In this document: piece by piece, positions 1 to 59,342 of the stretch
How the letters are laid out: each line of letters begins with the position of its first letter
Numbering within the stretch: position 1 is the first letter of the stretch
From: Clostridia bacterium
GTDB taxonomy: Bacteria; Bacillota; Peptococcia; DRI-13; SV3-B141
Assembly: GCA_018433015.1 (NCBI GenBank)
Contig: JAHDSB010000064.1
Span: 1-59,342, forward strand
Direction: 5' to 3'
Length of the DNA stretch: 59,342 nt
Made by a program: the position numbers and the translations under genes
Notes under the pieces: model-generated
Told to the model about the DNA's origin: nothing
The model's input: only the letters and a program-made list of their open reading frames with translations
Databases searched by the model: none

Positions 1-20
1 CATCCTTTCTGTTCCTCCTT
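1..20 (-). other. Probable start of a gene running off the left edge
   Basis: Read on the minus strand, an AGGAGG motif lies about nine bases before an ATG at positions 3-1. This is the layout of a normal Firmicute start site, so a gene probably begins here and continues leftwards out of the window. Nothing can be said of its product. The repeats just behind it (93-126) make a mobile-element gene possible, but that is inference. Confidence 0.4.
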
Positions 21-61
21 CAGTTCGTCAGACAAACTAAAGGATAACTTAAATGTTGGGG

Positions 62-126
62 TGTTACAATGGACTTTTTGCATCACAGACCCGTTACACT
101 TTTTGGCTGCACTTTGTTACACTTTT
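62..126. repeat. Direct repeats resembling a mobile-element end
   Basis: The 11-mer GTTACACTTTT occurs at 93-103 and again at 116-126 (period 23), with a looser copy (GTTACAATGGACTTTTT) from about 63. Short directly repeated motifs behind the start of an outward-facing gene are typical of the ends of some insertion sequences (for example IS21-type). No transposase is visible in the window, so this is only a candidate. Confidence 0.3.
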
Positions 127-140
127 ATATTACATTAAAC

Positions 141-164
141 AAATCCTGCATTTCTTCCCAGGTT
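141..164 (-). repeat. 24-base fragment identical to RHS coding sequence
   Basis: Positions 141-164 are identical to 2296-2319, inside the RHS gene, in the same orientation. In the RHS gene this stretch encodes WEEMQDF in the distal part of the core. The flanks do not match. It looks like a relic of a second RHS copy or of a recombination event downstream of the locus. Confidence 0.6.
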
Positions 165-280
165 TAGTAGCTAATATTATGATATACCTTCCAAAAGATA
201 AACGATGGCAAATTACTTTCACCATCGCTTTAAACTATCATTCAATAGAATATGAATTGTTCAAGCAACATATAACTAAA

Positions 281-643
281 TCACTCTTCTTGAAAAGTTA
301 TATTACCTTTCAAGACTTTCTTGTGATCTGTAATGATTGTTTCTATGTTAGTGCTTCCAAAATTCCACCACTTTTTTTCTTTTAAAGTTAATACTGCTTC
401 AGGATTAGCATCTACTTCCTTTTTCCATTTAACCATTTCTTTCTTTACATCATTATAAAATTTAAATGCTTTTTCGTCAGAAAAATTGGGGTTTTCCTTC
501 TTTCTCTTAGCAATTCTTTCCATAAGTAATTCTTCAACAACTTTATCAAAAAGTAATTCTTTATCTTCTTTTAATATTGGAGAATCTAATTTTTTATTTT
601 TTAAGTATAACTTTTTATAAGCTATTTCAATATCCTTAATCAT
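281..643 (-). CDS. Hypothetical charged protein
   Basis: 120 residues, rich in Lys and Glu, with no membrane segment and no signal peptide. It is mostly predicted-helical in look (EKAFKFYNDVKKEMVKWKKE). I do not recognise a family. It is the last gene of the minus-strand run RHS, small membrane protein, this gene, separated from its neighbour by 116 bases. Small genes downstream of an RHS tip are often immunity proteins or leftovers from earlier tip exchanges, so that role is possible but unproven. The start at 643 has no strong ribosome site. Confidence 0.55.
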   Translation of the reverse strand: MIKDIEIAYKKLYLKNKKLDSPILKEDKELLFDKVVEELLMERIAKRKKENPNFSDEKAFKFYNDVKKEMVKWKKEVDANPEAVLTLKEKKWWNFGSTNIETIITDHKKVLKGNITFQEE

Positions 644-759
644 GACCGTTTAAAAACTCCTTTTATATTTATCCATACCACTAATAAAGATACTATATTT
701 ATGCTATTTATAAAGCAGACTAAAGGATTTTTCTATGGTCTAAAAAAGCAGTCTATTTA

Positions 760-1080
760 CTAATCTGACATTCGTTTTTTGATTTTTTGTATTAAAGAAT
801 ATAAAAAATCATGTTTATAAGTACCAATTGATACAAAGAAAAGGAAGAAAAAAATATATTCCTCAAATTTACTATCTACTGGGTTAAAAATAATAATAGT
901 ATATAATGACCCAAACATAAGCAAAGGAATAAAGTATTTTATTTTTTGTTGTAAATCCCAATTTCTTTTTTGAATAAAATTCCTAATTATATTTATTACT
1001 GTAACTAATGTACAGAAAAAAAACCAAAATGCAATGAATGTATTGAAATCACCCCTGAACATATATCTCCAACCCCTCAA
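760..1080 (-). CDS. Small membrane protein, candidate RHS immunity protein
   Basis: 106 residues with three likely membrane segments (about residues 14-32, 48-66 and 74-86) and a basic C-terminus ending KKIKKRMSD. No known family is recognised. It lies about 100 bases downstream of the RHS gene on the same strand, the position normally held by the immunity gene of an RHS or Wap polymorphic toxin. A membrane location would suit a toxin acting on the envelope, but this is inference from position only. A 12-bp hairpin lies between the two genes. Confidence 0.6.
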   Translation of the reverse strand: MRGWRYMFRGDFNTFIAFWFFFCTLVTVINIIRNFIQKRNWDLQQKIKYFIPLLMFGSLYTIIIFNPVDSKFEEYIFFFLFFVSIGTYKHDFLYSLIQKIKKRMSD

Positions 1081-1138
1081 TAAAGTTTTTGTAGTTAATA
1101 TCTAAAATGAGAGTTTTACATTAATACCTATGATTTAG

Positions 1139-1165
1139 GAGAAGGCCGTAGTTTACGGCCTTCTC
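1139..1165. terminator. Hairpin after the RHS gene
   Basis: A perfect 12-bp stem, GAGAAGGCCGTA / TACGGCCTTCTC, with a 3-base loop lies just after the RHS stop codon. There is no T-run on the minus strand, so it may be a processing or attenuation hairpin rather than a full intrinsic terminator. Confidence 0.5.
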
Positions 1166-1181
1166 TAACCTGTATATAACT

Positions 1182-4100
1182 CTAATTAAAAAACATTACA
1201 CTGTAACTTCGTTGATAATATAACTCATCTTTTCTGAAAAAATAATGATTACCTCCAGCACAGTTTCCAACCCAAATATATACATCTCCTTCTTGTACTT
1301 TGTCACCAACAGGATTATAGTTTTTGTCAAGTTCATTCATACCCAAGTCTAAACCAAATAGACTTATACCAACACCACCATCTGGTATTACTAATGACCC
1401 ATAATGATAAATAATTTGAGGCAGTGTTTGGGGGGAAGCACCATATCTGTATATATTATACTTTGTTAAATAATTTGTATGAACCTTTATATCATAATCT
1501 GACTGGTTACTACGAAGACCAAAACTACTACTAATATTTAGTACTTGGTACTTATCACTGTGATATTCGTAATTATCTATATAAGTACCACCTTTCCCGG
1601 AATTTGAATATTTTCCCTTATACTCATCCTTTTGCCTAATACTAACTGCTCTTACCCTTATATCTTCTTTCATTGCTATATTACCTGCTTCTTCATATAT
1701 TCCATAAAGTACTGTTAAAGCTTGCATAATTGAATAATCTTGAGCATTTAAAACATTCATATCTTCATATTCCATATGTCCACTTGGATCTATATAAATC
1801 AGCGGATTATTTACACAATAAGCATACAGGTTCAAGCTCAAAGGATTGCTAATATCGCCTTCATAGCTATCTCGGCTGGTAAATCTACCTATTATGGGAT
1901 CATAGTATCTGGCACGTAGATAGTATAGTCCGCTTTCTTCATCATAGTATTCTCCTGCATATTTGATGGGATTGGAGATTTGTTCTGTCTGGTTGAGGAT
2001 ATTACCCCATTCATCATAGTTATAGCTATTTACAATGTTGCCATTTTCGTTCAGTATTTGCACTACGTCGCCGTGTCCATTGGTGAGGTAGTAATACATA
2101 TTGCTCCCTATTTTTCTGGCTAAGATCTTGTTACCCCAGATGTTTTGGGCTGTTACTTGTCCTAGTTCGTTAGCTTCTGCTACTACTCTTCCATTGTTAT
2201 CATAGTAGTAGTCGGTTGTTGTTTTTGGGGTTATTTTTCTTGCTCTTAAACCTTCGGCATCATAGTCATAGTGATAGTTCTTGCTGTTGGTAGTAAAATC
2301 CTGCATTTCTTCCCAGGTTGTGTAACTAAATTCTCCGGGAATAATTTCTGTAGCCTTGGCTCCAATTACTTGGGTTCTGTTCCCACGGCTGTCATATTTG
2401 TACTCTTTATATTCGCTTGTTTCTCCTGTGATACTGTTCATCTTAATTAAGCGGTTTAGAGCATCATATTCATACCTTGTTGTAGCACCATCATGGTTTA
2501 TAGCTTTGATGTTGCTGTTTTTATCATATTGGTAGCTGTATTGGGAGAGGATTTTTGTACCTTTGTAGTTTTTCAGGGTCTTTAAGCGATTGATATTGTC
2601 ATAGGTATATTCTGTCTTGATAATTTTCCCATCTTTTAAGGCCGGATAGGTGATGGATTTAAGCATACCATCATCGTAATATTGATAGGTGAAGGTTTTG
2701 CCTCCTGCTGTAACGGTAGACATTCTGTTGATGTTATTGTAAGCATATCCTACTGCATAGTTGAAAGGATCTTTGCTTTGTGTTTTGTTGCCTAATATGT
2801 CGTACTGGAATTGCACTGCTTTGTTATCTACTGTTCTGTGGCTTATTAAGCCTGTGGAGTAGAATTGATAATCAACAGTATTTTGTATGTTCCCATTGTT
2901 AAGGCTTTCATATTTATCTACCAATCCTAAGGGATGGTAGTAGTATTTGAGGGTATCTGCATTACAGCTTTTTTCTTTGACATTGCGTCTTAAGTCATAT
3001 TCTAAGGCTGTAGTTTTTCCAGCAGCATCAGTGATTTCGTAAGGTAAGCCTACCACGTTTTGTTTGTAGGTAGTTGCATTTCCTGCCGGGGGCTGTTGAG
3101 ATAAAATTACTCCCCTTTCATCATAGGTTTTGCTGGTCTGGAAAGTTTCTATCCCATCATATTGTTTGATTTGGCTTAAGTTTCCTAAGCGATCATATGT
3201 ATAGTCTACTTGTTCATTTAAGGCATTTATTACTTTGATCAGTCTATTTAATGCATCATATTGATAATGAGTATTATTGTTTCTACCATCTGTCAGTTTT
3301 ACAAGATTTCCTACTAAATCATAGTCATATTTTATTTCAATTTTATCTCCGGGATTAGTGGGTGTGCCATTAGGAAAACCTTGCTTAGAGATGGTGCGCC
3401 CCCATTGATCATATATCTCTACATAATGATTTTGTACCAGCTCCCCGGAAGTATGGGGATCAAAACAGGTGGTTTTGGTGCGGTTATAGAGGTCATAAGT
3501 GAAGATATATTTATTGTTTTGAGCATCGGTTACACTCTTCAGCCGATCCCATTCGTCGATATCATATTTAGTTACATTGTTTTTCTGATCTTTTACCTGA
3601 GCCAACTGACCATAGTCGTTATAGTAATAGGTGGCTATATTATAGAGTTTACATTCAAAGTCGTAATCTTCGGAGCAGAGCAGGTTGCCATGGTCATCAT
3701 AGTAGCTGCAATTTTCGGCAAAGGTGGTAGCTGTGCTTTGCCCTTTTAGTGTTTTAGTAGAATATGTTCTTACTCGGAAGGCATTGTGACCCTCTGTTCC
3801 ATATCCAGCTAAATAACAACTTTCATAAACCAAAATATCTTCTACGTTATAGTCTCCTGTTTCTCCGCAAGCTTGAGCATAGGATATTTTGCTTACTCTG
3901 CCCATGTTGTCATAAGCATATCTTGTAGCCTGTCCCTCATCGTTCCATTTTTTTAGTAAGTTTCCTCGTAAGTATTCATATTGAAATCTGTCAGAAGCAT
4001 GGTACTGGGCACCATTATAGTTGGTATAGTAATTCGTAATTGTGTCGGGATATAGCCCATAGCTATCATAATGATATTTTTTTTTAGTTACTCGACCATC

Positions 4101-5837
4101 GCTATGATTAATCTTCTGGGTAGTAATATTGCCGGGGTATTTGGATTTTTCGTAGAGGAATTCTGTTGTTTCTCCTTTGGCATTAATGGTTTTGATTAGT
4201 CTTCCTTTACTGTCATAGTTGTTGGTTTCTGTGAGTTTAACCCCTGGAGACTGGTAGTAGCTTCTAGTTTTAAGTAATTTATAGTTATCATCATAGGTAT
4301 AACTGGTGGTGTGTTGGGTTTTACTGTTATGCCATTGGCTCCAAGTTAGTTTCTTGGTTTCGGAGGCTATTCCTCCCCAGTCATTGTAGGTATAGCCTTT
4401 ATACATGGTCTTGGTCCCTTTGCTGTTTGTTTCTTCTATTTTTACTTTAGTAGGTGCTTGGGGAAAGTGGCTGTCGTAGCTTAGGTTGGTGATTATCTGC
4501 TTTTCTCCTGCAGAGCTGGCTGTTTCTGTTTGATAAGGGGCTAAGCCTACATCCATATCATCAATCCGAAAGAGTTTCTTTTCTACTAGTCCATTATCTT
4601 GGGTGATGGTACAGATGGTCGTAAAACCTTCATAGTATTGAATATCCCGGTTGATGTTATAGCCGGTCTCATTCTTACAATGGGCCGTTCCTCCCCCATT
4701 AGGTACTTCCCAGATAGCTTCATAGGTATAGGACTTTTTGTATTCTTCTCCTTGATAGATATCATTTGTCTTATATTGCTCGCTCCTGTTCTTCAGTCTG
4801 TAGGTCTGATAATCTCCTTCTTCCCCCATGTATTTGGTAGTCTGTTCATATTCATACTTGACTTTAGAATTGCGCAATTCTATTTCATTGATGTAGAAGG
4901 AATAGTCTCTATGACTAACCGTCCAATTCCATCCGTTGCCTTTAATACAAGATTCTTTATCACCTGTATAACAAGCATATTCTTTCTCTCCATCATCAAA
5001 GCTATCGAGAACAGGCATTACTCTTAATTCTTTTCTTATTCCCTTATTTTGTAATACAGGCCATAGGTATTCACACCATAGGGGTGATTTATTATATTTT
5101 AAGGTGGTACTTGCTGTTAATTCCGGGTCTTGTACTGTTACTTCTAGGCAATTGGTATCATCATAATTAAAGGTTACTTTTCTTCCGATTGTATCGGTTA
5201 TTTCTGTGATCAGAGGCCAAGCTTTATCAAATACTAGGTTGTCTAAGTAGGAGCTTCCCCGGGCATCTTCATTTTTGAAGACTAGCCGCACATAATGGGT
5301 ATCGCTGTCTGTTTTATATAAATATTCGGAGTGTACCCATTGATCTTTTTCGGTAACATATTGTACATGTTTTTCTTTGGGTCTTGTTACTTTAAGGTTT
5401 CTGTATTCTTCTAGGGTAAAACCTGATAAACCGCTTCTTAGTTTGTTATATATGTACCCTCCCAGATAGTAGTAGGTATTGGGCTCCACCGGGATATATA
5501 TGGATTTTGAATCTTCGCTGACGTTGCTGGTAGAGCGAAATTTTAAGGCATGGGCACAATGGATGAATTCTGGAGGTATCTTATATTCATAGTATTCGTT
5601 TATGTCCCATAGGGGCCATCTGGAATTTTCTCTTTCAAAGCTGGGATTGGGGGCATGGTTTACTACGGGCAGGAGTTCATGTTTGAATTTTATCTCGTTA
5701 CCGAAACGGTCTATGATGGCCAGGAGGCGGCCATCTTTGGCAAAGTATTGTTTGGTTTTTTCGGCTGTGGTAAAAAACATATGCTGAATCTTCCTGTCCA
5801 TTGTTGTAGGTGCCTTTATCACTTTCAAATTTGACAT
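1182..5837 (-). CDS. RHS-repeat protein, C-terminal core and variable tip
   Basis: Dozens of YD/RHS repeats (motifs such as YDALNRLIKV and YDERGVI) fill most of the 1551 residues. The conserved end-of-core signature RARYYDPIIGRFTSRD ... NLYAYCVNNPLIYIDPSG falls at about residues 1310-1353. After DPSG comes a unique tip of about 198 residues, the place where polymorphic toxins carry their effector domain; I recognise no known toxin family in it. The first 25 or so residues are probably out of frame: the real protein appears to continue from the subtilisin-domain ORF upstream through a one-base frameshift at 5756-5777. RHS cores form a hollow beta-shell that encloses the tip in known members. 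Confidence 0.9.
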   Translation of the reverse strand: MSNLKVIKAPTTMDRKIQHMFFTTAEKTKQYFAKDGRLLAIIDRFGNEIKFKHELLPVVNHAPNPSFERENSRWPLWDINEYYEYKIPPEFIHCAHALKFRSTSNVSEDSKSIYIPVEPNTYYYLGGYIYNKLRSGLSGFTLEEYRNLKVTRPKEKHVQYVTEKDQWVHSEYLYKTDSDTHYVRLVFKNEDARGSSYLDNLVFDKAWPLITEITDTIGRKVTFNYDDTNCLEVTVQDPELTASTTLKYNKSPLWCEYLWPVLQNKGIRKELRVMPVLDSFDDGEKEYACYTGDKESCIKGNGWNWTVSHRDYSFYINEIELRNSKVKYEYEQTTKYMGEEGDYQTYRLKNRSEQYKTNDIYQGEEYKKSYTYEAIWEVPNGGGTAHCKNETGYNINRDIQYYEGFTTICTITQDNGLVEKKLFRIDDMDVGLAPYQTETASSAGEKQIITNLSYDSHFPQAPTKVKIEETNSKGTKTMYKGYTYNDWGGIASETKKLTWSQWHNSKTQHTTSYTYDDNYKLLKTRSYYQSPGVKLTETNNYDSKGRLIKTINAKGETTEFLYEKSKYPGNITTQKINHSDGRVTKKKYHYDSYGLYPDTITNYYTNYNGAQYHASDRFQYEYLRGNLLKKWNDEGQATRYAYDNMGRVSKISYAQACGETGDYNVEDILVYESCYLAGYGTEGHNAFRVRTYSTKTLKGQSTATTFAENCSYYDDHGNLLCSEDYDFECKLYNIATYYYNDYGQLAQVKDQKNNVTKYDIDEWDRLKSVTDAQNNKYIFTYDLYNRTKTTCFDPHTSGELVQNHYVEIYDQWGRTISKQGFPNGTPTNPGDKIEIKYDYDLVGNLVKLTDGRNNNTHYQYDALNRLIKVINALNEQVDYTYDRLGNLSQIKQYDGIETFQTSKTYDERGVILSQQPPAGNATTYKQNVVGLPYEITDAAGKTTALEYDLRRNVKEKSCNADTLKYYYHPLGLVDKYESLNNGNIQNTVDYQFYSTGLISHRTVDNKAVQFQYDILGNKTQSKDPFNYAVGYAYNNINRMSTVTAGGKTFTYQYYDDGMLKSITYPALKDGKIIKTEYTYDNINRLKTLKNYKGTKILSQYSYQYDKNSNIKAINHDGATTRYEYDALNRLIKMNSITGETSEYKEYKYDSRGNRTQVIGAKATEIIPGEFSYTTWEEMQDFTTNSKNYHYDYDAEGLRARKITPKTTTDYYYDNNGRVVAEANELGQVTAQNIWGNKILARKIGSNMYYYLTNGHGDVVQILNENGNIVNSYNYDEWGNILNQTEQISNPIKYAGEYYDEESGLYYLRARYYDPIIGRFTSRDSYEGDISNPLSLNLYAYCVNNPLIYIDPSGHMEYEDMNVLNAQDYSIMQALTVLYGIYEEAGNIAMKEDIRVRAVSIRQKDEYKGKYSNSGKGGTYIDNYEYHSDKYQVLNISSSFGLRSNQSDYDIKVHTNYLTKYNIYRYGASPQTLPQIIYHYGSLVIPDGGVGISLFGLDLGMNELDKNYNPVGDKVQEGDVYIWVGNCAGGNHYFFRKDELYYQRSYSVMFFN

Positions 5838-8616
5838 CTTTTTTGTTGTAGTAGGCCAGATTGCTGGAGGTTTCTCCCCAATCTATGCGGTATACGGCTC
5901 CATCTCCGGTATGGTAGTAGATTCCTTCGGAAAGTTCATCTTCTTCTATCTGTACAGAGGGAAAGCCGAAGGACCAACCGATTCCTAGATTATATCTGTT
6001 TAAAAAATAAGTGGAGTAATCGCTATGTATCAATCCTTCGTAATTGATACGTTTGCTGCCTAAGAGAGCCTGGTTGCTTTGGTAGATTCTGCTGATGTTT
6101 AAGTCCAGTCCATTTCTCCCCGGCAGGCTTAGGTCTGTTTGTTTGATGGTTAAATCTCCAGTGATGGGATTGACAGATTCTTGATATTTCCCCTCTCCCC
6201 ATACGGAAAACTGGGAAGCTCTTATTCCATTCATAACGGAAGGACCTTGGATGGTATTAAATTGGTCCGTGGAGTTTTTGACGGTGTTGTATAAACTGAG
6301 AAAATCGGTAGGTGTTTCCACTGGAGTGACTGGATCTTCTGAGCCATCATCGGAGATATTGATAATATCTGTGTTTTTAGGATGGATTCCTTCCAAAGCA
6401 TTGTTAGCATTTATTTTATTTTGTTGATATGTTTTGCCCTGTAAGGTAGAAAGATGATCGCTGGTGGTTATTATTTCTCTTTTGATTTTTCTTAAGGAGC
6501 TCTTGGGGTTTTGGCTTAAGAGAAGGGCTGCTTCTCCAGATACAAAAGCACAAGACATGGATGTACCATTAGCTAGGACATATTTATTTTCAGGGGCTGT
6601 GGTTGCGATGTCTTCTCCAGGAGCTGCTACATCTACATCTTTTTGAGAGTAGTTGGAGAAGGACGCCAGTTTGCCTCGGCTGTTGATGGCGCCTACTGTG
6701 ATGACGTTAGGTAAGTCAAAGGAAGCTGGAGATACTTGCTCTTGGGTAATGTTTTGGTGATTATTGCCGGCGGCACAAATGAAGAGCAGATCATCTGCTT
6801 CTGCCATAGCATCATGCAAGGCCGGGTTATCTCCTTTTATGCCCCAACTGCAGTTAACTATTTGGGCTCCATTTTCTTGGGCATAATGAATAGCTTCGAT
6901 AACATCACTAGTATAGGCTTGTCCTTCTTGGAAGGCTTTTAGGACCATGATTTTAGCCTGGGGAGCAACACCTGCTATGCCTTTGTCGTTATCTTTTGCG
7001 GCTGCGATTATACCGGCTACGTTGGTTCCGTGTATGGTTTCTTTCTCCATGACTTTTGCTTCATTATTAGCGAAGTTCCAACCCTGAACATCGTCGATGT
7101 AACCATTATTGTCGTCATCGATCCCATTGTCAGGAATTTCTTTGTTATTTTGCCAGATGCTTTCCTGTAAGTCTTCATGGATGGTATCGATACCTGTATC
7201 AATGACGGCTATTACTGCTCCTTTTCCTGCTGTCTTTTCCCAAGCAGGTACTGCACCTATATCTATACTGTAAGGTTTTTCTTCTCCGATTATTTCTTTG
7301 TTTTGTAAACCCCATTGGAGGTTAAAGTAGGGATCTGTTGAGGATAACTCAAGTTTATAGTCGGGCTGGATATATTCTATATAGCAATCTCCATTTTCCT
7401 CAGTTATTTTTTCGTACAGTTCTTGGGGATTTACTGCTTCTGATGTTTCGATTATTTCAAAGGTTTTATCCTTTTTCCCAGGGAATAAATTAATACTTTC
7501 TGTTCCGACCTTTTCTAAGGCCCTGCGGCCTGCTTGTTTTTTGCTATTTCGGTATTTTACGATATATCTACGGGTTTTATTTTTGTTTGTTGTGCTTTGC
7601 TGTAGTTCTGTTTCTGTTATATCCGGTTCATTTTCTGAAAGGGTTTCTTCTTCCACAGTTTGAGTTTCTTTATCTGAAACTATTTCTTTCTGGGAGGAAG
7701 CTTCTTGTTTATTTTCTTTTTTGGTTAAATCTTGCTTAGGCTTATCTTGTTCTACCGCCTCTTCGCTGGTAGGACTTTCTTCTGCTATATTTTCCTCATT
7801 ATCCTCGATAGTTACTGCTAGCTGTTCTTTCTCTACCTCAGCTGGGATCCCATCTACCTGTCCTTCTCTTTCTGTAGAGTCTTTATTTTCTTGTTCTTCT
7901 GTTTTTTCTAAATCTTCATTGGTTTCTTTTGCTTTGCTTGCGTTTTCCTTAATCTGTTTATCTACTATCTCTACCTCATATTCTAGTGGATCTAGTTCTT
8001 CTTCACTTTTATATACTTCTTCGGTTATGCTTATCTTCTTTTCTTCCTGTTCTTTTTTAATCTCTTTTTTCTCTAGATTCTTGGTTTCTCTAACCGGTTC
8101 TATTTGCTCTTCTGCTTCTTCTACAGCTTCATGGTTGTCTCTCCCCCACATGATATCTATTTCTTCTTCATTGTTGCTGGTTTGTCTGGCAGGTATTTTT
8201 TTAAGATTTGTTCCTAGGCCGGTTAGGGTAAAGCTACTAAGGTAGGCCATAAAATTCTTATCAGCTTTTAATTCTTCGTTGATTTCTTTTACTTCTTTTC
8301 CATACAGATCTAATCTGTCTATTTTCTTGAGAATGCAATATTCGGGAGATTCACCATAGATACTTTCTTCAATAGTCATCGGCTGGCGAATAGTTATGCA
8401 GTTTTCCGGAATCTCGTTTTTGCTCATTTTCTTTTCTTTAGGTTCTTCTTTGATTACTGTTCCTACTGTCTTCCCTAAGCTAGATTGAATGGGAAAATCT
8501 TGTGCTAGTAGCTCAGGCTCTTTTCTATCTAAGCCCTCTGTACCTAAAGCTGTCAGAGGCATTATGCTTAAGAGCATGGTAACGATTAAAATGCCGGATA
8601 TTAGTCTCTTGTACAA
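5698..8616 (-). CDS. S8 subtilisin-like protease with RHS N-terminal region
   Basis: The start is TTG at 8616 with an AAGAAGG site. Residues 1-26 form a signal peptide. Residues about 100-350 are an acidic, Glu/Lys-rich linker. An inhibitor_I9-like pro-region (RYIVKYRNS ... IEYIQPDYKLE) precedes the S8 domain, whose triad is visible: Asp in AVIDTGID (about 470), His in HGTNVAGI (about 525) and Ser in GTSMSCAF (about 682). From about residue 800 it has RHS N-terminal sequence (SVNPITGDLTIKQTDLSLPGRNGLDLNI). The reading frame breaks at about residue 952: KYFAKDGRLLAI-type sequence continues in the next frame. An intact product would be about 2,480 residues, a secreted protease-RHS fusion; the protease could release the tip after export. 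Confidence 0.88.
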   Translation of the reverse strand: MYKRLISGILIVTMLLSIMPLTALGTEGLDRKEPELLAQDFPIQSSLGKTVGTVIKEEPKEKKMSKNEIPENCITIRQPMTIEESIYGESPEYCILKKIDRLDLYGKEVKEINEELKADKNFMAYLSSFTLTGLGTNLKKIPARQTSNNEEEIDIMWGRDNHEAVEEAEEQIEPVRETKNLEKKEIKKEQEEKKISITEEVYKSEEELDPLEYEVEIVDKQIKENASKAKETNEDLEKTEEQENKDSTEREGQVDGIPAEVEKEQLAVTIEDNEENIAEESPTSEEAVEQDKPKQDLTKKENKQEASSQKEIVSDKETQTVEEETLSENEPDITETELQQSTTNKNKTRRYIVKYRNSKKQAGRRALEKVGTESINLFPGKKDKTFEIIETSEAVNPQELYEKITEENGDCYIEYIQPDYKLELSSTDPYFNLQWGLQNKEIIGEEKPYSIDIGAVPAWEKTAGKGAVIAVIDTGIDTIHEDLQESIWQNNKEIPDNGIDDDNNGYIDDVQGWNFANNEAKVMEKETIHGTNVAGIIAAAKDNDKGIAGVAPQAKIMVLKAFQEGQAYTSDVIEAIHYAQENGAQIVNCSWGIKGDNPALHDAMAEADDLLFICAAGNNHQNITQEQVSPASFDLPNVITVGAINSRGKLASFSNYSQKDVDVAAPGEDIATTAPENKYVLANGTSMSCAFVSGEAALLLSQNPKSSLRKIKREIITTSDHLSTLQGKTYQQNKINANNALEGIHPKNTDIINISDDGSEDPVTPVETPTDFLSLYNTVKNSTDQFNTIQGPSVMNGIRASQFSVWGEGKYQESVNPITGDLTIKQTDLSLPGRNGLDLNISRIYQSNQALLGSKRINYEGLIHSDYSTYFLNRYNLGIGWSFGFPSVQIEEDELSEGIYYHTGDGAVYRIDWGETSSNLAYYNKKDVKFESDKGTYNNGQEDSAYVFYHSRKNQTILCQRWPPPGHHRPFR

Positions 8617-8663
8617 CTGACTAACCTTCTTTCGTATTTTTATATTCTTTATTTTTTTCTTTA

Positions 8664-9182
8664 CTATTCTGCTTCAGTACGACTCAGCAGATTGCCGTTA
8701 GCATCATATTGGTAGGTGTAGCTTGTACCGGAGGAATTTTTTATGTTAGTTAATTGATTGACATCGTTGTATTGATAATCGCTTTTAGCATCATATACGT
8801 GTACTATGCACATATCACTATAAGGAGGGTAATCATAGGGGGGAGGATATAAAGAATGTTTATCCATAGATGTGGCTTTTATCTCACAAGTTCCCACCTT
8901 TTTAGCACATACATGTCCACCCCATGCCGTTGCAATTTCTCCATTACTGGAACTCCATTCTATATCTCTAATGCTGGCATCATCCGGCGTTACCTCTGCC
9001 TGTAAGTACATTTCTTCTCCTACAGCCAGATTCAGCTCTTGTTTATTCATAGTAACTCCTAATACCGGAACATAGGGAAAGTTTTCAGAGTTTGCGATAG
9101 TAGTGCCAATAAACCGAACCATTGGCAGATACAGGGCTGATGGAAGGAGGATAATGACAAAGCTCTCCATCAACCTCCGCAT
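8664..9182 (-). CDS. Ig-like (BIG2) domain with RHS-repeat remnant
   Basis: The solid part is from about residue 35: VLGVTMNKQELNLAVGEEMYLQAEVTP ... IEWSSSNGEIAT is a bacterial Ig-like group 2 domain. The C-terminus (YQYNDVNQLTNI, then YQYDANGNLLSRTE) is a pair of RHS/YD repeats that stops abruptly. The first 30 residues overlap the gene upstream in another frame and are probably not real. The pieces read as one protein if one base is removed near 9088-9096. It ends 47 bases before the subtilisin-RHS gene and is likely the first part of the same transcript. I read it as a truncated RHS-type surface protein. Confidence 0.65.
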   Translation of the reverse strand: MRRLMESFVIILLPSALYLPMVRFIGTTIANSENFPYVPVLGVTMNKQELNLAVGEEMYLQAEVTPDDASIRDIEWSSSNGEIATAWGGHVCAKKVGTCEIKATSMDKHSLYPPPYDYPPYSDMCIVHVYDAKSDYQYNDVNQLTNIKNSSGTSYTYQYDANGNLLSRTEAE

Positions 9183-9918
9183 TCCAGCCTATAGGCCAAT
9201 TTGATCCATCTCCATCGATTATTTTCACATAAGAACCTTCCGAGTCTAATGTTACATGGGTGGGAACCCAATCCCAATCCCAGTTTGGATCTCCATAAGT
9301 ATAATTGTCATCATCTTTTTCCAATTCTAAGACATACAAGAGAGCATGCAAAGCTGTAGGATTCATTTTTAATACGTCATCATCATTAAATGCTGACCCA
9401 AAAACTTCTGTTAAATTAAATTTAGGGATAGTTACATCTGCTAAGTTAATATCTATACCACTGCCATTAGATCCTTTTACTATCACATCTACATCGTTTA
9501 CTTCATTTACAGGATTTACCGTTCTCTCATCCACTATTACTTTGACTGAACAAGAACATACGGTATCATCGTGTATATTACGTGGGGTATTGTTATCACT
9601 TACATATCTTGCTGTAACAGTTGCATCTCCTCTTTCAGCAAGGGTCCATATATCTACAGTTGCTCCGCTTGAAGGTGTAACATAAGCTACATTAGGATTA
9701 GAACTTGACCATCTGATATTCTCAGGATCAGAGATAATTAGCTTTTCCCCATCAAAACCCACTGCTGTAACAGTTTCACTTGATAATTGCGGTTTTATAA
9801 CAACAAAATCAGCAGAATCCTGAAATGTCAGATAAGAATAGTTATCTGCAAATACAGGTACCACCATCAAGGAAAGTGAAAATATTACCAATATACTTCC
9901 CCCTATAATTTTATTCAT
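9085..9918 (-). CDS. Secreted Ig-like surface protein, N-terminal part
   Basis: A signal peptide (MNKIIGGSILVIFSLSLMVVPVFA) is followed by an Ig-like domain (about residues 30-130, with IRWSSSNPNVAYVTPSSG and DATVTARYVSDN). A C-terminal stretch (GWNAEVDGELCHYPPSISP ... GSVYWHYY) resembles DUF4430-type beta domains. It has an AAGGGA ribosome site 8 bases before ATG 9918. The stop at 9085 is probably premature: dropping one base fuses it to the BIG2/RHS ORF. It heads the RHS transcript, behind a candidate promoter at 9999-10027. Likely a wall or cell-surface protein; the exact role is unknown. Confidence 0.75.
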   Translation of the reverse strand: MNKIIGGSILVIFSLSLMVVPVFADNYSYLTFQDSADFVVIKPQLSSETVTAVGFDGEKLIISDPENIRWSSSNPNVAYVTPSSGATVDIWTLAERGDATVTARYVSDNNTPRNIHDDTVCSCSVKVIVDERTVNPVNEVNDVDVIVKGSNGSGIDINLADVTIPKFNLTEVFGSAFNDDDVLKMNPTALHALLYVLELEKDDDNYTYGDPNWDWDWVPTHVTLDSEGSYVKIIDGDGSNWPIGWNAEVDGELCHYPPSISPVSANGSVYWHYYRKL

Positions 9919-9998
9919 AGTTGTTCCCTTCTTTCATATTTTGTAGAATCTTTGTGTTTTTATGAATATTATGCGCAGTAATATTTACATGTATTGTA

Positions 9999-10027
9999 AT
10001 ATTATGCCATTTTAGTATAAATTACAA
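9999..10027 (-). promoter_or_regulatory. Candidate promoter of the Ig-like/RHS operon
   Basis: On the minus strand TTGTAA (10022-10027) and TAATAT (9999-10004) are spaced by 17 bases, about 80 bases before the ATG at 9918. The rest of the gap 9919-10170 is AT-rich with a repeated GCATAATATT motif and no gene that I can support. Confidence 0.4.
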
Positions 10028-10174
10028 AATGTTTCCTTTATTACTTTTAATGTCTATTATTCTTAATTCGAGTGTTATTTTATTTATTTTGTTACTTATT
10101 TGCTCTATTTTCTACTTTACAGTTTTTTATGTTATTTTTATTTTTTGCTCATTTTCAAAACACAAAGAAAAAAG

Positions 10175-10190
10175 CCGAGGCAATACCTCG
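10175..10190 (-). terminator. Terminator of the small coiled-coil gene
   Basis: CGAGG-CAATA-CCTCG hairpin followed on the minus strand by GC and a run of six T. It lies about 40 bases past the stop at 10232. Confidence 0.6.
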
Positions 10191-10231
10191 ACTAGTTTTT
10201 ATTCCTTTATTTATTTCACTATCCCTTTATA

Positions 10232-10465
10232 CTATAAATTGGAAGCAATTTTCTTGAATGTTCCTTCATGCTTGGACAGTTTTACTTGATGCTCATCTAA
10301 TTCTGCTTTACCGGTGTTATTGGAATGTTCTATCGCTCTTGCTACCTGATATATTTCTGTCTGCCGCATTTCCATATTAGTCATTCTGTCTTCAAGCCTA
10401 TCAAACCTACTGTGGAGCATTTTAAACTCTTACAGCACAATGCTTTGAAATTCTTCGTTGTTCAT
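10232..10465 (-). pseudogene. Small coiled-coil protein with an in-frame stop
   Basis: A strong GGAGG site stands about ten bases before ATG 10465, which opens MNNEEFQSIVL, then TAA at codon 12, then EFKMLHSRFDRLEDRM and on for 62 residues in the same frame. The whole resembles a common Firmicute family of about 80 residues (heptad-like LEDRM.NMEMRQ.EIYQVARAIEHSN.TGKAELD) that normally has no stop; a single CAA-to-TAA change would explain it. The ATG at 10420 lies nine bases past the stop, so reinitiation could still make the 62-residue part. Function of the family is unknown. Confidence 0.65.
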
Positions 10466-10537
10466 AATTACTTTTACCTCCGAAACAACATTAACGCTTT
10501 ATTTAACAGAATATTTTATAACATAATATCACAAAAA

Positions 10538-10565
10538 GGGCTTGGATTTTGTCCAAGCCTTTTTT
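10538..10565 (-). terminator. Terminator of the gatCAB operon
   Basis: Perfect 8-bp stem GGCTTGGA / TCCAAGCC with a 5-base loop and T-runs on both strands, 26 bases after the gatB stop. Confidence 0.75.
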
Positions 10566-10590
10566 ACATATTTCTCATTCATTTTTTATG

Positions 10591-12039
10591 TTATTGGTCC
10601 ATTTTTTCCTTTAATAGCTTATTAACCATTCCAGGGTTAGCCTGTCCTCTGGTTTCCTTCATTATCTGACCTACCAAGAACCCTAAGGCCTTATCCTTTC
10701 CATTCTTATAGTCCTCGATGGATTTAGGATTTGCCTCCAAGACCTTTTCTACCAAAGCGGTAAGAGCCCCTTCATCAGAAATCTGAACCAATCCCTTTTC
10801 CTTGATGATCTTCCCAGGTTTTTTCCCGGTATTAAACATTTCTTCGAAAACCTTCTTAGCAATCTTTCCGCTGATTTTCCCTTCCTTCTGATATTTTAAA
10901 AGTTCAGCAAAATCTTCGGCGCTAATCTTATTATCCTTAATCTCCAGCCCGCTGGCATTTAACAAACGTAAAAGCTCACCCATAATCCAGTTAGCTATGG
11001 TTTTCGGTTCATCAAATTTAGCTGCAACCTCATCGAAGTATTCAGCTAACGCTCTACTAGCAGTTATAACGCTGGCATCATAATTAGGTAAGTCCATTTC
11101 CTGTACTAAACGATTCTTTTTAGCATCAGGCAATTCAGGCAAAGATTCTTTAATTTCTTTAACCCAATTGGGGTCAACTACAATAGGCACTAAATCTGGA
11201 TCCGGGAAATATCGATAATCATTGGCTTCCTCTTTACTACGCATGGAAACAGTGATGCCCTTTCCATCATCCCAAGTACGGGTTTCTTGTACTATATGTC
11301 CACCTTCATTTAGGACTTCCTTTTGTCTCTTAATCTCATATTCTAAAGCCTTTTGCAAAGCTTTAAAAGAGTTCATATTTTTTATTTCTGCTTTTGTACC
11401 AAATTCTTCTTGTCCTACTGGTCTAAGAGAAATATTTACATCACAACGCAGAGATCCTTCTTCCATCTTTACATCAGATACATCTATATATTCCAGAATA
11501 GTTTTGAGTTTTTCCACATAAGCCCGTGCTTCTTCTGGAGTACGCATATCAGGTTCTGATACTATTTCAATCAGTGGAACCCCTGTTCTGTTATAGTCCA
11601 CAAGAGAAGAATTGGAAGTAGCAATAGTTTCACCACTATGTAAAAGCTTTCCTGCATCTTCCTCCATATGAGCACGAGTAATACCTATTTTTTTCTTTTC
11701 TCCCTCAAGTTCTATCTCCAAATATCCTTTACCGCAGATAGGCAAATCATATTGGGAAATCTGATATGCTTTAGGCAAATCAGGATAAAAATAGTTCTTC
11801 CGATCAAATTTACTAAATTCAGCTATATCACAATTCAACGCCAGTCCAGTTTTTACCGCAAATTCCAGCACTTTTTTGTTGAATACCGGTAAAGTCCCGG
11901 GTAATCCTAAACATACTGGACAGGTATGAGTATTTACTTCTCCCCCAAATTCAGTAGGGCAGGAACAGAAAATTTTTGTTTTAGTCTTGAGCTCAGCATG
12001 AACCTCTAAGCCAATAACTGCTTCATATTCTCTACTCAC
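10591..12039 (-). CDS. gatB: Asp/Glu-tRNA(Asn/Gln) amidotransferase subunit B
   Basis: 482 residues, the usual GatB length. It opens with the family signature [20 protein letters not shown], has the zinc cysteines CSCP ... CPVCLGLPG, the kinase-like catalytic region ([33 protein letters not shown]), and ends with the YqeY-like tail ([25 protein letters not shown]). GatB activates the misacylated Glu-tRNA(Gln) or Asp-tRNA(Asn) with ATP before ammonia from GatA is added. The start is GTG, overlapping the gatA stop as GTGA, which indicates translational coupling. Its presence suggests the cell makes Gln-tRNA, and perhaps Asn-tRNA, by the indirect route. Confidence 0.97.
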
Positions 12040-13505
12040 CCTTGCATCACCCCTTTCAAGTCTGGTTGGGGTCTAGTCAAATCAGTATTTTGCTCCAAAG
12101 TATAGCCAACCCGCAGCAAAGTCCCTTCATCAAAAACTTTACCTATCAGCTGTAATCCTACAGGACGACCTTTTATACACCCAAAAGGCATGGACAAAGC
12201 AGGTATTCCTGCTAGATTTACAGGTATGGTGCAAACATCCGTCAAATACATAGCTAAGGGATCAGATTTTTCCCCAAAGTCGAAGGCTGTCGTAGGAGCA
12301 GTAGGGGTAAGTAAACAATCATATTTCTCAAAAATCTTATCGAAATCTTGTTTAATTAAAGTTCGTGCTTTCAAAGCCTTTAGGTAATACGCATCATAAT
12401 AGCCGGAGCTCAAAGCATATGTTCCCAGCATAATGCGACGCTTTACTTCTTCCCCAAAGCCCTGGCTGCGAGTCTTATTGAACATATCCACCACATCTTC
12501 GGCTTCAACCCTCAAGCCGTAGCGTACACCATCGTAACGAGCCAGATTGGAACTTGCTTCCGCAGTAGCAATTATGTAATAAGCAGATAAAGCATACTTC
12601 ATATGAGGCAAAGAAACTTCCTCACATATAGCTCCCAACTCTTCCAGTTTTTCTACTGCCTGCTTGTGATATTGAGCAACCTCGGGGTCTGTCCCTTCAC
12701 CCACAAATTCCTTGGGTATCCCGATTTTTAGTCCTTTAACATCATTAGTTAAGAAGCTTGTAAAATCAGGAGCCTCTACAGGAGCAGAAGTTGAATCTTT
12801 CTCATCATGACCAGTAATGGCATTTAATACTAAAGCACAATCTGTCATATCCTTAGTAAATGGTCCTATTTGATCAAGAGATGATGCAAAAGCAACTAGA
12901 CCATAACGTGATACAGAACCATATGTAGGTTTCAATCCAACAACTCCGCAGAAAGCAGCAGGCTGGCGAATAGAACCACCCGTATCGGACCCCAAGGCAT
13001 AAACAGCCTCCTCAGCTGCTACAGCAGCAGCCGACCCACCGCTGGAACCTCCTGGTACAGCCTTAAAATCATGGGGATTTTTCGTAGGATGGAAACCGGA
13101 ATTTTCTGTAGAAGATCCCATAGCAAACTCATCCATATTACATTTTCCTAACAAGACAGCACCCTTGCCATACAATTTTTCGGCAACTGTAGCGTTATAG
13201 GGAGGGACAAAATTATACAATATCTTAGAAGCACATGTGGTTTTAACGCCTTCCGTACACATATTGTCTTTTAGTGCCATGGGTATACCCGCTAATGGTC
13301 CTAACTTCTCTCCCTGTTGTCTTTTCTTATCGATTTCTCTAGCTCTTTCCAAAGCCAAATCCTTTGTTACAGTTAAATATGCCTGGATCTTATCTTCCAC
13401 GGCACTTATGCGCCCCAAATACTCTTGCGTTAACTCTTCACTGCTAATTTCTTTATTTTGCAAAAGATCACTTAGTTCATGGGCTGTTAAATTTGTTAAT
13501 TTCAA
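12036..13505 (-). CDS. gatA: Asp/Glu-tRNA(Asn/Gln) amidotransferase subunit A
   Basis: The amidase that frees ammonia from glutamine for GatB. The amidase-signature triad is visible: Lys in ALKDN, and the Ser pair in the Gly/Ser-rich segment [17 protein letters not shown] ... [13 protein letters not shown] place the start at TTG 13505 ([15 protein letters not shown]), preceded by GAGGGA; this gives 489 residues, the family norm. The open frame runs back to ATG 13640, but that extension overlaps gatC in another frame and is unlike GatA. It forms an operon with gatC upstream and gatB downstream. Confidence 0.96.
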
Positions 13506-13533
13506 GGCATATCCCTCTTCCCTTAAAACTTTT

Positions 13534-13818
13534 TTACATAATCTTTGGTACTTTAAAACATCCATTCTCTGCTTCAGGAGCATTAGCCAATGTTTTTTCC
13601 TTAGGTAGACACTCTTTGAGCTTGTCCTCACGGAAAACATTTTTCAACGGCAAGACATGGGCTGTAGGCTCTACCTCGGATGTATCAATCTTATTTAATA
13701 ATTCCATATAATCAAGGATATCATTTAAAGATTTGGTATACTTGGTTTTATCCTCTTCCGACAGTTCCAAACGACTAAGTAAAGCTACATGTTCCACATC
13801 TTTGACTGAGATTTTCAT
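13534..13818 (-). CDS. gatC: Asp/Glu-tRNA(Asn/Gln) amidotransferase subunit C
   Basis: 94 residues, normal for GatC. The N-terminal helix [22 protein letters not shown] and the belt sequence [17 protein letters not shown] are typical; GatC wraps around GatA and ties it to GatB. It is the first gene of gatC-gatA-gatB, with 28 bases to gatA and a candidate promoter at 13880-13909. The ribosome site AAGGGATGGTG lies close before ATG 13818. Confidence 0.95.
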
Positions 13819-13879
13819 CTTCTCACCATCCCTTTTATTGACACTTATCTAACTACGCAATATTAATACCATATCTTGC

Positions 13880-13909
13880 ATTATATCAAACCTAGCTAAA
13901 TCCTTACAA
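13880..13909 (-). promoter_or_regulatory. Candidate promoter of gatCAB
   Basis: On the minus strand TTGTAA (13904-13909), an 18-base spacer and a consensus TATAAT (13880-13885). It lies in the 108-base gap between ligA and gatC, so gatCAB can be transcribed separately from pcrA-ligA. Confidence 0.5.
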
Positions 13910-13926
13910 CTCTCTTGGGTTTATAA

Positions 13927-16005
<2,079 letters not shown>

Positions 16006-18339
16006 TTATAACTTACGAAGGGGGGCGTATTGTGCTAATAGAGTTTTCACTCCCTGTGAGGGAAAAGCAATCTTCAACTCAGTATCATTATCTTTGCGGT
16101 CTATACCTACTATAACACCTTGGCCCCACTTTTTATGCTCTACCTTATCTCCCAGCACATAAGCAGCATTGCCATTTTCCTGGACACCTGAAGCATCGTC
16201 CGCCTTTGTGGTGGGAAATAAACCCTCTCTCTTATATTCTTCCCATAAATGGGGCGGTATCTCTTCTAAAAAGCGAGAAGGTGGATTATAGCTGGTTCTC
16301 CCATATAAGCTACGCTCTCGGGCATAAAGTAAATATAACCTTTCTTTAGCTCTGGTTATAGCTACATAACAAAGTCTGCGTTCCTCCTCCATTTCTCGGG
16401 AATCCAACAAAGAACGGGAATGAGGAAATATTCCTTCTTCCATCCCTATTAAGAATACAGTAGGGAACTCCAAACCTTTAGCCATGTGAATAGTCATGAT
16501 GACGACAGCCTGGGTCTCATCTTCATAACTATCTAAATCTGTAACCAACGATACTTGATTTAAGAAATCACCTAATGACAATTCTTCTGTATTTTGGTCA
16601 AATTCTTGAGTTTTAGTTAAAAATTCTTTTAAATTATCCATTCTGCTTCTAGCTTCTACCGAATTTTCTTCCACCAATTCTTGCCAGTAACCCGTATCCT
16701 GCAAGATTTTTTCCGTTAATTCCGTTACTGAGAGGGAGTTAACACTGTCATAAAAGCTATCCATTAATTTTTTAAAGGAATTTACAGCCTTTTTAATTTT
16801 AGGTCCTAACTGCAAATTATCAAGCCCTTTTAAAGCATCATAGATAGGAATATTATTTATTTGACTGTATTCTTCAATCTTTTGAAAAGATGTGGCTCCG
16901 ATCCCGCGGCGCGGTACATTTATTATACGTCTTAAACTAATACTGTCGCTAGGATTCACCAAGATTTTAAGGTAAGCCAAAATATCTTTAATTTCTTTAC
17001 GTTCATAGAATTTCAAGCCCCCCACAATCCTGTATGGTATACCTGCTCTAATTAAACCTTCCTCCACACTTCTTGTTTGAGCATTCGTTCTAACTAAAAC
17101 AGCAAAATCCTGATAATTACGCTCTTTTACAAACTCATTTATTCTCTCACATATAAAGCTGGCCTCATCCCGCTGGTTTATGGCTTGATATTGCACCACC
17201 AGTTCTCCTTGAGGGTTCTTGGTCCATAGCTTTTTCTTTTTACGACCCACATTATGGAGAATTACCTCATTGGCGGCATCAAGGATACACTGGCTGGAGC
17301 GATAGTTTTGTTCCAACTTGATAACTTTCGCACGGGGATAATCCCGCTCGAAATCCAGGATATTACGAATATCAGCCTGACGAAAACCATAGATAGATTG
17401 ATCATCATCACCAACTACACAGAGATTTTGGTGAATTTTAGCCAACATATTTACAAAAACATATTGGGCGTGGTTTGTATCTTGATATTCATCAACCATT
17501 ATATAACGAAAACGTTCCTGATATTTTTTTAGTATTTCAGGGTTTTCTTCGAAAATACGGACAGTCAACATAATTAAATCATCAAAATCCAGAGCGTTAT
17601 TTTCTTGTAAGCGCTTTTGATATACCTGATACGCTTGTACACCAATCTCTTCTAAATAATCTGCCGGTACTACTTTATGGGGCCTTTTTAAATCGCTCTT
17701 AAAACGACTAATAACATTAATAAGCATTTTAGGGGGAAATTTCTTTTCATCCAGATTAAGTTCTTTAGTTACTCCTTTCATAACCTGTAACTGATCTTGG
17801 GTATCATAAATAGTAAAGTCACTATTATATCCTAAACTGCTTATCTCTCTAAAAAGTATGCGTAAACAAGCGGCATGAAAAGTCATTACCCACATATCTT
17901 TACTGCTGGTTCCCAACAAAGCCGCTAAACGACTTTTCATTTCCTCAGCAGCTTTATTTGTAAAAGTAATGGCTAGTAACGAATAAGGGCTTATTCCCTC
18001 CACATTAATCAAACTAACGATTCTCGGATGCAGCTGTTCTATTTTCTTTTGTGTCCCATGCTCTTCTAGCCACTTGGCCATTAATGCCAAATCTTCTTCG
18101 GTAAGATCCTCCGGTGGCAAGGCTTGAGGGTTATACTTAGGTCCAAAAAGGTATAGATGTAAAATTCGATGAACCATAGCTGTAGTTTTACCTGAACCTG
18201 CCCCAGCCAAACAAAGAACCGGTCCTTCTCCTGTTTCTACTGCCTTAAGCTGCTCAGGATTTAGCCCAGCAAAAAGGCGATTTCTCATAGCATCTCTTAA
18301 ATTCCAATAACTTTGCCTTAATTCATTATTTATAGACAC
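16006..18339 (-). CDS. pcrA: UvrD/PcrA-type 3'-5' DNA helicase
   Basis: 777 residues of helicase superfamily 1A. Q motif region GLNPEQLKAVE, Walker A GAGSGKT (46-52), motif Ia ITFTNKAAEEM, motif II VDEYQDTN, motif III DDDQSIYGFRQAD, motif IV QNYRS, motif V TIHMAKGLEFPTVFL and motif VI YVAITRAKERLYL. The C-terminal KVEHKKWGQGVIV ... Tudor-like RNA-polymerase-binding element is present. Compared with standard PcrA there is an extra stretch of about 45-50 residues between Walker A and motif Ia (about 64-115). GTG start with a GAGGAGG site. Roles in repair, rolling-circle replication and removing RecA or polymerase. Confidence 0.96.
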   Translation of the reverse strand: MSINNELRQSYWNLRDAMRNRLFAGLNPEQLKAVETGEGPVLCLAGAGSGKTTAMVHRILHLYLFGPKYNPQALPPEDLTEEDLALMAKWLEEHGTQKKIEQLHPRIVSLINVEGISPYSLLAITFTNKAAEEMKSRLAALLGTSSKDMWVMTFHAACLRILFREISSLGYNSDFTIYDTQDQLQVMKGVTKELNLDEKKFPPKMLINVISRFKSDLKRPHKVVPADYLEEIGVQAYQVYQKRLQENNALDFDDLIMLTVRIFEENPEILKKYQERFRYIMVDEYQDTNHAQYVFVNMLAKIHQNLCVVGDDDQSIYGFRQADIRNILDFERDYPRAKVIKLEQNYRSSQCILDAANEVILHNVGRKKKKLWTKNPQGELVVQYQAINQRDEASFICERINEFVKERNYQDFAVLVRTNAQTRSVEEGLIRAGIPYRIVGGLKFYERKEIKDILAYLKILVNPSDSISLRRIINVPRRGIGATSFQKIEEYSQINNIPIYDALKGLDNLQLGPKIKKAVNSFKKLMDSFYDSVNSLSVTELTEKILQDTGYWQELVEENSVEARSRMDNLKEFLTKTQEFDQNTEELSLGDFLNQVSLVTDLDSYEDETQAVVIMTIHMAKGLEFPTVFLIGMEEGIFPHSRSLLDSREMEEERRLCYVAITRAKERLYLLYARERSLYGRTSYNPPSRFLEEIPPHLWEEYKREGLFPTTKADDASGVQENGNAAYVLGDKVEHKKWGQGVIVGIDRKDNDTELKIAFPSQGVKTLLAQYAPLRKL

Positions 18340-18484
18340 GAGTTGTCCTCCTCAACCCAAAATTATGTGCAATTATACATTGTCTATTGTATCATGACTT
18401 TTGCACTAACTCGACCCATGTTATACAAAAACAATATCTTGGTACTTAATTCTAAAAAATATTATTTTTTTAATGTATAAAGAT

Positions 18485-18568
18485 GTCACGTTAAGGAGAT
18501 ACTTTAAACTGAACAACTCCTCTTATCTCCTCCACTCTATGGTTCAGGGTAGTGCCCTGGGCCTTTTT
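18485..18568 (+). ncRNA. Candidate small structured RNA with its own terminator
   Basis: In a gap between two minus-strand genes, the plus strand carries a hairpin GGAGATA/TATCTCC (18495-18501 with 18524-18530) followed by a terminator: GGTTCAGGG pairs with CCCTGGGCC (18541-18563) and runs into eight T. Two of the nine terminator pairs are G-U on the plus strand only, so the stem is directional and belongs to a plus-strand RNA. No plus-strand gene lies upstream and I find no good promoter, so the RNA is a candidate only. The rest of 18340-18480 is AT-rich and holds the pcrA leader. Confidence 0.35.
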
Positions 18569-18585
18569 TTTGTTTAAAAATACAA

Positions 18586-18623
18586 AAAAAGAACCTCTCT
18601 AATATATTACTAATAAAGAGAGG
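18586..18623 (-). terminator. Terminator of the 99-residue gene
   Basis: CCTCTCT / AGAGAGG stem around a 16-base loop, followed on the minus strand by TTC and seven T, just after the stop at 18642. Confidence 0.65.
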
Positions 18624-18641
18624 ACTTCATTATTAAACCCT

Positions 18642-18941
18642 TCACTTCTTAAAGAAAAGCATGTCTCGCCCTGTTTTCTTTTTACCTAAACCATCCACAT
18701 CTATATCCCGGATATTTTTTAAATCCTTACGTGGATAAATACCTAGAAAATCTTCCCCCATTTCAAAACGATCCTGACGGGTTTTTAGGTAATGCTCTTT
18801 TATCAATTCATTACTAAATTCCTCTCGGGTAAGACCACTCTTTAACTGGGCTTCACGTAGATCATCAAAGACTTTTCCTGCCACAGCTTCACTGGGAGTA
18901 AGATCATGTTCCTTCTCATCACGTCCATTTTTATGTGGCAT
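18642..18941 (-). CDS. Hypothetical hydrophilic protein
   Basis: 99 residues, highly charged, with no membrane segment or signal. It begins MPHKNGRDEKEHDLTPSEAV behind a textbook AGAAGGAGGTG site, so translation is well supported. I do not recognise a family. It stands alone between the his operon and pcrA with its own terminator. The length and charge would fit a small cytosolic or spore-associated protein, but nothing in the sequence settles this. Confidence 0.75.
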   Translation of the reverse strand: MPHKNGRDEKEHDLTPSEAVAGKVFDDLREAQLKSGLTREEFSNELIKEHYLKTRQDRFEMGEDFLGIYPRKDLKNIRDIDVDGLGKKKTGRDMLFFKK

Positions 18942-18991
18942 AAAAACACCTCCTTCTCTCTAGTATGAGGAGCTTAGGAGGCTTTTTATAC

Positions 18992-19633
18992 CTAGTTGTC
19001 TTTATGCCTTTTAGCTAATTCTTCCCAGATCTCTTGTAAGTCTATGTTATGTTCAGCTAACATTACCAATAAATGATATAACAAATCAGCTGTTTCATAA
19101 ACTATTTCCTCTTTTTTCCCACCCTTGGAGGCTATAACTACTTCTGTGGCCTCTTCTCCTACTTTTTTTAATATTTTATCTATCCCACTTTTAAATAGAT
19201 ATGTTGTATAAGAATTAGGGGGCATTTGCTTTTTACGTTCCTTAACAAGAGTTTCCAGCCACGATAAAGCCGCCCATTCCGGCTTCAAGTTATCATCTTT
19301 TTCTTGCAAAGCTCTGTAAAAGCAGGAAAAATTCCCGGTATGGCAAGCTTCACCCGTCTGCCACACCTGAACCAACAAGGTATCAGCATCGCAATCATAG
19401 TAAATACCTGCAACTTTCTGGATATGTCCCGAGGTTTCACCTTTAGCCCAGAGAGTCTGACGACTGCGACTGTAAAACCAGGTTCTACCATCAGTCAAAG
19501 TTTTCTCTAAGGCCTCTTTGTTCATATAGGCCATCATTAAAACAGTACCGCTTTTAATATCTTGAACTACTGCCGGTATCAAACCTTTTTCATCAAAATT
19601 CAAATTATCAATTACTTCCGGAGTAACATTCAT
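18992..19633 (-). CDS. hisIE: Bifunctional phosphoribosyl-AMP cyclohydrolase / -ATP pyrophosphatase
   Basis: 213 residues with two fused domains. HisI (about 1-115) shows the metal site DCDADTLLV and [10 protein letters not shown]; it opens the adenine ring of PR-AMP. HisE (about 120-213) shows [13 protein letters not shown] and [13 protein letters not shown]; it removes pyrophosphate from PR-ATP. These are steps 2 and 3 of histidine synthesis. It is the last gene of the operon and overlaps hisF by four bases. Confidence 0.97.
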
Positions 19634-20385
19634 TGGCGAACCACAACTCCCTTTTCCTGTAGATACTTTTTGACTTCCTTAATTGTAAGCTGCCCAAAGT
19701 GAAAGACGGAAGCAGCTAACAAACCATCGGCTTTGCCTTTAACCGCACCTTCATAAAAGTGTTCTATATGACCTACCCCACCTGAAGCGATAACGGGTAT
19801 ATTTACAGCACTGCTGACAGCATTAGTTAACTCCAGGTCATATCCTTCTTTAGTTCCATCTCTATCCATACTGGTCAGCAGAAGCTCTCCCGCTCCTAAT
19901 GTTTCAACTTTTTTTACCCAATCAATTACATCAATACCTGTGGGAGTACGTCCTCCATGAGTATATACTTCCCATCCCTTTTCAACACGGCGGGCATCAA
20001 CAGCTACAACTATACATTGATTGCCAAAATGCTTGGCACCTTCCCGGATTAGCTCGGGGTTTTTTACTGCCGAGGTATTGATAGCAATCTTATCAGCACC
20101 TGCTTTTAAAATCTTTTGCATTTCAGAAACAGATTTAATTCCACCACCTACGGTAAAAGGAATAAATACCTGTTCTGCTACTCGTTTTACAACATTAACC
20201 ATAGTATCTCTAGCCTCACTGGAGGCAGTAATATCTAAGAATACTAATTCATCAGCGCCACTTTTATCATAAAAGGCTGCTAATTCCACAGGGTCACCTG
20301 CATCTTTCAGATCCAGAAATTTTGTTCCTTTGACAACTCTACCTTTTTCCACATCTAAACAGGGAATAATCCTTTTAGCCAGCAT
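19630..20385 (-). CDS. hisF: Imidazole glycerol phosphate synthase, cyclase subunit
   Basis: 251-residue (beta/alpha)8 barrel. The catalytic Asp in [12 protein letters not shown] and the second in VAVDARRV are present, as are the phosphate-binding loops VGGGIKS and ASGGVGH. It joins PRFAR with ammonia supplied by HisH to give IGP and AICAR. Two bases separate it from hisA, of which it is an ancient paralogue. Confidence 0.98.
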
Positions 20386-20387
20386 AA

Positions 20388-21113
20388 CTATTCCTCCATG
20401 AATTCCAGGGCTTCCTGCAGATTAATAGACCCTGAATATAGAGCTTTTCCCATAATAATACCTTCTATTCCGCACTCCTCTATAGCTTTAAGATTGCGCA
20501 AATCATCATAATTAGATACTCCCCCTGAAGCAATCACCTTTAGCCCGCTAACTTGGGCTACGCTTTTGGTAGCTTCCACATTAGGACCTCGTAGAGTACC
20601 ATCTCTTCTAGTATCAGTAAAGACAATACGTTTAACTCCTAAGGATGCGATCTCTTGCGCTAAATCTTCTACCCTTGTCTCCACTGTAGTTTCCCAACCT
20701 TCAATGGCAACTAGTCCATCTTTTCCATCTATTCCAACCATAATTTTTTCTCCGAATTTTTGCACACATTCTTTTACCAATTTAGGAGATAGGATAGCAG
20801 CTGTCCCTAAGATGACCTTGTCCACTCCAATATTAATTAATTTTTCCACAGTTTCCAGGCTGCGAATACCCCCTCCTAATTGAATAGGAATTTTAACAGC
20901 CTCTACCATTTCTTTAATTACATCTAAATTTTGAGGTTCTCCCGTGAATGCACCATCCAAATCCACTACATGAAGACAAGGAGCCCCTAACTCTTCCCAA
21001 CGCAATGCCATTTCCACCGGTTCATCTGAATATACTGTTTCAGTGCCAGGTTCCCCTTGAACCAGGCGGACGCATCTACCATCTCTTAGATCTATCGCCG
21101 GTATTATTAACAT
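20388..21113 (-). CDS. hisA: ProFAR isomerase
   Basis: 241-residue (beta/alpha)8 barrel that opens [20 protein letters not shown]. The catalytic Asp8 and the second acid in [12 protein letters not shown] are visible, with phosphate loops LGGGIRS and ASGGVSN. It catalyses the Amadori rearrangement of ProFAR to PRFAR. The start overlaps the hisH end by seven bases. Confidence 0.98.
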
Positions 21114-21721
21114 TTCCTCACCATCTCCCTGAAATTTCTTAATATTTTCAGCCCCACACGGCTGCTTTTTTCCGGATGAAATTGAATCCCTACAATGTTA
21201 TTAAAACATACTATAGCAGGAAATTCCACTCCATAATGGGAACTAGCCAAAATATGTGAAGGATCGCACTTGTTCACATAATATGAATGAACAAAGTAAA
21301 CATAACTCTCCTGGTCTAACTCGTGCAAAAGGAGATGGGGTTTTTTTATGTTTAAAGTATTCCAACCCATGTGAGGAATCTTAAGACCTTGGGGAAAACG
21401 TCCCACTTTTCCCGGCAACAAACCTAAACCCTCATGGACACCAAATTCATCGCTTTCTTCAAACAAAAGCTGCATTCCCAGACAGATACCTAAAAAGGGG
21501 GTACCTTGGGAACATACTTCCTTGATTATGTCCACTAATTCATACTTCTGCAACTTTTCCATTCCCTGAGGAAAAGCACCTACCCCAGGTAAAATAACGG
21601 CCTGGGCAGATAATATATCCTTCTTTTGGCGTGTAATCACAGGATCAAAACCCACATGTTTTAAACCTTGTAACACACTGGCTAGATTCCCTACACCATA
21701 GTCCAGCACCGCTGCTTTCAC
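21107..21721 (-). CDS. hisH: Imidazole glycerol phosphate synthase, glutaminase subunit
   Basis: 204-residue class I glutamine amidotransferase. The oxyanion strand PGVGAFP, nucleophile Cys in LGICLGMQLLFE, and His/Glu of IQFHPEKS are all present. It hydrolyses glutamine and channels ammonia to HisF. It begins directly at the hisB stop. Confidence 0.98.
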   Translation of the reverse strand: MKAAVLDYGVGNLASVLQGLKHVGFDPVITRQKKDILSAQAVILPGVGAFPQGMEKLQKYELVDIIKEVCSQGTPFLGICLGMQLLFEESDEFGVHEGLGLLPGKVGRFPQGLKIPHMGWNTLNIKKPHLLLHELDQESYVYFVHSYYVNKCDPSHILASSHYGVEFPAIVCFNNIVGIQFHPEKSSRVGLKILRNFREMVRKC

Positions 21722-22306
21722 TTATAAAACCCCCTTGGTAGAAGGTAACTCCTTACCCTCAATAGTTACAGCTTTTCTGAGAATTCTTCCCATACCTTTA
21801 AAAATGGCCTCGGCCAAATGGTGAGAATTTCTACCTGCTAATTCCCTAATATGCAAGGTTACTTTAGCTTCATTTACAAAAGCTTGCCAAAATTCTTCTA
21901 CTAATTGACTATCAAACTGTCCTATTTTCTCCGTGTTAAAATCAACTTGATAATAAAAACCGGGCCTCCCACTAATATCAAGGGCACATAAGACTAAGGC
22001 TTCATCCATAGGTAAAGCTAAAGATGCATAACGAGTTATGCCTCTTTTATCCCCCACGGCTTCTTGAAAAGCTTGCCCTAAAGATAAACCTATATCTTCT
22101 ACGGTATGATGATCATCCACTTGCAAATCACCTTGAGCTTCTAATTCCAAGGTAAAACCACTGTGTTTGCTTAAAAGATCTAACATATGATCTAAAAAAC
22201 CTACGCCGCTTGTTCCCGTAAACTTTCCTGCTCCATCCAGGAGTAGTGAAACTTTAATTTGAGTCTCCTTAGTACTTCTTTCCACAAAACCTTTCCGTTC
22301 TTTCAA
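21722..22306 (-). CDS. hisB: Imidazoleglycerol-phosphate dehydratase
   Basis: 194 residues, the monofunctional type without a phosphatase domain. Manganese-binding repeats are seen in GVGFLDHMLDLLSKHSG, VDDHHTVEDIG and AGRNSHHLAEAIFK. It converts IGP to imidazole acetol phosphate. It overlaps hisD by four bases. The next enzymes of the pathway, HisC and histidinol phosphatase, are not in this window. Confidence 0.97.
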   Translation of the reverse strand: MKERKGFVERSTKETQIKVSLLLDGAGKFTGTSGVGFLDHMLDLLSKHSGFTLELEAQGDLQVDDHHTVEDIGLSLGQAFQEAVGDKRGITRYASLALPMDEALVLCALDISGRPGFYYQVDFNTEKIGQFDSQLVEEFWQAFVNEAKVTLHIRELAGRNSHHLAEAIFKGMGRILRKAVTIEGKELPSTKGVL

Positions 22307-23595
22307 CTATTAACCCCCTTTACACGCACAGCTACAGAAGCTTTATGGGCGGTTAAACCCTCTGTCTCCGCTAAAATCTGAATACCATTAGCTCCCTCTA
22401 TTAAACCTTGCTTAGTATAATTAATAATACTGGAGCGTTTAACAAAGTCATCTACTGTTAAAGGTGAGCTATAGCGGGCTGATCCACTGGTAGGCAAAAC
22501 ATGGTTAGGTCCTGCCCAATAATCCCCTAAAGGTTCCGGTGAATAAGGCCCTAAAAATACTGCCCCGGCGTGTTGTACTTTAGCCAGCTCTGCCCAGGGT
22601 TGGGCAACCAATAATTCCAGATGCTCGGGAGCACAAAGATTAGCTACTGTAAAAGCTTCCTCCAAATCTTTAACAATAATAACTGCACCATAGTCTGTTA
22701 AAGCTGTTTGTGCTATTTCTCTGCGGGAAAGTTGGGCTAGCTGCTTTTCTAAAGCCAGCACCACATCCTTAGCGTAAGAAGCAGAGGTAGTAACCAAAAG
22801 TGCTCTGGCTCTTTTATCGTGTTCGGCCTGGGACAATAAATCAGCTGCTGCATAGTGGGGATCAACGCTACCATCACCAATCAGCAAAATTTCACTGGGA
22901 CCGGCCAACATATCTATTCCTACTTTACCAAAGACCATTTTCTTAGCCAAGGTCACATAAATATTACCTGGTCCCACGATTTTATCTACAGCTCGTATTG
23001 TTTCTGTTCCATAGGCTAGAGCTGCCACAGCTTGAGCACCGCCTACACGATATATTTCCTTTACACCTGCTTCATGAGCAGCCACTAAAGTTGCCGGAGG
23101 TAGTTTTCCCTCTTTTCCCGGGGGTGTAACCATTACTATTTCCTTTACACCTGCTACCAAGGCAGGTAAGCTGGTCATTAAAACGGAAGAAGGGTATCGA
23201 GCTGTACCTCCCGGCACATAAACTCCCACCCGCTGTAAAGGACGATAAATTTGCCCTACGATGGATCCTTTTTCATCCTGAGTAAACCAGTCATTTTTCT
23301 TCTGTTTGGCGTGGAAACTAACAATATTATCCTTGGCTTGCCGTATAGCTTGCAGAAAATCATATCCTACCTGTTGATAAGCAGCTTCTATTTCTTCTTC
23401 CGCAACACGAAGTTCTTCTTTATCCAACTTACAGCCATCAAAGTCAGCAGTATATTGAAGCAGCGCCTGATCTCCGGAAAGTTCAATGTTTTTCACTATT
23501 TTCTCTACCTGAGTCCATAACTTTTTTTCCTCAAAGGAACGAGATTTGATTCTTTCAGTAGCTTCTGGCTCCGGCCAGTTATAAACTGGGATCAT
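22303..23595 (-). CDS. hisD: Histidinol dehydrogenase
   Basis: 430 residues from ATG 23595 (MIPVYNWPEPEATERI), which overlaps the hisG stop as TAATG with AAGGAG just upstream. The open frame extends to 23625, but those ten residues are read from inside hisG and are unlikely. Signature features include YVPGGTARYPSSVLM, the zinc-site GPSEILL ... LLSQAEHD and the C-terminal EPLGDYWAGPNHVLPT. It performs the last two oxidations, L-histidinol to L-histidine, with NAD+. Confidence 0.97.
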   Translation of the reverse strand: MIPVYNWPEPEATERIKSRSFEEKKLWTQVEKIVKNIELSGDQALLQYTADFDGCKLDKEELRVAEEEIEAAYQQVGYDFLQAIRQAKDNIVSFHAKQKKNDWFTQDEKGSIVGQIYRPLQRVGVYVPGGTARYPSSVLMTSLPALVAGVKEIVMVTPPGKEGKLPPATLVAAHEAGVKEIYRVGGAQAVAALAYGTETIRAVDKIVGPGNIYVTLAKKMVFGKVGIDMLAGPSEILLIGDGSVDPHYAAADLLSQAEHDKRARALLVTTSASYAKDVVLALEKQLAQLSRREIAQTALTDYGAVIIVKDLEEAFTVANLCAPEHLELLVAQPWAELAKVQHAGAVFLGPYSPEPLGDYWAGPNHVLPTSGSARYSSPLTVDDFVKRSSIINYTKQGLIEGANGIQILAETEGLTAHKASVAVRVKGVNS

Positions 23596-24263
23596 TAGTT
23601 TCCTGCTCCTTCCTTTTCCAAACATCCTTTAATATCAGTTACTAATTTATTCAGCTCATTAAACTTCAAACGATAACTAGCCCTGTTTACCACAAGTCGA
23701 GCCGAGGCATTGCCGATTTCCTCTAAAGGAACTAAATCATTCTTCTGCAACGTTTTACCCGTGGATACTATATCAATAATAACTTCCGCTAAACCAACCT
23801 GAGGAGCCAGTTCGATATTACCATGCAACTTAATTATTTCAGCCTGAAAACCTTTTTTTTGCAAATATTCTTTGGCGATAGTAGGAAATTTAGTAGCAAT
23901 GCGCATTCCTTGTTTCCAGGGATATTTTCCCTCTTCCGTAAGGACCTTGCGTGGTGCTGCCACAACAAAACGACAAAAACCAAATTTTAAATCTATCAAT
24001 TCATAAAGATTCTTGCCTGCTTCAATGAGACTATCCTTCCCTACAATGCCTAAGTCCGCTGCTCCATGCTCTACATAAGTAGGAATATCTGTAGGTCTAC
24101 ACACAATATATTGCACTTGATTTTCTTCATCCTCAAAAACAAGAGTTCTGGCTTTATCAGATAAATGTTCCGTCTGAAGACCACACTTGGCCAGGAGTTC
24201 CAGGCTGGGTGCAAAGAGTTTTCCCTTAGGTAATGCTATTGTCAATTTGTATTCCATTTTCAT
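23595..24263 (-). CDS. hisG: ATP phosphoribosyltransferase, short catalytic form
   Basis: 222 residues, the short form that lacks the C-terminal regulatory domain and needs HisZ, encoded just upstream. LTIALPKGKL at the N-terminus and the PRPP loop EVIIDIVSTGKTLQKNDL are typical. It commits ATP and PRPP to histidine synthesis. Four-base ATGA overlap with hisZ. Confidence 0.97.
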   Translation of the reverse strand: MKMEYKLTIALPKGKLFAPSLELLAKCGLQTEHLSDKARTLVFEDEENQVQYIVCRPTDIPTYVEHGAADLGIVGKDSLIEAGKNLYELIDLKFGFCRFVVAAPRKVLTEEGKYPWKQGMRIATKFPTIAKEYLQKKGFQAEIIKLHGNIELAPQVGLAEVIIDIVSTGKTLQKNDLVPLEEIGNASARLVVNRASYRLKFNELNKLVTDIKGCLEKEGAGN

Positions 24264-25432
24264 TTACCCCCTTGAACCCAGATTAAATCCATATCCTTTT
24301 CTTTAGCCCATAAATCTGCTTGTTCCTTAGTTATTTCTTTTAATACTTCTATAACAGGTTTGCCTTCCTTCCTAAGTTCCGTAGCTTTCTCGATTATCTG
24401 ACCTATATCATTCCCGGCCACCATTATCATACCATCTTTCGAACTATTTCCCGGTAAACTTAACAAAAGTCTTTCTACCCCTAAAGCAAAGCCTGTAGCA
24501 GGATACTCCTTACCAAAATGGTGCAACAAATGATCATAACGCCCACCGCCGCCAATAGGATATCCAATTCCCTTAGTATAAACTTCAAAAACCATTCCTG
24601 TATAGTAAGTTTGGCTACGTAACGTACTCAGATCTATTTGTACACAAGAACTATAACCATAATACTCTAATAACCTTAGGATTTCACTAAGCTCCAGTAA
24701 TGCTCTCTTGATATCAGCGGGTAAATCCTGGGAGTATTCTCTCAAATCTTGGCGAGTCAACTGGCGAGTTAAGAGTCCTAATAAATTTTCTCTGCGTTCT
24801 TCTTCCATACCTAAGCTGGCATAATAATTGTTTAAACCTACAAAATCTTTGTCCAGGATCAATCTGCGCACTTCATTGCGCACTTCTTCCTTTTGGGGCA
24901 AGCTCTCTAGTATTCCCCATAAAACCCCGGTATGGCCTAAACTAATAGTGAAATTTTCTAAGCCGATTCCTTTTAAAGCATTGATGACTAAATTTAAGAT
25001 TTCAGCATCTGCTTCCGGACCTTCTTGTCCGATTAATTCTACTCCTACTTGAGTAAATTCTCGTTGTCGACCGGCTTGGATATCTTCATAACGAAAAACT
25101 TCTGCACCATACATTAAACGCCAGGGAGGATTCCCTGTAATTTTACTGCCTACTAACCTGGCAATGGGTGCTGTCATTTCCGGACGCATGGCTAAAATAC
25201 TACCGTCCCTATCAATTAGTTTATAAAGGTCATCCGATCCTCCCGTAGTTTCACTAGTAACAAGGGTGTCATAATATTCCAGTACAGGGGTAGTTACCTC
25301 TTCATAACCCCATAAAGCAATGGTGTCTAGTAATTTGTTAATTATTTTCCTTTTTGTACTGGCCTCTTGGGGCAACAAATCTCGCATTCCCGCAGGTATT
25401 TGCCAGTTATCATTAATCTTTTTCATCAGCAA
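24260..25432 (-). CDS. hisZ: ATP phosphoribosyltransferase regulatory subunit
   Basis: 390-residue paralogue of histidyl-tRNA synthetase. It has the class II core (PAGMRDLLPQE; MRPEMTAPIARL; GGGRYDHLLHHFG) but ends before the anticodon-binding domain of a full HisRS, and the adjacent short HisG confirms the HisZ call. HisZ confers histidine feedback on HisG in an octamer. First gene of the his operon; a near-consensus promoter and repeat operator lie upstream (25441-25505). Confidence 0.95.
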   Translation of the reverse strand: MLMKKINDNWQIPAGMRDLLPQEASTKRKIINKLLDTIALWGYEEVTTPVLEYYDTLVTSETTGGSDDLYKLIDRDGSILAMRPEMTAPIARLVGSKITGNPPWRLMYGAEVFRYEDIQAGRQREFTQVGVELIGQEGPEADAEILNLVINALKGIGLENFTISLGHTGVLWGILESLPQKEEVRNEVRRLILDKDFVGLNNYYASLGMEEERRENLLGLLTRQLTRQDLREYSQDLPADIKRALLELSEILRLLEYYGYSSCVQIDLSTLRSQTYYTGMVFEVYTKGIGYPIGGGGRYDHLLHHFGKEYPATGFALGVERLLLSLPGNSSKDGMIMVAGNDIGQIIEKATELRKEGKPVIEVLKEITKEQADLWAKEKDMDLIWVQGGK

Positions 25433-25440
25433 CCAACCTT

Positions 25441-25474
25441 TTAATTAGTTAAAGTATTAATATGTTAATTAGTT
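25441..25474 (-). promoter_or_regulatory. Candidate HisR/YerC operator: paired 10-bp repeats
   Basis: The 10-mer AACTAATTAA (minus strand) occurs exactly at 25465-25474 and again at 25441-25450, 24 bases apart, that is about two helical turns. The pair sits right after the -10 box of the his promoter, where a bound repressor would block transcription. The TrpR-type regulator gene lies just upstream of the promoter. Confidence 0.5.
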
Positions 25475-25476
25475 TA

Positions 25477-25505
25477 ATTTTATGAATTGTAGCTTGACTT
25501 GTCAA
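25477..25505 (-). promoter_or_regulatory. Promoter of the his operon
   Basis: Minus strand: TTGACA at 25500-25505, a 17-base spacer, TAAAAT at 25477-25482. This is a near-perfect housekeeping promoter about 45 bases before hisZ. Confidence 0.75.
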
Positions 25506-25542
25506 GAGTAAATAAAAAAACTTAAAACTAACTATAAAAAAG

Positions 25543-25562
25543 AACCGGTATAAAGCCCGGTT
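25543..25562 (-). terminator. Terminator of yerC
   Basis: AACCGG / CCGGTT stem with an 8-base loop followed by TC and T6 on the minus strand, seven bases after the yerC stop. It separates yerC from the his promoter. Confidence 0.75.
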
Positions 25563-25568
25563 TCTTTA

Positions 25569-25871
25569 TTATTCTTCTTCTTTTTTTAATTTATCAAGAA
25601 TGAGTCTGTAACCATCGGCACCGAAGAACAAACAGCGCTTAACACGACTGATGGTAGCTGTACTGGCACCGGTTTTTTCTGCAATATCCGTATACGTCAT
25701 TTTCTGATCCAGCATTTTTGCTACTTCCAGACGTTGAGCCATTGATTTCAGTTCGCTAACAGTACTTATATCCTCAAAAAAACGATAACATTCTTCTTCA
25801 TTTTCTAAGAGAAGTATGGCCTTAAAAAGCCGGTCAATAAAATCATCTTTAAGCCTATTCTGGTAAGTCAT
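25569..25871 (-). CDS. yerC: TrpR-family regulator YerC/HisR
   Basis: 100 residues from ATG 25871 (MTYQNRLKDDFIDRLF), chosen because AGGTGGGGG precedes it; a GTG five codons earlier has no site. The TrpR-like core ELKSMAQRLEVAKMLDQKMTYTDIAEKTGASTATISRVKRCL carries the helix-turn-helix. Family members are called YerC/YecD, and a TrpR-type histidine repressor (HisR) is known in Gram-positive bacteria. Its place next to the his operon, with a repeat operator between, makes histidine control very likely. Confidence 0.9.
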   Translation of the reverse strand: MTYQNRLKDDFIDRLFKAILLLENEEECYRFFEDISTVSELKSMAQRLEVAKMLDQKMTYTDIAEKTGASTATISRVKRCLFFGADGYRLILDKLKKEEE

Positions 25872-25918
25872 GGTGTTTTCCCCCACCTTTCATACTACTC
25901 CTCACTTACTGCTTCTCT

Positions 25919-27670
25919 TTATATGACTTTGGCGCTTCCGCTATAAATTAGGCCCCGTTCTGGATCAATAGTTACTATAGAATCCTGTTTAATAAGAGTT
26001 GTGGCTTCATGCGCACCCACAATTACCGGAATTCCCAAATTTATTCCCACAATAGCTCCGTGGGAAGTCATTCCTCCCTGTTCTATAATGAGAGCTGAGA
26101 CACGTTGAATGGCAGGCATAAAATCACGATCTGTGTATGGCGTAACTAAAATATCTCCTTTTTTCACCAGTTCCGTGGCTTCTTGAGGTGTCTTGGCAAC
26201 TACAACTTTACCTGTCACAGATCGACTCCCTATGCCGGTACCTTTAACTAAAACTTTGCCTACTGTATGTACTTTTATCAAATTTGTAGTACCTGCTATA
26301 CCAGTAGGCACCCCTGCTGTAATTATTACTAAATCTCCGTTTTTAATGTATTCGGCTTTAAGAGAAGTTTCTACGGCTGTTTCAATGAGTACGTCCGTGG
26401 ACTTACTGGCCGCAGATACCAAGGGATATACTCCCCAGATAAGTAAAAGCTTTTTTGCAACTCTTTGGTCGGGTGTAACAGCAACAATAGGACATTGTGA
26501 GCGATACTTGGAAACCATCCTAGCTGTATATCCTGACTGAGTAGCAGTAATAATTGCCGCTGCACCTAAACTCATAGCAGTATCACATGTAGCATGGCTA
26601 ACAGCCTCCGTAGTTGTGCGGGACACTGCTTGAGCACGCTTTTTCATAAGTTCATGCCAATTCAGGGAAGCTTCAATTCTATCAGCTATACGTGCCATAG
26701 TTGTTGCAGCTTCTACCGGATATCTACCGTTGGCAGTTTCACCAGATAGCATAATAGCATCGCTGCCATCATAGATAGCATTAGCAACATCACTGGCTTC
26801 TGCCCTGGTAGGTCGTGGATTTCTTACCATGGACTCTAACATTTGTGTTGCCGTAATTACCGGTTTACCATGAAAATTACATTTATCAATTAATTTTTTC
26901 TGAACTATTGGAACTTCTTCCGCCGGTATTTCTACACCTAAATCTCCCCGAGCAATCATAATCCCATCGGATACCTTGATGATTTCCTCAAGATTTTCTA
27001 CTCCTTGCCTATTTTCTATCTTGGAAACCAAATGTATATCAGAGTTTAAATCTTCTAAGATCTTACGAATTGCTATAACATCTTGAGCTGAACGAATAAA
27101 AGAACAAGCAATAAAATCTACTTTTTCCTCTACTCCCAACTTTATATCTGCCACATCCCTTGCTGTCAGGCCGGGTAAATTTATTTGAACCTCCGGTACG
27201 TTTACTTTCTTTCTATCACTAATAACGCCACCATTTTCAACTAGGCAATGAATTTCTCTGGCTTCAATCTTTTTAACTCGCAAGGAAATATTTCCATCGT
27301 CCAATAAGATTTGTGTTCCTTCCACAACATCATTTACTAATCCTTCATATCCGATGGATACCATCTCATCCGTACCCATAACATCATCAATTGTTAAGGT
27401 AAAATGAGCTCCTTCTTGTAAAACTGCCTTACCATTTTTAAAAAGGCCCATTCTTATCTCGGGTCCTTTAGTATCAAGCATGATTGCTACAGGAATACCT
27501 ACTTCCTGAGAAGCCTGGCGTATTGCAGCAATACGTGTTCTATGTTCCTCATGGGTACCATGGGAAAAGTTAAGGCGGGCTACGTTCATCCCTCTAATTA
27601 ATAATTCTTTTAAAATAGGTACTGTTTCGCTTGTAGGTCCAATTGTACAGATTATCTTCGTTTTACGCAT
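25919..27670 (-). CDS. pyk: Pyruvate kinase with C-terminal PEP-utilizer-like domain
   Basis: 583 residues. Standard barrel motifs: KIICTIGPTS, LDTKGPEIRMG, the signature IMIARGDLGVEIPAEEVP, and AIMLSGETANGRYPVEA. After the alpha/beta domain (to about 475) comes an extra domain with GGMTSHGAIVGINLGIPVIVG, related to the phosphohistidine domain of PEP-utilising enzymes, as in Bacillus pyruvate kinases. It makes ATP and pyruvate from PEP and ADP in glycolysis. The pfkA gene, often beside it, is not here. Confidence 0.97.
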   Translation of the reverse strand: MRKTKIICTIGPTSETVPILKELLIRGMNVARLNFSHGTHEEHRTRIAAIRQASQEVGIPVAIMLDTKGPEIRMGLFKNGKAVLQEGAHFTLTIDDVMGTDEMVSIGYEGLVNDVVEGTQILLDDGNISLRVKKIEAREIHCLVENGGVISDRKKVNVPEVQINLPGLTARDVADIKLGVEEKVDFIACSFIRSAQDVIAIRKILEDLNSDIHLVSKIENRQGVENLEEIIKVSDGIMIARGDLGVEIPAEEVPIVQKKLIDKCNFHGKPVITATQMLESMVRNPRPTRAEASDVANAIYDGSDAIMLSGETANGRYPVEAATTMARIADRIEASLNWHELMKKRAQAVSRTTTEAVSHATCDTAMSLGAAAIITATQSGYTARMVSKYRSQCPIVAVTPDQRVAKKLLLIWGVYPLVSAASKSTDVLIETAVETSLKAEYIKNGDLVIITAGVPTGIAGTTNLIKVHTVGKVLVKGTGIGSRSVTGKVVVAKTPQEATELVKKGDILVTPYTDRDFMPAIQRVSALIIEQGGMTSHGAIVGINLGIPVIVGAHEATTLIKQDSIVTIDPERGLIYSGSAKVI

Positions 27671-27753
27671 AGCAACGCTTTAAGCGCTTTTACACCTCCT
27701 TCGATATGGTAATACAAGATACAGCAGACTTAAATTTTATTACCCATATAATT

Positions 27754-27954
27754 CTATACAGTTAAATTATTATTTATTATTTCATTAGCCTCTTCAGCTT
27801 CTGATTCAGGAACTAATATTTCGACGGAAGCAGAATTCCCCAGATGAGGTGCTCCTATAGGGCGGAGCATTACTAAAAGGCCTTCATTTGTTAAGATTGA
27901 CTTTAATTGTTCTGCTATTACTCCATTAGGAGCAATATAAACAACCGTCCACAT
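27754..27954 (-). CDS. Small DUF2007-like protein
   Basis: 66 residues, MWTVVYIAPNGVIAEQLKSIL ... VEILVPESEAEEANEII. It matches a small ferredoxin-like-fold family (DUF2007 type, putative signal-transducing) that commonly sits next to pfkA-pyk in Clostridia and is sometimes misnamed glutamate decarboxylase. No catalytic residues are evident. It lies 83 bases before pyk on the same strand with an AAGGAGG site. Confidence 0.75.
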   Translation of the reverse strand: MWTVVYIAPNGVIAEQLKSILTNEGLLVMLRPIGAPHLGNSASVEILVPESEAEEANEIINNNLTV

Positions 27955-27987
27955 GTAATAATCCTCCTTAGTTAACAGACCATTCTC

Positions 27988-28218
27988 TTATTCACCTGTT
28001 TCAACGATACCATGCTTCGTATATATTTGGGCTTTTCCCCGTATTTTAATAGCTGAAGTATGTTCTGTAAACTGGGCTATCATAACCTCGCCCCGGTCAA
28101 GTTTTTCCGAATGGTGAAATTTTGTATCTTTTCCTCGTGTTAAACCGCTAATAGATACTCCATTATCTATGGCCTTAACTACGATATAATCATCACCATT
28201 TATTTTACCTCCATCCAC
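27988..28218 (-). CDS. mtrB: trp RNA-binding attenuation protein (TRAP)
   Basis: 76 residues, close to Bacillus MtrB throughout: [18 protein letters not shown], then [19 protein letters not shown]. The threonines that bind tryptophan (DTKF; QFTEHTS) and the Lys/Arg residues that contact GAG/UAG repeats (EKLD; IKIRG) are kept. TRAP is an 11-mer ring that, with tryptophan, wraps trp leader RNA and forces termination. No trp operon or anti-TRAP is in this window, so it acts elsewhere. AAGGAGG site before ATG 28218. Confidence 0.95.
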
Positions 28219-28244
28219 CCAACTTTCCTCCTTATTATAAGATG

Positions 28245-28727
28245 CTAACTCTTATTAAATTTAATTCTTAAATTTTCTTCCACAACGTTCGGTACCAGAC
28301 CTTTAACACTGCCTCCCACGATAGCAACCTGCTTAATTATACTGGAGCTCAAAAAAGAATATTCATTACCAGTCATTAAAAACAAAGTATCTAACTTTTT
28401 ATTAAGGTGTTTATTCATCGTAGCTAATTGCATCTCATATTCAAAATCTGTAACTGCCCGTAACCCCCGTATCAAAGCCTGAGCTCCCCGTTCCCTAGCA
28501 TAATCAGCAACTAGTCCCGCAAAGCTATCAACTTCGACATTGTTTAAATGTTTAACACTTTCCTTCATTAAATGAATTCTTTCACCGATTGTAAATAAAT
28601 TATTTTTATAATTTTCTGTGGCAATAGCAATTATGACATGATCAAAAATTTTGCTTGCTCTCTCTGCAATGTCAATATGTCCATTGGTCACCGGATCAAA
28701 GGTTCCGGGATAAATGGCTGTACGCAC
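28245..28727 (-). CDS. coaD: Phosphopantetheine adenylyltransferase
   Basis: 160 residues from GTG 28727, preceded by GGAGGGGAG; the frame is open to 28781 but those residues are not part of the family. Nucleotidyltransferase motif [15 protein letters not shown], then [14 protein letters not shown] and the C-terminal [14 protein letters not shown]. It transfers AMP to 4'-phosphopantetheine, the fourth step of coenzyme A synthesis. Confidence 0.97.
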
Positions 28728-28899
28728 TAAAATCTCCCCTCCAAATTTATATCTATCTATTAGTTTTTTATAGGAGCCCACTGTATCTTAAATTTGTATT
28801 TCGTGAAGAAAATTTTATTATCCTGCCATAAGCTGAAATATTAAGGTATTTTTTATAATTATTTTTTGCTTTTGGCTTCCAGGTTCATACTTATAAAAC

Positions 28900-28918
28900 A
28901 AGCCTTAGTAAAAGGCTT
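28900..28918 (-). terminator. Terminator after tatA
   Basis: Perfect 7-bp stem AAGCCTT / AAGGCTT with a 5-base loop, followed by GTTTTAT on the minus strand. Confidence 0.65.
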
Positions 28919-28934
28919 ACTTTAGTTATCTGTC

Positions 28935-29189
28935 TTAATATTGTTTTGTTTTTACCTCTATATTATCCCTATTTTCACCATTATCTTGACTCTTCTCTTG
29001 CTCTTGCTTTTTTGTTTCCTCTTCCAATTCTACTTTTATAGTATCTTCCGCTTTTTTGAGGGCTCCTTTAAATTCGCCAATACTTTTTCCCAGTGCTTTT
29101 CCCACTTCCGGTAACTTACCAGGACCAAAAATCACTAGCGCAATTATTAATATTAAAATAAGTTCTCCAAAACCAAGTCCACCAAACAC
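28935..29189 (-). CDS. tatA: Sec-independent translocase TatA/E component
   Basis: 84 residues. One N-terminal membrane helix (FGELILILIIALVIF), the hinge FGPGKLPEVG, an amphipathic helix (KALGKSIGEFKGALKKAED) and an acidic/Gln-rich tail. TatA forms the pore for folded proteins. No tatC is close by. It follows dnaE on the same strand after 84 bases. Confidence 0.93.
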   Translation of the reverse strand: MFGGLGFGELILILIIALVIFGPGKLPEVGKALGKSIGEFKGALKKAEDTIKVELEEETKKQEQEKSQDNGENRDNIEVKTKQY

Positions 29190-29273
29190 TTAATTTCCTC
29201 CTTAGTGCTTAAGCATTATTAAATATATTTCAGTATATCATAAGCTATTTGCCTTTGTATCCACGCACTTAAA

Positions 29274-32200
29274 CTATTTACTTACTAAACTTACGGAACT
29301 TTCTCCTAAAAAATCTCTTAACTCCTCTAGTAAAGCAGGTGAATTTTCTACCCAAAATTTAGAATCACTCTTAATTAATTTTTTTATTTCCGGGAAGTAC
29401 AAAAAGACAGGATTATTTCCAGGAAACTTTTTAAAGATAGGAATTAGATCCTCCCATATTTGGGTTTGTCCTACGCCGGGAGGAATTTTTAAATATATTT
29501 TTGTTACCTTGTTTTGTGAAAATATACCCTCACTCTCAACAACAGTCGCTTCCTCCAAGGAACTGATCTCTTCTACAAAGAGCTTGGGGTTATCTTCCTG
29601 GATATTTAATCTACCTTTTATCAATACCGGCATATCATTCTGTAAAAAATGATTATATTGAAGTAGTTTCTTCGGAAATAATAAACAGTCCAAATTACCT
29701 GTTAAATCTTCCAGGACAAAATATGCCATAGACTGGCCACGTTTGGTTATAGTCCTTTTAATAGCTGTCATAAGCCCTGCCAAGATAACCATTTCTCCAT
29801 CATGGGCTTCTTTTAACGTTTCAATATTGTGGCTAGTCTTATTACGAATTATATCTTTAAATTCCGCTAAGGGATGTCCACTTAGATATAGACCTAAAAC
29901 TTCTTTTTCCATCTGCAATATCTCTTTATCGGAAAAATCTCTTACTTCCGGCAAGGGAATAGGAGGGTTGAGAATGGTTTTTTCTTCAGCAAAATCAAAC
30001 AATGACATTTGCCGGGAATCCTTATCTTTCTGTAACAATATTCCCCTCTCTATACACGTATGAAGAATTTCTAAAAGTTGGGCACGGGTACCGGGAACAG
30101 AGCTAAAGGCTCCCGCCTTTATTAAATTTTCTATTACCCGCCGATTAATATGGGTTAAGTCTACCCTTTCACAAAAATCTTGCAAACTCTGGAACGGTTC
30201 TTCTTTTCTTTCTCTAATAATTGCTTGAATAGCTTGATAACCAACTTGTTTAATAGCAGCCATGCCAAAACGGATTTTATTACTGCTGACTGTAAAGTTT
30301 TCCCTACTATAATTTATATCGGGAGGTAGAATTTCTATTTTTCTCTGACGACATTCTTCAATATAGAAGGGAACCTTATCCTTAGATTCCACCACACTAG
30401 TCAATAACGCCGCCATAAACTCCACAGGATAGTGAGCTTTTAGATATGCAGTCTGATAGGCTAAGAAAGCATAGGCTGCAGAATGACTCTTGTTAAACCC
30501 ATAGCCTGCAAAGTATTCCATCAAATCAAAAATTTTCCCGGCCGTTTCCTCTTCTATCCCTTTACCAACGGCACCGGCAATAAACTGCTGACGCAGACCG
30601 GCGATTATCTCCGGCTTCTTTTTTCCCATGGCTCGCCGTAAAAGATCAGCCTCTCCTAAAGTAAATCCGGCTAGATCACTGGCAATGCGCATAACCTGTT
30701 CCTGATAAATGATTACTCCGTATGTAGGCTTTAAGATGGGTTCTAAAGCAGGATGCAGATAGCTAATCTCTACATCACCATGCCGCCTTTTGATAAAATC
30801 ATCGATCATTCCGCTACCCAAGGGACCTGGACGATACAAAGCCACTAGAGCAATAACATCTTCAAAAGACTGGGGTTTTAGATCCCGCAAAATTGTACGC
30901 AGTCCTGAGCTTTCTAACTGAAAGACCCCGATGGTATCACCCTCTGATAATAATTGATAGGTGGCAGAATCAGTCAAATCCAGGTGTGTTAAATCAAGTT
31001 TGATATTTCTGCTTTGTTCCACAATATTAACAGTGTTGTTAATCACTGTTAAAGTCCTTAAACCTAAAAGATCTATCTTTAATAAGCCTATCTCTTCCAC
31101 AGTTTCTTTTTCAAACTGTGTACAAGCTAAACCATCGGCCGTCTTTTGTAAAGGTAAATAGTGATCCAACGGTTCCTCAGATATAACTAACCCTGCAGCA
31201 TGAGTACCGGCATGACGCGGCATTCCTTCTAAAGCTTGAGCTGTTTTAATTAGATCCTTTACTGTTTGTTCTTCTTCTACCAAACGGACTAGTTCAGGCG
31301 ATACTTCTAAAGCCCGGGCCAAAGTCATTCCAATTTCCATGGGAACCAGCTTTGCTACCTTATCTACTAAAGAGAGGGGTACATTCATCGCCCTTCCTGT
31401 ATCGCGAATGGCAGCACGGGCCGCCATAGTTCCAAAAGTAATTATTTGACACACTCGGTCCGAACCATATTTTTCTACAACATATTCAATCACTTCGCCC
31501 CTGCGTTCATAACAAAAATCTATATCAATATCAGGCATACTTACCCGTTCAGGATTTAAAAACCGTTCAAAAAGCAAATCATATTTTAACGGATCAATAT
31601 CTGTGATTCCCAGACAATAGGCCACTAAACTTCCTGCCGCTGAACCCCTACCGGGGCCAACAAAAATGCCATTTTGTTTAGCAAAATTAATAAAATCCCA
31701 CACGATCAAGAAATATCCGCTATATCCCATCTTTTTAATTACTGACAGTTCATAAGTGAGCCTTTTCTCATGCACCGAAGATATATCAACATACCTTTTT
31801 TCAAGACCCTGACGACATAATTTTTCTAAATAACTATCATCATTATATCCTTCCGGCACCTTGTAATCGGGCATATGGTTTTCACCAAAAGTAAAATCCA
31901 CCTGACAACGTTCAGCAATGTCCACTGTATTATGTAAAGCTTCAGGGTAATCCCCAAATAACAGTTGCATTTCCTGACCTGTCTTTAAATAAAATTCATT
32001 TGTCTCAAAACGCATCCGCTGTTCATCTTGAATAGTTTTTCCAGTCTGTATACAGAGCATTATATCTTGCACAAAAGCATCTTCTTGCCGTAAATAATGA
32101 ATATCATTAGTACAAACTAAGGGAATATTAGTTTCCTTAGCTATATGAATAATGCCACTGTTTACTTTAGCTTGTCCCGCTAAACCATGATCCTGTAACT

Positions 32201-32717
32201 CCAGGAAAAAGTTGTTTTCTCCATAAATCTCCTGATATTCCAAGGCAGCAGCCCGAGCTTCTTCTTCTTTCTCTTGTAAAAGCAGAGCAGGGATCTCCCC
32301 CGCCAAACAAGCCGAAAGACAGATTAATCCCTTACTATATTTTTTGAGCAAAGCCTTATCCACCCGAGGTTTATAATAGAATCCTTCTAACCAGGAGATA
32401 GTGACCAGTTTGATAAGATTCTGATACCCTTCCTGATTCTCGGCCAACAATACAAGATGATAGGGGGAATCATCTACTCCTGATACTTTATCTAAGTGAG
32501 ATCGAGGAGCAACATAAACCTCACAACCAATAATGGGTTTAATCCCGGCTTTCAAAGCCTCTTTATAAAATTCAATTACTCCATACATTACTCCATGATC
32601 AGTTATAGCTAGGGCTTTCATTCCTAGCTCCTTTGCTCGTGCAACTAATTCTGGTATTTTATTAGCTCCATCCAGCAAGCTGTAGCATGTATGAGTGTGT
32701 AAATGAACAAAGTCCAT
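29274..32717 (-). CDS. dnaE: DNA polymerase III alpha subunit, DnaE type
   Basis: 1147 residues. PHP domain (FVHLHTHTCYSLLDGAN; ITDHGVMYGV), palm with the catalytic acids in MPDIDIDFCYERR, the GFNKSHSAAYAFLAYQTAYLKAHYP region, helix-hairpin-helix segment (DLTHINRRVIENLIKAGAF) and an OB fold (MVILAGLMTAIKRTITKRGQ). In Gram-positive bacteria with PolC, DnaE extends primers on the lagging strand. The neighbour ytoI upstream is a conserved pairing. Confidence 0.97.
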   Translation of the reverse strand: MDFVHLHTHTCYSLLDGANKIPELVARAKELGMKALAITDHGVMYGVIEFYKEALKAGIKPIIGCEVYVAPRSHLDKVSGVDDSPYHLVLLAENQEGYQNLIKLVTISWLEGFYYKPRVDKALLKKYSKGLICLSACLAGEIPALLLQEKEEEARAAALEYQEIYGENNFFLELQDHGLAGQAKVNSGIIHIAKETNIPLVCTNDIHYLRQEDAFVQDIMLCIQTGKTIQDEQRMRFETNEFYLKTGQEMQLLFGDYPEALHNTVDIAERCQVDFTFGENHMPDYKVPEGYNDDSYLEKLCRQGLEKRYVDISSVHEKRLTYELSVIKKMGYSGYFLIVWDFINFAKQNGIFVGPGRGSAAGSLVAYCLGITDIDPLKYDLLFERFLNPERVSMPDIDIDFCYERRGEVIEYVVEKYGSDRVCQIITFGTMAARAAIRDTGRAMNVPLSLVDKVAKLVPMEIGMTLARALEVSPELVRLVEEEQTVKDLIKTAQALEGMPRHAGTHAAGLVISEEPLDHYLPLQKTADGLACTQFEKETVEEIGLLKIDLLGLRTLTVINNTVNIVEQSRNIKLDLTHLDLTDSATYQLLSEGDTIGVFQLESSGLRTILRDLKPQSFEDVIALVALYRPGPLGSGMIDDFIKRRHGDVEISYLHPALEPILKPTYGVIIYQEQVMRIASDLAGFTLGEADLLRRAMGKKKPEIIAGLRQQFIAGAVGKGIEEETAGKIFDLMEYFAGYGFNKSHSAAYAFLAYQTAYLKAHYPVEFMAALLTSVVESKDKVPFYIEECRQRKIEILPPDINYSRENFTVSSNKIRFGMAAIKQVGYQAIQAIIRERKEEPFQSLQDFCERVDLTHINRRVIENLIKAGAFSSVPGTRAQLLEILHTCIERGILLQKDKDSRQMSLFDFAEEKTILNPPIPLPEVRDFSDKEILQMEKEVLGLYLSGHPLAEFKDIIRNKTSHNIETLKEAHDGEMVILAGLMTAIKRTITKRGQSMAYFVLEDLTGNLDCLLFPKKLLQYNHFLQNDMPVLIKGRLNIQEDNPKLFVEEISSLEEATVVESEGIFSQNKVTKIYLKIPPGVGQTQIWEDLIPIFKKFPGNNPVFLYFPEIKKLIKSDSKFWVENSPALLEELRDFLGESSVSLVSK

Positions 32718-32785
32718 CTAGGAAACCTCCTTTTCCTTCACACACTAACTCTAAATATATTCTATCAAATATTATACTAAAAAAA

Positions 32786-32822
32786 GAGCAGTACATTTTT
32801 ACATGAAAAAGTCTGCTCCTTT
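32786..32822 (-). terminator. Terminator of ytoI
   Basis: GAGCAG / CTGCTC stem with partial inner pairing and a T7 run on the minus strand, between ytoI and dnaE. Confidence 0.65.
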
Positions 32823-32863
32823 TAATTTACCAGTAAAACCATATTATCTTGTCATAAATCATA

Positions 32864-34192
32864 CTATTTTTTTACAATACGACTTTTAATTAATCCCTGC
32901 ACCATAAGGCGATCTTTACTATAAAGGCTCACTTCAATGGCACATGATTTCTTTTCCAGATGTATTATTCTAGCATAAACCTCTACTTTATTTCCTACCG
33001 CTACAGGTTCCATATGATACATGGTCAAATTTTCCACCACAGAATCTAACCTTATTTGTCTGCGCACTGCAATATAGGCAGAGGTAGTGATTATTGTAAC
33101 TAACGTACCCGGACTGGCTGTACCATATTCATTGATCATAAATTGTGTAATTTCACCGCTAATTTTTGTTCCTTCTTGCCAGTCATCCAGAGTAAAGCCG
33201 CTCATAACTAAATTATCAACGGTTTCACCTATATGGGGTTGCTTTTGGGCTACCTGAAAAGCATTTAATATATCCTGCCTACTGACAACACCAACAAGCT
33301 TACCCTTTTCCAGCACAGGAACAAGTTCAAAACCTTCCCAGACCAAGATTCGTGATAAATGAGTAACTAAGGTTGTTTTTTCAACTTTTAAGACATCCTT
33401 AGTCATAACCGATAAGATGCTAGCACTGCGATCAACCCCTGCTACATCTACAGCCGTTACTATACCTATTACCATCATATTCTGGTCTACAACAGGGAAA
33501 CGACTGTGCCCTGTGGAATGGGCCATACTATACCAATCATCTACAGTAGCATCGGCTCTCATATAGTAGACATTCTTGACCATAATATCTTCCACATGGA
33601 CAAGTTCCTTATCTGTTAGTCGATCATAAACAGCCCTGTTTATCATGGATATAGCTTCGAAAGTATCGTAAGGACAAGAAATCAACACTAGCTTTTTTTC
33701 TTCAGCCTCACGCTTTATTTCTTCATCTATCCTAAAAGAACCAGCTACTACTAAATGTGCTTCTTTTTCTAGGGCAATCTTTTGTATTTCTTTCAGATCT
33801 CCCACAATTAACAGAGCATCTTTTTTTAAATATTTTTCTATTACCTCAGGACTGTTACATCCAATCACAAACCTGGATGGTGCGATACTACTTACCAATT
33901 GCAACCCCGTTAGAACTTCTCCTTCAATAATATGAGAAATTTCCTTGAGAGTTAAATCTTCAATTTCTTTTTCTTCTTCTGCCTGTATGCGAATAGTTCC
34001 AACCTTAGGAATCGAACTTACCAAGCCTTGACGTTCAGCATCTTTAATAGCTCGATATGCCGTCCCTTCGCTTACATCCAATTCTTTTGCAATTTGTCTA
34101 ACAGATATTTTGGTATTGATTTCTAATGTTTTGATAAATCTAATAATCTGCTCATGTTTAGTTAAACTGCTCCCCAAGGCATCACTTAACAA
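32864..34192 (-). CDS. ytoI: HTH-DRTGG-CBS-hotdog regulatory protein, YtoI family
   Basis: 442 residues with four parts. A winged-helix/HTH (about 10-68: TKISVRQIAKELDVSEGTAYRAIKDAE); a DRTGG domain (about 75-185); two CBS motifs (VEDIMVKNVYYMRADATVDDW and SVMTKDVLKVEKTTLVTHL, about 195-310), which usually sense adenine nucleotides; and a hotdog thioesterase-like domain (about 325-440). This is the layout of Bacillus YtoI. The ligand and targets are unknown. It lies directly before dnaE on the same strand with its own promoter and terminator. Confidence 0.88.
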   Translation of the reverse strand: MLSDALGSSLTKHEQIIRFIKTLEINTKISVRQIAKELDVSEGTAYRAIKDAERQGLVSSIPKVGTIRIQAEEEKEIEDLTLKEISHIIEGEVLTGLQLVSSIAPSRFVIGCNSPEVIEKYLKKDALLIVGDLKEIQKIALEKEAHLVVAGSFRIDEEIKREAEEKKLVLISCPYDTFEAISMINRAVYDRLTDKELVHVEDIMVKNVYYMRADATVDDWYSMAHSTGHSRFPVVDQNMMVIGIVTAVDVAGVDRSASILSVMTKDVLKVEKTTLVTHLSRILVWEGFELVPVLEKGKLVGVVSRQDILNAFQVAQKQPHIGETVDNLVMSGFTLDDWQEGTKISGEITQFMINEYGTASPGTLVTIITTSAYIAVRRQIRLDSVVENLTMYHMEPVAVGNKVEVYARIIHLEKKSCAIEVSLYSKDRLMVQGLIKSRIVKK

Positions 34193-34233
34193 GCATACAA
34201 CACCTCGAATCTATCATTATCTTCCTCGTTATT

Positions 34234-34262
34234 AGTATAGCAGATCCCTTCAACTGTTACAA
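34234..34262 (-). promoter_or_regulatory. Promoter of ytoI
   Basis: Minus strand TTGTAA (34257-34262), 17-base spacer, TATACT (34234-34239), about 40 bases before the ytoI start. Confidence 0.55.
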
Positions 34263-34336
34263 ATATTATTTTAAATAAGAGTGTGTATTAGAACAGTTAA
34301 CTTTTTTTACCATTATAATGCAGGATTAATAGACTC

Positions 34337-34510
34337 CTAATCTTTTTTCTTGGTAGATCGTGCCCGCATCAATCCTCCAATTCTCCCTGTTTCTTCCGCT
34401 GTTAACTCTCCCCATCCATAATCTTGGACCTTTTGCCAAAGGCCTAATTCTTTAGCGATTTCAATTTTTAACAGATCTTTAGCTGATGGTTGTTTTTTCT
34501 TTTTGCCCAT
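34337..34510 (-). CDS. Small acid-soluble spore protein, alpha/beta type
   Basis: 57 residues. The core LLKIEIAKELGLWQKVQDYGWGELTAEETGRIGGLMRAR matches alpha/beta-type SASPs of the SspF kind: E.AKELG.....V...GWGELT..E.G..GG. A short Lys-rich N-terminus (MGKKKKQPSAK) precedes it. GGTGATG lies close upstream of ATG 34510. These proteins coat spore DNA against UV and heat and are made in the forespore, so the organism very likely forms endospores. Confidence 0.88.
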   Translation of the reverse strand: MGKKKKQPSAKDLLKIEIAKELGLWQKVQDYGWGELTAEETGRIGGLMRARSTKKKD

Positions 34511-34580
34511 ATTTCATCACCTTTTCTTAAGCTATCACAAGATTATAGGATAAACATCTCTTAGACAAAATATGCTGAAA

Positions 34581-35861
34581 CTAAAGTAATTTTTCTTGGA
34601 ATACATTTGTTAAAGCTAATTTGTTAAGTCTTAGCTTTATCCCTTCTATATCTGTAGTGTAAAGATTTTTTTCCTTCATGCGTTCAAAATACTTACCACC
34701 GGAAAAAGTGTATCTATTCTTACGACCCGCCTTAGTTTTAATCATTTCATTTGTATATTTTATTATATCTCCTATAGCCAATGATCGTGGCAATTCTAAG
34801 AATGACATGCCTAAAAGGAACCGCACACTATTATGCCCTGCTAGACTGCCTGTAGCAATAGCTTCTGTATGCCCCACGAATAACCCAGACTTTTCTCCCG
34901 CACAAAACAGGTTATCGATATTTTCAACTTTTAAAGCATTATTTCGTGGTGCCATGGATAAATAGCGGATAGAGTTTCCTCTACCTCCCGAGTATGGATC
35001 GGCATAGCGGGCATATTCTAACCCCGGTATTTTTCTTAATTTTTCTAGTGGATAGTACGAGCTCATCAACTTAGCCTCTCCTGTATCTAGTAGTACAATA
35101 TTTTCTGCAAATTCTTTTAAGGCATACTGCTGACAAACCTTAAATCTTAATTTATCCATATTAACATCTTCCTGAGGAACAGGTAGAATCGCTACTCCCT
35201 TAAGATCTAATTCATCTCTAATTTCTTGACCTAGAGATTCTTTTATTAACTTGCAGGAACCACTAAAAGCTCCATAGGCGTCATCGCCCCTTTGACCTAA
35301 AATATCTTCAACCCCTGCACGTTGGCTAATACTTACTCTAGGGCCGAAGGTGGGACAGCGTAAGATACACATTGAACATCCATTGCCATATCTTAAGCAA
35401 TTACCCATAGGCCCTGTAGACCCTGTTGTTTCAATAAAGGCATCACCCTCTACACATTTACCATTGGCTGTGATTATGCTTTCAATTTTATTTCCATTTT
35501 TTATTACATCCACAGCCCTTGATTCATAGTAAATTTTAATCCCTAAATCGTTGAGTTTTTCCCGTACTAAGGGTTCCACTTTATGAACATCATAGAGAAA
35601 CGCATGTTTATGACCGGGAAACTCTATATTTTTATGGCGGGCTACCTGATCAGTAATATCAATTAATTCTCCGGCACCTAAGGCTTTTAATTCCTCTGCA
35701 GCCGTATATCGTCCATTATTTCTCATGATTCCGCCCACATTACCTAAGCCTAAGAGCATATCGGTTCTTTCCAGAATAGTTACATCTGCTCCAGCCTTTT
35801 TTGCTGTTAGTGCAGCAGCACAACCTGCCCAACCGCCTCCAATTATAACTACATTGTTCAT
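34581..35861 (-). CDS. FAD-dependent oxidoreductase, GidA/TrmFO-like fold
   Basis: 426 residues. N-terminal dinucleotide-binding motif VVIIGGGWAGCAAALTAKKAG with the Glu of TILE at the strand end, and the C-terminal FAD contact NLFCAGEKSGLFVGHTEAIATG. In between it carries cysteines in GCSMCILRCPTFGP that could hold an Fe-S cluster or a thiol active site. Distantly like MnmG/TrmFO, but the tRNA-binding parts are not obvious. It follows the PyrK-like gene after two bases, so electrons probably pass between the two products. Substrate unknown. Confidence 0.8.
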   Translation of the reverse strand: MNNVVIIGGGWAGCAAALTAKKAGADVTILERTDMLLGLGNVGGIMRNNGRYTAAEELKALGAGELIDITDQVARHKNIEFPGHKHAFLYDVHKVEPLVREKLNDLGIKIYYESRAVDVIKNGNKIESIITANGKCVEGDAFIETTGSTGPMGNCLRYGNGCSMCILRCPTFGPRVSISQRAGVEDILGQRGDDAYGAFSGSCKLIKESLGQEIRDELDLKGVAILPVPQEDVNMDKLRFKVCQQYALKEFAENIVLLDTGEAKLMSSYYPLEKLRKIPGLEYARYADPYSGGRGNSIRYLSMAPRNNALKVENIDNLFCAGEKSGLFVGHTEAIATGSLAGHNSVRFLLGMSFLELPRSLAIGDIIKYTNEMIKTKAGRKNRYTFSGGKYFERMKEKNLYTTDIEGIKLRLNKLALTNVFQEKLL

Positions 35862-35863
35862 TA

Positions 35864-36844
35864 TTATTTACCTCCAAAAATGTGAAGTGGGTCTAACTGT
35901 GTTTTGCAAGTCTTTACTCTGCGACCGTCTTCCAGCCGCGTCTGACAACTTCCGCATATTCCCTCTCCACAGCAGATTTTGGCATCGTTAGAACAAGTAA
36001 AATATATGTCGTTATTTATTTGCTTCAATAACCTTGTTATCCCTTCGTGTATCTTATCAGCACCACCACTATATACTAATTTAATATCCTTTTCTTTAAT
36101 TACTTGACTAATATAGTTTAACGTATCATCAGGTATCTCTAACTTCTTCAGATCTAATACTGTTTTTAATGTTACTTTACAACCTAACTCTCGCAAGTAA
36201 TCCTCTGTAAAATTAACTCCAATACGACCACCATCTAATATAACTTCAACTTCATTGCCGGCTAAAATCAATTTCCGCGCTACGGGAGCAGCCGAAGCCT
36301 GACCAATGCCTCTAGCAATTATCAAAGCTTTTTCATTGCGTAACATCTTTAGATATTTTAAACCTAGCAAACCATTCCAATAAGGACCACGTAAATATAT
36401 TTCATTATCTACTTTAAGAACTGATTTAGTTTTTACACCTTTGATTTGGATAGCAATTTCAATGGTTCCTTCCTCTTCATTAACCCTCACTACCGACATA
36501 GGTGTATCATAATACCAGGGATCTTCCGGATGACGTAAGAACACATAAGCCCCCGGTTGATTAAGTTCACGTAACAAAGTGTTATTAACTGCTATGTTCA
36601 AAATCATTACGGAATCAGAGATAGTCTTTTTGTTAACAACTTTGCAAATTAAATTTTTTCTTCCTTCTTTCATTTGGTACCTATTCCATACGTATTCCTG
36701 ATAAATACAAACACCCTTCCAATTTTTACAATCGCAAAAAACATGCCCCTGCAGTTGGGAACACATTAGACATTCGCCAATTTCAGCTAAATAACACGGA
36801 CAGTATTCAGTACCTGCATCAATACAATCTATTTGTTGCTCCAT
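35864..36844 (-). CDS. PyrK/sulfide dehydrogenase-like FAD-NAD-[2Fe-2S] protein
   Basis: 326 residues. A ferredoxin-reductase FAD domain (about 60-150, GAYVFLRHPEDPWYYDTPMSV), an NAD domain (about 165-270, ALIIARGIGQASAAPVARKL) and a C-terminal [2Fe-2S] site (CCGEGICGSCQTR ... CKT), as in the electron-transfer subunit of dihydroorotate dehydrogenase B. Unusual is an N-terminal stretch of about 46 residues with eight Cys (positions 7, 15, 17, 25, 28, 37, 39, 46: CPC, CLMC, CDC), a likely extra metal or Fe-S site. Operon with the FAD oxidoreductase; a palindrome operator lies upstream. Not pyrK itself: no pyrD beside it. Confidence 0.83.
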   Translation of the reverse strand: MEQQIDCIDAGTEYCPCYLAEIGECLMCSQLQGHVFCDCKNWKGVCIYQEYVWNRYQMKEGRKNLICKVVNKKTISDSVMILNIAVNNTLLRELNQPGAYVFLRHPEDPWYYDTPMSVVRVNEEEGTIEIAIQIKGVKTKSVLKVDNEIYLRGPYWNGLLGLKYLKMLRNEKALIIARGIGQASAAPVARKLILAGNEVEVILDGGRIGVNFTEDYLRELGCKVTLKTVLDLKKLEIPDDTLNYISQVIKEKDIKLVYSGGADKIHEGITRLLKQINNDIYFTCSNDAKICCGEGICGSCQTRLEDGRRVKTCKTQLDPLHIFGGK

Positions 36845-36884
36845 GTTTATACCTCCTGTTCTGATTAACCCAATACAATCCTTT

Positions 36885-36901
36885 GATTAGATAATCTAAT
36901 C
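36885..36901. promoter_or_regulatory. Palindromic operator before the redox operon
   Basis: Perfect palindrome GATTAGAT-A-ATCTAATC about 40 bases before the PyrK-like start. On the minus strand it directly follows a possible promoter (TTTACC, 16 bases, TATACA), so a dimeric repressor bound here could block it. Confidence 0.45.
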
Positions 36902-36971
36902 ATCACTGTATAAATTATTTTGCAAGGAGGTAAAGCGTTCATGAAGAGGGCATAGAAAAAAAATAAAAAAA

Positions 36972-36989
36972 CGCCTCACATTTGAGGCG
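36972..36989 (-). terminator. Terminator of the 182-residue gene
   Basis: Perfect CGCCTCA / TGAGGCG stem, 4-base loop, then T7 on the minus strand. Confidence 0.8.
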
Positions 36990-37001
36990 GTATGTATATT
37001 T

Positions 37002-37550
37002 TTATTCTTCCAGTAATTCAAACATATCCGGATGACAATATAAAGTTTGTTCATGGTCAGTTAAATCATTAAATTCAGGTAGTATTTTGGAATACTTGAA
37101 GGCAAAATTAAATATTAATTGAATTTCCGGTTTACTTCTATCGTAAGATCTAAGTATTACCTTATCAGGATAGAAAAGATACTGATAGTCTTTATCATGC
37201 CAACCCAGTCTAATATTTCCTATTTCCAGATAAATAGTACCCCATTCATCTATGGAAAAATCATTTAAAATACCTTTTCCTACTTCCAAAAGTCCCAAAC
37301 GAAAACCAATAACGTGATCAGATTTTTTTAAAAAAGTAGAAAAGTGTTCTAATATTAAGCGACAGGGTAAGCTTATTTCTTCCACTATTCTTCTTTCGCG
37401 GGTCAACTTTTCCTCAATCTCCTTTAACCTTAGAGCTTGAGGATGGCTTTCTTCCGTTAATCCATACTCTTTTTTGCTACGCCATAATGTTTGGGATATA
37501 TCTTCAAGGGCTTCTAGATATTTACGATCCCTTTCTTGTCGTTTATGCAA
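37002..37550 (-). CDS. Hypothetical protein
   Basis: 182 residues, no signal or membrane segment. The N-terminal 70 residues are charged and probably coiled coil (RLKEIEEKLTRERRIVEEI); the rest looks like a compact alpha/beta domain rich in aromatic residues (LEIGNIRLGWHDKDYQYLFYPDKVIL). I do not recognise it. Single gene with its own terminator, next to the tRNA-Pro gene on the opposite strand. Confidence 0.7.
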   Translation of the reverse strand: MHKRQERDRKYLEALEDISQTLWRSKKEYGLTEESHPQALRLKEIEEKLTRERRIVEEISLPCRLILEHFSTFLKKSDHVIGFRLGLLEVGKGILNDFSIDEWGTIYLEIGNIRLGWHDKDYQYLFYPDKVILRSYDRSKPEIQLIFNFAFKYSKILPEFNDLTDHEQTLYCHPDMFELLEE

Positions 37551-37697
37551 TCACTACCCCTCCTTTAGGCGATTCTAGAATCCAGTGCACCTATCTTAAG
37601 TTATATCATAGTATACACCAGTAGCCAAATATATTTCCTTATAAAATGTATTTTTTACATTCAAGTTTAATGATAAAACTTGGAAAAAAAAAGAAAT

Positions 37698-37726
37698 TTG
37701 ACTATCAGACCTTTACCCCCTATAAT
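37698..37726 (+). promoter_or_regulatory. Promoter of tRNA-Pro
   Basis: TTGACT at 37698-37703, 17-base spacer, TATAAT at 37721-37726, about 30 bases before the tRNA. Confidence 0.8.
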
Positions 37727-37756
37727 TATATAGTAACATGTTGAAAAATTAAATAT

Positions 37757-37833
37757 CGGGATGTGGCGCAGTTTGGTAGCGCGCTTGGTTCGGGACCAAG
37801 AGGCCGCAGGTTCAAGTCCTGTCATCCCGACCA
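37757..37833 (+). tRNA. tRNA-Pro (CGG anticodon)
   Basis: 77 bases including an encoded CCA. Acceptor CGGGATG pairs with CATCCCG; anticodon stem CTTGG/CCAAG encloses loop TTCGGGA, anticodon CGG, which reads CCG; T arm GCAGG-TTCAAGT-CCTGT. Discriminator base A, as expected for tRNA-Pro in bacteria. It has its own promoter and is followed by a terminator and by direct repeats that may be part of an integration site. Confidence 0.97.
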
Positions 37834-37841
37834 TTGATAGC

Positions 37842-37861
37842 AAAGGGATTAGCCCTTTTTT
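37842..37861 (+). terminator. Terminator of tRNA-Pro
   Basis: AAAGGG-ATTAG-CCCTTT hairpin with a T-run, eight bases after the tRNA. Confidence 0.7.
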
Positions 37862-37879
37862 ATTTTTGTCAAAATCCCG

Positions 37880-37904
37880 TTTGACACCCTTTTTGACACC
37901 CTTT
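37880..37904. repeat. Tandem 12-bp repeats beside the tRNA
   Basis: TTTGACACCCTT occurs twice in direct tandem. Repeats of this kind next to a tRNA 3' end resemble the arm sites of tyrosine integrases, but no integrase gene is in the window. Confidence 0.4.
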
Positions 37905-37918
37905 TTTAAAAATTAACG

Positions 37919-37951
37919 TACCAGGAGATTTTTTTCTCCTGGTATTTTTTT
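37919..37951 (-). terminator. Terminator, left copy of a duplicated stem
   Basis: Stem TACCAGGAGA / TCTCCTGGTA with a T6 loop and T7 tail. The identical 10-bp stem recurs at 47107-47130, at the far end of the island. Here it follows the lipoprotein gene (minus strand). Confidence 0.75.
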
Positions 37952-38429
37952 ATTTCATAATATGAAATCTTTTCTGAAATTCATCATTTAGAATATACAT
38001 CTCTTTAAACTTTTCTATATTTTCTTTATTTGTTAAGTCCACAGTAATAGTAAATACTTCTATAAACACTCTGTTGTTTTTTTCTCCAACTAAATCTCCG
38101 AACATATAACTTCCATCTTCTTCTATTATTTTGTTATACATTTCCTTAGTAATCACTGTAATACCAAAAAGCAGTTGTTCGTTGTCTGGTTTTCCTTTAA
38201 AGTAAAAATAAATTGTATTATTTTCTTCTTTTATTTGATAATGCTTTTTCCAAGACTTTGGTATATCGAAACTAAATCCTAGTTTTTTATTAGAATAAGT
38301 CTCTAAAGTTTCTAAGTTATCTTGAAGGAAAACACCTTCTAGATAGGGCTTTAATGAAGTATTCTCTTCTAATCCACAACCGTTTCCTAGGAGTTGTAGT
38401 ATTAAAAAAAATACTATCATATTTTGCAT
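37950..38429 (-). CDS. Hypothetical lipoprotein-like protein
   Basis: 159 residues. A short hydrophobic N-terminus ending LLGNGC suggests a weak lipobox, so it may be lipid-anchored; the -3 residue is not ideal. The body (KKLGFSFDIPKSWKKHYQI ... YFYFKGKPDNEQLLFGITVI) resembles small PsbP-like or surface beta domains often seen in Clostridia lipoproteins. GGAGG before ATG 38429. A decayed piece of a similar gene (the EKFKEMYI region) lies at 47033-47078 across the island. Confidence 0.65.
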   Translation of the reverse strand: MQNMIVFFLILQLLGNGCGLEENTSLKPYLEGVFLQDNLETLETYSNKKLGFSFDIPKSWKKHYQIKEENNTIYFYFKGKPDNEQLLFGITVITKEMYNKIIEEDGSYMFGDLVGEKNNRVFIEVFTITVDLTNKENIEKFKEMYILNDEFQKRFHIMK

Positions 38430-38594
38430 AACGTCCTCCTGAAGAAAAATAGATATTTAATTTAAACATACACCAAAACAACCAAAAGAAGGAAATAACT
38501 AAAGTAAAACATGACAATTTATGAATAATACATCTAAAATGTACCATTGACGATTTAAATCGACAATTAGTCAAATGGGCAATTTGCAGTATTG

Positions 38595-38623
38595 TTCCGA
38601 TTTTTCAGTCTGCGTGATATAAT
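38595..38623 (+). promoter_or_regulatory. Candidate promoter of the LuxR regulator
   Basis: TTCCGA (38595-38600), 17-base spacer, TATAAT (38618-38623), about 105 bases before the start at 38729. The gap 38430-38728 shows no other gene. Confidence 0.4.
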
Positions 38624-38728
38624 TATTTAGACATTATACAAAGGTAAAGACTCTCTAAACATTAAATGATAAATAAATTATCAGTATTATCTGTCTATTT
38701 ATAGCCAATCGAAGGGAGAGTATTATGC

Positions 38729-41209
38729 ATGCCACTGAATAAAATCCAAAGCATCAAACCGACTGTGTATATCCCGGGCTCCTTGCAACAACGGCTGGAA
38801 ACTATCCATAGCTATCCGCTCATCATCCTGCAGGCAGCCTCCGGTTTTGGAAAAACCACAGCCATCAGTGAATATCTGCGCCAAACGGACGCGCAACATG
38901 TCTATTGGTACACCTGCATGGGAGAACCACTTCGCAAGGCGTGGAACGGCATTTGCAGGACCTTCTCCCATATTGACAAGAGCGCAGCGAAGCAATTGGA
39001 GATGCTGGAATATCCGGCACAGGAAAACCTCGTGGATATCGTAGAGATCATGAGCAAGTGCAACACCAATGAGGACACATGGTTAATCCTTGACAATTTT
39101 CAATACATACAAGGTGAGTTGCCCGAGGGTACCCTTCACGCACTCTCTTGCCACGGTTGTCCACGGCTGCATCTCATAGTCATCACACAATCCATCGATC
39201 CCATGGATATCGGCAGAATATCTGCGGATCAGGCAGTTCTAATTCAAAATGACGTCTTCTTTTTTCAGAAAGGAGATACCGACGCCTATTTCCGCGCCAA
39301 TGAGATTGCACTGTCCCGGGATGAGCTTGACAGGCTTCAGATGCTGTCCGAGGGATGGGTGGCTGCCTTGAACCTCCAGTTGATTCGCTACCTGCGGGAG
39401 GGAGATTTCGAGATAACCGACAGCATGGACAACCTGATTCGCGCCGTCATCTGGAAACACCTAAATCTGGAGGAACAGCGCTTCCTTCTTGCCATTTCTC
39501 TGCTGGACCGCTTCACGATGGAGCAGGCCTATATCCTGCTGGAGAAGGACACGCTTCCGGCGGGGATCGTCCGCTTACTAGGCGGAGGTTCCTTCCTCCA
39601 CTATGACCGGGACAGCGGTGCCTATACACTACACAGTCTGCTGCAAAGCTTTCTGAGACAGGAGCTTAGAGGACTGACCGCCGAGGAAATACGCAGAATG
39701 CAAAAGCTCGCCGCCGAAGCTTACGCGGCGGTAGGCGAGCGCTACTACGCCCTGTGTAGCTATTTGGAAGCCGGTGAGCTGGACTCCCTGCTTTCTCTAC
39801 CACTCAAAGCCGCGGATTTTTCTCTGTATCCAAAGAACGACAGTGCAAAGGTACTGGAGCAGGTGTTCAGGGAATGTGACAGGGAAATTCTTGTCCGTCA
39901 TCCTCAGACTTTGTCCATGATTACCTTTGAGCTGTTTCGCGCCGGTAGCTATGCGGCGTTTGCAAAAGGCTGTTCGCTGATGGAGGAGATGATTTCCAGG
40001 CCAAAGCAGAATGGGCTACAAGAGGAGGACACCCGGATACTAACCGGGCAGCTTGCCTTACTGCAATCCTTCGCTGCATTTAACGACATCGAAAAGATGA
40101 GTGCCCTGCATCGCAGGGCGTGGGAGGTATTGGGCGGCCCCTTCTCTAACCGTGCCGATTGGAACGATTCCTGGACCTTCGGCCAGCCCTCCGTGCTATA
40201 TCTATTCTGGAGCAAGAGCGGAGCGCTTGACCGGGAACTTGCCTGCATGGACGAATGCCTGCCCTACTATATCCGCCTGACAGAGGGGCACGGAACCGGA
40301 GCGGACAGCGCCATGCGGGCGGAGGCTCTTTTGATGAGCGGAGATGACACTACCTCTGAATCCCTGTGCCACAAAGCAATTTATCTTGCCAGTGCTCAAG
40401 AGCAAGACAGCATCTGTATTGTTGCTGAAATAACCCTTTTGCGGATTGCCCTGCTGCGGGGGGATACGGAAAGCTTTGAGAACGTTAAGAAGAGTATTAA
40501 TATGCGGGCCAAAACCGGCACTGAACCCGTAGTAAAAAGAATGGCTGATTTGGCGCTGTCCTTTGTTACCGTGCTGACTGGAGAGAATACCGTACCTGAA
40601 TGGCTCACAGATTTGGATCGAATCACAGGTATTTTATACAATGTGGCAATTCCTTTCGGAGTGCTGACATATCTGCGTTGGCTGTTGTCCCAAGGACAGG
40701 ACGCTAAGCTTCTGGGGATCGCGCAAGGGGTGCTTCCTGCGGCAGAGCAGCATCACTTTCTCCTGCCGCAGGTCTATTTTCATTTGTTCATCGCCATTGC
40801 TCACCATCGCTTGGGGCAAAAGGAAGCGGCGGCGACAGCACTGGACTGTGCCCTTTCCCTTGCCCTGCCGGACGGCATCCATCTCCCCTTTGCCGAATAC
40901 GGCGAAGACCTTGCCCCTTTGTTGAAGTCACGGGAGAAGCAATCCGGCATGACCGGGCTTACGGCTCTGTGCAGGCGGCACAGGCTGGGGGTGGAGAAAA
41001 TCCGAAAAGCCACCCGGCTAGGTCAGTTGACTCCGCGGGAACTGCAGGTCGCGCAATTGGCTGCCGGAGAATTGACCAACCAGGACATCGCCTCGCGGCT
41101 GCTTATATCACAGGAAACTGTCAAGACAATCATGAAAAGTATCTTTCAAAAGCTGGGCACTCGTTCCCGTGTACAGCTTAAAGACTTGAAAGATGCGGGG
41201 AAAATCTGA
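38729..41209 (+). CDS. MalT/LAL-type LuxR-family transcriptional activator
   Basis: 826 residues. An N-terminal NTPase with Walker A ASGFGKTT (about 37-44) and a Walker B-like LILDNFQ, a long helical repeat region of the TPR kind (about 330-740), and a C-terminal LuxR helix-turn-helix (LTPRELQVAQLAAGELTNQDIASRLLISQETVKTIMKSIFQKLGTRSR). This is the large ATP-binding LuxR layout, where an inducer and ATP drive multimerisation. The base composition is clearly richer in G and C than the genes on either side, a sign of transfer. The likely target is the downstream S-layer-type gene pair. Confidence 0.93.
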   Translation: MPLNKIQSIKPTVYIPGSLQQRLETIHSYPLIILQAASGFGKTTAISEYLRQTDAQHVYWYTCMGEPLRKAWNGICRTFSHIDKSAAKQLEMLEYPAQENLVDIVEIMSKCNTNEDTWLILDNFQYIQGELPEGTLHALSCHGCPRLHLIVITQSIDPMDIGRISADQAVLIQNDVFFFQKGDTDAYFRANEIALSRDELDRLQMLSEGWVAALNLQLIRYLREGDFEITDSMDNLIRAVIWKHLNLEEQRFLLAISLLDRFTMEQAYILLEKDTLPAGIVRLLGGGSFLHYDRDSGAYTLHSLLQSFLRQELRGLTAEEIRRMQKLAAEAYAAVGERYYALCSYLEAGELDSLLSLPLKAADFSLYPKNDSAKVLEQVFRECDREILVRHPQTLSMITFELFRAGSYAAFAKGCSLMEEMISRPKQNGLQEEDTRILTGQLALLQSFAAFNDIEKMSALHRRAWEVLGGPFSNRADWNDSWTFGQPSVLYLFWSKSGALDRELACMDECLPYYIRLTEGHGTGADSAMRAEALLMSGDDTTSESLCHKAIYLASAQEQDSICIVAEITLLRIALLRGDTESFENVKKSINMRAKTGTEPVVKRMADLALSFVTVLTGENTVPEWLTDLDRITGILYNVAIPFGVLTYLRWLLSQGQDAKLLGIAQGVLPAAEQHHFLLPQVYFHLFIAIAHHRLGQKEAAATALDCALSLALPDGIHLPFAEYGEDLAPLLKSREKQSGMTGLTALCRRHRLGVEKIRKATRLGQLTPRELQVAQLAAGELTNQDIASRLLISQETVKTIMKSIFQKLGTRSRVQLKDLKDAGKI

Positions 41210-41227
41210 ACATAAAGTAAAACTTCT

Positions 41228-41345
41228 TTCAGTGGGGGTTTTCTTCATCCCCCACTGAAAGTTAGTTGCACCAATGCAGGAGCTTAACGCCGCTTAGCTC
41301 CCACTTATAGAAGAGGGAGTATTAGCGACGGTTAGCTATTCGGAT
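41228..41345 (+). ncRNA. Repeat-containing structured RNA element
   Basis: Starts with a perfect 13-bp hairpin (CTTTCAGTGGGGG / CCCCCACTGAAAG) that has no T-run. Then come two imperfect copies of one unit, TTAACGCCGCTTAGCT and TTAGCGACGGTTAGCT, each preceded by GGAG. The bases GCTCC can pair either back to GGAGC or forward to GGGAG, two mutually exclusive stems, as in a switch. A CGGATA/TATCCG hairpin follows. It lies between the LuxR gene and a terminator at 41379-41410. Confidence 0.4.
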
Positions 41346-41378
41346 AAATATCCGTGGGAATATCCCTACGCTGAAAAG

Positions 41379-41410
41379 GCGTCGTACCTTTATGGTACGG
41401 CGTCTTTTTC
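41379..41410 (+). terminator. Terminator after the RNA element
   Basis: GCGTCGTACC pairs with GGTACGGCGT (two G-U pairs) around TTTAT, followed by CTTTTT. Confidence 0.7.
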
Positions 41411-41533
41411 TGTTCCCCAAAAGCTAATATTAAAAATAAATACCCGATGGGGGATATTTCCAAACCATAAACTACGGTATTTTAGAAATGTGGTACACCG
41501 CCCTGCTAAAAAATGGAGGAAAGGAGGCTTTCT

Positions 41534-41797
41534 ATGCAAAACAGCAGAATCTTTCGCGCAGTGACACCCCTGGAGGGCGGCTGCCTACAGGTGGAAATGG
41601 AATCCGGCAGCACAGTTCATCTGTATATGCACCGGCGGCTACAATCGGTGCGGTTCGGGTTACTACGCAATCAGGATGTGTTTAGAAGTGTCACAACAGA
41701 TGGATACCGTCTGATTTTTTACCGGGACGGCAACGAGGTGCTGGAGATTCCGGCGGCCACCTTTATGGATCTGCTGGCCATAGACCGCACCCAGTAG
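41534..41797 (+). CDS. Small DUF2442-like protein
   Basis: 87 residues from ATG 41534, preceded by AAGGAGG; an earlier in-frame ATG (41513) lacks such a site. FRAVTPLEGGCLQVEMESGSTVHLYM followed by a second strand-rich half resembles DUF2442 proteins, whose function is not established. Same strand as, and 86 bases before, the giant S-layer gene, so probably co-transcribed with it. Confidence 0.65.
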   Translation: MQNSRIFRAVTPLEGGCLQVEMESGSTVHLYMHRRLQSVRFGLLRNQDVFRSVTTDGYRLIFYRDGNEVLEIPAATFMDLLAIDRTQ

Positions 41798-41883
41798 CCA
41801 GGCAGTCAAAAAAAGCTTTGTCACCCCAAAAACAGACTAATGGGAGTATATTGGGCAAACAAAACAAGGAGGGAATGTAAAAA

Positions 41884-44800
41884 ATGAAACGAATAAGAAA
41901 ACAAATTGGCAGCCTGCTGATAACCCTGTGCATGATAGTCGGCATGCTGCCTACAGCTGCGTTTGCAGTGGAGGGAGATGCTTTTACAGATAATGGAATA
42001 AAGTATGAGATCAAAACAGAGCCCACTGGAAGTGAGAATGGTGCAGTTATTCTAGTCAGCAATGATTATACAGAAGAGACCTACACCATACCTGATATGG
42101 TGTATAGTACAGGCAAAAATTATGATGTGATAGAAATTGGTGATAATGCATTTTCTCATTGTACTAATTTGAAGAGTGTAACTATTGGTAAGAACGTAAA
42201 CAGTGTTTGGAGTACCGCGTTTATTGATTGCCCTAGTTTGACTAATATAAATGTGGATAAAAATAATACAAACTGCAGCTCTAAAGATGGTGTATTGTTT
42301 GTGGATTATGATGATGACAAAAGGCTGCTTCAATATCCCGTAGGAAAATCCAATCAAAGCTATGTTATCCCCGCTGGTGTAAATACTATTAGTCAGGGTG
42401 CATTTCTCTCATCTACTAATCTACAAAGTATAGAGATTCCAGAATCAGTTGGAACCATTAGCTATAGTGCATTTAAGTGGTGCACCGGACTAGATAAAAT
42501 AACCTTTAAAGGAACAACTCCTCCTGAGTTTTTATCAACAAGTGTATTTGAGGGGGTTACCCATCCTATTGTAATCGTTCCAAAAGGATCGAAAGATGCT
42601 TATGAAACTGCTTTAAGCGGTTTTTTAGCTACTTATGATATTGTCGAAAACCCCGGCGAAGGGAATCTATCTATTCCCACCACCGCCGCAGAGCTTAAAA
42701 GCGAGCTTGAAAAAACCACAGCTCAGAGCATTTTAGTTTCAAAGGACATAAGCATGACAGAGGACATCACTGTGGGAGCAGATCACACGCTAAGCATTAC
42801 CCATGGAAACACTCTTTCTACCGGGGAAAACAGCACCCTAACCATCCCGTCAGACAAAACTTTGACGCTCTCGGGGGCGGGTACCTTAAATGTAAACAAC
42901 AATACTGTTGAAAGCGGTATTAGCATTGCCGGAAAGTTGGAAAGCAACGGCAGTAACATTATTGTTGCAAGTACATCTAACTATATAAATGGTATTGCCA
43001 TAGATAGTGATGCAAAGATGCTTGTCCATGGGGGCACACTTAAAATCGAAAAAATCGAAAATTCTTCTATTTTTGGCATCGACGGTAGCGGAACGCTGGA
43101 AATCGATGAGAACTGTTCGATGACAGTCAAGAATGCTGAAGGCGGTGCAGGGAGCTCTACAACTGGAATCAATACCAATTTGACTATCAAAAACAGTACA
43201 GTGCTAGTTCAAAATGCGGAAAATACCATAGGAATTACTCTCGGTAATAGCAAAAAGTTAACAATGGAAGACGCAGTCATTGATGTGGATACAAATGCCG
43301 TTGGATTGCATTTTGGTGATAATGTTGTAATCACCGCAGATAGTAAAAGCAAGATTGTTTTGAACGAGGGCGTAATGCTGTATGGAGCAAATAACAAATT
43401 CAGCGACGGAGGACAAAAGTTAACTAATGAAGATTTTGTAACCGTTGGTGCAAAAGATGCCGCCGCATCGGAAAATGGTCTGTCAGCAGGCGATTATGTC
43501 TGGAACGGTACGTTATTTGCAAAGACCTACACAGTTACTGTCACAAATGGTAGTGGAAGTGGAGATTATGCCACTAATGATATTGTCAATATCACAGCCG
43601 ACTCCGCACCTACTGGTAAACGTTTTAGGGAGTGGACTGTTGTTAGCGGAAGTATAACTTTAAATAATCCCAAAGCGAGCAGTACAACATTTACCATGCC
43701 TGCAAACGCGGTAGAGATAAAGGCAACCTATGAGGATATCACTGAGGTCACCGTTACCACAGCCGACCAGCTTAAAACCGAATTGGAAAAGACTGCAGCT
43801 CAGGTCATCAACGTTACAGAGGACATCGAAGTGAATCAGCTCACTGTTGTGTATGCAGCCCATACATTGAATATTGCCAGTGGTAAAACAGTCACTATTA
43901 AAGATTCATATGAAGAATCAGGAAGTATTTATATCAACAGTGATGCACTAACTATTACTGGTGGTGGCATCTTAGTTTGTGCTTCAAATAATGGTAATTT
44001 GGTTGGTGATAATAACACAGTAAATCTGAGCAATATAACTGTCAATGTGACTGGATTAAACGGTGGATTTTTAGTAAAAACCATTAATATGAATAATGGT
44101 GCAACAATCAATTGCCAGGAGTCTTTGGGAATTAAACTTGGAACTGATTATGTCCTTAATATTAAAGATGGTGGCGTTGTTAATCTAGAGAAGTCCTTCG
44201 GCCCTGATATTGAGAACTTTGGAACCATCAATGTAGATGGAGGAACGCTTAACATTAAGAAAGTTACTGGATCACAAGGTACCATTTTGAATCATGGTAC
44301 ACTCCAAGTCAGTACTACCGGCACTGTGACTGCTGAAGATGGCGCCAACATTTTCCTAGATGAAGGTTCTAAGATAGAAGGTATAAATAATAAATTTAAA
44401 GATCAAGGTTTTTGGCTAACTATCAGCAGTATAGTCACTGTAGATGCAAGCGATAATACTCCTTCCAGTAAAGCTCTTACTGCTGGTAACTATGTATGGG
44501 ATGGTAGTAGTTTTAGTAAAAATATAATTAAGTTCAATAAAGAGCCTGAAGACCTAAGTTTGACAGAAGGTGAAATAGAAGGAAGTACAATTCTTAGTGT
44601 GAATGCCTATACTACCAACAATGAGACTATACGCTATCAGTGGTATAAATATGATGCCGAGAGAGATTATTATCCTTCTATTACAGGTGAAACAAATAGA
44701 TATTTTAAAATACCGACTGATCTGACAGCTGGAAATTATAAGTATTATTGTAAACTTACGGCACCAGGTTGTGATAGCGTAAATACCCGTGAGGTCACCG

Positions 44801-47013
44801 TTATAGTAAATAAATCTGGTGAGGCGAAAACCTATCCTATTACCGTAAATAACGGTACAGCTGATCCTACTACGGCAGCGGAAGGCACAACAGTGAACAT
44901 CACAGCCGACCCGGCACCAACTGAAAAGCAATTTAAGGAATGGACAGTTGTGAGCGGCGGCATAACTCTTGTCAATGCACAGACGGCAAGCACAACCTTC
45001 ACTATGCCAGCAAATGCAGTGGAAGTGACAGCGACCTATGAAGCTATTCCAGTGAGTACCTACACTGTTACTGTAAACGACGGTACGGGTGGCGGAACCT
45101 ACAATGAAGGGGAAACCGTGACCATCACGGCCAATACCGCACCCAGCGGCAAACAGTTCAAAGAATGGACAGTAGTCAGCGGCGGCATAACTCTTGCCAA
45201 TGCACAGGCGGCCAGCACAACCTTTACCATGCCAGCAAAAGCAGTAGAAATAACAGCAACCTATGAAGACCTACCGGCTTCCACATACTCCATAACAGTT
45301 CAAAATGACGGCAATGGAACAGCTAACGCCAATGTAAACTCTGCTGCAAAGGGAACAGAAATCACCTTAACAGCCACAGCGAAGGAGGGCTACCGCTTTA
45401 AGGAGTGGCAAGTAGTAAGCGGTGGCGTGACAATAAACAGTGGCAAATTCACCATGCCTGCTGAAAATGTAACAGTAAAAGCAATTTTTGAAGCAATTCC
45501 GGTAACAACGTATACCGTAACTTTCAACTTAAATGGTGGTAAGCGCACAGGAGGCGGAGAATTGACTCAGACTGTTGTAAGCGGCGATTCTGCAACAGCA
45601 CCTACCCTTAGTCGCAGCGGATATACCTTTAAAGGTTGGGATAAAGCTTTTACCAATGTGACCTCTGATTTGACGGTTACGGCAAAATGGAGCTATAACG
45701 GCGGTGGTTCCTCGGGCGGCAGCTCTTCCTCCGGTGGAAGTTCCAGCAGAAGAAGTCCCACAAAGATAACCATTGCAAAGGAAAGACAACCGAACCAGCC
45801 GGTTACCGCAGTGGCTTCTGTAACGGCAACAGCCGGAACAAACGGCACAGCCAGCGTATCCATCCCGAATAAAGCGATAACCAATGCAATTACCAAAGCA
45901 AAGGCTGAAGCAAAGAAGCAGGACAAAACTGCAAACGGCATTTCTGTGGAATTGAATATCACGATGCCACAAGGCGCAACCGCGCTGACAGCAATCCTAT
46001 CCCAAAATTCTTTGAACAGCCTTGTGAGCGCAGGCGTAACGCACCTTACCATTAACGGATCTCCTGTCACCGTAACCTTTGACCAGAAAGCGCTGGCAGA
46101 AATCCAGAAGCAGAGCAGCGGCAATGTGAATATTACAATTGCTCCCCAAGTAAACCTTTCCGAAACGGCAAAGAGAATGATTGGCACAAGGCCGGTATAT
46201 AATATCACAGTGGGCTATGGCAATAACAGTACAGTGTCCAGCTTCGGCGGTGGTATTGCTACTGTAGCCATCCCTTACACACCAGCAAATGATGAAGCTA
46301 TCGGCGGACTGTATGCCGTTTACGTAGATGAAAAGGGTAATGCTACCCGTGTGGCAGGCTCGGCTTATGACGCAAATAGTGGCTGCGTCATCTTTACCAC
46401 GACCCATTTCTCTATGTATGGTGTAGGCTATACCGCACCAAGTGCGAAGTTTACCGACATCAGAACCCATTGGGCCAAAGAAAGCATCGAATATGTTGCG
46501 GCAAGAGGAGTTTTATGCGGTACATCGGAAACCACTTTTGCCCCTGACACAGCCATGACTCGCGGAATGCTGGTTACAGCTCTTGGCAGACTGGCAGGCG
46601 TGGATGTAAGCAGTTTTACTACCAGCAGCTTTACCGATGTTAAAGCAGGAAGTACCTTCCAGTCCTATATTGAATGGGCGTATCAGAAAGACATCGTTCA
46701 TGGAATCGGCAACAAGCAATTTGCTCCTGACAGGGCAATCACCCGTGAGGAAATCGCGGCTATTTTCGCAAACTTCGCTAAGGCTACCGGTTATACCTTG
46801 CCTGTGTCCCGTGAGGCAACTACCTATGCAGATGCTTCCAGTATCAGCAGCACCTACAAAACTGCGGTTACAGCTATGCAGCAGGCAGGTATCATGACAG
46901 GCGGAACAAGCAACAAGTCTAACCCAAAATCAAATGCTACCCGTGCGGAAGTTTCCTCCATGCTTCATCGTTACATCAAGCTGACTATTTCATCAGATAC
47001 TACTGCTCAATAG
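41884..47013 (+). CDS. Giant SLH-anchored surface protein with LRR and InlB-type repeats
   Basis: 1709 residues. Signal peptide (1-29); BspA-like leucine-rich repeats (about 60-250, NAFSHCTNLKSVTIGKNV; GAFLSSTNLQSIEIPESV); a beta-helix-like region with two copies of the TAELKSELEKTTAQ unit; four or five InlB/MucBP-type repeats with the motif FKEWTVVSGGITL...A..TTFTMPA.AVE.TATYE (from about 570 and 1000-1230); a Gly/Ser linker (GGGSSGGSSSSGGSS); and three C-terminal SLH domains (about 1520-1705, FTDIRTHWAKESIEYVAARGVL) that bind wall polysaccharide. GGAGGG before the start. Probable adhesin. The repeats can expand or contract by recombination. Confidence 0.93.
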   Translation: MKRIRKQIGSLLITLCMIVGMLPTAAFAVEGDAFTDNGIKYEIKTEPTGSENGAVILVSNDYTEETYTIPDMVYSTGKNYDVIEIGDNAFSHCTNLKSVTIGKNVNSVWSTAFIDCPSLTNINVDKNNTNCSSKDGVLFVDYDDDKRLLQYPVGKSNQSYVIPAGVNTISQGAFLSSTNLQSIEIPESVGTISYSAFKWCTGLDKITFKGTTPPEFLSTSVFEGVTHPIVIVPKGSKDAYETALSGFLATYDIVENPGEGNLSIPTTAAELKSELEKTTAQSILVSKDISMTEDITVGADHTLSITHGNTLSTGENSTLTIPSDKTLTLSGAGTLNVNNNTVESGISIAGKLESNGSNIIVASTSNYINGIAIDSDAKMLVHGGTLKIEKIENSSIFGIDGSGTLEIDENCSMTVKNAEGGAGSSTTGINTNLTIKNSTVLVQNAENTIGITLGNSKKLTMEDAVIDVDTNAVGLHFGDNVVITADSKSKIVLNEGVMLYGANNKFSDGGQKLTNEDFVTVGAKDAAASENGLSAGDYVWNGTLFAKTYTVTVTNGSGSGDYATNDIVNITADSAPTGKRFREWTVVSGSITLNNPKASSTTFTMPANAVEIKATYEDITEVTVTTADQLKTELEKTAAQVINVTEDIEVNQLTVVYAAHTLNIASGKTVTIKDSYEESGSIYINSDALTITGGGILVCASNNGNLVGDNNTVNLSNITVNVTGLNGGFLVKTINMNNGATINCQESLGIKLGTDYVLNIKDGGVVNLEKSFGPDIENFGTINVDGGTLNIKKVTGSQGTILNHGTLQVSTTGTVTAEDGANIFLDEGSKIEGINNKFKDQGFWLTISSIVTVDASDNTPSSKALTAGNYVWDGSSFSKNIIKFNKEPEDLSLTEGEIEGSTILSVNAYTTNNETIRYQWYKYDAERDYYPSITGETNRYFKIPTDLTAGNYKYYCKLTAPGCDSVNTREVTVIVNKSGEAKTYPITVNNGTADPTTAAEGTTVNITADPAPTEKQFKEWTVVSGGITLVNAQTASTTFTMPANAVEVTATYEAIPVSTYTVTVNDGTGGGTYNEGETVTITANTAPSGKQFKEWTVVSGGITLANAQAASTTFTMPAKAVEITATYEDLPASTYSITVQNDGNGTANANVNSAAKGTEITLTATAKEGYRFKEWQVVSGGVTINSGKFTMPAENVTVKAIFEAIPVTTYTVTFNLNGGKRTGGGELTQTVVSGDSATAPTLSRSGYTFKGWDKAFTNVTSDLTVTAKWSYNGGGSSGGSSSSGGSSSRRSPTKITIAKERQPNQPVTAVASVTATAGTNGTASVSIPNKAITNAITKAKAEAKKQDKTANGISVELNITMPQGATALTAILSQNSLNSLVSAGVTHLTINGSPVTVTFDQKALAEIQKQSSGNVNITIAPQVNLSETAKRMIGTRPVYNITVGYGNNSTVSSFGGGIATVAIPYTPANDEAIGGLYAVYVDEKGNATRVAGSAYDANSGCVIFTTTHFSMYGVGYTAPSAKFTDIRTHWAKESIEYVAARGVLCGTSETTFAPDTAMTRGMLVTALGRLAGVDVSSFTTSSFTDVKAGSTFQSYIEWAYQKDIVHGIGNKQFAPDRAITREEIAAIFANFAKATGYTLPVSREATTYADASSISSTYKTAVTAMQQAGIMTGGTSNKSNPKSNATRAEVSSMLHRYIKLTISSDTTAQ

Positions 47014-47032
47014 CTGTACTATATGGAAACAT

Positions 47033-47078
47033 GAATGTACATCTCTTTAAACTTCTCACTATTTCTTCATTTATTAGC
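47033..47078 (-). pseudogene. Decayed fragment of the 37950-38429 lipoprotein-like gene
   Basis: About 46 bases align to 37991-38035 in the same orientation with roughly four of five positions equal. Translated on the minus strand it gives ANK-stop-RNSEKFKEMYI against NKENIEKFKEMYI in the intact gene. It is a gene remnant, not a functional copy. Confidence 0.6.
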
Positions 47079-47106
47079 AAAACTAACATATTCAATATAA
47101 ATTAAA

Positions 47107-47138
47107 TACCAGGAGATTTTTCTCCTGGTATTGTTTTT
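47107..47138. terminator. Terminator, right copy of a duplicated stem
   Basis: Stem TACCAGGAGA / TCTCCTGGTA, identical to 37919-37944, with a 4-base loop and T8 on the plus strand. It can end the S-layer transcript and, in reverse, the ABC operon. Confidence 0.75.
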
Positions 47139-47161
47139 TTTAGGACCTTAATATTTACAGG

Positions 47162-47806
47162 TTAGTGAACTCCCTTTCTGCTTGCCATTAACGGCATAGC
47201 TAGTCCAGCCAGTCCATAAATAGATTTCCCGATTAATACAGTTAAAGGTATGGTAAAAGCTGGCTCTATTACACCAAGGGATTCTGGATAATGTGTAAAG
47301 AAATTTTCTCCCAATAGATCAAATGCATAAGGTAATGGAAGATAGTTAACCAGTATCACCACTACCATCAGCACAAAAATTATTGCTCGATAGTATCGCC
47401 CTCCCAACATTCCTGCCCCAAACACAAAAAGCATAGCCGGCAGTAATGTTGTGGCTATGGGCACTGCAGAAAGCAAAACAAAGACTATAATAATGGTTCC
47501 GTAGCGCAACATCTGGAACCGGACTGGCTCCATAGGGGTTGCTTTAGTTAAAGCTTGTACATTCTTTTCCTGTTGTGAATAGTAAATAGAAATAAAGAAA
47601 AGCAAAGCAACAAGTAAAATTGGTAACACTTTAGCAAGGTACGCTCCATAGCTCCAGCCAGAGAATGGAGCAGTATTTGCCACGCCCAAAATAATCTCCC
47701 CCCACATGATGTGGCGACTATATAGAGCAGAAATAATTAAGAGCCCGAGAAAGAATTTATTCAGAAGGAGCCGTTTAAGTTCATATTTAAATAATTTCGT
47801 CAACAT
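47162..47806 (-). CDS. ABC transporter permease subunit
   Basis: 214 residues with about six membrane helices and the start MLTKLFKYELKRLLLNKFFLG typical of ABC-2 type permeases. No soluble domain. It overlaps the M1-peptidase ORF by 20 bases and is the last gene of the operon ATPase - permease/M1 - permease. The substrate is not evident. Confidence 0.75.
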   Translation of the reverse strand: MLTKLFKYELKRLLLNKFFLGLLIISALYSRHIMWGEIILGVANTAPFSGWSYGAYLAKVLPILLVALLFFISIYYSQQEKNVQALTKATPMEPVRFQMLRYGTIIIVFVLLSAVPIATTLLPAMLFVFGAGMLGGRYYRAIIFVLMVVVILVNYLPLPYAFDLLGENFFTHYPESLGVIEPAFTIPLTVLIGKSIYGLAGLAMPLMASRKGVH

Positions 47807-48863
47807 TTAACTCCTCCTCTTTAAGTCCGCAGGCCTGCAAAAAATCTTGCCAAGTGATGGCTTTCATTTGGGGAATACTCTGATATAGTTTAGCTAAAAT
47901 TTTATCCATATTGGCTTCACCCCCCACCAGTTCCGTAGCTAACAAAATTTGCAGGGGCATTTTTTGGTATAAGTTGGTGCTGCGATTGATTCCCTCAATT
48001 TTAACAACATATTTTTCGGGTAGTATCTCTAGGTATTCTGGATGTCGGTTATAAAAATTATTATTTTTATATTTCACACCCTGCTTCCATTGGTCTACAT
48101 AATTTTTTTGCGCATATTCTTCCCCATATTTTTCCTTCATTATTCGATAAGTAGTATAAACGGTAAGTCCTTCACTGGTCCAATCTTTATTCCCCGTATC
48201 TTTAATGTATTTCCAACTCCACCACTGATGAACAATTTCATGGGCCAGCACTTCAGCACTGGATGCTCCATTTAATTTATTGCTCAAGTTGCTATCACTA
48301 AAAACTGTCTCTTGCATAATGCTGAAATTTGTATATGCTCTTCCCCCGAAATAGAACACCGTTCCTTGGAGTATTTTCAAGGGGTGATTCTCAGAAACAT
48401 TATGTAACTTTCCATAGTGAGCAACACAATAAGCAATAGTATCCTCCATCATTTTTTGGCCACTCATCTTTTTCATAAGAGGCTCATGTTTACGACTATA
48501 GTATAATTCTAGGGGCATATCTTCGTCGCCCAACTTCTTCTGATCATAGTCACCTGCTAGTACCATGAAGAATTTTTCCTTATTATGTACAAGCCAAGTT
48601 TTATTATCCCCCTTCTCAGCGAGGAGCTTAACCGTACCACCGTTCACAATTGGCATGAGTCCAACAGGCATAGTGAGCCGACCTGTAATCTGGGGACCTT
48701 TCTTGCCATCCTCCACGTGTAGGAGCGGGGAAAGTTCATCAGTTTTCAAATCGATATATTTATCACTAATATTGGTTGAGAATAGAATATCTCCAAAAAT
48801 TTTATGAATTTTCGGTACACCGCTGTATTCTATAGTTAGCTTGATTTTTCCATCATCAGGCAC
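47787..48863 (-). CDS. M1-family (gluzincin) peptidase domain, split from its permease
   Basis: 358 residues with zinc site HEIVHQWW and third ligand in WTSEGLTVY, 18 residues after the second His, as in M1 aminopeptidases. The N-terminus (VPDDGKIKLTIEYSGVPKI) is the end of the M1 beta-sandwich whose first half is encoded at the end of the permease ORF upstream. One extra base near 48872-48884 separates the two; without it REITSVPDDGKIK reads straight on. GTG 48863 may not be a true start. Permease-M1 fusions of about 800 residues or more occur in Firmicute ABC operons. Confidence 0.82.
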   Translation of the reverse strand: MPDDGKIKLTIEYSGVPKIHKIFGDILFSTNISDKYIDLKTDELSPLLHVEDGKKGPQITGRLTMPVGLMPIVNGGTVKLLAEKGDNKTWLVHNKEKFFMVLAGDYDQKKLGDEDMPLELYYSRKHEPLMKKMSGQKMMEDTIAYCVAHYGKLHNVSENHPLKILQGTVFYFGGRAYTNFSIMQETVFSDSNLSNKLNGASSAEVLAHEIVHQWWSWKYIKDTGNKDWTSEGLTVYTTYRIMKEKYGEEYAQKNYVDQWKQGVKYKNNNFYNRHPEYLEILPEKYVVKIEGINRSTNLYQKMPLQILLATELVGGEANMDKILAKLYQSIPQMKAITWQDFLQACGLKEEELNVDEII

Positions 48864-49965
48864 CGATGTTATTTCCCTTATTGCTCAACTTTTTAAATGT
48901 TATCTCTTTTCCATTTGCCCTGATGCCGTGAATAGTATAACCCTGATTTATACTAAGCGTGCATTCTTGGACATCACCGTTCAAATTGTGCAGAGAATAA
49001 ATTGCCTTTCCTAGAAGGCTCCCTCTCTCGGTATTAAAGGAAATTTCTAAATCTGTGTTTAACAACTCAAGCTGTTTATTATTTGGCGTTTCGACCCTTC
49101 GAAGAGGACTTTGGTCAATATAAGGTTGATGTATATAAGCATAATATCCACTGATAATAAGTGTCCCAGCTAGTACAGGGATATATACTCTCTTCAAATT
49201 ATGTAAAAAGGAACCCAATAATCCTTTACCGTATCGACGAACACATAATAACCCTATTAACCACAGCCCACCAAGTATTAAAAACCAAAACAATCTATTG
49301 TGCTTCATCAAACGAAATACTATGGTGTTGCTAAAATAATCAGATAACGCGGGAATAGGCGGATTGATCCACCGTAAAATGTTATTGGAAGAAAACAAGG
49401 GACTAAAACTAAGCAACATAAACGCAAGAAATATTACCATACTGAGATCTAGGCGACAGAAAATCTGATAAAATACTGAAGCTGCTAAAATTGCTAACAC
49501 CACAGAAGGTAACGTAAAGAGAAAGAAGCTGTTCCAATAAGTATATGGATCAAAGATATTTCCCATTTCCATAACTGTAAAAGGAAAATACAGTGTTGCT
49601 GCAAGAATAACACTGACAATTGCTGCTGTTCCCAGGGCTAACAATCTCACAACATTTAATATTAAGGGGGACACAACACTATCCATTAATGCCCCAGTTT
49701 GATGTTTGTGCACTCGGTCAAATTCTAGCAGGGTCAGCAATCCAAATAAGACTGCACCCCCCAGTGCTCCGGCTATGCACGGATTTACAATCAGATTACC
49801 GGATACCGTTTCAGCAAGCATATTTTGGTTTAACTTATAAAGTATATCGGGAGTCACCTTATATCCAACCAGGGGACAAAGTATGGTCAATAGACTAATC
49901 AAATATACAATTTTCGAGTGAAAAATACGATTAACTTCCACTCTATAGTAGGAAAAGAGGTTCAT
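48856..49965 (-). CDS. ABC-2 type permease with start of an M1 peptidase domain
   Basis: 369 residues from ATG 49965 (MNLFSYYRVEVNRIF), which overlaps the preceding stop as ATGA; the frame is open further back but only inside the ATPase gene. Six to seven membrane helices (to about residue 285), then a soluble part, LEISFNTERGSLLGKAIYSL ... YTIHGIRANGKEITFKKLSN, that is the first half of an M1 beta-sandwich. It ends early at a frameshift. Confidence 0.82.
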   Translation of the reverse strand: MNLFSYYRVEVNRIFHSKIVYLISLLTILCPLVGYKVTPDILYKLNQNMLAETVSGNLIVNPCIAGALGGAVLFGLLTLLEFDRVHKHQTGALMDSVVSPLILNVVRLLALGTAAIVSVILAATLYFPFTVMEMGNIFDPYTYWNSFFLFTLPSVVLAILAASVFYQIFCRLDLSMVIFLAFMLLSFSPLFSSNNILRWINPPIPALSDYFSNTIVFRLMKHNRLFWFLILGGLWLIGLLCVRRYGKGLLGSFLHNLKRVYIPVLAGTLIISGYYAYIHQPYIDQSPLRRVETPNNKQLELLNTDLEISFNTERGSLLGKAIYSLHNLNGDVQECTLSINQGYTIHGIRANGKEITFKKLSNKGNNIGA

Positions 49966-50180
49966 CGTTCCGTTACCCCTTTCTCCATAATCAGATACAT
50001 ATAGGCATCCTCCAGGGTAGGTTCTACAACTTGCGCAAAAGTCGGCAGTGTTTCTGCTACAATACGGCAAGCAACTCCACGTACCGTATTAACTCGGGCT
50101 GTTACCTGATATTTTTTGTTAGTACTTGCTCCCCCTTGTTTTTCAAATACTCCCACATGGTTGTGGGCCAAAGCAATCAA
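49962..50180 (-). CDS. C-terminal fragment of the ABC ATPase
   Basis: 72 residues, IALAHNHVGVFEKQGG ... VVEPTLEDAYMYLIMEKG. This is the tail found after the RLIIINHG strand of exporter ATPases (PTLEDAYL.L). In the right frame ILFKGTPEQLIALAHNH leads into it, so it belongs to the gene upstream. The coupled ATGA overlap with the permease shows the original operon order. Confidence 0.7.
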   Translation of the reverse strand: MIALAHNHVGVFEKQGGASTNKKYQVTARVNTVRGVACRIVAETLPTFAQVVEPTLEDAYMYLIMEKGVTER

Positions 50181-50196
50181 TTGCTCCGGCGTACCC

Positions 50197-50832
50197 TTAA
50201 ATAAAATTTTGACCGTGATTAATAATAATCAAGCGGTCACACACCGATTGTACATCTTCAATTATGTGGGTGGATAATATAACAAGCTTATCCTGGGCCA
50301 TCTGTGAAAATAAGTTACGAAAATTAATACGTTCCTCCGGATCAAGCCCCACGGTGGGTTCATCAAGAATCAGCAGTTCGGGACTACCCATCAGGGCCTG
50401 AGCAATCCCCACACGCTGCCGCTGACCCCCGGATAAAGTGGAGATCCGCGCTTTTTCTTTCTCCCTCAGATTGGTCTTTTGAATAACCTCCTCTATCGCC
50501 TGCTTGCTATTTTTTATTCCTTTCAAAGCAGCCATATAATCGAGAAATTGCCAAACGGTAAGTTCATCATATAACCCAAAGGATTGAGGCAAATAGCCTA
50601 AATTTGCTTTTAGCTTTTTCTCATTCTTCAACAAAGAAACATCATCTAAAAAAATTTCTCCGCTAGTTGGTAGTAGTTCTGCCACTAACAGCTTCATCAG
50701 CGTAGATTTCCCCGCTCCGTTAGGGCCCAAAATCCCCAGGAGGCTAGGGCTTTCCATCTGTAGGGAAATGTCTTGTAATGCTTTTTTCCCTTTGTGATAA
50801 ATCATATTTAAGTTTTGCACTGAAATCTTCAT
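50197..50832 (-). CDS. ABC transporter ATP-binding protein, frameshifted at the end
   Basis: 211 residues from ATG 50832 (MKISVQNLNMIYHKGKK), with AAGGGA ten bases before. Walker A GPNGAGKST, Q-loop LPQSFGLYDEL, signature LSGGQRQRVGIAQAL, Walker B LLILDEPTVGLD, H-loop STHI. The core is complete, but after IIINHGQN the frame runs into a stop; removing one A from the run at 50207-50210 restores GQILFKGTPEQLI and the 72-residue tail. Powers the permeases encoded downstream. Confidence 0.9.
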   Translation of the reverse strand: MKISVQNLNMIYHKGKKALQDISLQMESPSLLGILGPNGAGKSTLMKLLVAELLPTSGEIFLDDVSLLKNEKKLKANLGYLPQSFGLYDELTVWQFLDYMAALKGIKNSKQAIEEVIQKTNLREKEKARISTLSGGQRQRVGIAQALMGSPELLILDEPTVGLDPEERINFRNLFSQMAQDKLVILSTHIIEDVQSVCDRLIIINHGQNFI

Positions 50833-50994
50833 GGTGTTATGGTCCCTTCTTTTATTATTAAAGGGAACACATACAACAAAAAGGTTCATTAATATCATAA
50901 AATAAATTATATTGCTTATAATTAAAACGTTAAAAACAAAATTACTATATAATATTCTTTAAAGATGAGTATAAGAGATTCCGAGGTGATCCCA
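50833..50994. other. Divergent gap between the ABC operon and the sigma-54 regulator
   Basis: AT-rich, about 160 bases; it must hold promoters for both directions. I see no convincing -35/-10 or -24/-12 pair and no palindrome here. Confidence 0.4.
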
Positions 50995-52830
50995 TTGGAT
51001 AAAATACAGCTGCAATATATCTTGAATTCCAGTACATATGCTTTTTTAAGTGTTAATAGATATGGAATTATCGAACAAGCAAATGAAAGAGCCGAGGAAG
51101 TTTTCGATGTAAATAAAAACAATAACCATGTTTCCTTTGCTTCCGACTCGATTAAGAAAAATGATCTTGTTGTTTATATAACTGATAACTTCGGAATAAG
51201 TGAGGGTGATCTGACCTCTGAAGATTTAAGTACCATGGGAATTAAGGGGGTCGACATAAGCAAAGGAAGTAGTATTATTGCCATTGGCTGCTATAAAAAT
51301 GAGGAAATAGAGCCTGTACTAAAATGTTCCACAAATCCTAGTGACAACATATTACAGGTAGAAACCTACTTTATGGGGATAAATATTAATATTGTTCTCA
51401 CTGCTAAACCTAAAAAATTTAAAATAAAAATTGGAGCCAACCAATTTCAAAACACAAATCCCACCCAATTAAAGATGATGCTTATCTTTAACGGTATGGA
51501 CAATAAGGTTAAATATTATTCTCAAGGAGAAAGTCCTCAAGAAACTTTTAAAAATGTATTGTCCGGTTTGCCTTACAAAGGAAAAAAAGATTTTTACTAT
51601 ATACCTAACCTCACTAATTGCCAACTAACAGAAGCTATCGGTGAAAACATCATCAGTAAAAAGATCCTGGCAGCAATAAAAAATACTAATTTTTCTAATG
51701 AAGAGGACTCAATTTTTCTGAATAATAGTTTTATTCATTATTGGCTATACAAAACAAAAACCACCGAAGATGGTGATTTTAAGATTATACTTAAAATGGT
51801 AAATATTATGACCTGCTATTCTGAGACTTTAACATGGATAGACGAAATTGCCACACAGCAAATTAATCTAAATGCAGGAAATAAAAATGATTATATCCAT
51901 AAATTTAGCGGAATCATAGGCTCCAGTAGCGAAATTATGAATGTTAAATATATGGCTAACAGAGCAGCCCAATCTAATTCCACCGTCATAATTTATGGAG
52001 AAAGCGGGACAGGAAAATCTTTGCTAGCAAAAATGATTCATAAAAACAGTAAATATGCCTCTATGCCCTTTGTCGAAGTAAACTGTGCCTCTATTCCGGA
52101 AACTTTGGCTGAAAGTGAATTTTTTGGTTATGAGAAAGGAGCCTTTACAGGAGCCGTTACTAATGGTAAAAAAGGTTTTTTTGAATTAGCCCAAAATGGG
52201 ACAATATTTCTGGATGAGATTGGCGAGCTAACTTTAGCTATGCAGGCCAAGCTTTTAGAAGTTATGCAAAACAGGAGCTTTTATAAGGTTGGTGGAATAA
52301 AGAAAATAGCCGTTAATACTAGGATTATTATTGCTACTAATAAAAATTTAAAAGAATTGATTAAAGAAGGCAGATTTCGTGAAGATTTATATTACAGAAT
52401 TAATGTACTCCCCATTACATTACCTCCCTTACGGGAAAGAAAATGTGATATAAACAGACTAGCACAAAAACTATTAAGGGATATTTGTAACAGATTAAAT
52501 GTAGAATTAAAGGTAATTTGTAAAGAAGCCCTATCCAAGATCCTTGAATATGACTGGCCCGGGAATATTAGAGAGCTGGAGAATGTCCTAGAAGCAGCCG
52601 TTAACCTTTGTGAAAACAATATTATTCAGCAAAAGGATTTGTTAATTAATGATGTTGTGGATAATGATCATAAAAGCCTCAAGCAGCTCCTAGAAGAAGT
52701 GGAAAAAGAAATAATCCAACAGCAGATGCTTTTATTTCAGGGAGATAAAAAGAAGGTCATGGAAAACTTAAATATAGGTAGATCCAACTTATTTAGCAAA
52801 CTAAAGAAATACAATATTAAGAATCCATAA
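50995..52830 (+). CDS. Sigma-54-dependent transcriptional activator
   Basis: 611 residues from TTG 50995, preceded by GAGGTGATCC; ATG 50965 has only a weak site. An N-terminal PAS-like segment ([22 protein letters not shown]), then about 230 residues I cannot assign (probable ligand-sensing), then the AAA+ domain: GESGTGK, GAFTGA loop ([10 protein letters not shown]), Walker [11 protein letters not shown], and R-finger region. The C-terminus ([26 protein letters not shown]) is a Fis-type HTH. It should drive the -24/-12 promoter at 53853. Confidence 0.94.
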
Positions 52831-52842
52831 AAATGGACAGTA

Positions 52843-52856
52843 TCCAAAATTTTGGA
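52843..52856. promoter_or_regulatory. 14-bp palindrome before the first hydrolase
   Basis: TCCAAAATTTTGGA is a perfect palindrome in the 94-base gap between the sigma-54 regulator and the hydrolase gene. It may be an operator; no sigma-54 promoter is seen in this gap. Confidence 0.3.
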
Positions 52857-52924
52857 CTAAAACATATTTCTAAGCAAATGTGCAAATCTTATTCCATTAA
52901 AAAAATATATCATGGAGGGCCAGT

Positions 52925-53737
52925 ATGACAATGAAAGATATAGTAAGGCAAGGAATAGAAGATAGGATTAGAAATCTCAAAGGTAATATTGGTATTTGTT
53001 ATTATGATTTTAGTACGAATAAATACCTTAGTATGGGAAATTGTGACGTATTTATAGCCTCCGGTATTATTAAAATACCTATATTAATAGCAGCCTTTAA
53101 TCAAATACATCAAGGACTTATCTCCAAGCATGACCTGATAAAAATCAAAAATGAAGATAAAATCCCCTCTTGTGGAGCTTTATCCTATTTACATGATGGA
53201 ATCGAAGTTACTATTGAAGATATTTATAACTTAATGATCATCATAAGTGACAACACGGCCACAAATATCCTAATAAAATTGCTAGGCATGGATAATATTA
53301 ATGGAACCATAAATAGCATGGGATATAAAAATACTGTTCTAAATAGACTACTATTTGATGAAAAGGCCATTAAGGAAGGAAAAGAGAATTATTATTCCCT
53401 GAGAGAAGTAGCAGATATGCTTTATAAGATGTATAAAAGACAATTGATTTCTGAACAAGCCAGCAGGGAAATGGAAAAGATTATGATCGAGCAACAAAGA
53501 AATCAAATAATCCCTTATTACTTTAACGAAGAAATCAAAGTAGCCCATAAAACTGGAGAAGATGATAATATTATTCATGATGTGGGCATAGTTTTAATGG
53601 GAAAACCCTTTATGTTATGCATGGGAGCAGATAATGTGGATGTCAGGAAAGCAGAAAGTGCCATGAGAGATATCGCCTTAATCTGTTATAGCAATTCAAA
53701 CCATAAACTAGCTAAGGCTTTTAAGTTCGATACCTAG
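52925..53737 (+). CDS. Class A beta-lactamase-like hydrolase lacking the usual catalytic Ser
   Basis: 270 residues, no signal peptide, so cytosolic. SDN motif (IISDNTATN) and KTG motif (VAHKTGEDD) are kept. The SxxK motif is changed: the paralogue at 56785 has AASVIKLP, here the aligned bases give IASGIIKIP, so the Ser position is Gly, the Lys is kept and a Ser sits one place earlier. Either the enzyme is inactive, or the shifted Ser serves. GGAGGG before ATG 52925. It lies between the sigma-54 regulator and the deacylase operon, with a terminator after it. Confidence 0.85.
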   Translation: MTMKDIVRQGIEDRIRNLKGNIGICYYDFSTNKYLSMGNCDVFIASGIIKIPILIAAFNQIHQGLISKHDLIKIKNEDKIPSCGALSYLHDGIEVTIEDIYNLMIIISDNTATNILIKLLGMDNINGTINSMGYKNTVLNRLLFDEKAIKEGKENYYSLREVADMLYKMYKRQLISEQASREMEKIMIEQQRNQIIPYYFNEEIKVAHKTGEDDNIIHDVGIVLMGKPFMLCMGADNVDVRKAESAMRDIALICYSNSNHKLAKAFKFDT

Positions 53738-53777
53738 TAAAGAGCCATAACTTATAATTATATTTTTAAATTAGACC

Positions 53778-53828
53778 AAAAAAGACTAAGAAAATGCGGA
53801 TTTCCTCCATACTTGCTTAGTCTTTTTT
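53778..53828 (+). terminator. Terminator after the first hydrolase
   Basis: 13-bp stem AAAAAAGACTAAG / CTTAGTCTTTTTT, A-rich before and T-rich after. It separates the regulator-hydrolase transcript from the deacylase operon. Confidence 0.75.
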
Positions 53829-53852
53829 ACTTATTTACTGCAATCGAAAACT

Positions 53853-53868
53853 TGGTATGAGTATTGCA
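53853..53868 (+). promoter_or_regulatory. Sigma-54 promoter of the deacylase operon
   Basis: TGGTATGAGTATTGCA fits the consensus TGGCACG-N4-TTGCA with GG and GC exactly 12 bases apart. It lies about 65 bases before the deacylase start, and the matching activator is encoded 3 kb upstream. Confidence 0.8.
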
Positions 53869-53904
53869 ATATATATCAATTAAGTAATTGATATATATTG
53901 CAAT
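53863..53904. promoter_or_regulatory. 42-bp perfect palindrome overlapping the -12 box
   Basis: Two perfectly complementary 20-base arms (53863-53882 and 53885-53904) around AG; the core is ATATATCAATTA-AG-TAATTGATATAT. The left arm contains the TTGCA of the sigma-54 promoter. It is too long to be chance and is a likely binding site for a dimeric or tetrameric regulator, or a DNA cruciform. Confidence 0.75.
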
Positions 53905-53930
53905 TTTTTTAAGAAGAAAGGAGATCTATT

Positions 53931-55286
53931 ATGGATTTAGTTATTAAAAACGGCTTCGTTATTGATCCGAAAAATAGGATTTATGCAAAATTAAACATCG
54001 GCATCAACGCAGGGAAAATAAGAGCTGTTACCAGCAGTAATCTCGAAGGAGATAAAATTATTGATGCAGCTGGTCTGACCATTTCCCCCGGCTTTATTGA
54101 TGCCCATATGCATGAAGACTCATATGATGTGGATAATGATGAATTCCACATTAATGTATTCGATTGTATGGCGAGGATGGGTGTAACAACTGCAATTGGA
54201 GGGAACTGTGGCAGTGGACCTAATAGACCGGATTTATATCTAGATGCCGTTGATAAACACGGTCTTCCTGTCAATTTTGGAATTCTTGTACCCCATGAGG
54301 AATTGAGAAGATCTGTAGGAGAAAATAACAAATATAAAAAAGTCCATCCCGAAAATATTGAGAAGATGAAGAATCTAGCCAGAAAATATGTGGATAAAGG
54401 TTGTCTAGGAATCTCCTTTGGTATTAGATATGTACCCGGTCTTGCAAGGGAAGAACTATTAGCAATTTCCCAAGTCCTGCAAAAAGATAATAAAGTGGTT
54501 TCGGCCCATATAAGAGATGATGCTAAGCAGGTTATACCTTCCACTAGGGAATTAATAGATATCGGGCTTACCTTGGGGATACCCGTACAAGTTTCCCATA
54601 TTGGCAGTATGGGAGCCTATGGCCAAATGGAAGAGCTCTTAACATTAATCGATAATTATAAAGCACAAGGAATGGATATTTCCTCCGATTGTTATCCTTA
54701 TAATGCTTTTAGCACAGGAATTGGTGAAACCACTTATGATGAAGGTTTCCTGGAAAGATATCAAACAACCTATGACAGTATTGAAATTGCTGAGGGCGAA
54801 TTTAAAGGGCAACGGTTAAATGAAGAACTATTTTTCAAACTTCGTAAGGAAAACCCCGAATTAATCACTGTAGGTCATGTGATGAAAGACGAAGAAGTTG
54901 ATATGGCTATAACTCATCCCGCGGTTTTAATCGGAAGTGATGGTTTTATCCATGATTCCCAGGGGCATCCCAGGGCCAGCGGAACTTTCCCCAGAGTTAT
55001 TAAAAAATATGTCAAGGAAAAGAAAACTTTAACTCTTTACAGTGCCATTGAAAAAATGACATATCTTACTGCCCAAAGATATGGATTAGAACAAAAAGGT
55101 GGACTTTCTGTAGGCCAAGATGCAGATATTGTTATCTTCAATTTTGCTGAAATCAGTGATAATGCTACTTTTGAAAATCCCACTTTGCCTCCTACGGGAA
55201 TAAAATTTGTCCTGGTCAATGGGAAAATTGCTGTTAAAGATGATAAAATCCTCACCAGAAAACTTGGCAAATCCATTAGAAAGTAG
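53931..55286 (+). CDS. N-acyl-D-amino-acid deacylase (D-aminoacylase) family
   Basis: 451-residue amidohydrolase. First metal site SPGFIDAHMHEDS, then TTAIGGNCG, a Lys/His region (SAHIRDD; QVSHIGSMG), SSDCYPYNAFSTGIGE and the catalytic Asp in LIGSDGF, then the typical HPRASGTFPRVI. These fit D-aminoacylase/dihydroorotase-like enzymes that free D-amino acids from N-acyl forms. AAAGGAG before ATG 53931. First gene of a sigma-54-driven operon with an APC permease and a second hydrolase. Confidence 0.92.
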   Translation: MDLVIKNGFVIDPKNRIYAKLNIGINAGKIRAVTSSNLEGDKIIDAAGLTISPGFIDAHMHEDSYDVDNDEFHINVFDCMARMGVTTAIGGNCGSGPNRPDLYLDAVDKHGLPVNFGILVPHEELRRSVGENNKYKKVHPENIEKMKNLARKYVDKGCLGISFGIRYVPGLAREELLAISQVLQKDNKVVSAHIRDDAKQVIPSTRELIDIGLTLGIPVQVSHIGSMGAYGQMEELLTLIDNYKAQGMDISSDCYPYNAFSTGIGETTYDEGFLERYQTTYDSIEIAEGEFKGQRLNEELFFKLRKENPELITVGHVMKDEEVDMAITHPAVLIGSDGFIHDSQGHPRASGTFPRVIKKYVKEKKTLTLYSAIEKMTYLTAQRYGLEQKGGLSVGQDADIVIFNFAEISDNATFENPTLPPTGIKFVLVNGKIAVKDDKILTRKLGKSIRK

Positions 55287-55373
55287 CTTATCTATAAATG
55301 CTATGAAGGGAGGGCAGAAAGAACTTTTGCAATTTTAAATAGTTTATTTAATAATAAGAATAGGAGGAAAATT

Positions 55374-56762
55374 ATGAAGAGCGATTCCACAACTCCTGAA
55401 AGTAGAGGTTTTAGAAGAGAAATTGGCTTATTTGGTGGTATTAGTCTTGTGGCCGGGATGACCATAGGATCAGGAATTTACTACTTAGGAAGCTATGTAC
55501 TACAACGTGCTGAGATGAGCATAGGTTTAGCTTTGTTATGCTGGATTATTGGAGGGGTTGTCTCCATGCTAGGTGGTCTGTGCTTTGCCGAGCTAGGTGC
55601 ATCCATGCCTGTGGCAGGAGGTATGACCATATACCTAAGTAAGGCTTATAGTCCGGCAGTTGGATTTATCAATGGTTTTTGTTTATTATTTGTAAATGGT
55701 TCCGGTTCCATTGCGGCCTTATCAATTGCTTTTGTTACAGCTTTTAATGTTTTAGTTCCTATGAGTAGCATGACCATTAAACTCCTGTCCATTTGCCTAA
55801 TTATACTTCTTACAGTATTAAATTTCCGAGGAGTAAAAGTTGCTTCTATCTTTCAAAACTTTACTATGGTGGCACGAGTAATTCCTTTATTTCTTATTAT
55901 CCTGTTAGGTGTTACCATGGGGAATGAACCTCTCAATTTGAGTTTTGTTCCTGCTAGTGGTCCACTGAATATCACCGGTATGATTACTATGATAGCCTTT
56001 GCTACTTTTGCCAGTTTATGGGCCTATGAAGGCTGGGCCAATTTAAATACTGTGGCCGAAGAAATGAAAAATCCTAAACGTGATCTTCCCTTATCAATTA
56101 TTATTTCTTTAGCTTTTATTACAATTGTTTATACTTTATTTAACTTTGCTATCTACAAAGTATTGCCGGCCCAGGAGATAGCATCTATGATTGATTCCGG
56201 AAATATATATTTAGGTTCCGAAGTTGCCAGCAGATTAATGGGCAACTTGGGCTTCTATGTGGTTTTAATAGGTATGGCCGTAGGTATTATCGGAACCATC
56301 AATGGGGATGTGTTGACATTTCCCCGTACATATTACGCCATGGCTATGGAAGGCTATTTCCCCCAATCATTTAAAGAATTACATCCAAAATATCGTATTC
56401 CCCATGTTGCCACCATTGTTCAGGCCATCATTTCCATTATACTGGTTATGATGAGGAACTTAGAACAACTTACAGGACTAGTTATCTTTACTAGCGCCGC
56501 TTTAAATATGCTGGCTATTGCCGCAGTTCTTGTCTTCCGGAAAAGATATCCTGATTTAGAGCGTCCTTACAAGGTTTGGGGGGGCGTACCAACAGTAATA
56601 ATCACTTTAGTTCTTTTTACTATCTTGCTCATTAATGAGTTTATCAGTGATCCTTTTAACTCTTTAATCGGATTAATTGTGCCGGTAATAGGTATACCCG
56701 TTTATCTTTACTTTAAAAAGAAAAACGGCGGTGTTGACTATCAAGGTGCTAACCTAGATTAA
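55374..56762 (+). CDS. APC-family amino-acid permease
   Basis: 462 residues with about 12 membrane helices. The first helix carries GGISLVAGMTIGSGIYYLGSYV, like the unwound substrate-binding helix of LAT/CAT transporters, and TFASLWAYEGWANLNTVAEEMKNPKRDLP is characteristic of helix 6 and the loop after it. AGGAGG before ATG 55374. Its place between a D-aminoacylase and a serine hydrolase suggests uptake of D-amino acids or their derivatives; the sequence alone does not give the substrate. Confidence 0.92.
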   Translation: MKSDSTTPESRGFRREIGLFGGISLVAGMTIGSGIYYLGSYVLQRAEMSIGLALLCWIIGGVVSMLGGLCFAELGASMPVAGGMTIYLSKAYSPAVGFINGFCLLFVNGSGSIAALSIAFVTAFNVLVPMSSMTIKLLSICLIILLTVLNFRGVKVASIFQNFTMVARVIPLFLIILLGVTMGNEPLNLSFVPASGPLNITGMITMIAFATFASLWAYEGWANLNTVAEEMKNPKRDLPLSIIISLAFITIVYTLFNFAIYKVLPAQEIASMIDSGNIYLGSEVASRLMGNLGFYVVLIGMAVGIIGTINGDVLTFPRTYYAMAMEGYFPQSFKELHPKYRIPHVATIVQAIISIILVMMRNLEQLTGLVIFTSAALNMLAIAAVLVFRKRYPDLERPYKVWGGVPTVIITLVLFTILLINEFISDPFNSLIGLIVPVIGIPVYLYFKKKNGGVDYQGANLD

Positions 56763-56784
56763 TTAAGGAGGAGTGATTTAAACT

Positions 56785-57540
56785 TTGAGAGATCTAATCT
56801 TAGAAAAACTGAACACTGCCCAAGGTAAGGTGGGTTTCTACTATAAGAACCTTGTGACAGAGGAAGAAATAGCTTTTAACGACAATGATACATTTCTGGC
56901 GGCCAGTGTAATTAAATTACCTATTGTTGCAGAAATATTTCGCCAGGTAGCTTTAGGAAATGCTCAGCTCTCAGAAACAATAACTGTCAAAAATAACGAA
57001 AAGATGCCCAGTTGTGGAGCACTGAATTTGTTCACTAATGAACCTGAAGTTGATATAAAAACCCTTTGTAACCTGATGATTGCCCTCAGTGATAATACAG
57101 CCACTAATGTGTTGATGAAATATTTTAGTATTGCTAAATTAAACAAGGGCTTTCAGGAAATGGGATTAGCCCAAACTAAAATTAATCGCCTGTTGTTTGA
57201 TGAGACGGCCCAAAAACAAGGCAAAGAAAATGTTATTGTCCCAAAGGAAATCGGTTATTTGTTAGAAAAGATATATCGTAAAACATTTGTTAACGAGCAA
57301 GTATCTACGGAAATCGAAAATATTTTATTAGAACAACAGATCAACCATAAAATCCCCGGGAAATTGCCAGATAGCATTAAGGTAGCCCACAAGACGGGGG
57401 AAGATGACGGCATCACCAACGATGTAGGCATTGTATATGCACCTGAACCTTTTGTTATCGTTTTTGCTGCTAATGATACTAATGTACCTGAGTTTGAACA
57501 GACAATTCGCGAAATTTCATATCAATGCTGTAAACTTTAG
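56785..57540 (+). CDS. Class A beta-lactamase-like serine hydrolase
   Basis: 251 residues from TTG 56785 with AAGGAGG; no signal peptide. SxxK in AASVIKLP, SDN in ALSDNTATN, KTG in VAHKTGEDD. It is a paralogue of the 52925 gene over its full length, and this copy keeps the whole active site. The Glu-rich omega loop of true beta-lactamases (ExxLN) is not evident, so a cytosolic peptidase or amidase acting on D-residues is more likely than resistance. Last gene of the deacylase operon, 22 bases after the permease. Confidence 0.9.
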   Translation: MRDLILEKLNTAQGKVGFYYKNLVTEEEIAFNDNDTFLAASVIKLPIVAEIFRQVALGNAQLSETITVKNNEKMPSCGALNLFTNEPEVDIKTLCNLMIALSDNTATNVLMKYFSIAKLNKGFQEMGLAQTKINRLLFDETAQKQGKENVIVPKEIGYLLEKIYRKTFVNEQVSTEIENILLEQQINHKIPGKLPDSIKVAHKTGEDDGITNDVGIVYAPEPFVIVFAANDTNVPEFEQTIREISYQCCKL

Positions 57541-57559
57541 CAAATAAAGCTAACATAAA

Positions 57560-57590
57560 AGGCTGTCTCCATATTTTTGAGACAGCCTCT
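57560..57590. terminator. Terminator between converging genes
   Basis: 10-bp stem AGGCTGTCTC / GAGACAGCCT; T-rich tails on both sides, so it can serve the deacylase operon and the minus-strand genes. Confidence 0.8.
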
Positions 57591-57612
57591 TCTTTTTCTA
57601 AATTAACTATTT

Positions 57613-57957
57613 TCACTCTCTGATTACACGGTAATACCTCGTATACATCCGGCTTGTAGCTGTATGTTTAATGCCCTTTTTCTCAAATATTAATCCGGCG
57701 CCCATCTGATCAGAATATTCCCAACCTTGATGTTCCATCATTTCAATAAACGGCTGAAAGCCATCTTTATTACGAACTATGTACTTTTTAGGTCTTTCTG
57801 ATATTAAAACAATCTTCTCATCAGAGATATGTAATTTCCCTATGGCAATAACCATTTTAACGGGATTTCCTTCTTGAAAGATTACATCCTTATTCAGGAT
57901 AATCCCCACCAAAATTAGAACTAATATCAAGCCAATAACTTTCTTGTTATTTCCCAT
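57613..57957 (-). CDS. Hypothetical membrane-anchored protein
   Basis: 114 residues from ATG 57957, coupled to the preceding stop as TAATG with AGAGAGG upstream. One N-terminal membrane helix (VIGLILVLILVGIIL), then a small soluble domain (GFQPFIEMMEHQGWEYSDQMGAGLIFEKKG) that would lie outside the cell. The family is common in Clostridia but has no known function. Confidence 0.7.
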   Translation of the reverse strand: MGNNKKVIGLILVLILVGIILNKDVIFQEGNPVKMVIAIGKLHISDEKIVLISERPKKYIVRNKDGFQPFIEMMEHQGWEYSDQMGAGLIFEKKGIKHTATSRMYTRYYRVIRE

Positions 57958-58223
57958 TATTGGGACCTCTCTTTCCAATTCCACCATTTAAGCTTTTCTG
58001 GTTCAGGACTTTCTTCACTAGCATAATATACTGCACATCTAAAAACATACAACATACATCTATCAACTTTCCTTCCTTGATAGATACACAATTGCTCATA
58101 GAGTTCTTCGGGATTCTTCCCTTTTAAATCTGCTACTGAACGAATCCCCAGATTATATAAATCTTTTGATATGGCAGGTCCCACACCAGGTATAGTTTGT
58201 AGCTCTTTTAGGATCTCTTTCAT
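57957..58223 (-). CDS. Helix-hairpin-helix protein of the Cdd1 type
   Basis: 88 residues from ATG 58223 (MKEILKELQTIPGVGPAISKDLYNLGI). The IPGVGPAIS hairpin is a DNA-binding helix-hairpin-helix, and the rest (ELYEQLCIYQGRKVDRCMLYVFRCAVYYA) matches the small Cdd1 ('pathogenicity locus') family. Function unknown. Overlaps the next gene at its stop. Confidence 0.8.
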   Translation of the reverse strand: MKEILKELQTIPGVGPAISKDLYNLGIRSVADLKGKNPEELYEQLCIYQGRKVDRCMLYVFRCAVYYASEESPEPEKLKWWNWKERSQ

Positions 58224-58299
58224 AATTGCCCCCAAATATTATTATATTTTTTAATATACCGTTAATCTTGCCTTGAAAAGATCTACACCTTGAATTCGT

Positions 58300-58692
58300 T
58301 CACCCTATAGTATCTAATGTAAAATTCTTTTCCCTGGCAATCTTGGCTAAGACTCTATAAAATGTTCCATCAATTTTGTACGGTTTACCCCAGACTATTA
58401 TTTGCCCCATTTTATCCTCCTCAAACATACTAGGCATGGCAAAGTTTATTCTTTTTACCGGCACAAACCCTTTGTATATTATTAACCTATTAGAAAAGGG
58501 AGTTTTTACTCTATCTTCAGCTTTTTCGATTGTTTCCAAAGGTGCAACTAATGATTCAATTTGGCCTTTATTTGTAATAGTTAACTTTTCATCAGTCAGA
58601 TTATTATAAAGGACAACTTTTGCTGGTGCCAACCAAATTATTAATACTAGAAATATACTAACTACTCCCATGAAACTTAAAAGCTTTTTCAT
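58300..58692 (-). CDS. Hypothetical secreted or membrane-anchored protein
   Basis: 130 residues from ATG 58692, preceded by AAGGAGATC; the frame extends to 58758 without a site. An N-terminal hydrophobic helix (LLSFMGVVSIFLVLIIWLA) and a soluble remainder with no recognisable motif. Confidence 0.7.
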   Translation of the reverse strand: MKKLLSFMGVVSIFLVLIIWLAPAKVVLYNNLTDEKLTITNKGQIESLVAPLETIEKAEDRVKTPFSNRLIIYKGFVPVKRINFAMPSMFEEDKMGQIIVWGKPYKIDGTFYRVLAKIAREKNFTLDTIG

Positions 58693-58776
58693 TTTTAAGA
58701 TCTCCTTCAAAATCTGTTCATAATTATTATGACGCATAATTATAAATAAGGTTTCCAACCTGCGCTAATTATGCTT

Positions 58777-59091
58777 TTACCTTGTAATTACTTTAATGCT
58801 TTGAATAAAATCGGCGTTTACAAGCTCCGAACCTTTTTTAGTTTCAACCTCGATCCAATTCTCATTTACTTCAATTATTTTTCCTATTACAGTTGTTCCC
58901 AATGATCCGGTAGATATTTTGCAATTCTCCCCTAGATATTTTTTAATTATTTCATTAGCCACAGGTCTTACACCCCTTCTCTTCTTTATTTTTAACACCA
59001 AAGATTCTTGGACTCTTCGTTGCTGAGGCAAAATAACAAAAAACAATACAAACACTGGCAGATATATAGAAATCCATGCAGCTGAATTCAA
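58777..59091 (-). CDS. Single-helix membrane protein with small beta domain
   Basis: 104 residues. One N-terminal helix (WISIYLPVFVLFFVILPQQRRVQ), a basic stretch (KIKKRRG) and a short domain (IIKKYLGENCKISTGSLGTTVIGKIIEVNENWIEVETKKG) that looks YajC-like in layout. I recognise it as a small Clostridia family without an assigned function. Confidence 0.7.
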   Translation of the reverse strand: MNSAAWISIYLPVFVLFFVILPQQRRVQESLVLKIKKRRGVRPVANEIIKKYLGENCKISTGSLGTTVIGKIIEVNENWIEVETKKGSELVNADFIQSIKVITR

Positions 59092-59202
59092 TTCATCCTC
59101 ACCTCTAAAACTTAGGTTTCTCTTAACAAGATTTTATTATTTCTTACTGTATTATTCCATCCTTTTTATATAAGTAGAATATAATTTTATTGAACCATAA
59201 GC

Positions 59203-59257
59203 AAAAAGGGAGTGTTGCAAAACTACTTTTAAAGTAGTTAGCAGCCCTCCTTTTTTC
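59203..59257. terminator. Long hairpin with T-runs
   Basis: AACTACTTT / AAAGTAGTT stem extended by TGC/GCA and GGAG/CTCC, with A- and T-runs outside. It works in either direction. No gene starts or ends beside it in the window; 59092-59200 is the leader of the 59091 gene. Confidence 0.6.
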
Positions 59258-59271
59258 TATATAAAATAAAT

Positions 59272-59312
59272 AAAACACCAGAGTATTTAAGAAAAAACTT
59301 TTGGTGTTTTTT
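59272..59312. terminator. Hairpin terminator near the right edge
   Basis: 9-bp stem AAAACACCA / TGGTGTTTT followed by TTTTTTG on the plus strand. The gene it serves is outside the window or is lost. Confidence 0.45.
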
Positions 59313-59342
59313 GATTGCTGATTTTAGGCATAGTTTAATAAG

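Follow-up and report, generated by a model that had tools for sequence, protein, structure and literature searches.

The window, by which we mean the whole 59,342-nucleotide stretch of contig JAHDSB010000064.1 from a Clostridia bacterium (GCA_018433015.1), contains on its forward strand a gene for a sigma-54-dependent activator (enhancer-binding protein) of 621 amino acids (50965–52830; Pfam PF00158, AAA+ Sigma54_activat, E 6e-67; PF02954, HTH_8, E 2e-7), followed by a gene for a class A beta-lactamase-like serine hydrolase (52925–53737; PF13354, E 5e-56). Downstream of a promoter region come, on the same strand, the genes for an amidohydrolase that resembles N-acyl-D-amino-acid deacylases and presumably acts on substrates of that kind (53931–55286; PF07969, E 6e-24), an APC-family amino acid permease (55374–56762; PF13520, E 1e-54) and a second class A beta-lactamase-like serine hydrolase (56785–57540; PF13354, E 2e-58), the amidohydrolase gene being the first of the predicted sigma-54 unit. 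The amidohydrolase and permease genes are thus flanked by two serine hydrolase genes, an arrangement also found in Tissierella simiarum (locus L069), and the substrates of these hydrolases may be not antibiotics but peptides or D-amino acid derivatives.

The promoter motif, TTGGTATGAGTATTGCA, spans positions 53852–53868 on the forward strand. The GG at 53854–55 and the GC at 53866–67 are 12 apart, and this GG-N10-GC core lies within the pattern YTGGCAC-N5-TTGCA. By convention, the C of the GC is placed at −12 and transcription starts about 12 nucleotides after it. With the C at 53867, the predicted +1 is at about 53879. The motif TTGGYAYRNNNNTTGCW occurs at 26 sites in the 3.75-Mb genome versus one site for a reversed-pattern control, and the genome also contains an rpoN gene (RpoN DNA-binding domain, E 5e-63). 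Given this enrichment, the sigma-54 gene, the activator gene upstream and the conservation of the motif in four orthologous loci, we regard the promoter, as read from its sequence, as a genuine sigma-54 promoter, in agreement with the preliminary description, which had proposed a −24/−12 promoter with a GG–GC spacing of 12. The conserved linkage suggests that the activator encoded at 50965–52830 acts at this promoter. Sigma-54 with a dedicated activator is likewise the arrangement that controls amino-acid catabolism genes in the Clostridiales (PMC6615313), a study whose main text mentions neither aminoacylase, Tissierella, palindromes nor terminators.

The four orthologous loci differ in how much of the neighbourhood they cover. 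The locus in T. simiarum is fully syntenic and has the promoter TTGGCACGATATTTGCT at the matching position. The activator, hydrolase, promoter and amidohydrolase are kept in L076 and L080, while the promoter and the amidohydrolase are kept on the short contig of L002/L082, which is one locus present in two collections. TGTTCGG/CCGAAC sites are located about 60–120 bp before the −24 box in L076 and L080 and are probably the activator binding sites of this group; no such sites were found in the window, L069 or L082.

The −12 box and the predicted start site of the promoter are placed inside a perfect palindrome at 53863–53904 on the forward strand, identified by an inverted-repeat search, with two 20-base arms at 100% complementarity and a centre of 2 nucleotides. 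Both the 42-bp palindrome and its overlap with the promoter had been noted in the preliminary description and are borne out. The palindrome extends from about −16 to +26 relative to the predicted +1, which falls in the left arm, and the right arm closes with the first T of a seven-T run (53904–53910, forward strand). Neither this run nor the upstream hairpin described below had been mentioned in the preliminary description. When the 193-bp intergenic region was simulated 3000 times with a first-order Markov model, perfect arms reached at most 13 bp. The simulated arm lengths fell off about threefold per base pair, which by extrapolation gives roughly 1e-7 for a 20-bp arm in a region of this length. 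Since arms in simulated DNA of the same dinucleotide make-up never exceeded 13 bp, the palindrome is not explained by chance. It is present in a single copy in the 3.75-Mb genome, and a search within three mismatches added just one arm with three mismatches, so that an origin from a repeat family or mobile element was rejected. A divergent promoter reading out of the right arm was also rejected because the minus strand has no GG 12 bp before the right-arm GC.

The palindrome is known from one species only. It is absent at all four orthologous promoters (L069, L076, L080 and L002/L082), including that of the fully syntenic T. simiarum locus. A 13-bp repeat with two mismatches in Tissierella and the sequence TAGTTGCAACTA in L076 were considered as conserved dyads and rejected, as their centres differ and as they are, by estimate, near chance expectation in A+T-rich DNA. 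Nor is the palindrome a general feature of sigma-54 promoters: none of the 55 other sigma-54 sites in this genome and its order has a perfect arm longer than 8 bp at the −12 box, and we rejected a general layout on the basis of these 56 sites. The runner-up is L199 (G000:C43:13146-13162, forward strand), a sigma-54 promoter followed by an open reading frame of 196 amino acids, in which the −12 box is included in a perfect 8-bp inverted repeat, TTTGCTAA-N6-TTAGCAAA.

Several lines of evidence suggest that the palindrome and the T-run together form an intrinsic terminator. A terminator scan of 52700–54100 gave the palindrome with its T7 run as the sole match. RNA containing both arms is predicted to fold into 19 pairs with a loop of 4 at −20.5 kcal/mol (z −5.3), whereas RNA that begins at the predicted +1 has no comparable stem (z 0.4; −3.4 kcal/mol for the leader). 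In a sample of 841,573 bases (0.84 Mb) of this 3.75-Mb genome, we identified 67 perfect hairpins at a minimum arm length of 12 bp; their median fold energy is −19.3 kcal/mol compared with −20.4 kcal/mol for the palindrome. Of the 18 with arms of at least 16 bp, 17 had four or more consecutive Ts or As at an edge, and the majority lie directly 3' of genes, suggesting that, as a rule, the genome's long perfect hairpins are terminator-like. The palindrome resembles these ordinary terminators in its long perfect stem, short loop, T-run and fold energy, but it differs from them in that its stem is more A+T-rich and is placed on a promoter rather than directly after a gene. Intrinsic terminators usually have a G+C-rich lower stem, although this is not strictly required. 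The palindrome has 3 G–C pairs in a stem of 19–20, and its A+T content of 85% is the highest among the 18 long hairpins sampled, which makes its termination efficiency uncertain. Other terminator-like hairpins of the genome are likewise A+T-rich, for example those at L160 and L163.

A second hairpin is located upstream, at 53778–53828 on the forward strand. It consists of a 23-nucleotide inverted repeat at 83% flanked by an A-run and a T-run, with a T6 at the end of the stem and an RNA fold of −16.4 kcal/mol, and it probably represents a bidirectional terminator of the activator–hydrolase unit. The terminator scan misses this hairpin because of its large interrupted loop. Similar hairpins precede other sigma-54 promoters: a terminator-like hairpin is found within 300 bp upstream of 9 of the 25 other sigma-54 sites of the genome, 3 of which end at −42 to −32 and thus adjoin the −24 box, and at L076 and L080 the terminator upstream has a T-run that continues into the TTGGCA of the −24 box. 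Terminators upstream of sigma-54 promoters are hence common here, and the overlap of a terminator with the promoter itself is an unusual variant.

Taken together, we consider it reasonably probable that the palindrome and T7 constitute a Rho-independent terminator for upstream read-through, which overlaps the sigma-54 promoter and is escaped by the promoter's own transcripts. RNA polymerase arriving from the activator and serine hydrolase genes would be blocked at this site, which would serve as a backup stop behind the first terminator at 53778–53828. The read-through transcript would contain both arms and form the terminator hairpin, while a sigma-54 transcript starting within the left arm, at about 53879, would contain 4 of the 20 left-arm bases and pass, as the hairpin could not form. 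The outcome would be that the amidohydrolase–permease–hydrolase operon responds solely to its activator and sigma-54. If correct, a terminator with the −12 box in its left arm would act as a compact insulator that halts the incoming polymerase but spares the transcripts of the promoter it covers. Given the first terminator upstream, a second stop may be redundant, and as the terminator is not conserved in the orthologues, selection for the palindrome is unproven.

The closest parallel is the sivA-rocG region of B. subtilis, where a leaky Rho-independent terminator is followed by a SigL promoter and then by a second block to read-through, in this case CcpA on its cre site (PMC4348106). Both regions have an upstream gene, a terminator, a sigma-54-type promoter of an amino-acid catabolic gene and a second block at or just after the promoter. 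However, the block in B. subtilis is a CcpA roadblock, whereas the window appears to have an intrinsic terminator, with the −12 box and the start site lying in its left arm. No direct precedent for promoters inside terminators, or for operators over the −12 box, was found in the open-access literature.

The length of the leader provides a clue to the origin of the right arm. The distance from +1 to the ATG is 52 nucleotides in the window and 25–27 nucleotides in the four orthologues, and it is reduced to 30 if positions 53883–53904 on the forward strand, corresponding to the centre and the right arm, are removed. This difference suggests that the segment is probably an insert of about 22 bp that arose by inverted duplication. 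Its removal also increases the alignment score to three of the four orthologues; the exception is T. simiarum, for which there is no gain (20.1 versus 21.4), and the high A+T content of the DNA makes the alignment evidence modest. The right arm was most likely generated in a single event, in which template switching during replication copied the −16 to +4 region in inverted orientation. Template switching has been proposed as a one-step source of perfect hairpins (PMC8794818), and those hairpins resemble the palindrome in that a perfect stem is gained as one inverted copy, but they are found in RNA genes rather than in a promoter–leader region. The locus could be a natural case in which one probable inverted duplication converted a promoter into a promoter–terminator.

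The same event is the starting point for an alternative that we consider possible although rather unlikely, namely that a template-switch (snap-back) event produced an inverted duplication of about 22 bp, with the promoter still functional, and that the palindrome is a by-product of it without a selected function. The perfect arms, the single genomic copy, the absence from all four orthologues and a leader excess close to the combined length of right arm and centre are all consistent with this, as is the precedent for perfect hairpins gained in one step (PMC8794818). However, the T7 run at the end of the arm, which completes a terminator, would then be a coincidence, and nearly all long perfect hairpins of the genome are terminator-like. 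If the palindrome arose by such an accident and is no more than that, it would matter little beyond this locus.

The preliminary description had instead suggested that a second regulator binds the palindrome. A dimeric repressor on the dyad from −16 to +26 could block the sigma-54 RNA polymerase or serve as a roadblock; the perfect dyad does cover the −12 box and the start, and the CcpA site of rocG is a precedent for a repressor that binds immediately 3' of a sigma-54 promoter (PMC4348106). Yet the perfect symmetry over 42 bp is well beyond the need of common dimer sites, no further genomic site matches within three mismatches save the one arm with three, the sigma-54 activator is the only regulator gene in the operon itself, and the dyad is missing where the activator, promoter and genes are conserved. 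The preliminary description had tied its proposal to the symmetry being shared by related genomes, and this is not the case in the orthologous promoters. As the T-run and the other hairpins of the genome point to an intrinsic terminator, we find a second regulator unsupported and a repressor improbable. Equally doubtful are a mixed function, in which the same bases would stop read-through or start sigma-54 transcripts in a regulated manner, for example through an effect of the bound closed complex on the incoming polymerase, and a species-specific repressor that would use the dyad to hold the sigma-54 polymerase in the closed complex. The structural switch that had also been put forward, which we took to be a cruciform extruded by supercoiling that would take the −12 box out of duplex DNA, is unsupported and very improbable, for although the palindrome is perfect and A+T-rich and its single-stranded DNA folds at −16.1 kcal/mol (z −8.2), it has no regulatory mark, no parallel among the other sigma-54 promoters examined and no conservation in orthologous promoters, including that of T. 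simiarum.

Two further observations concern the amidohydrolase family and the surroundings of the locus. At L031 (G000:C45, 6455–9776), a paralogue 61% identical to the amidohydrolase adjoins a sigma-54 activator gene of its own; no sigma-54 promoter was found between the two genes, and the activator gene is followed instead by an inverted repeat that is long but imperfect, TTTAGTCCAAATGCTTAT-CT-ATAAGTATTTAGACTAAA. Elsewhere in the window, positions 41884–47013 encode a secreted protein of 1709 amino acids that, as judged by eye, contains leucine-rich-type repeats at the N-terminal end, InlB-like repeats and SLH-like repeats at the C-terminal end.
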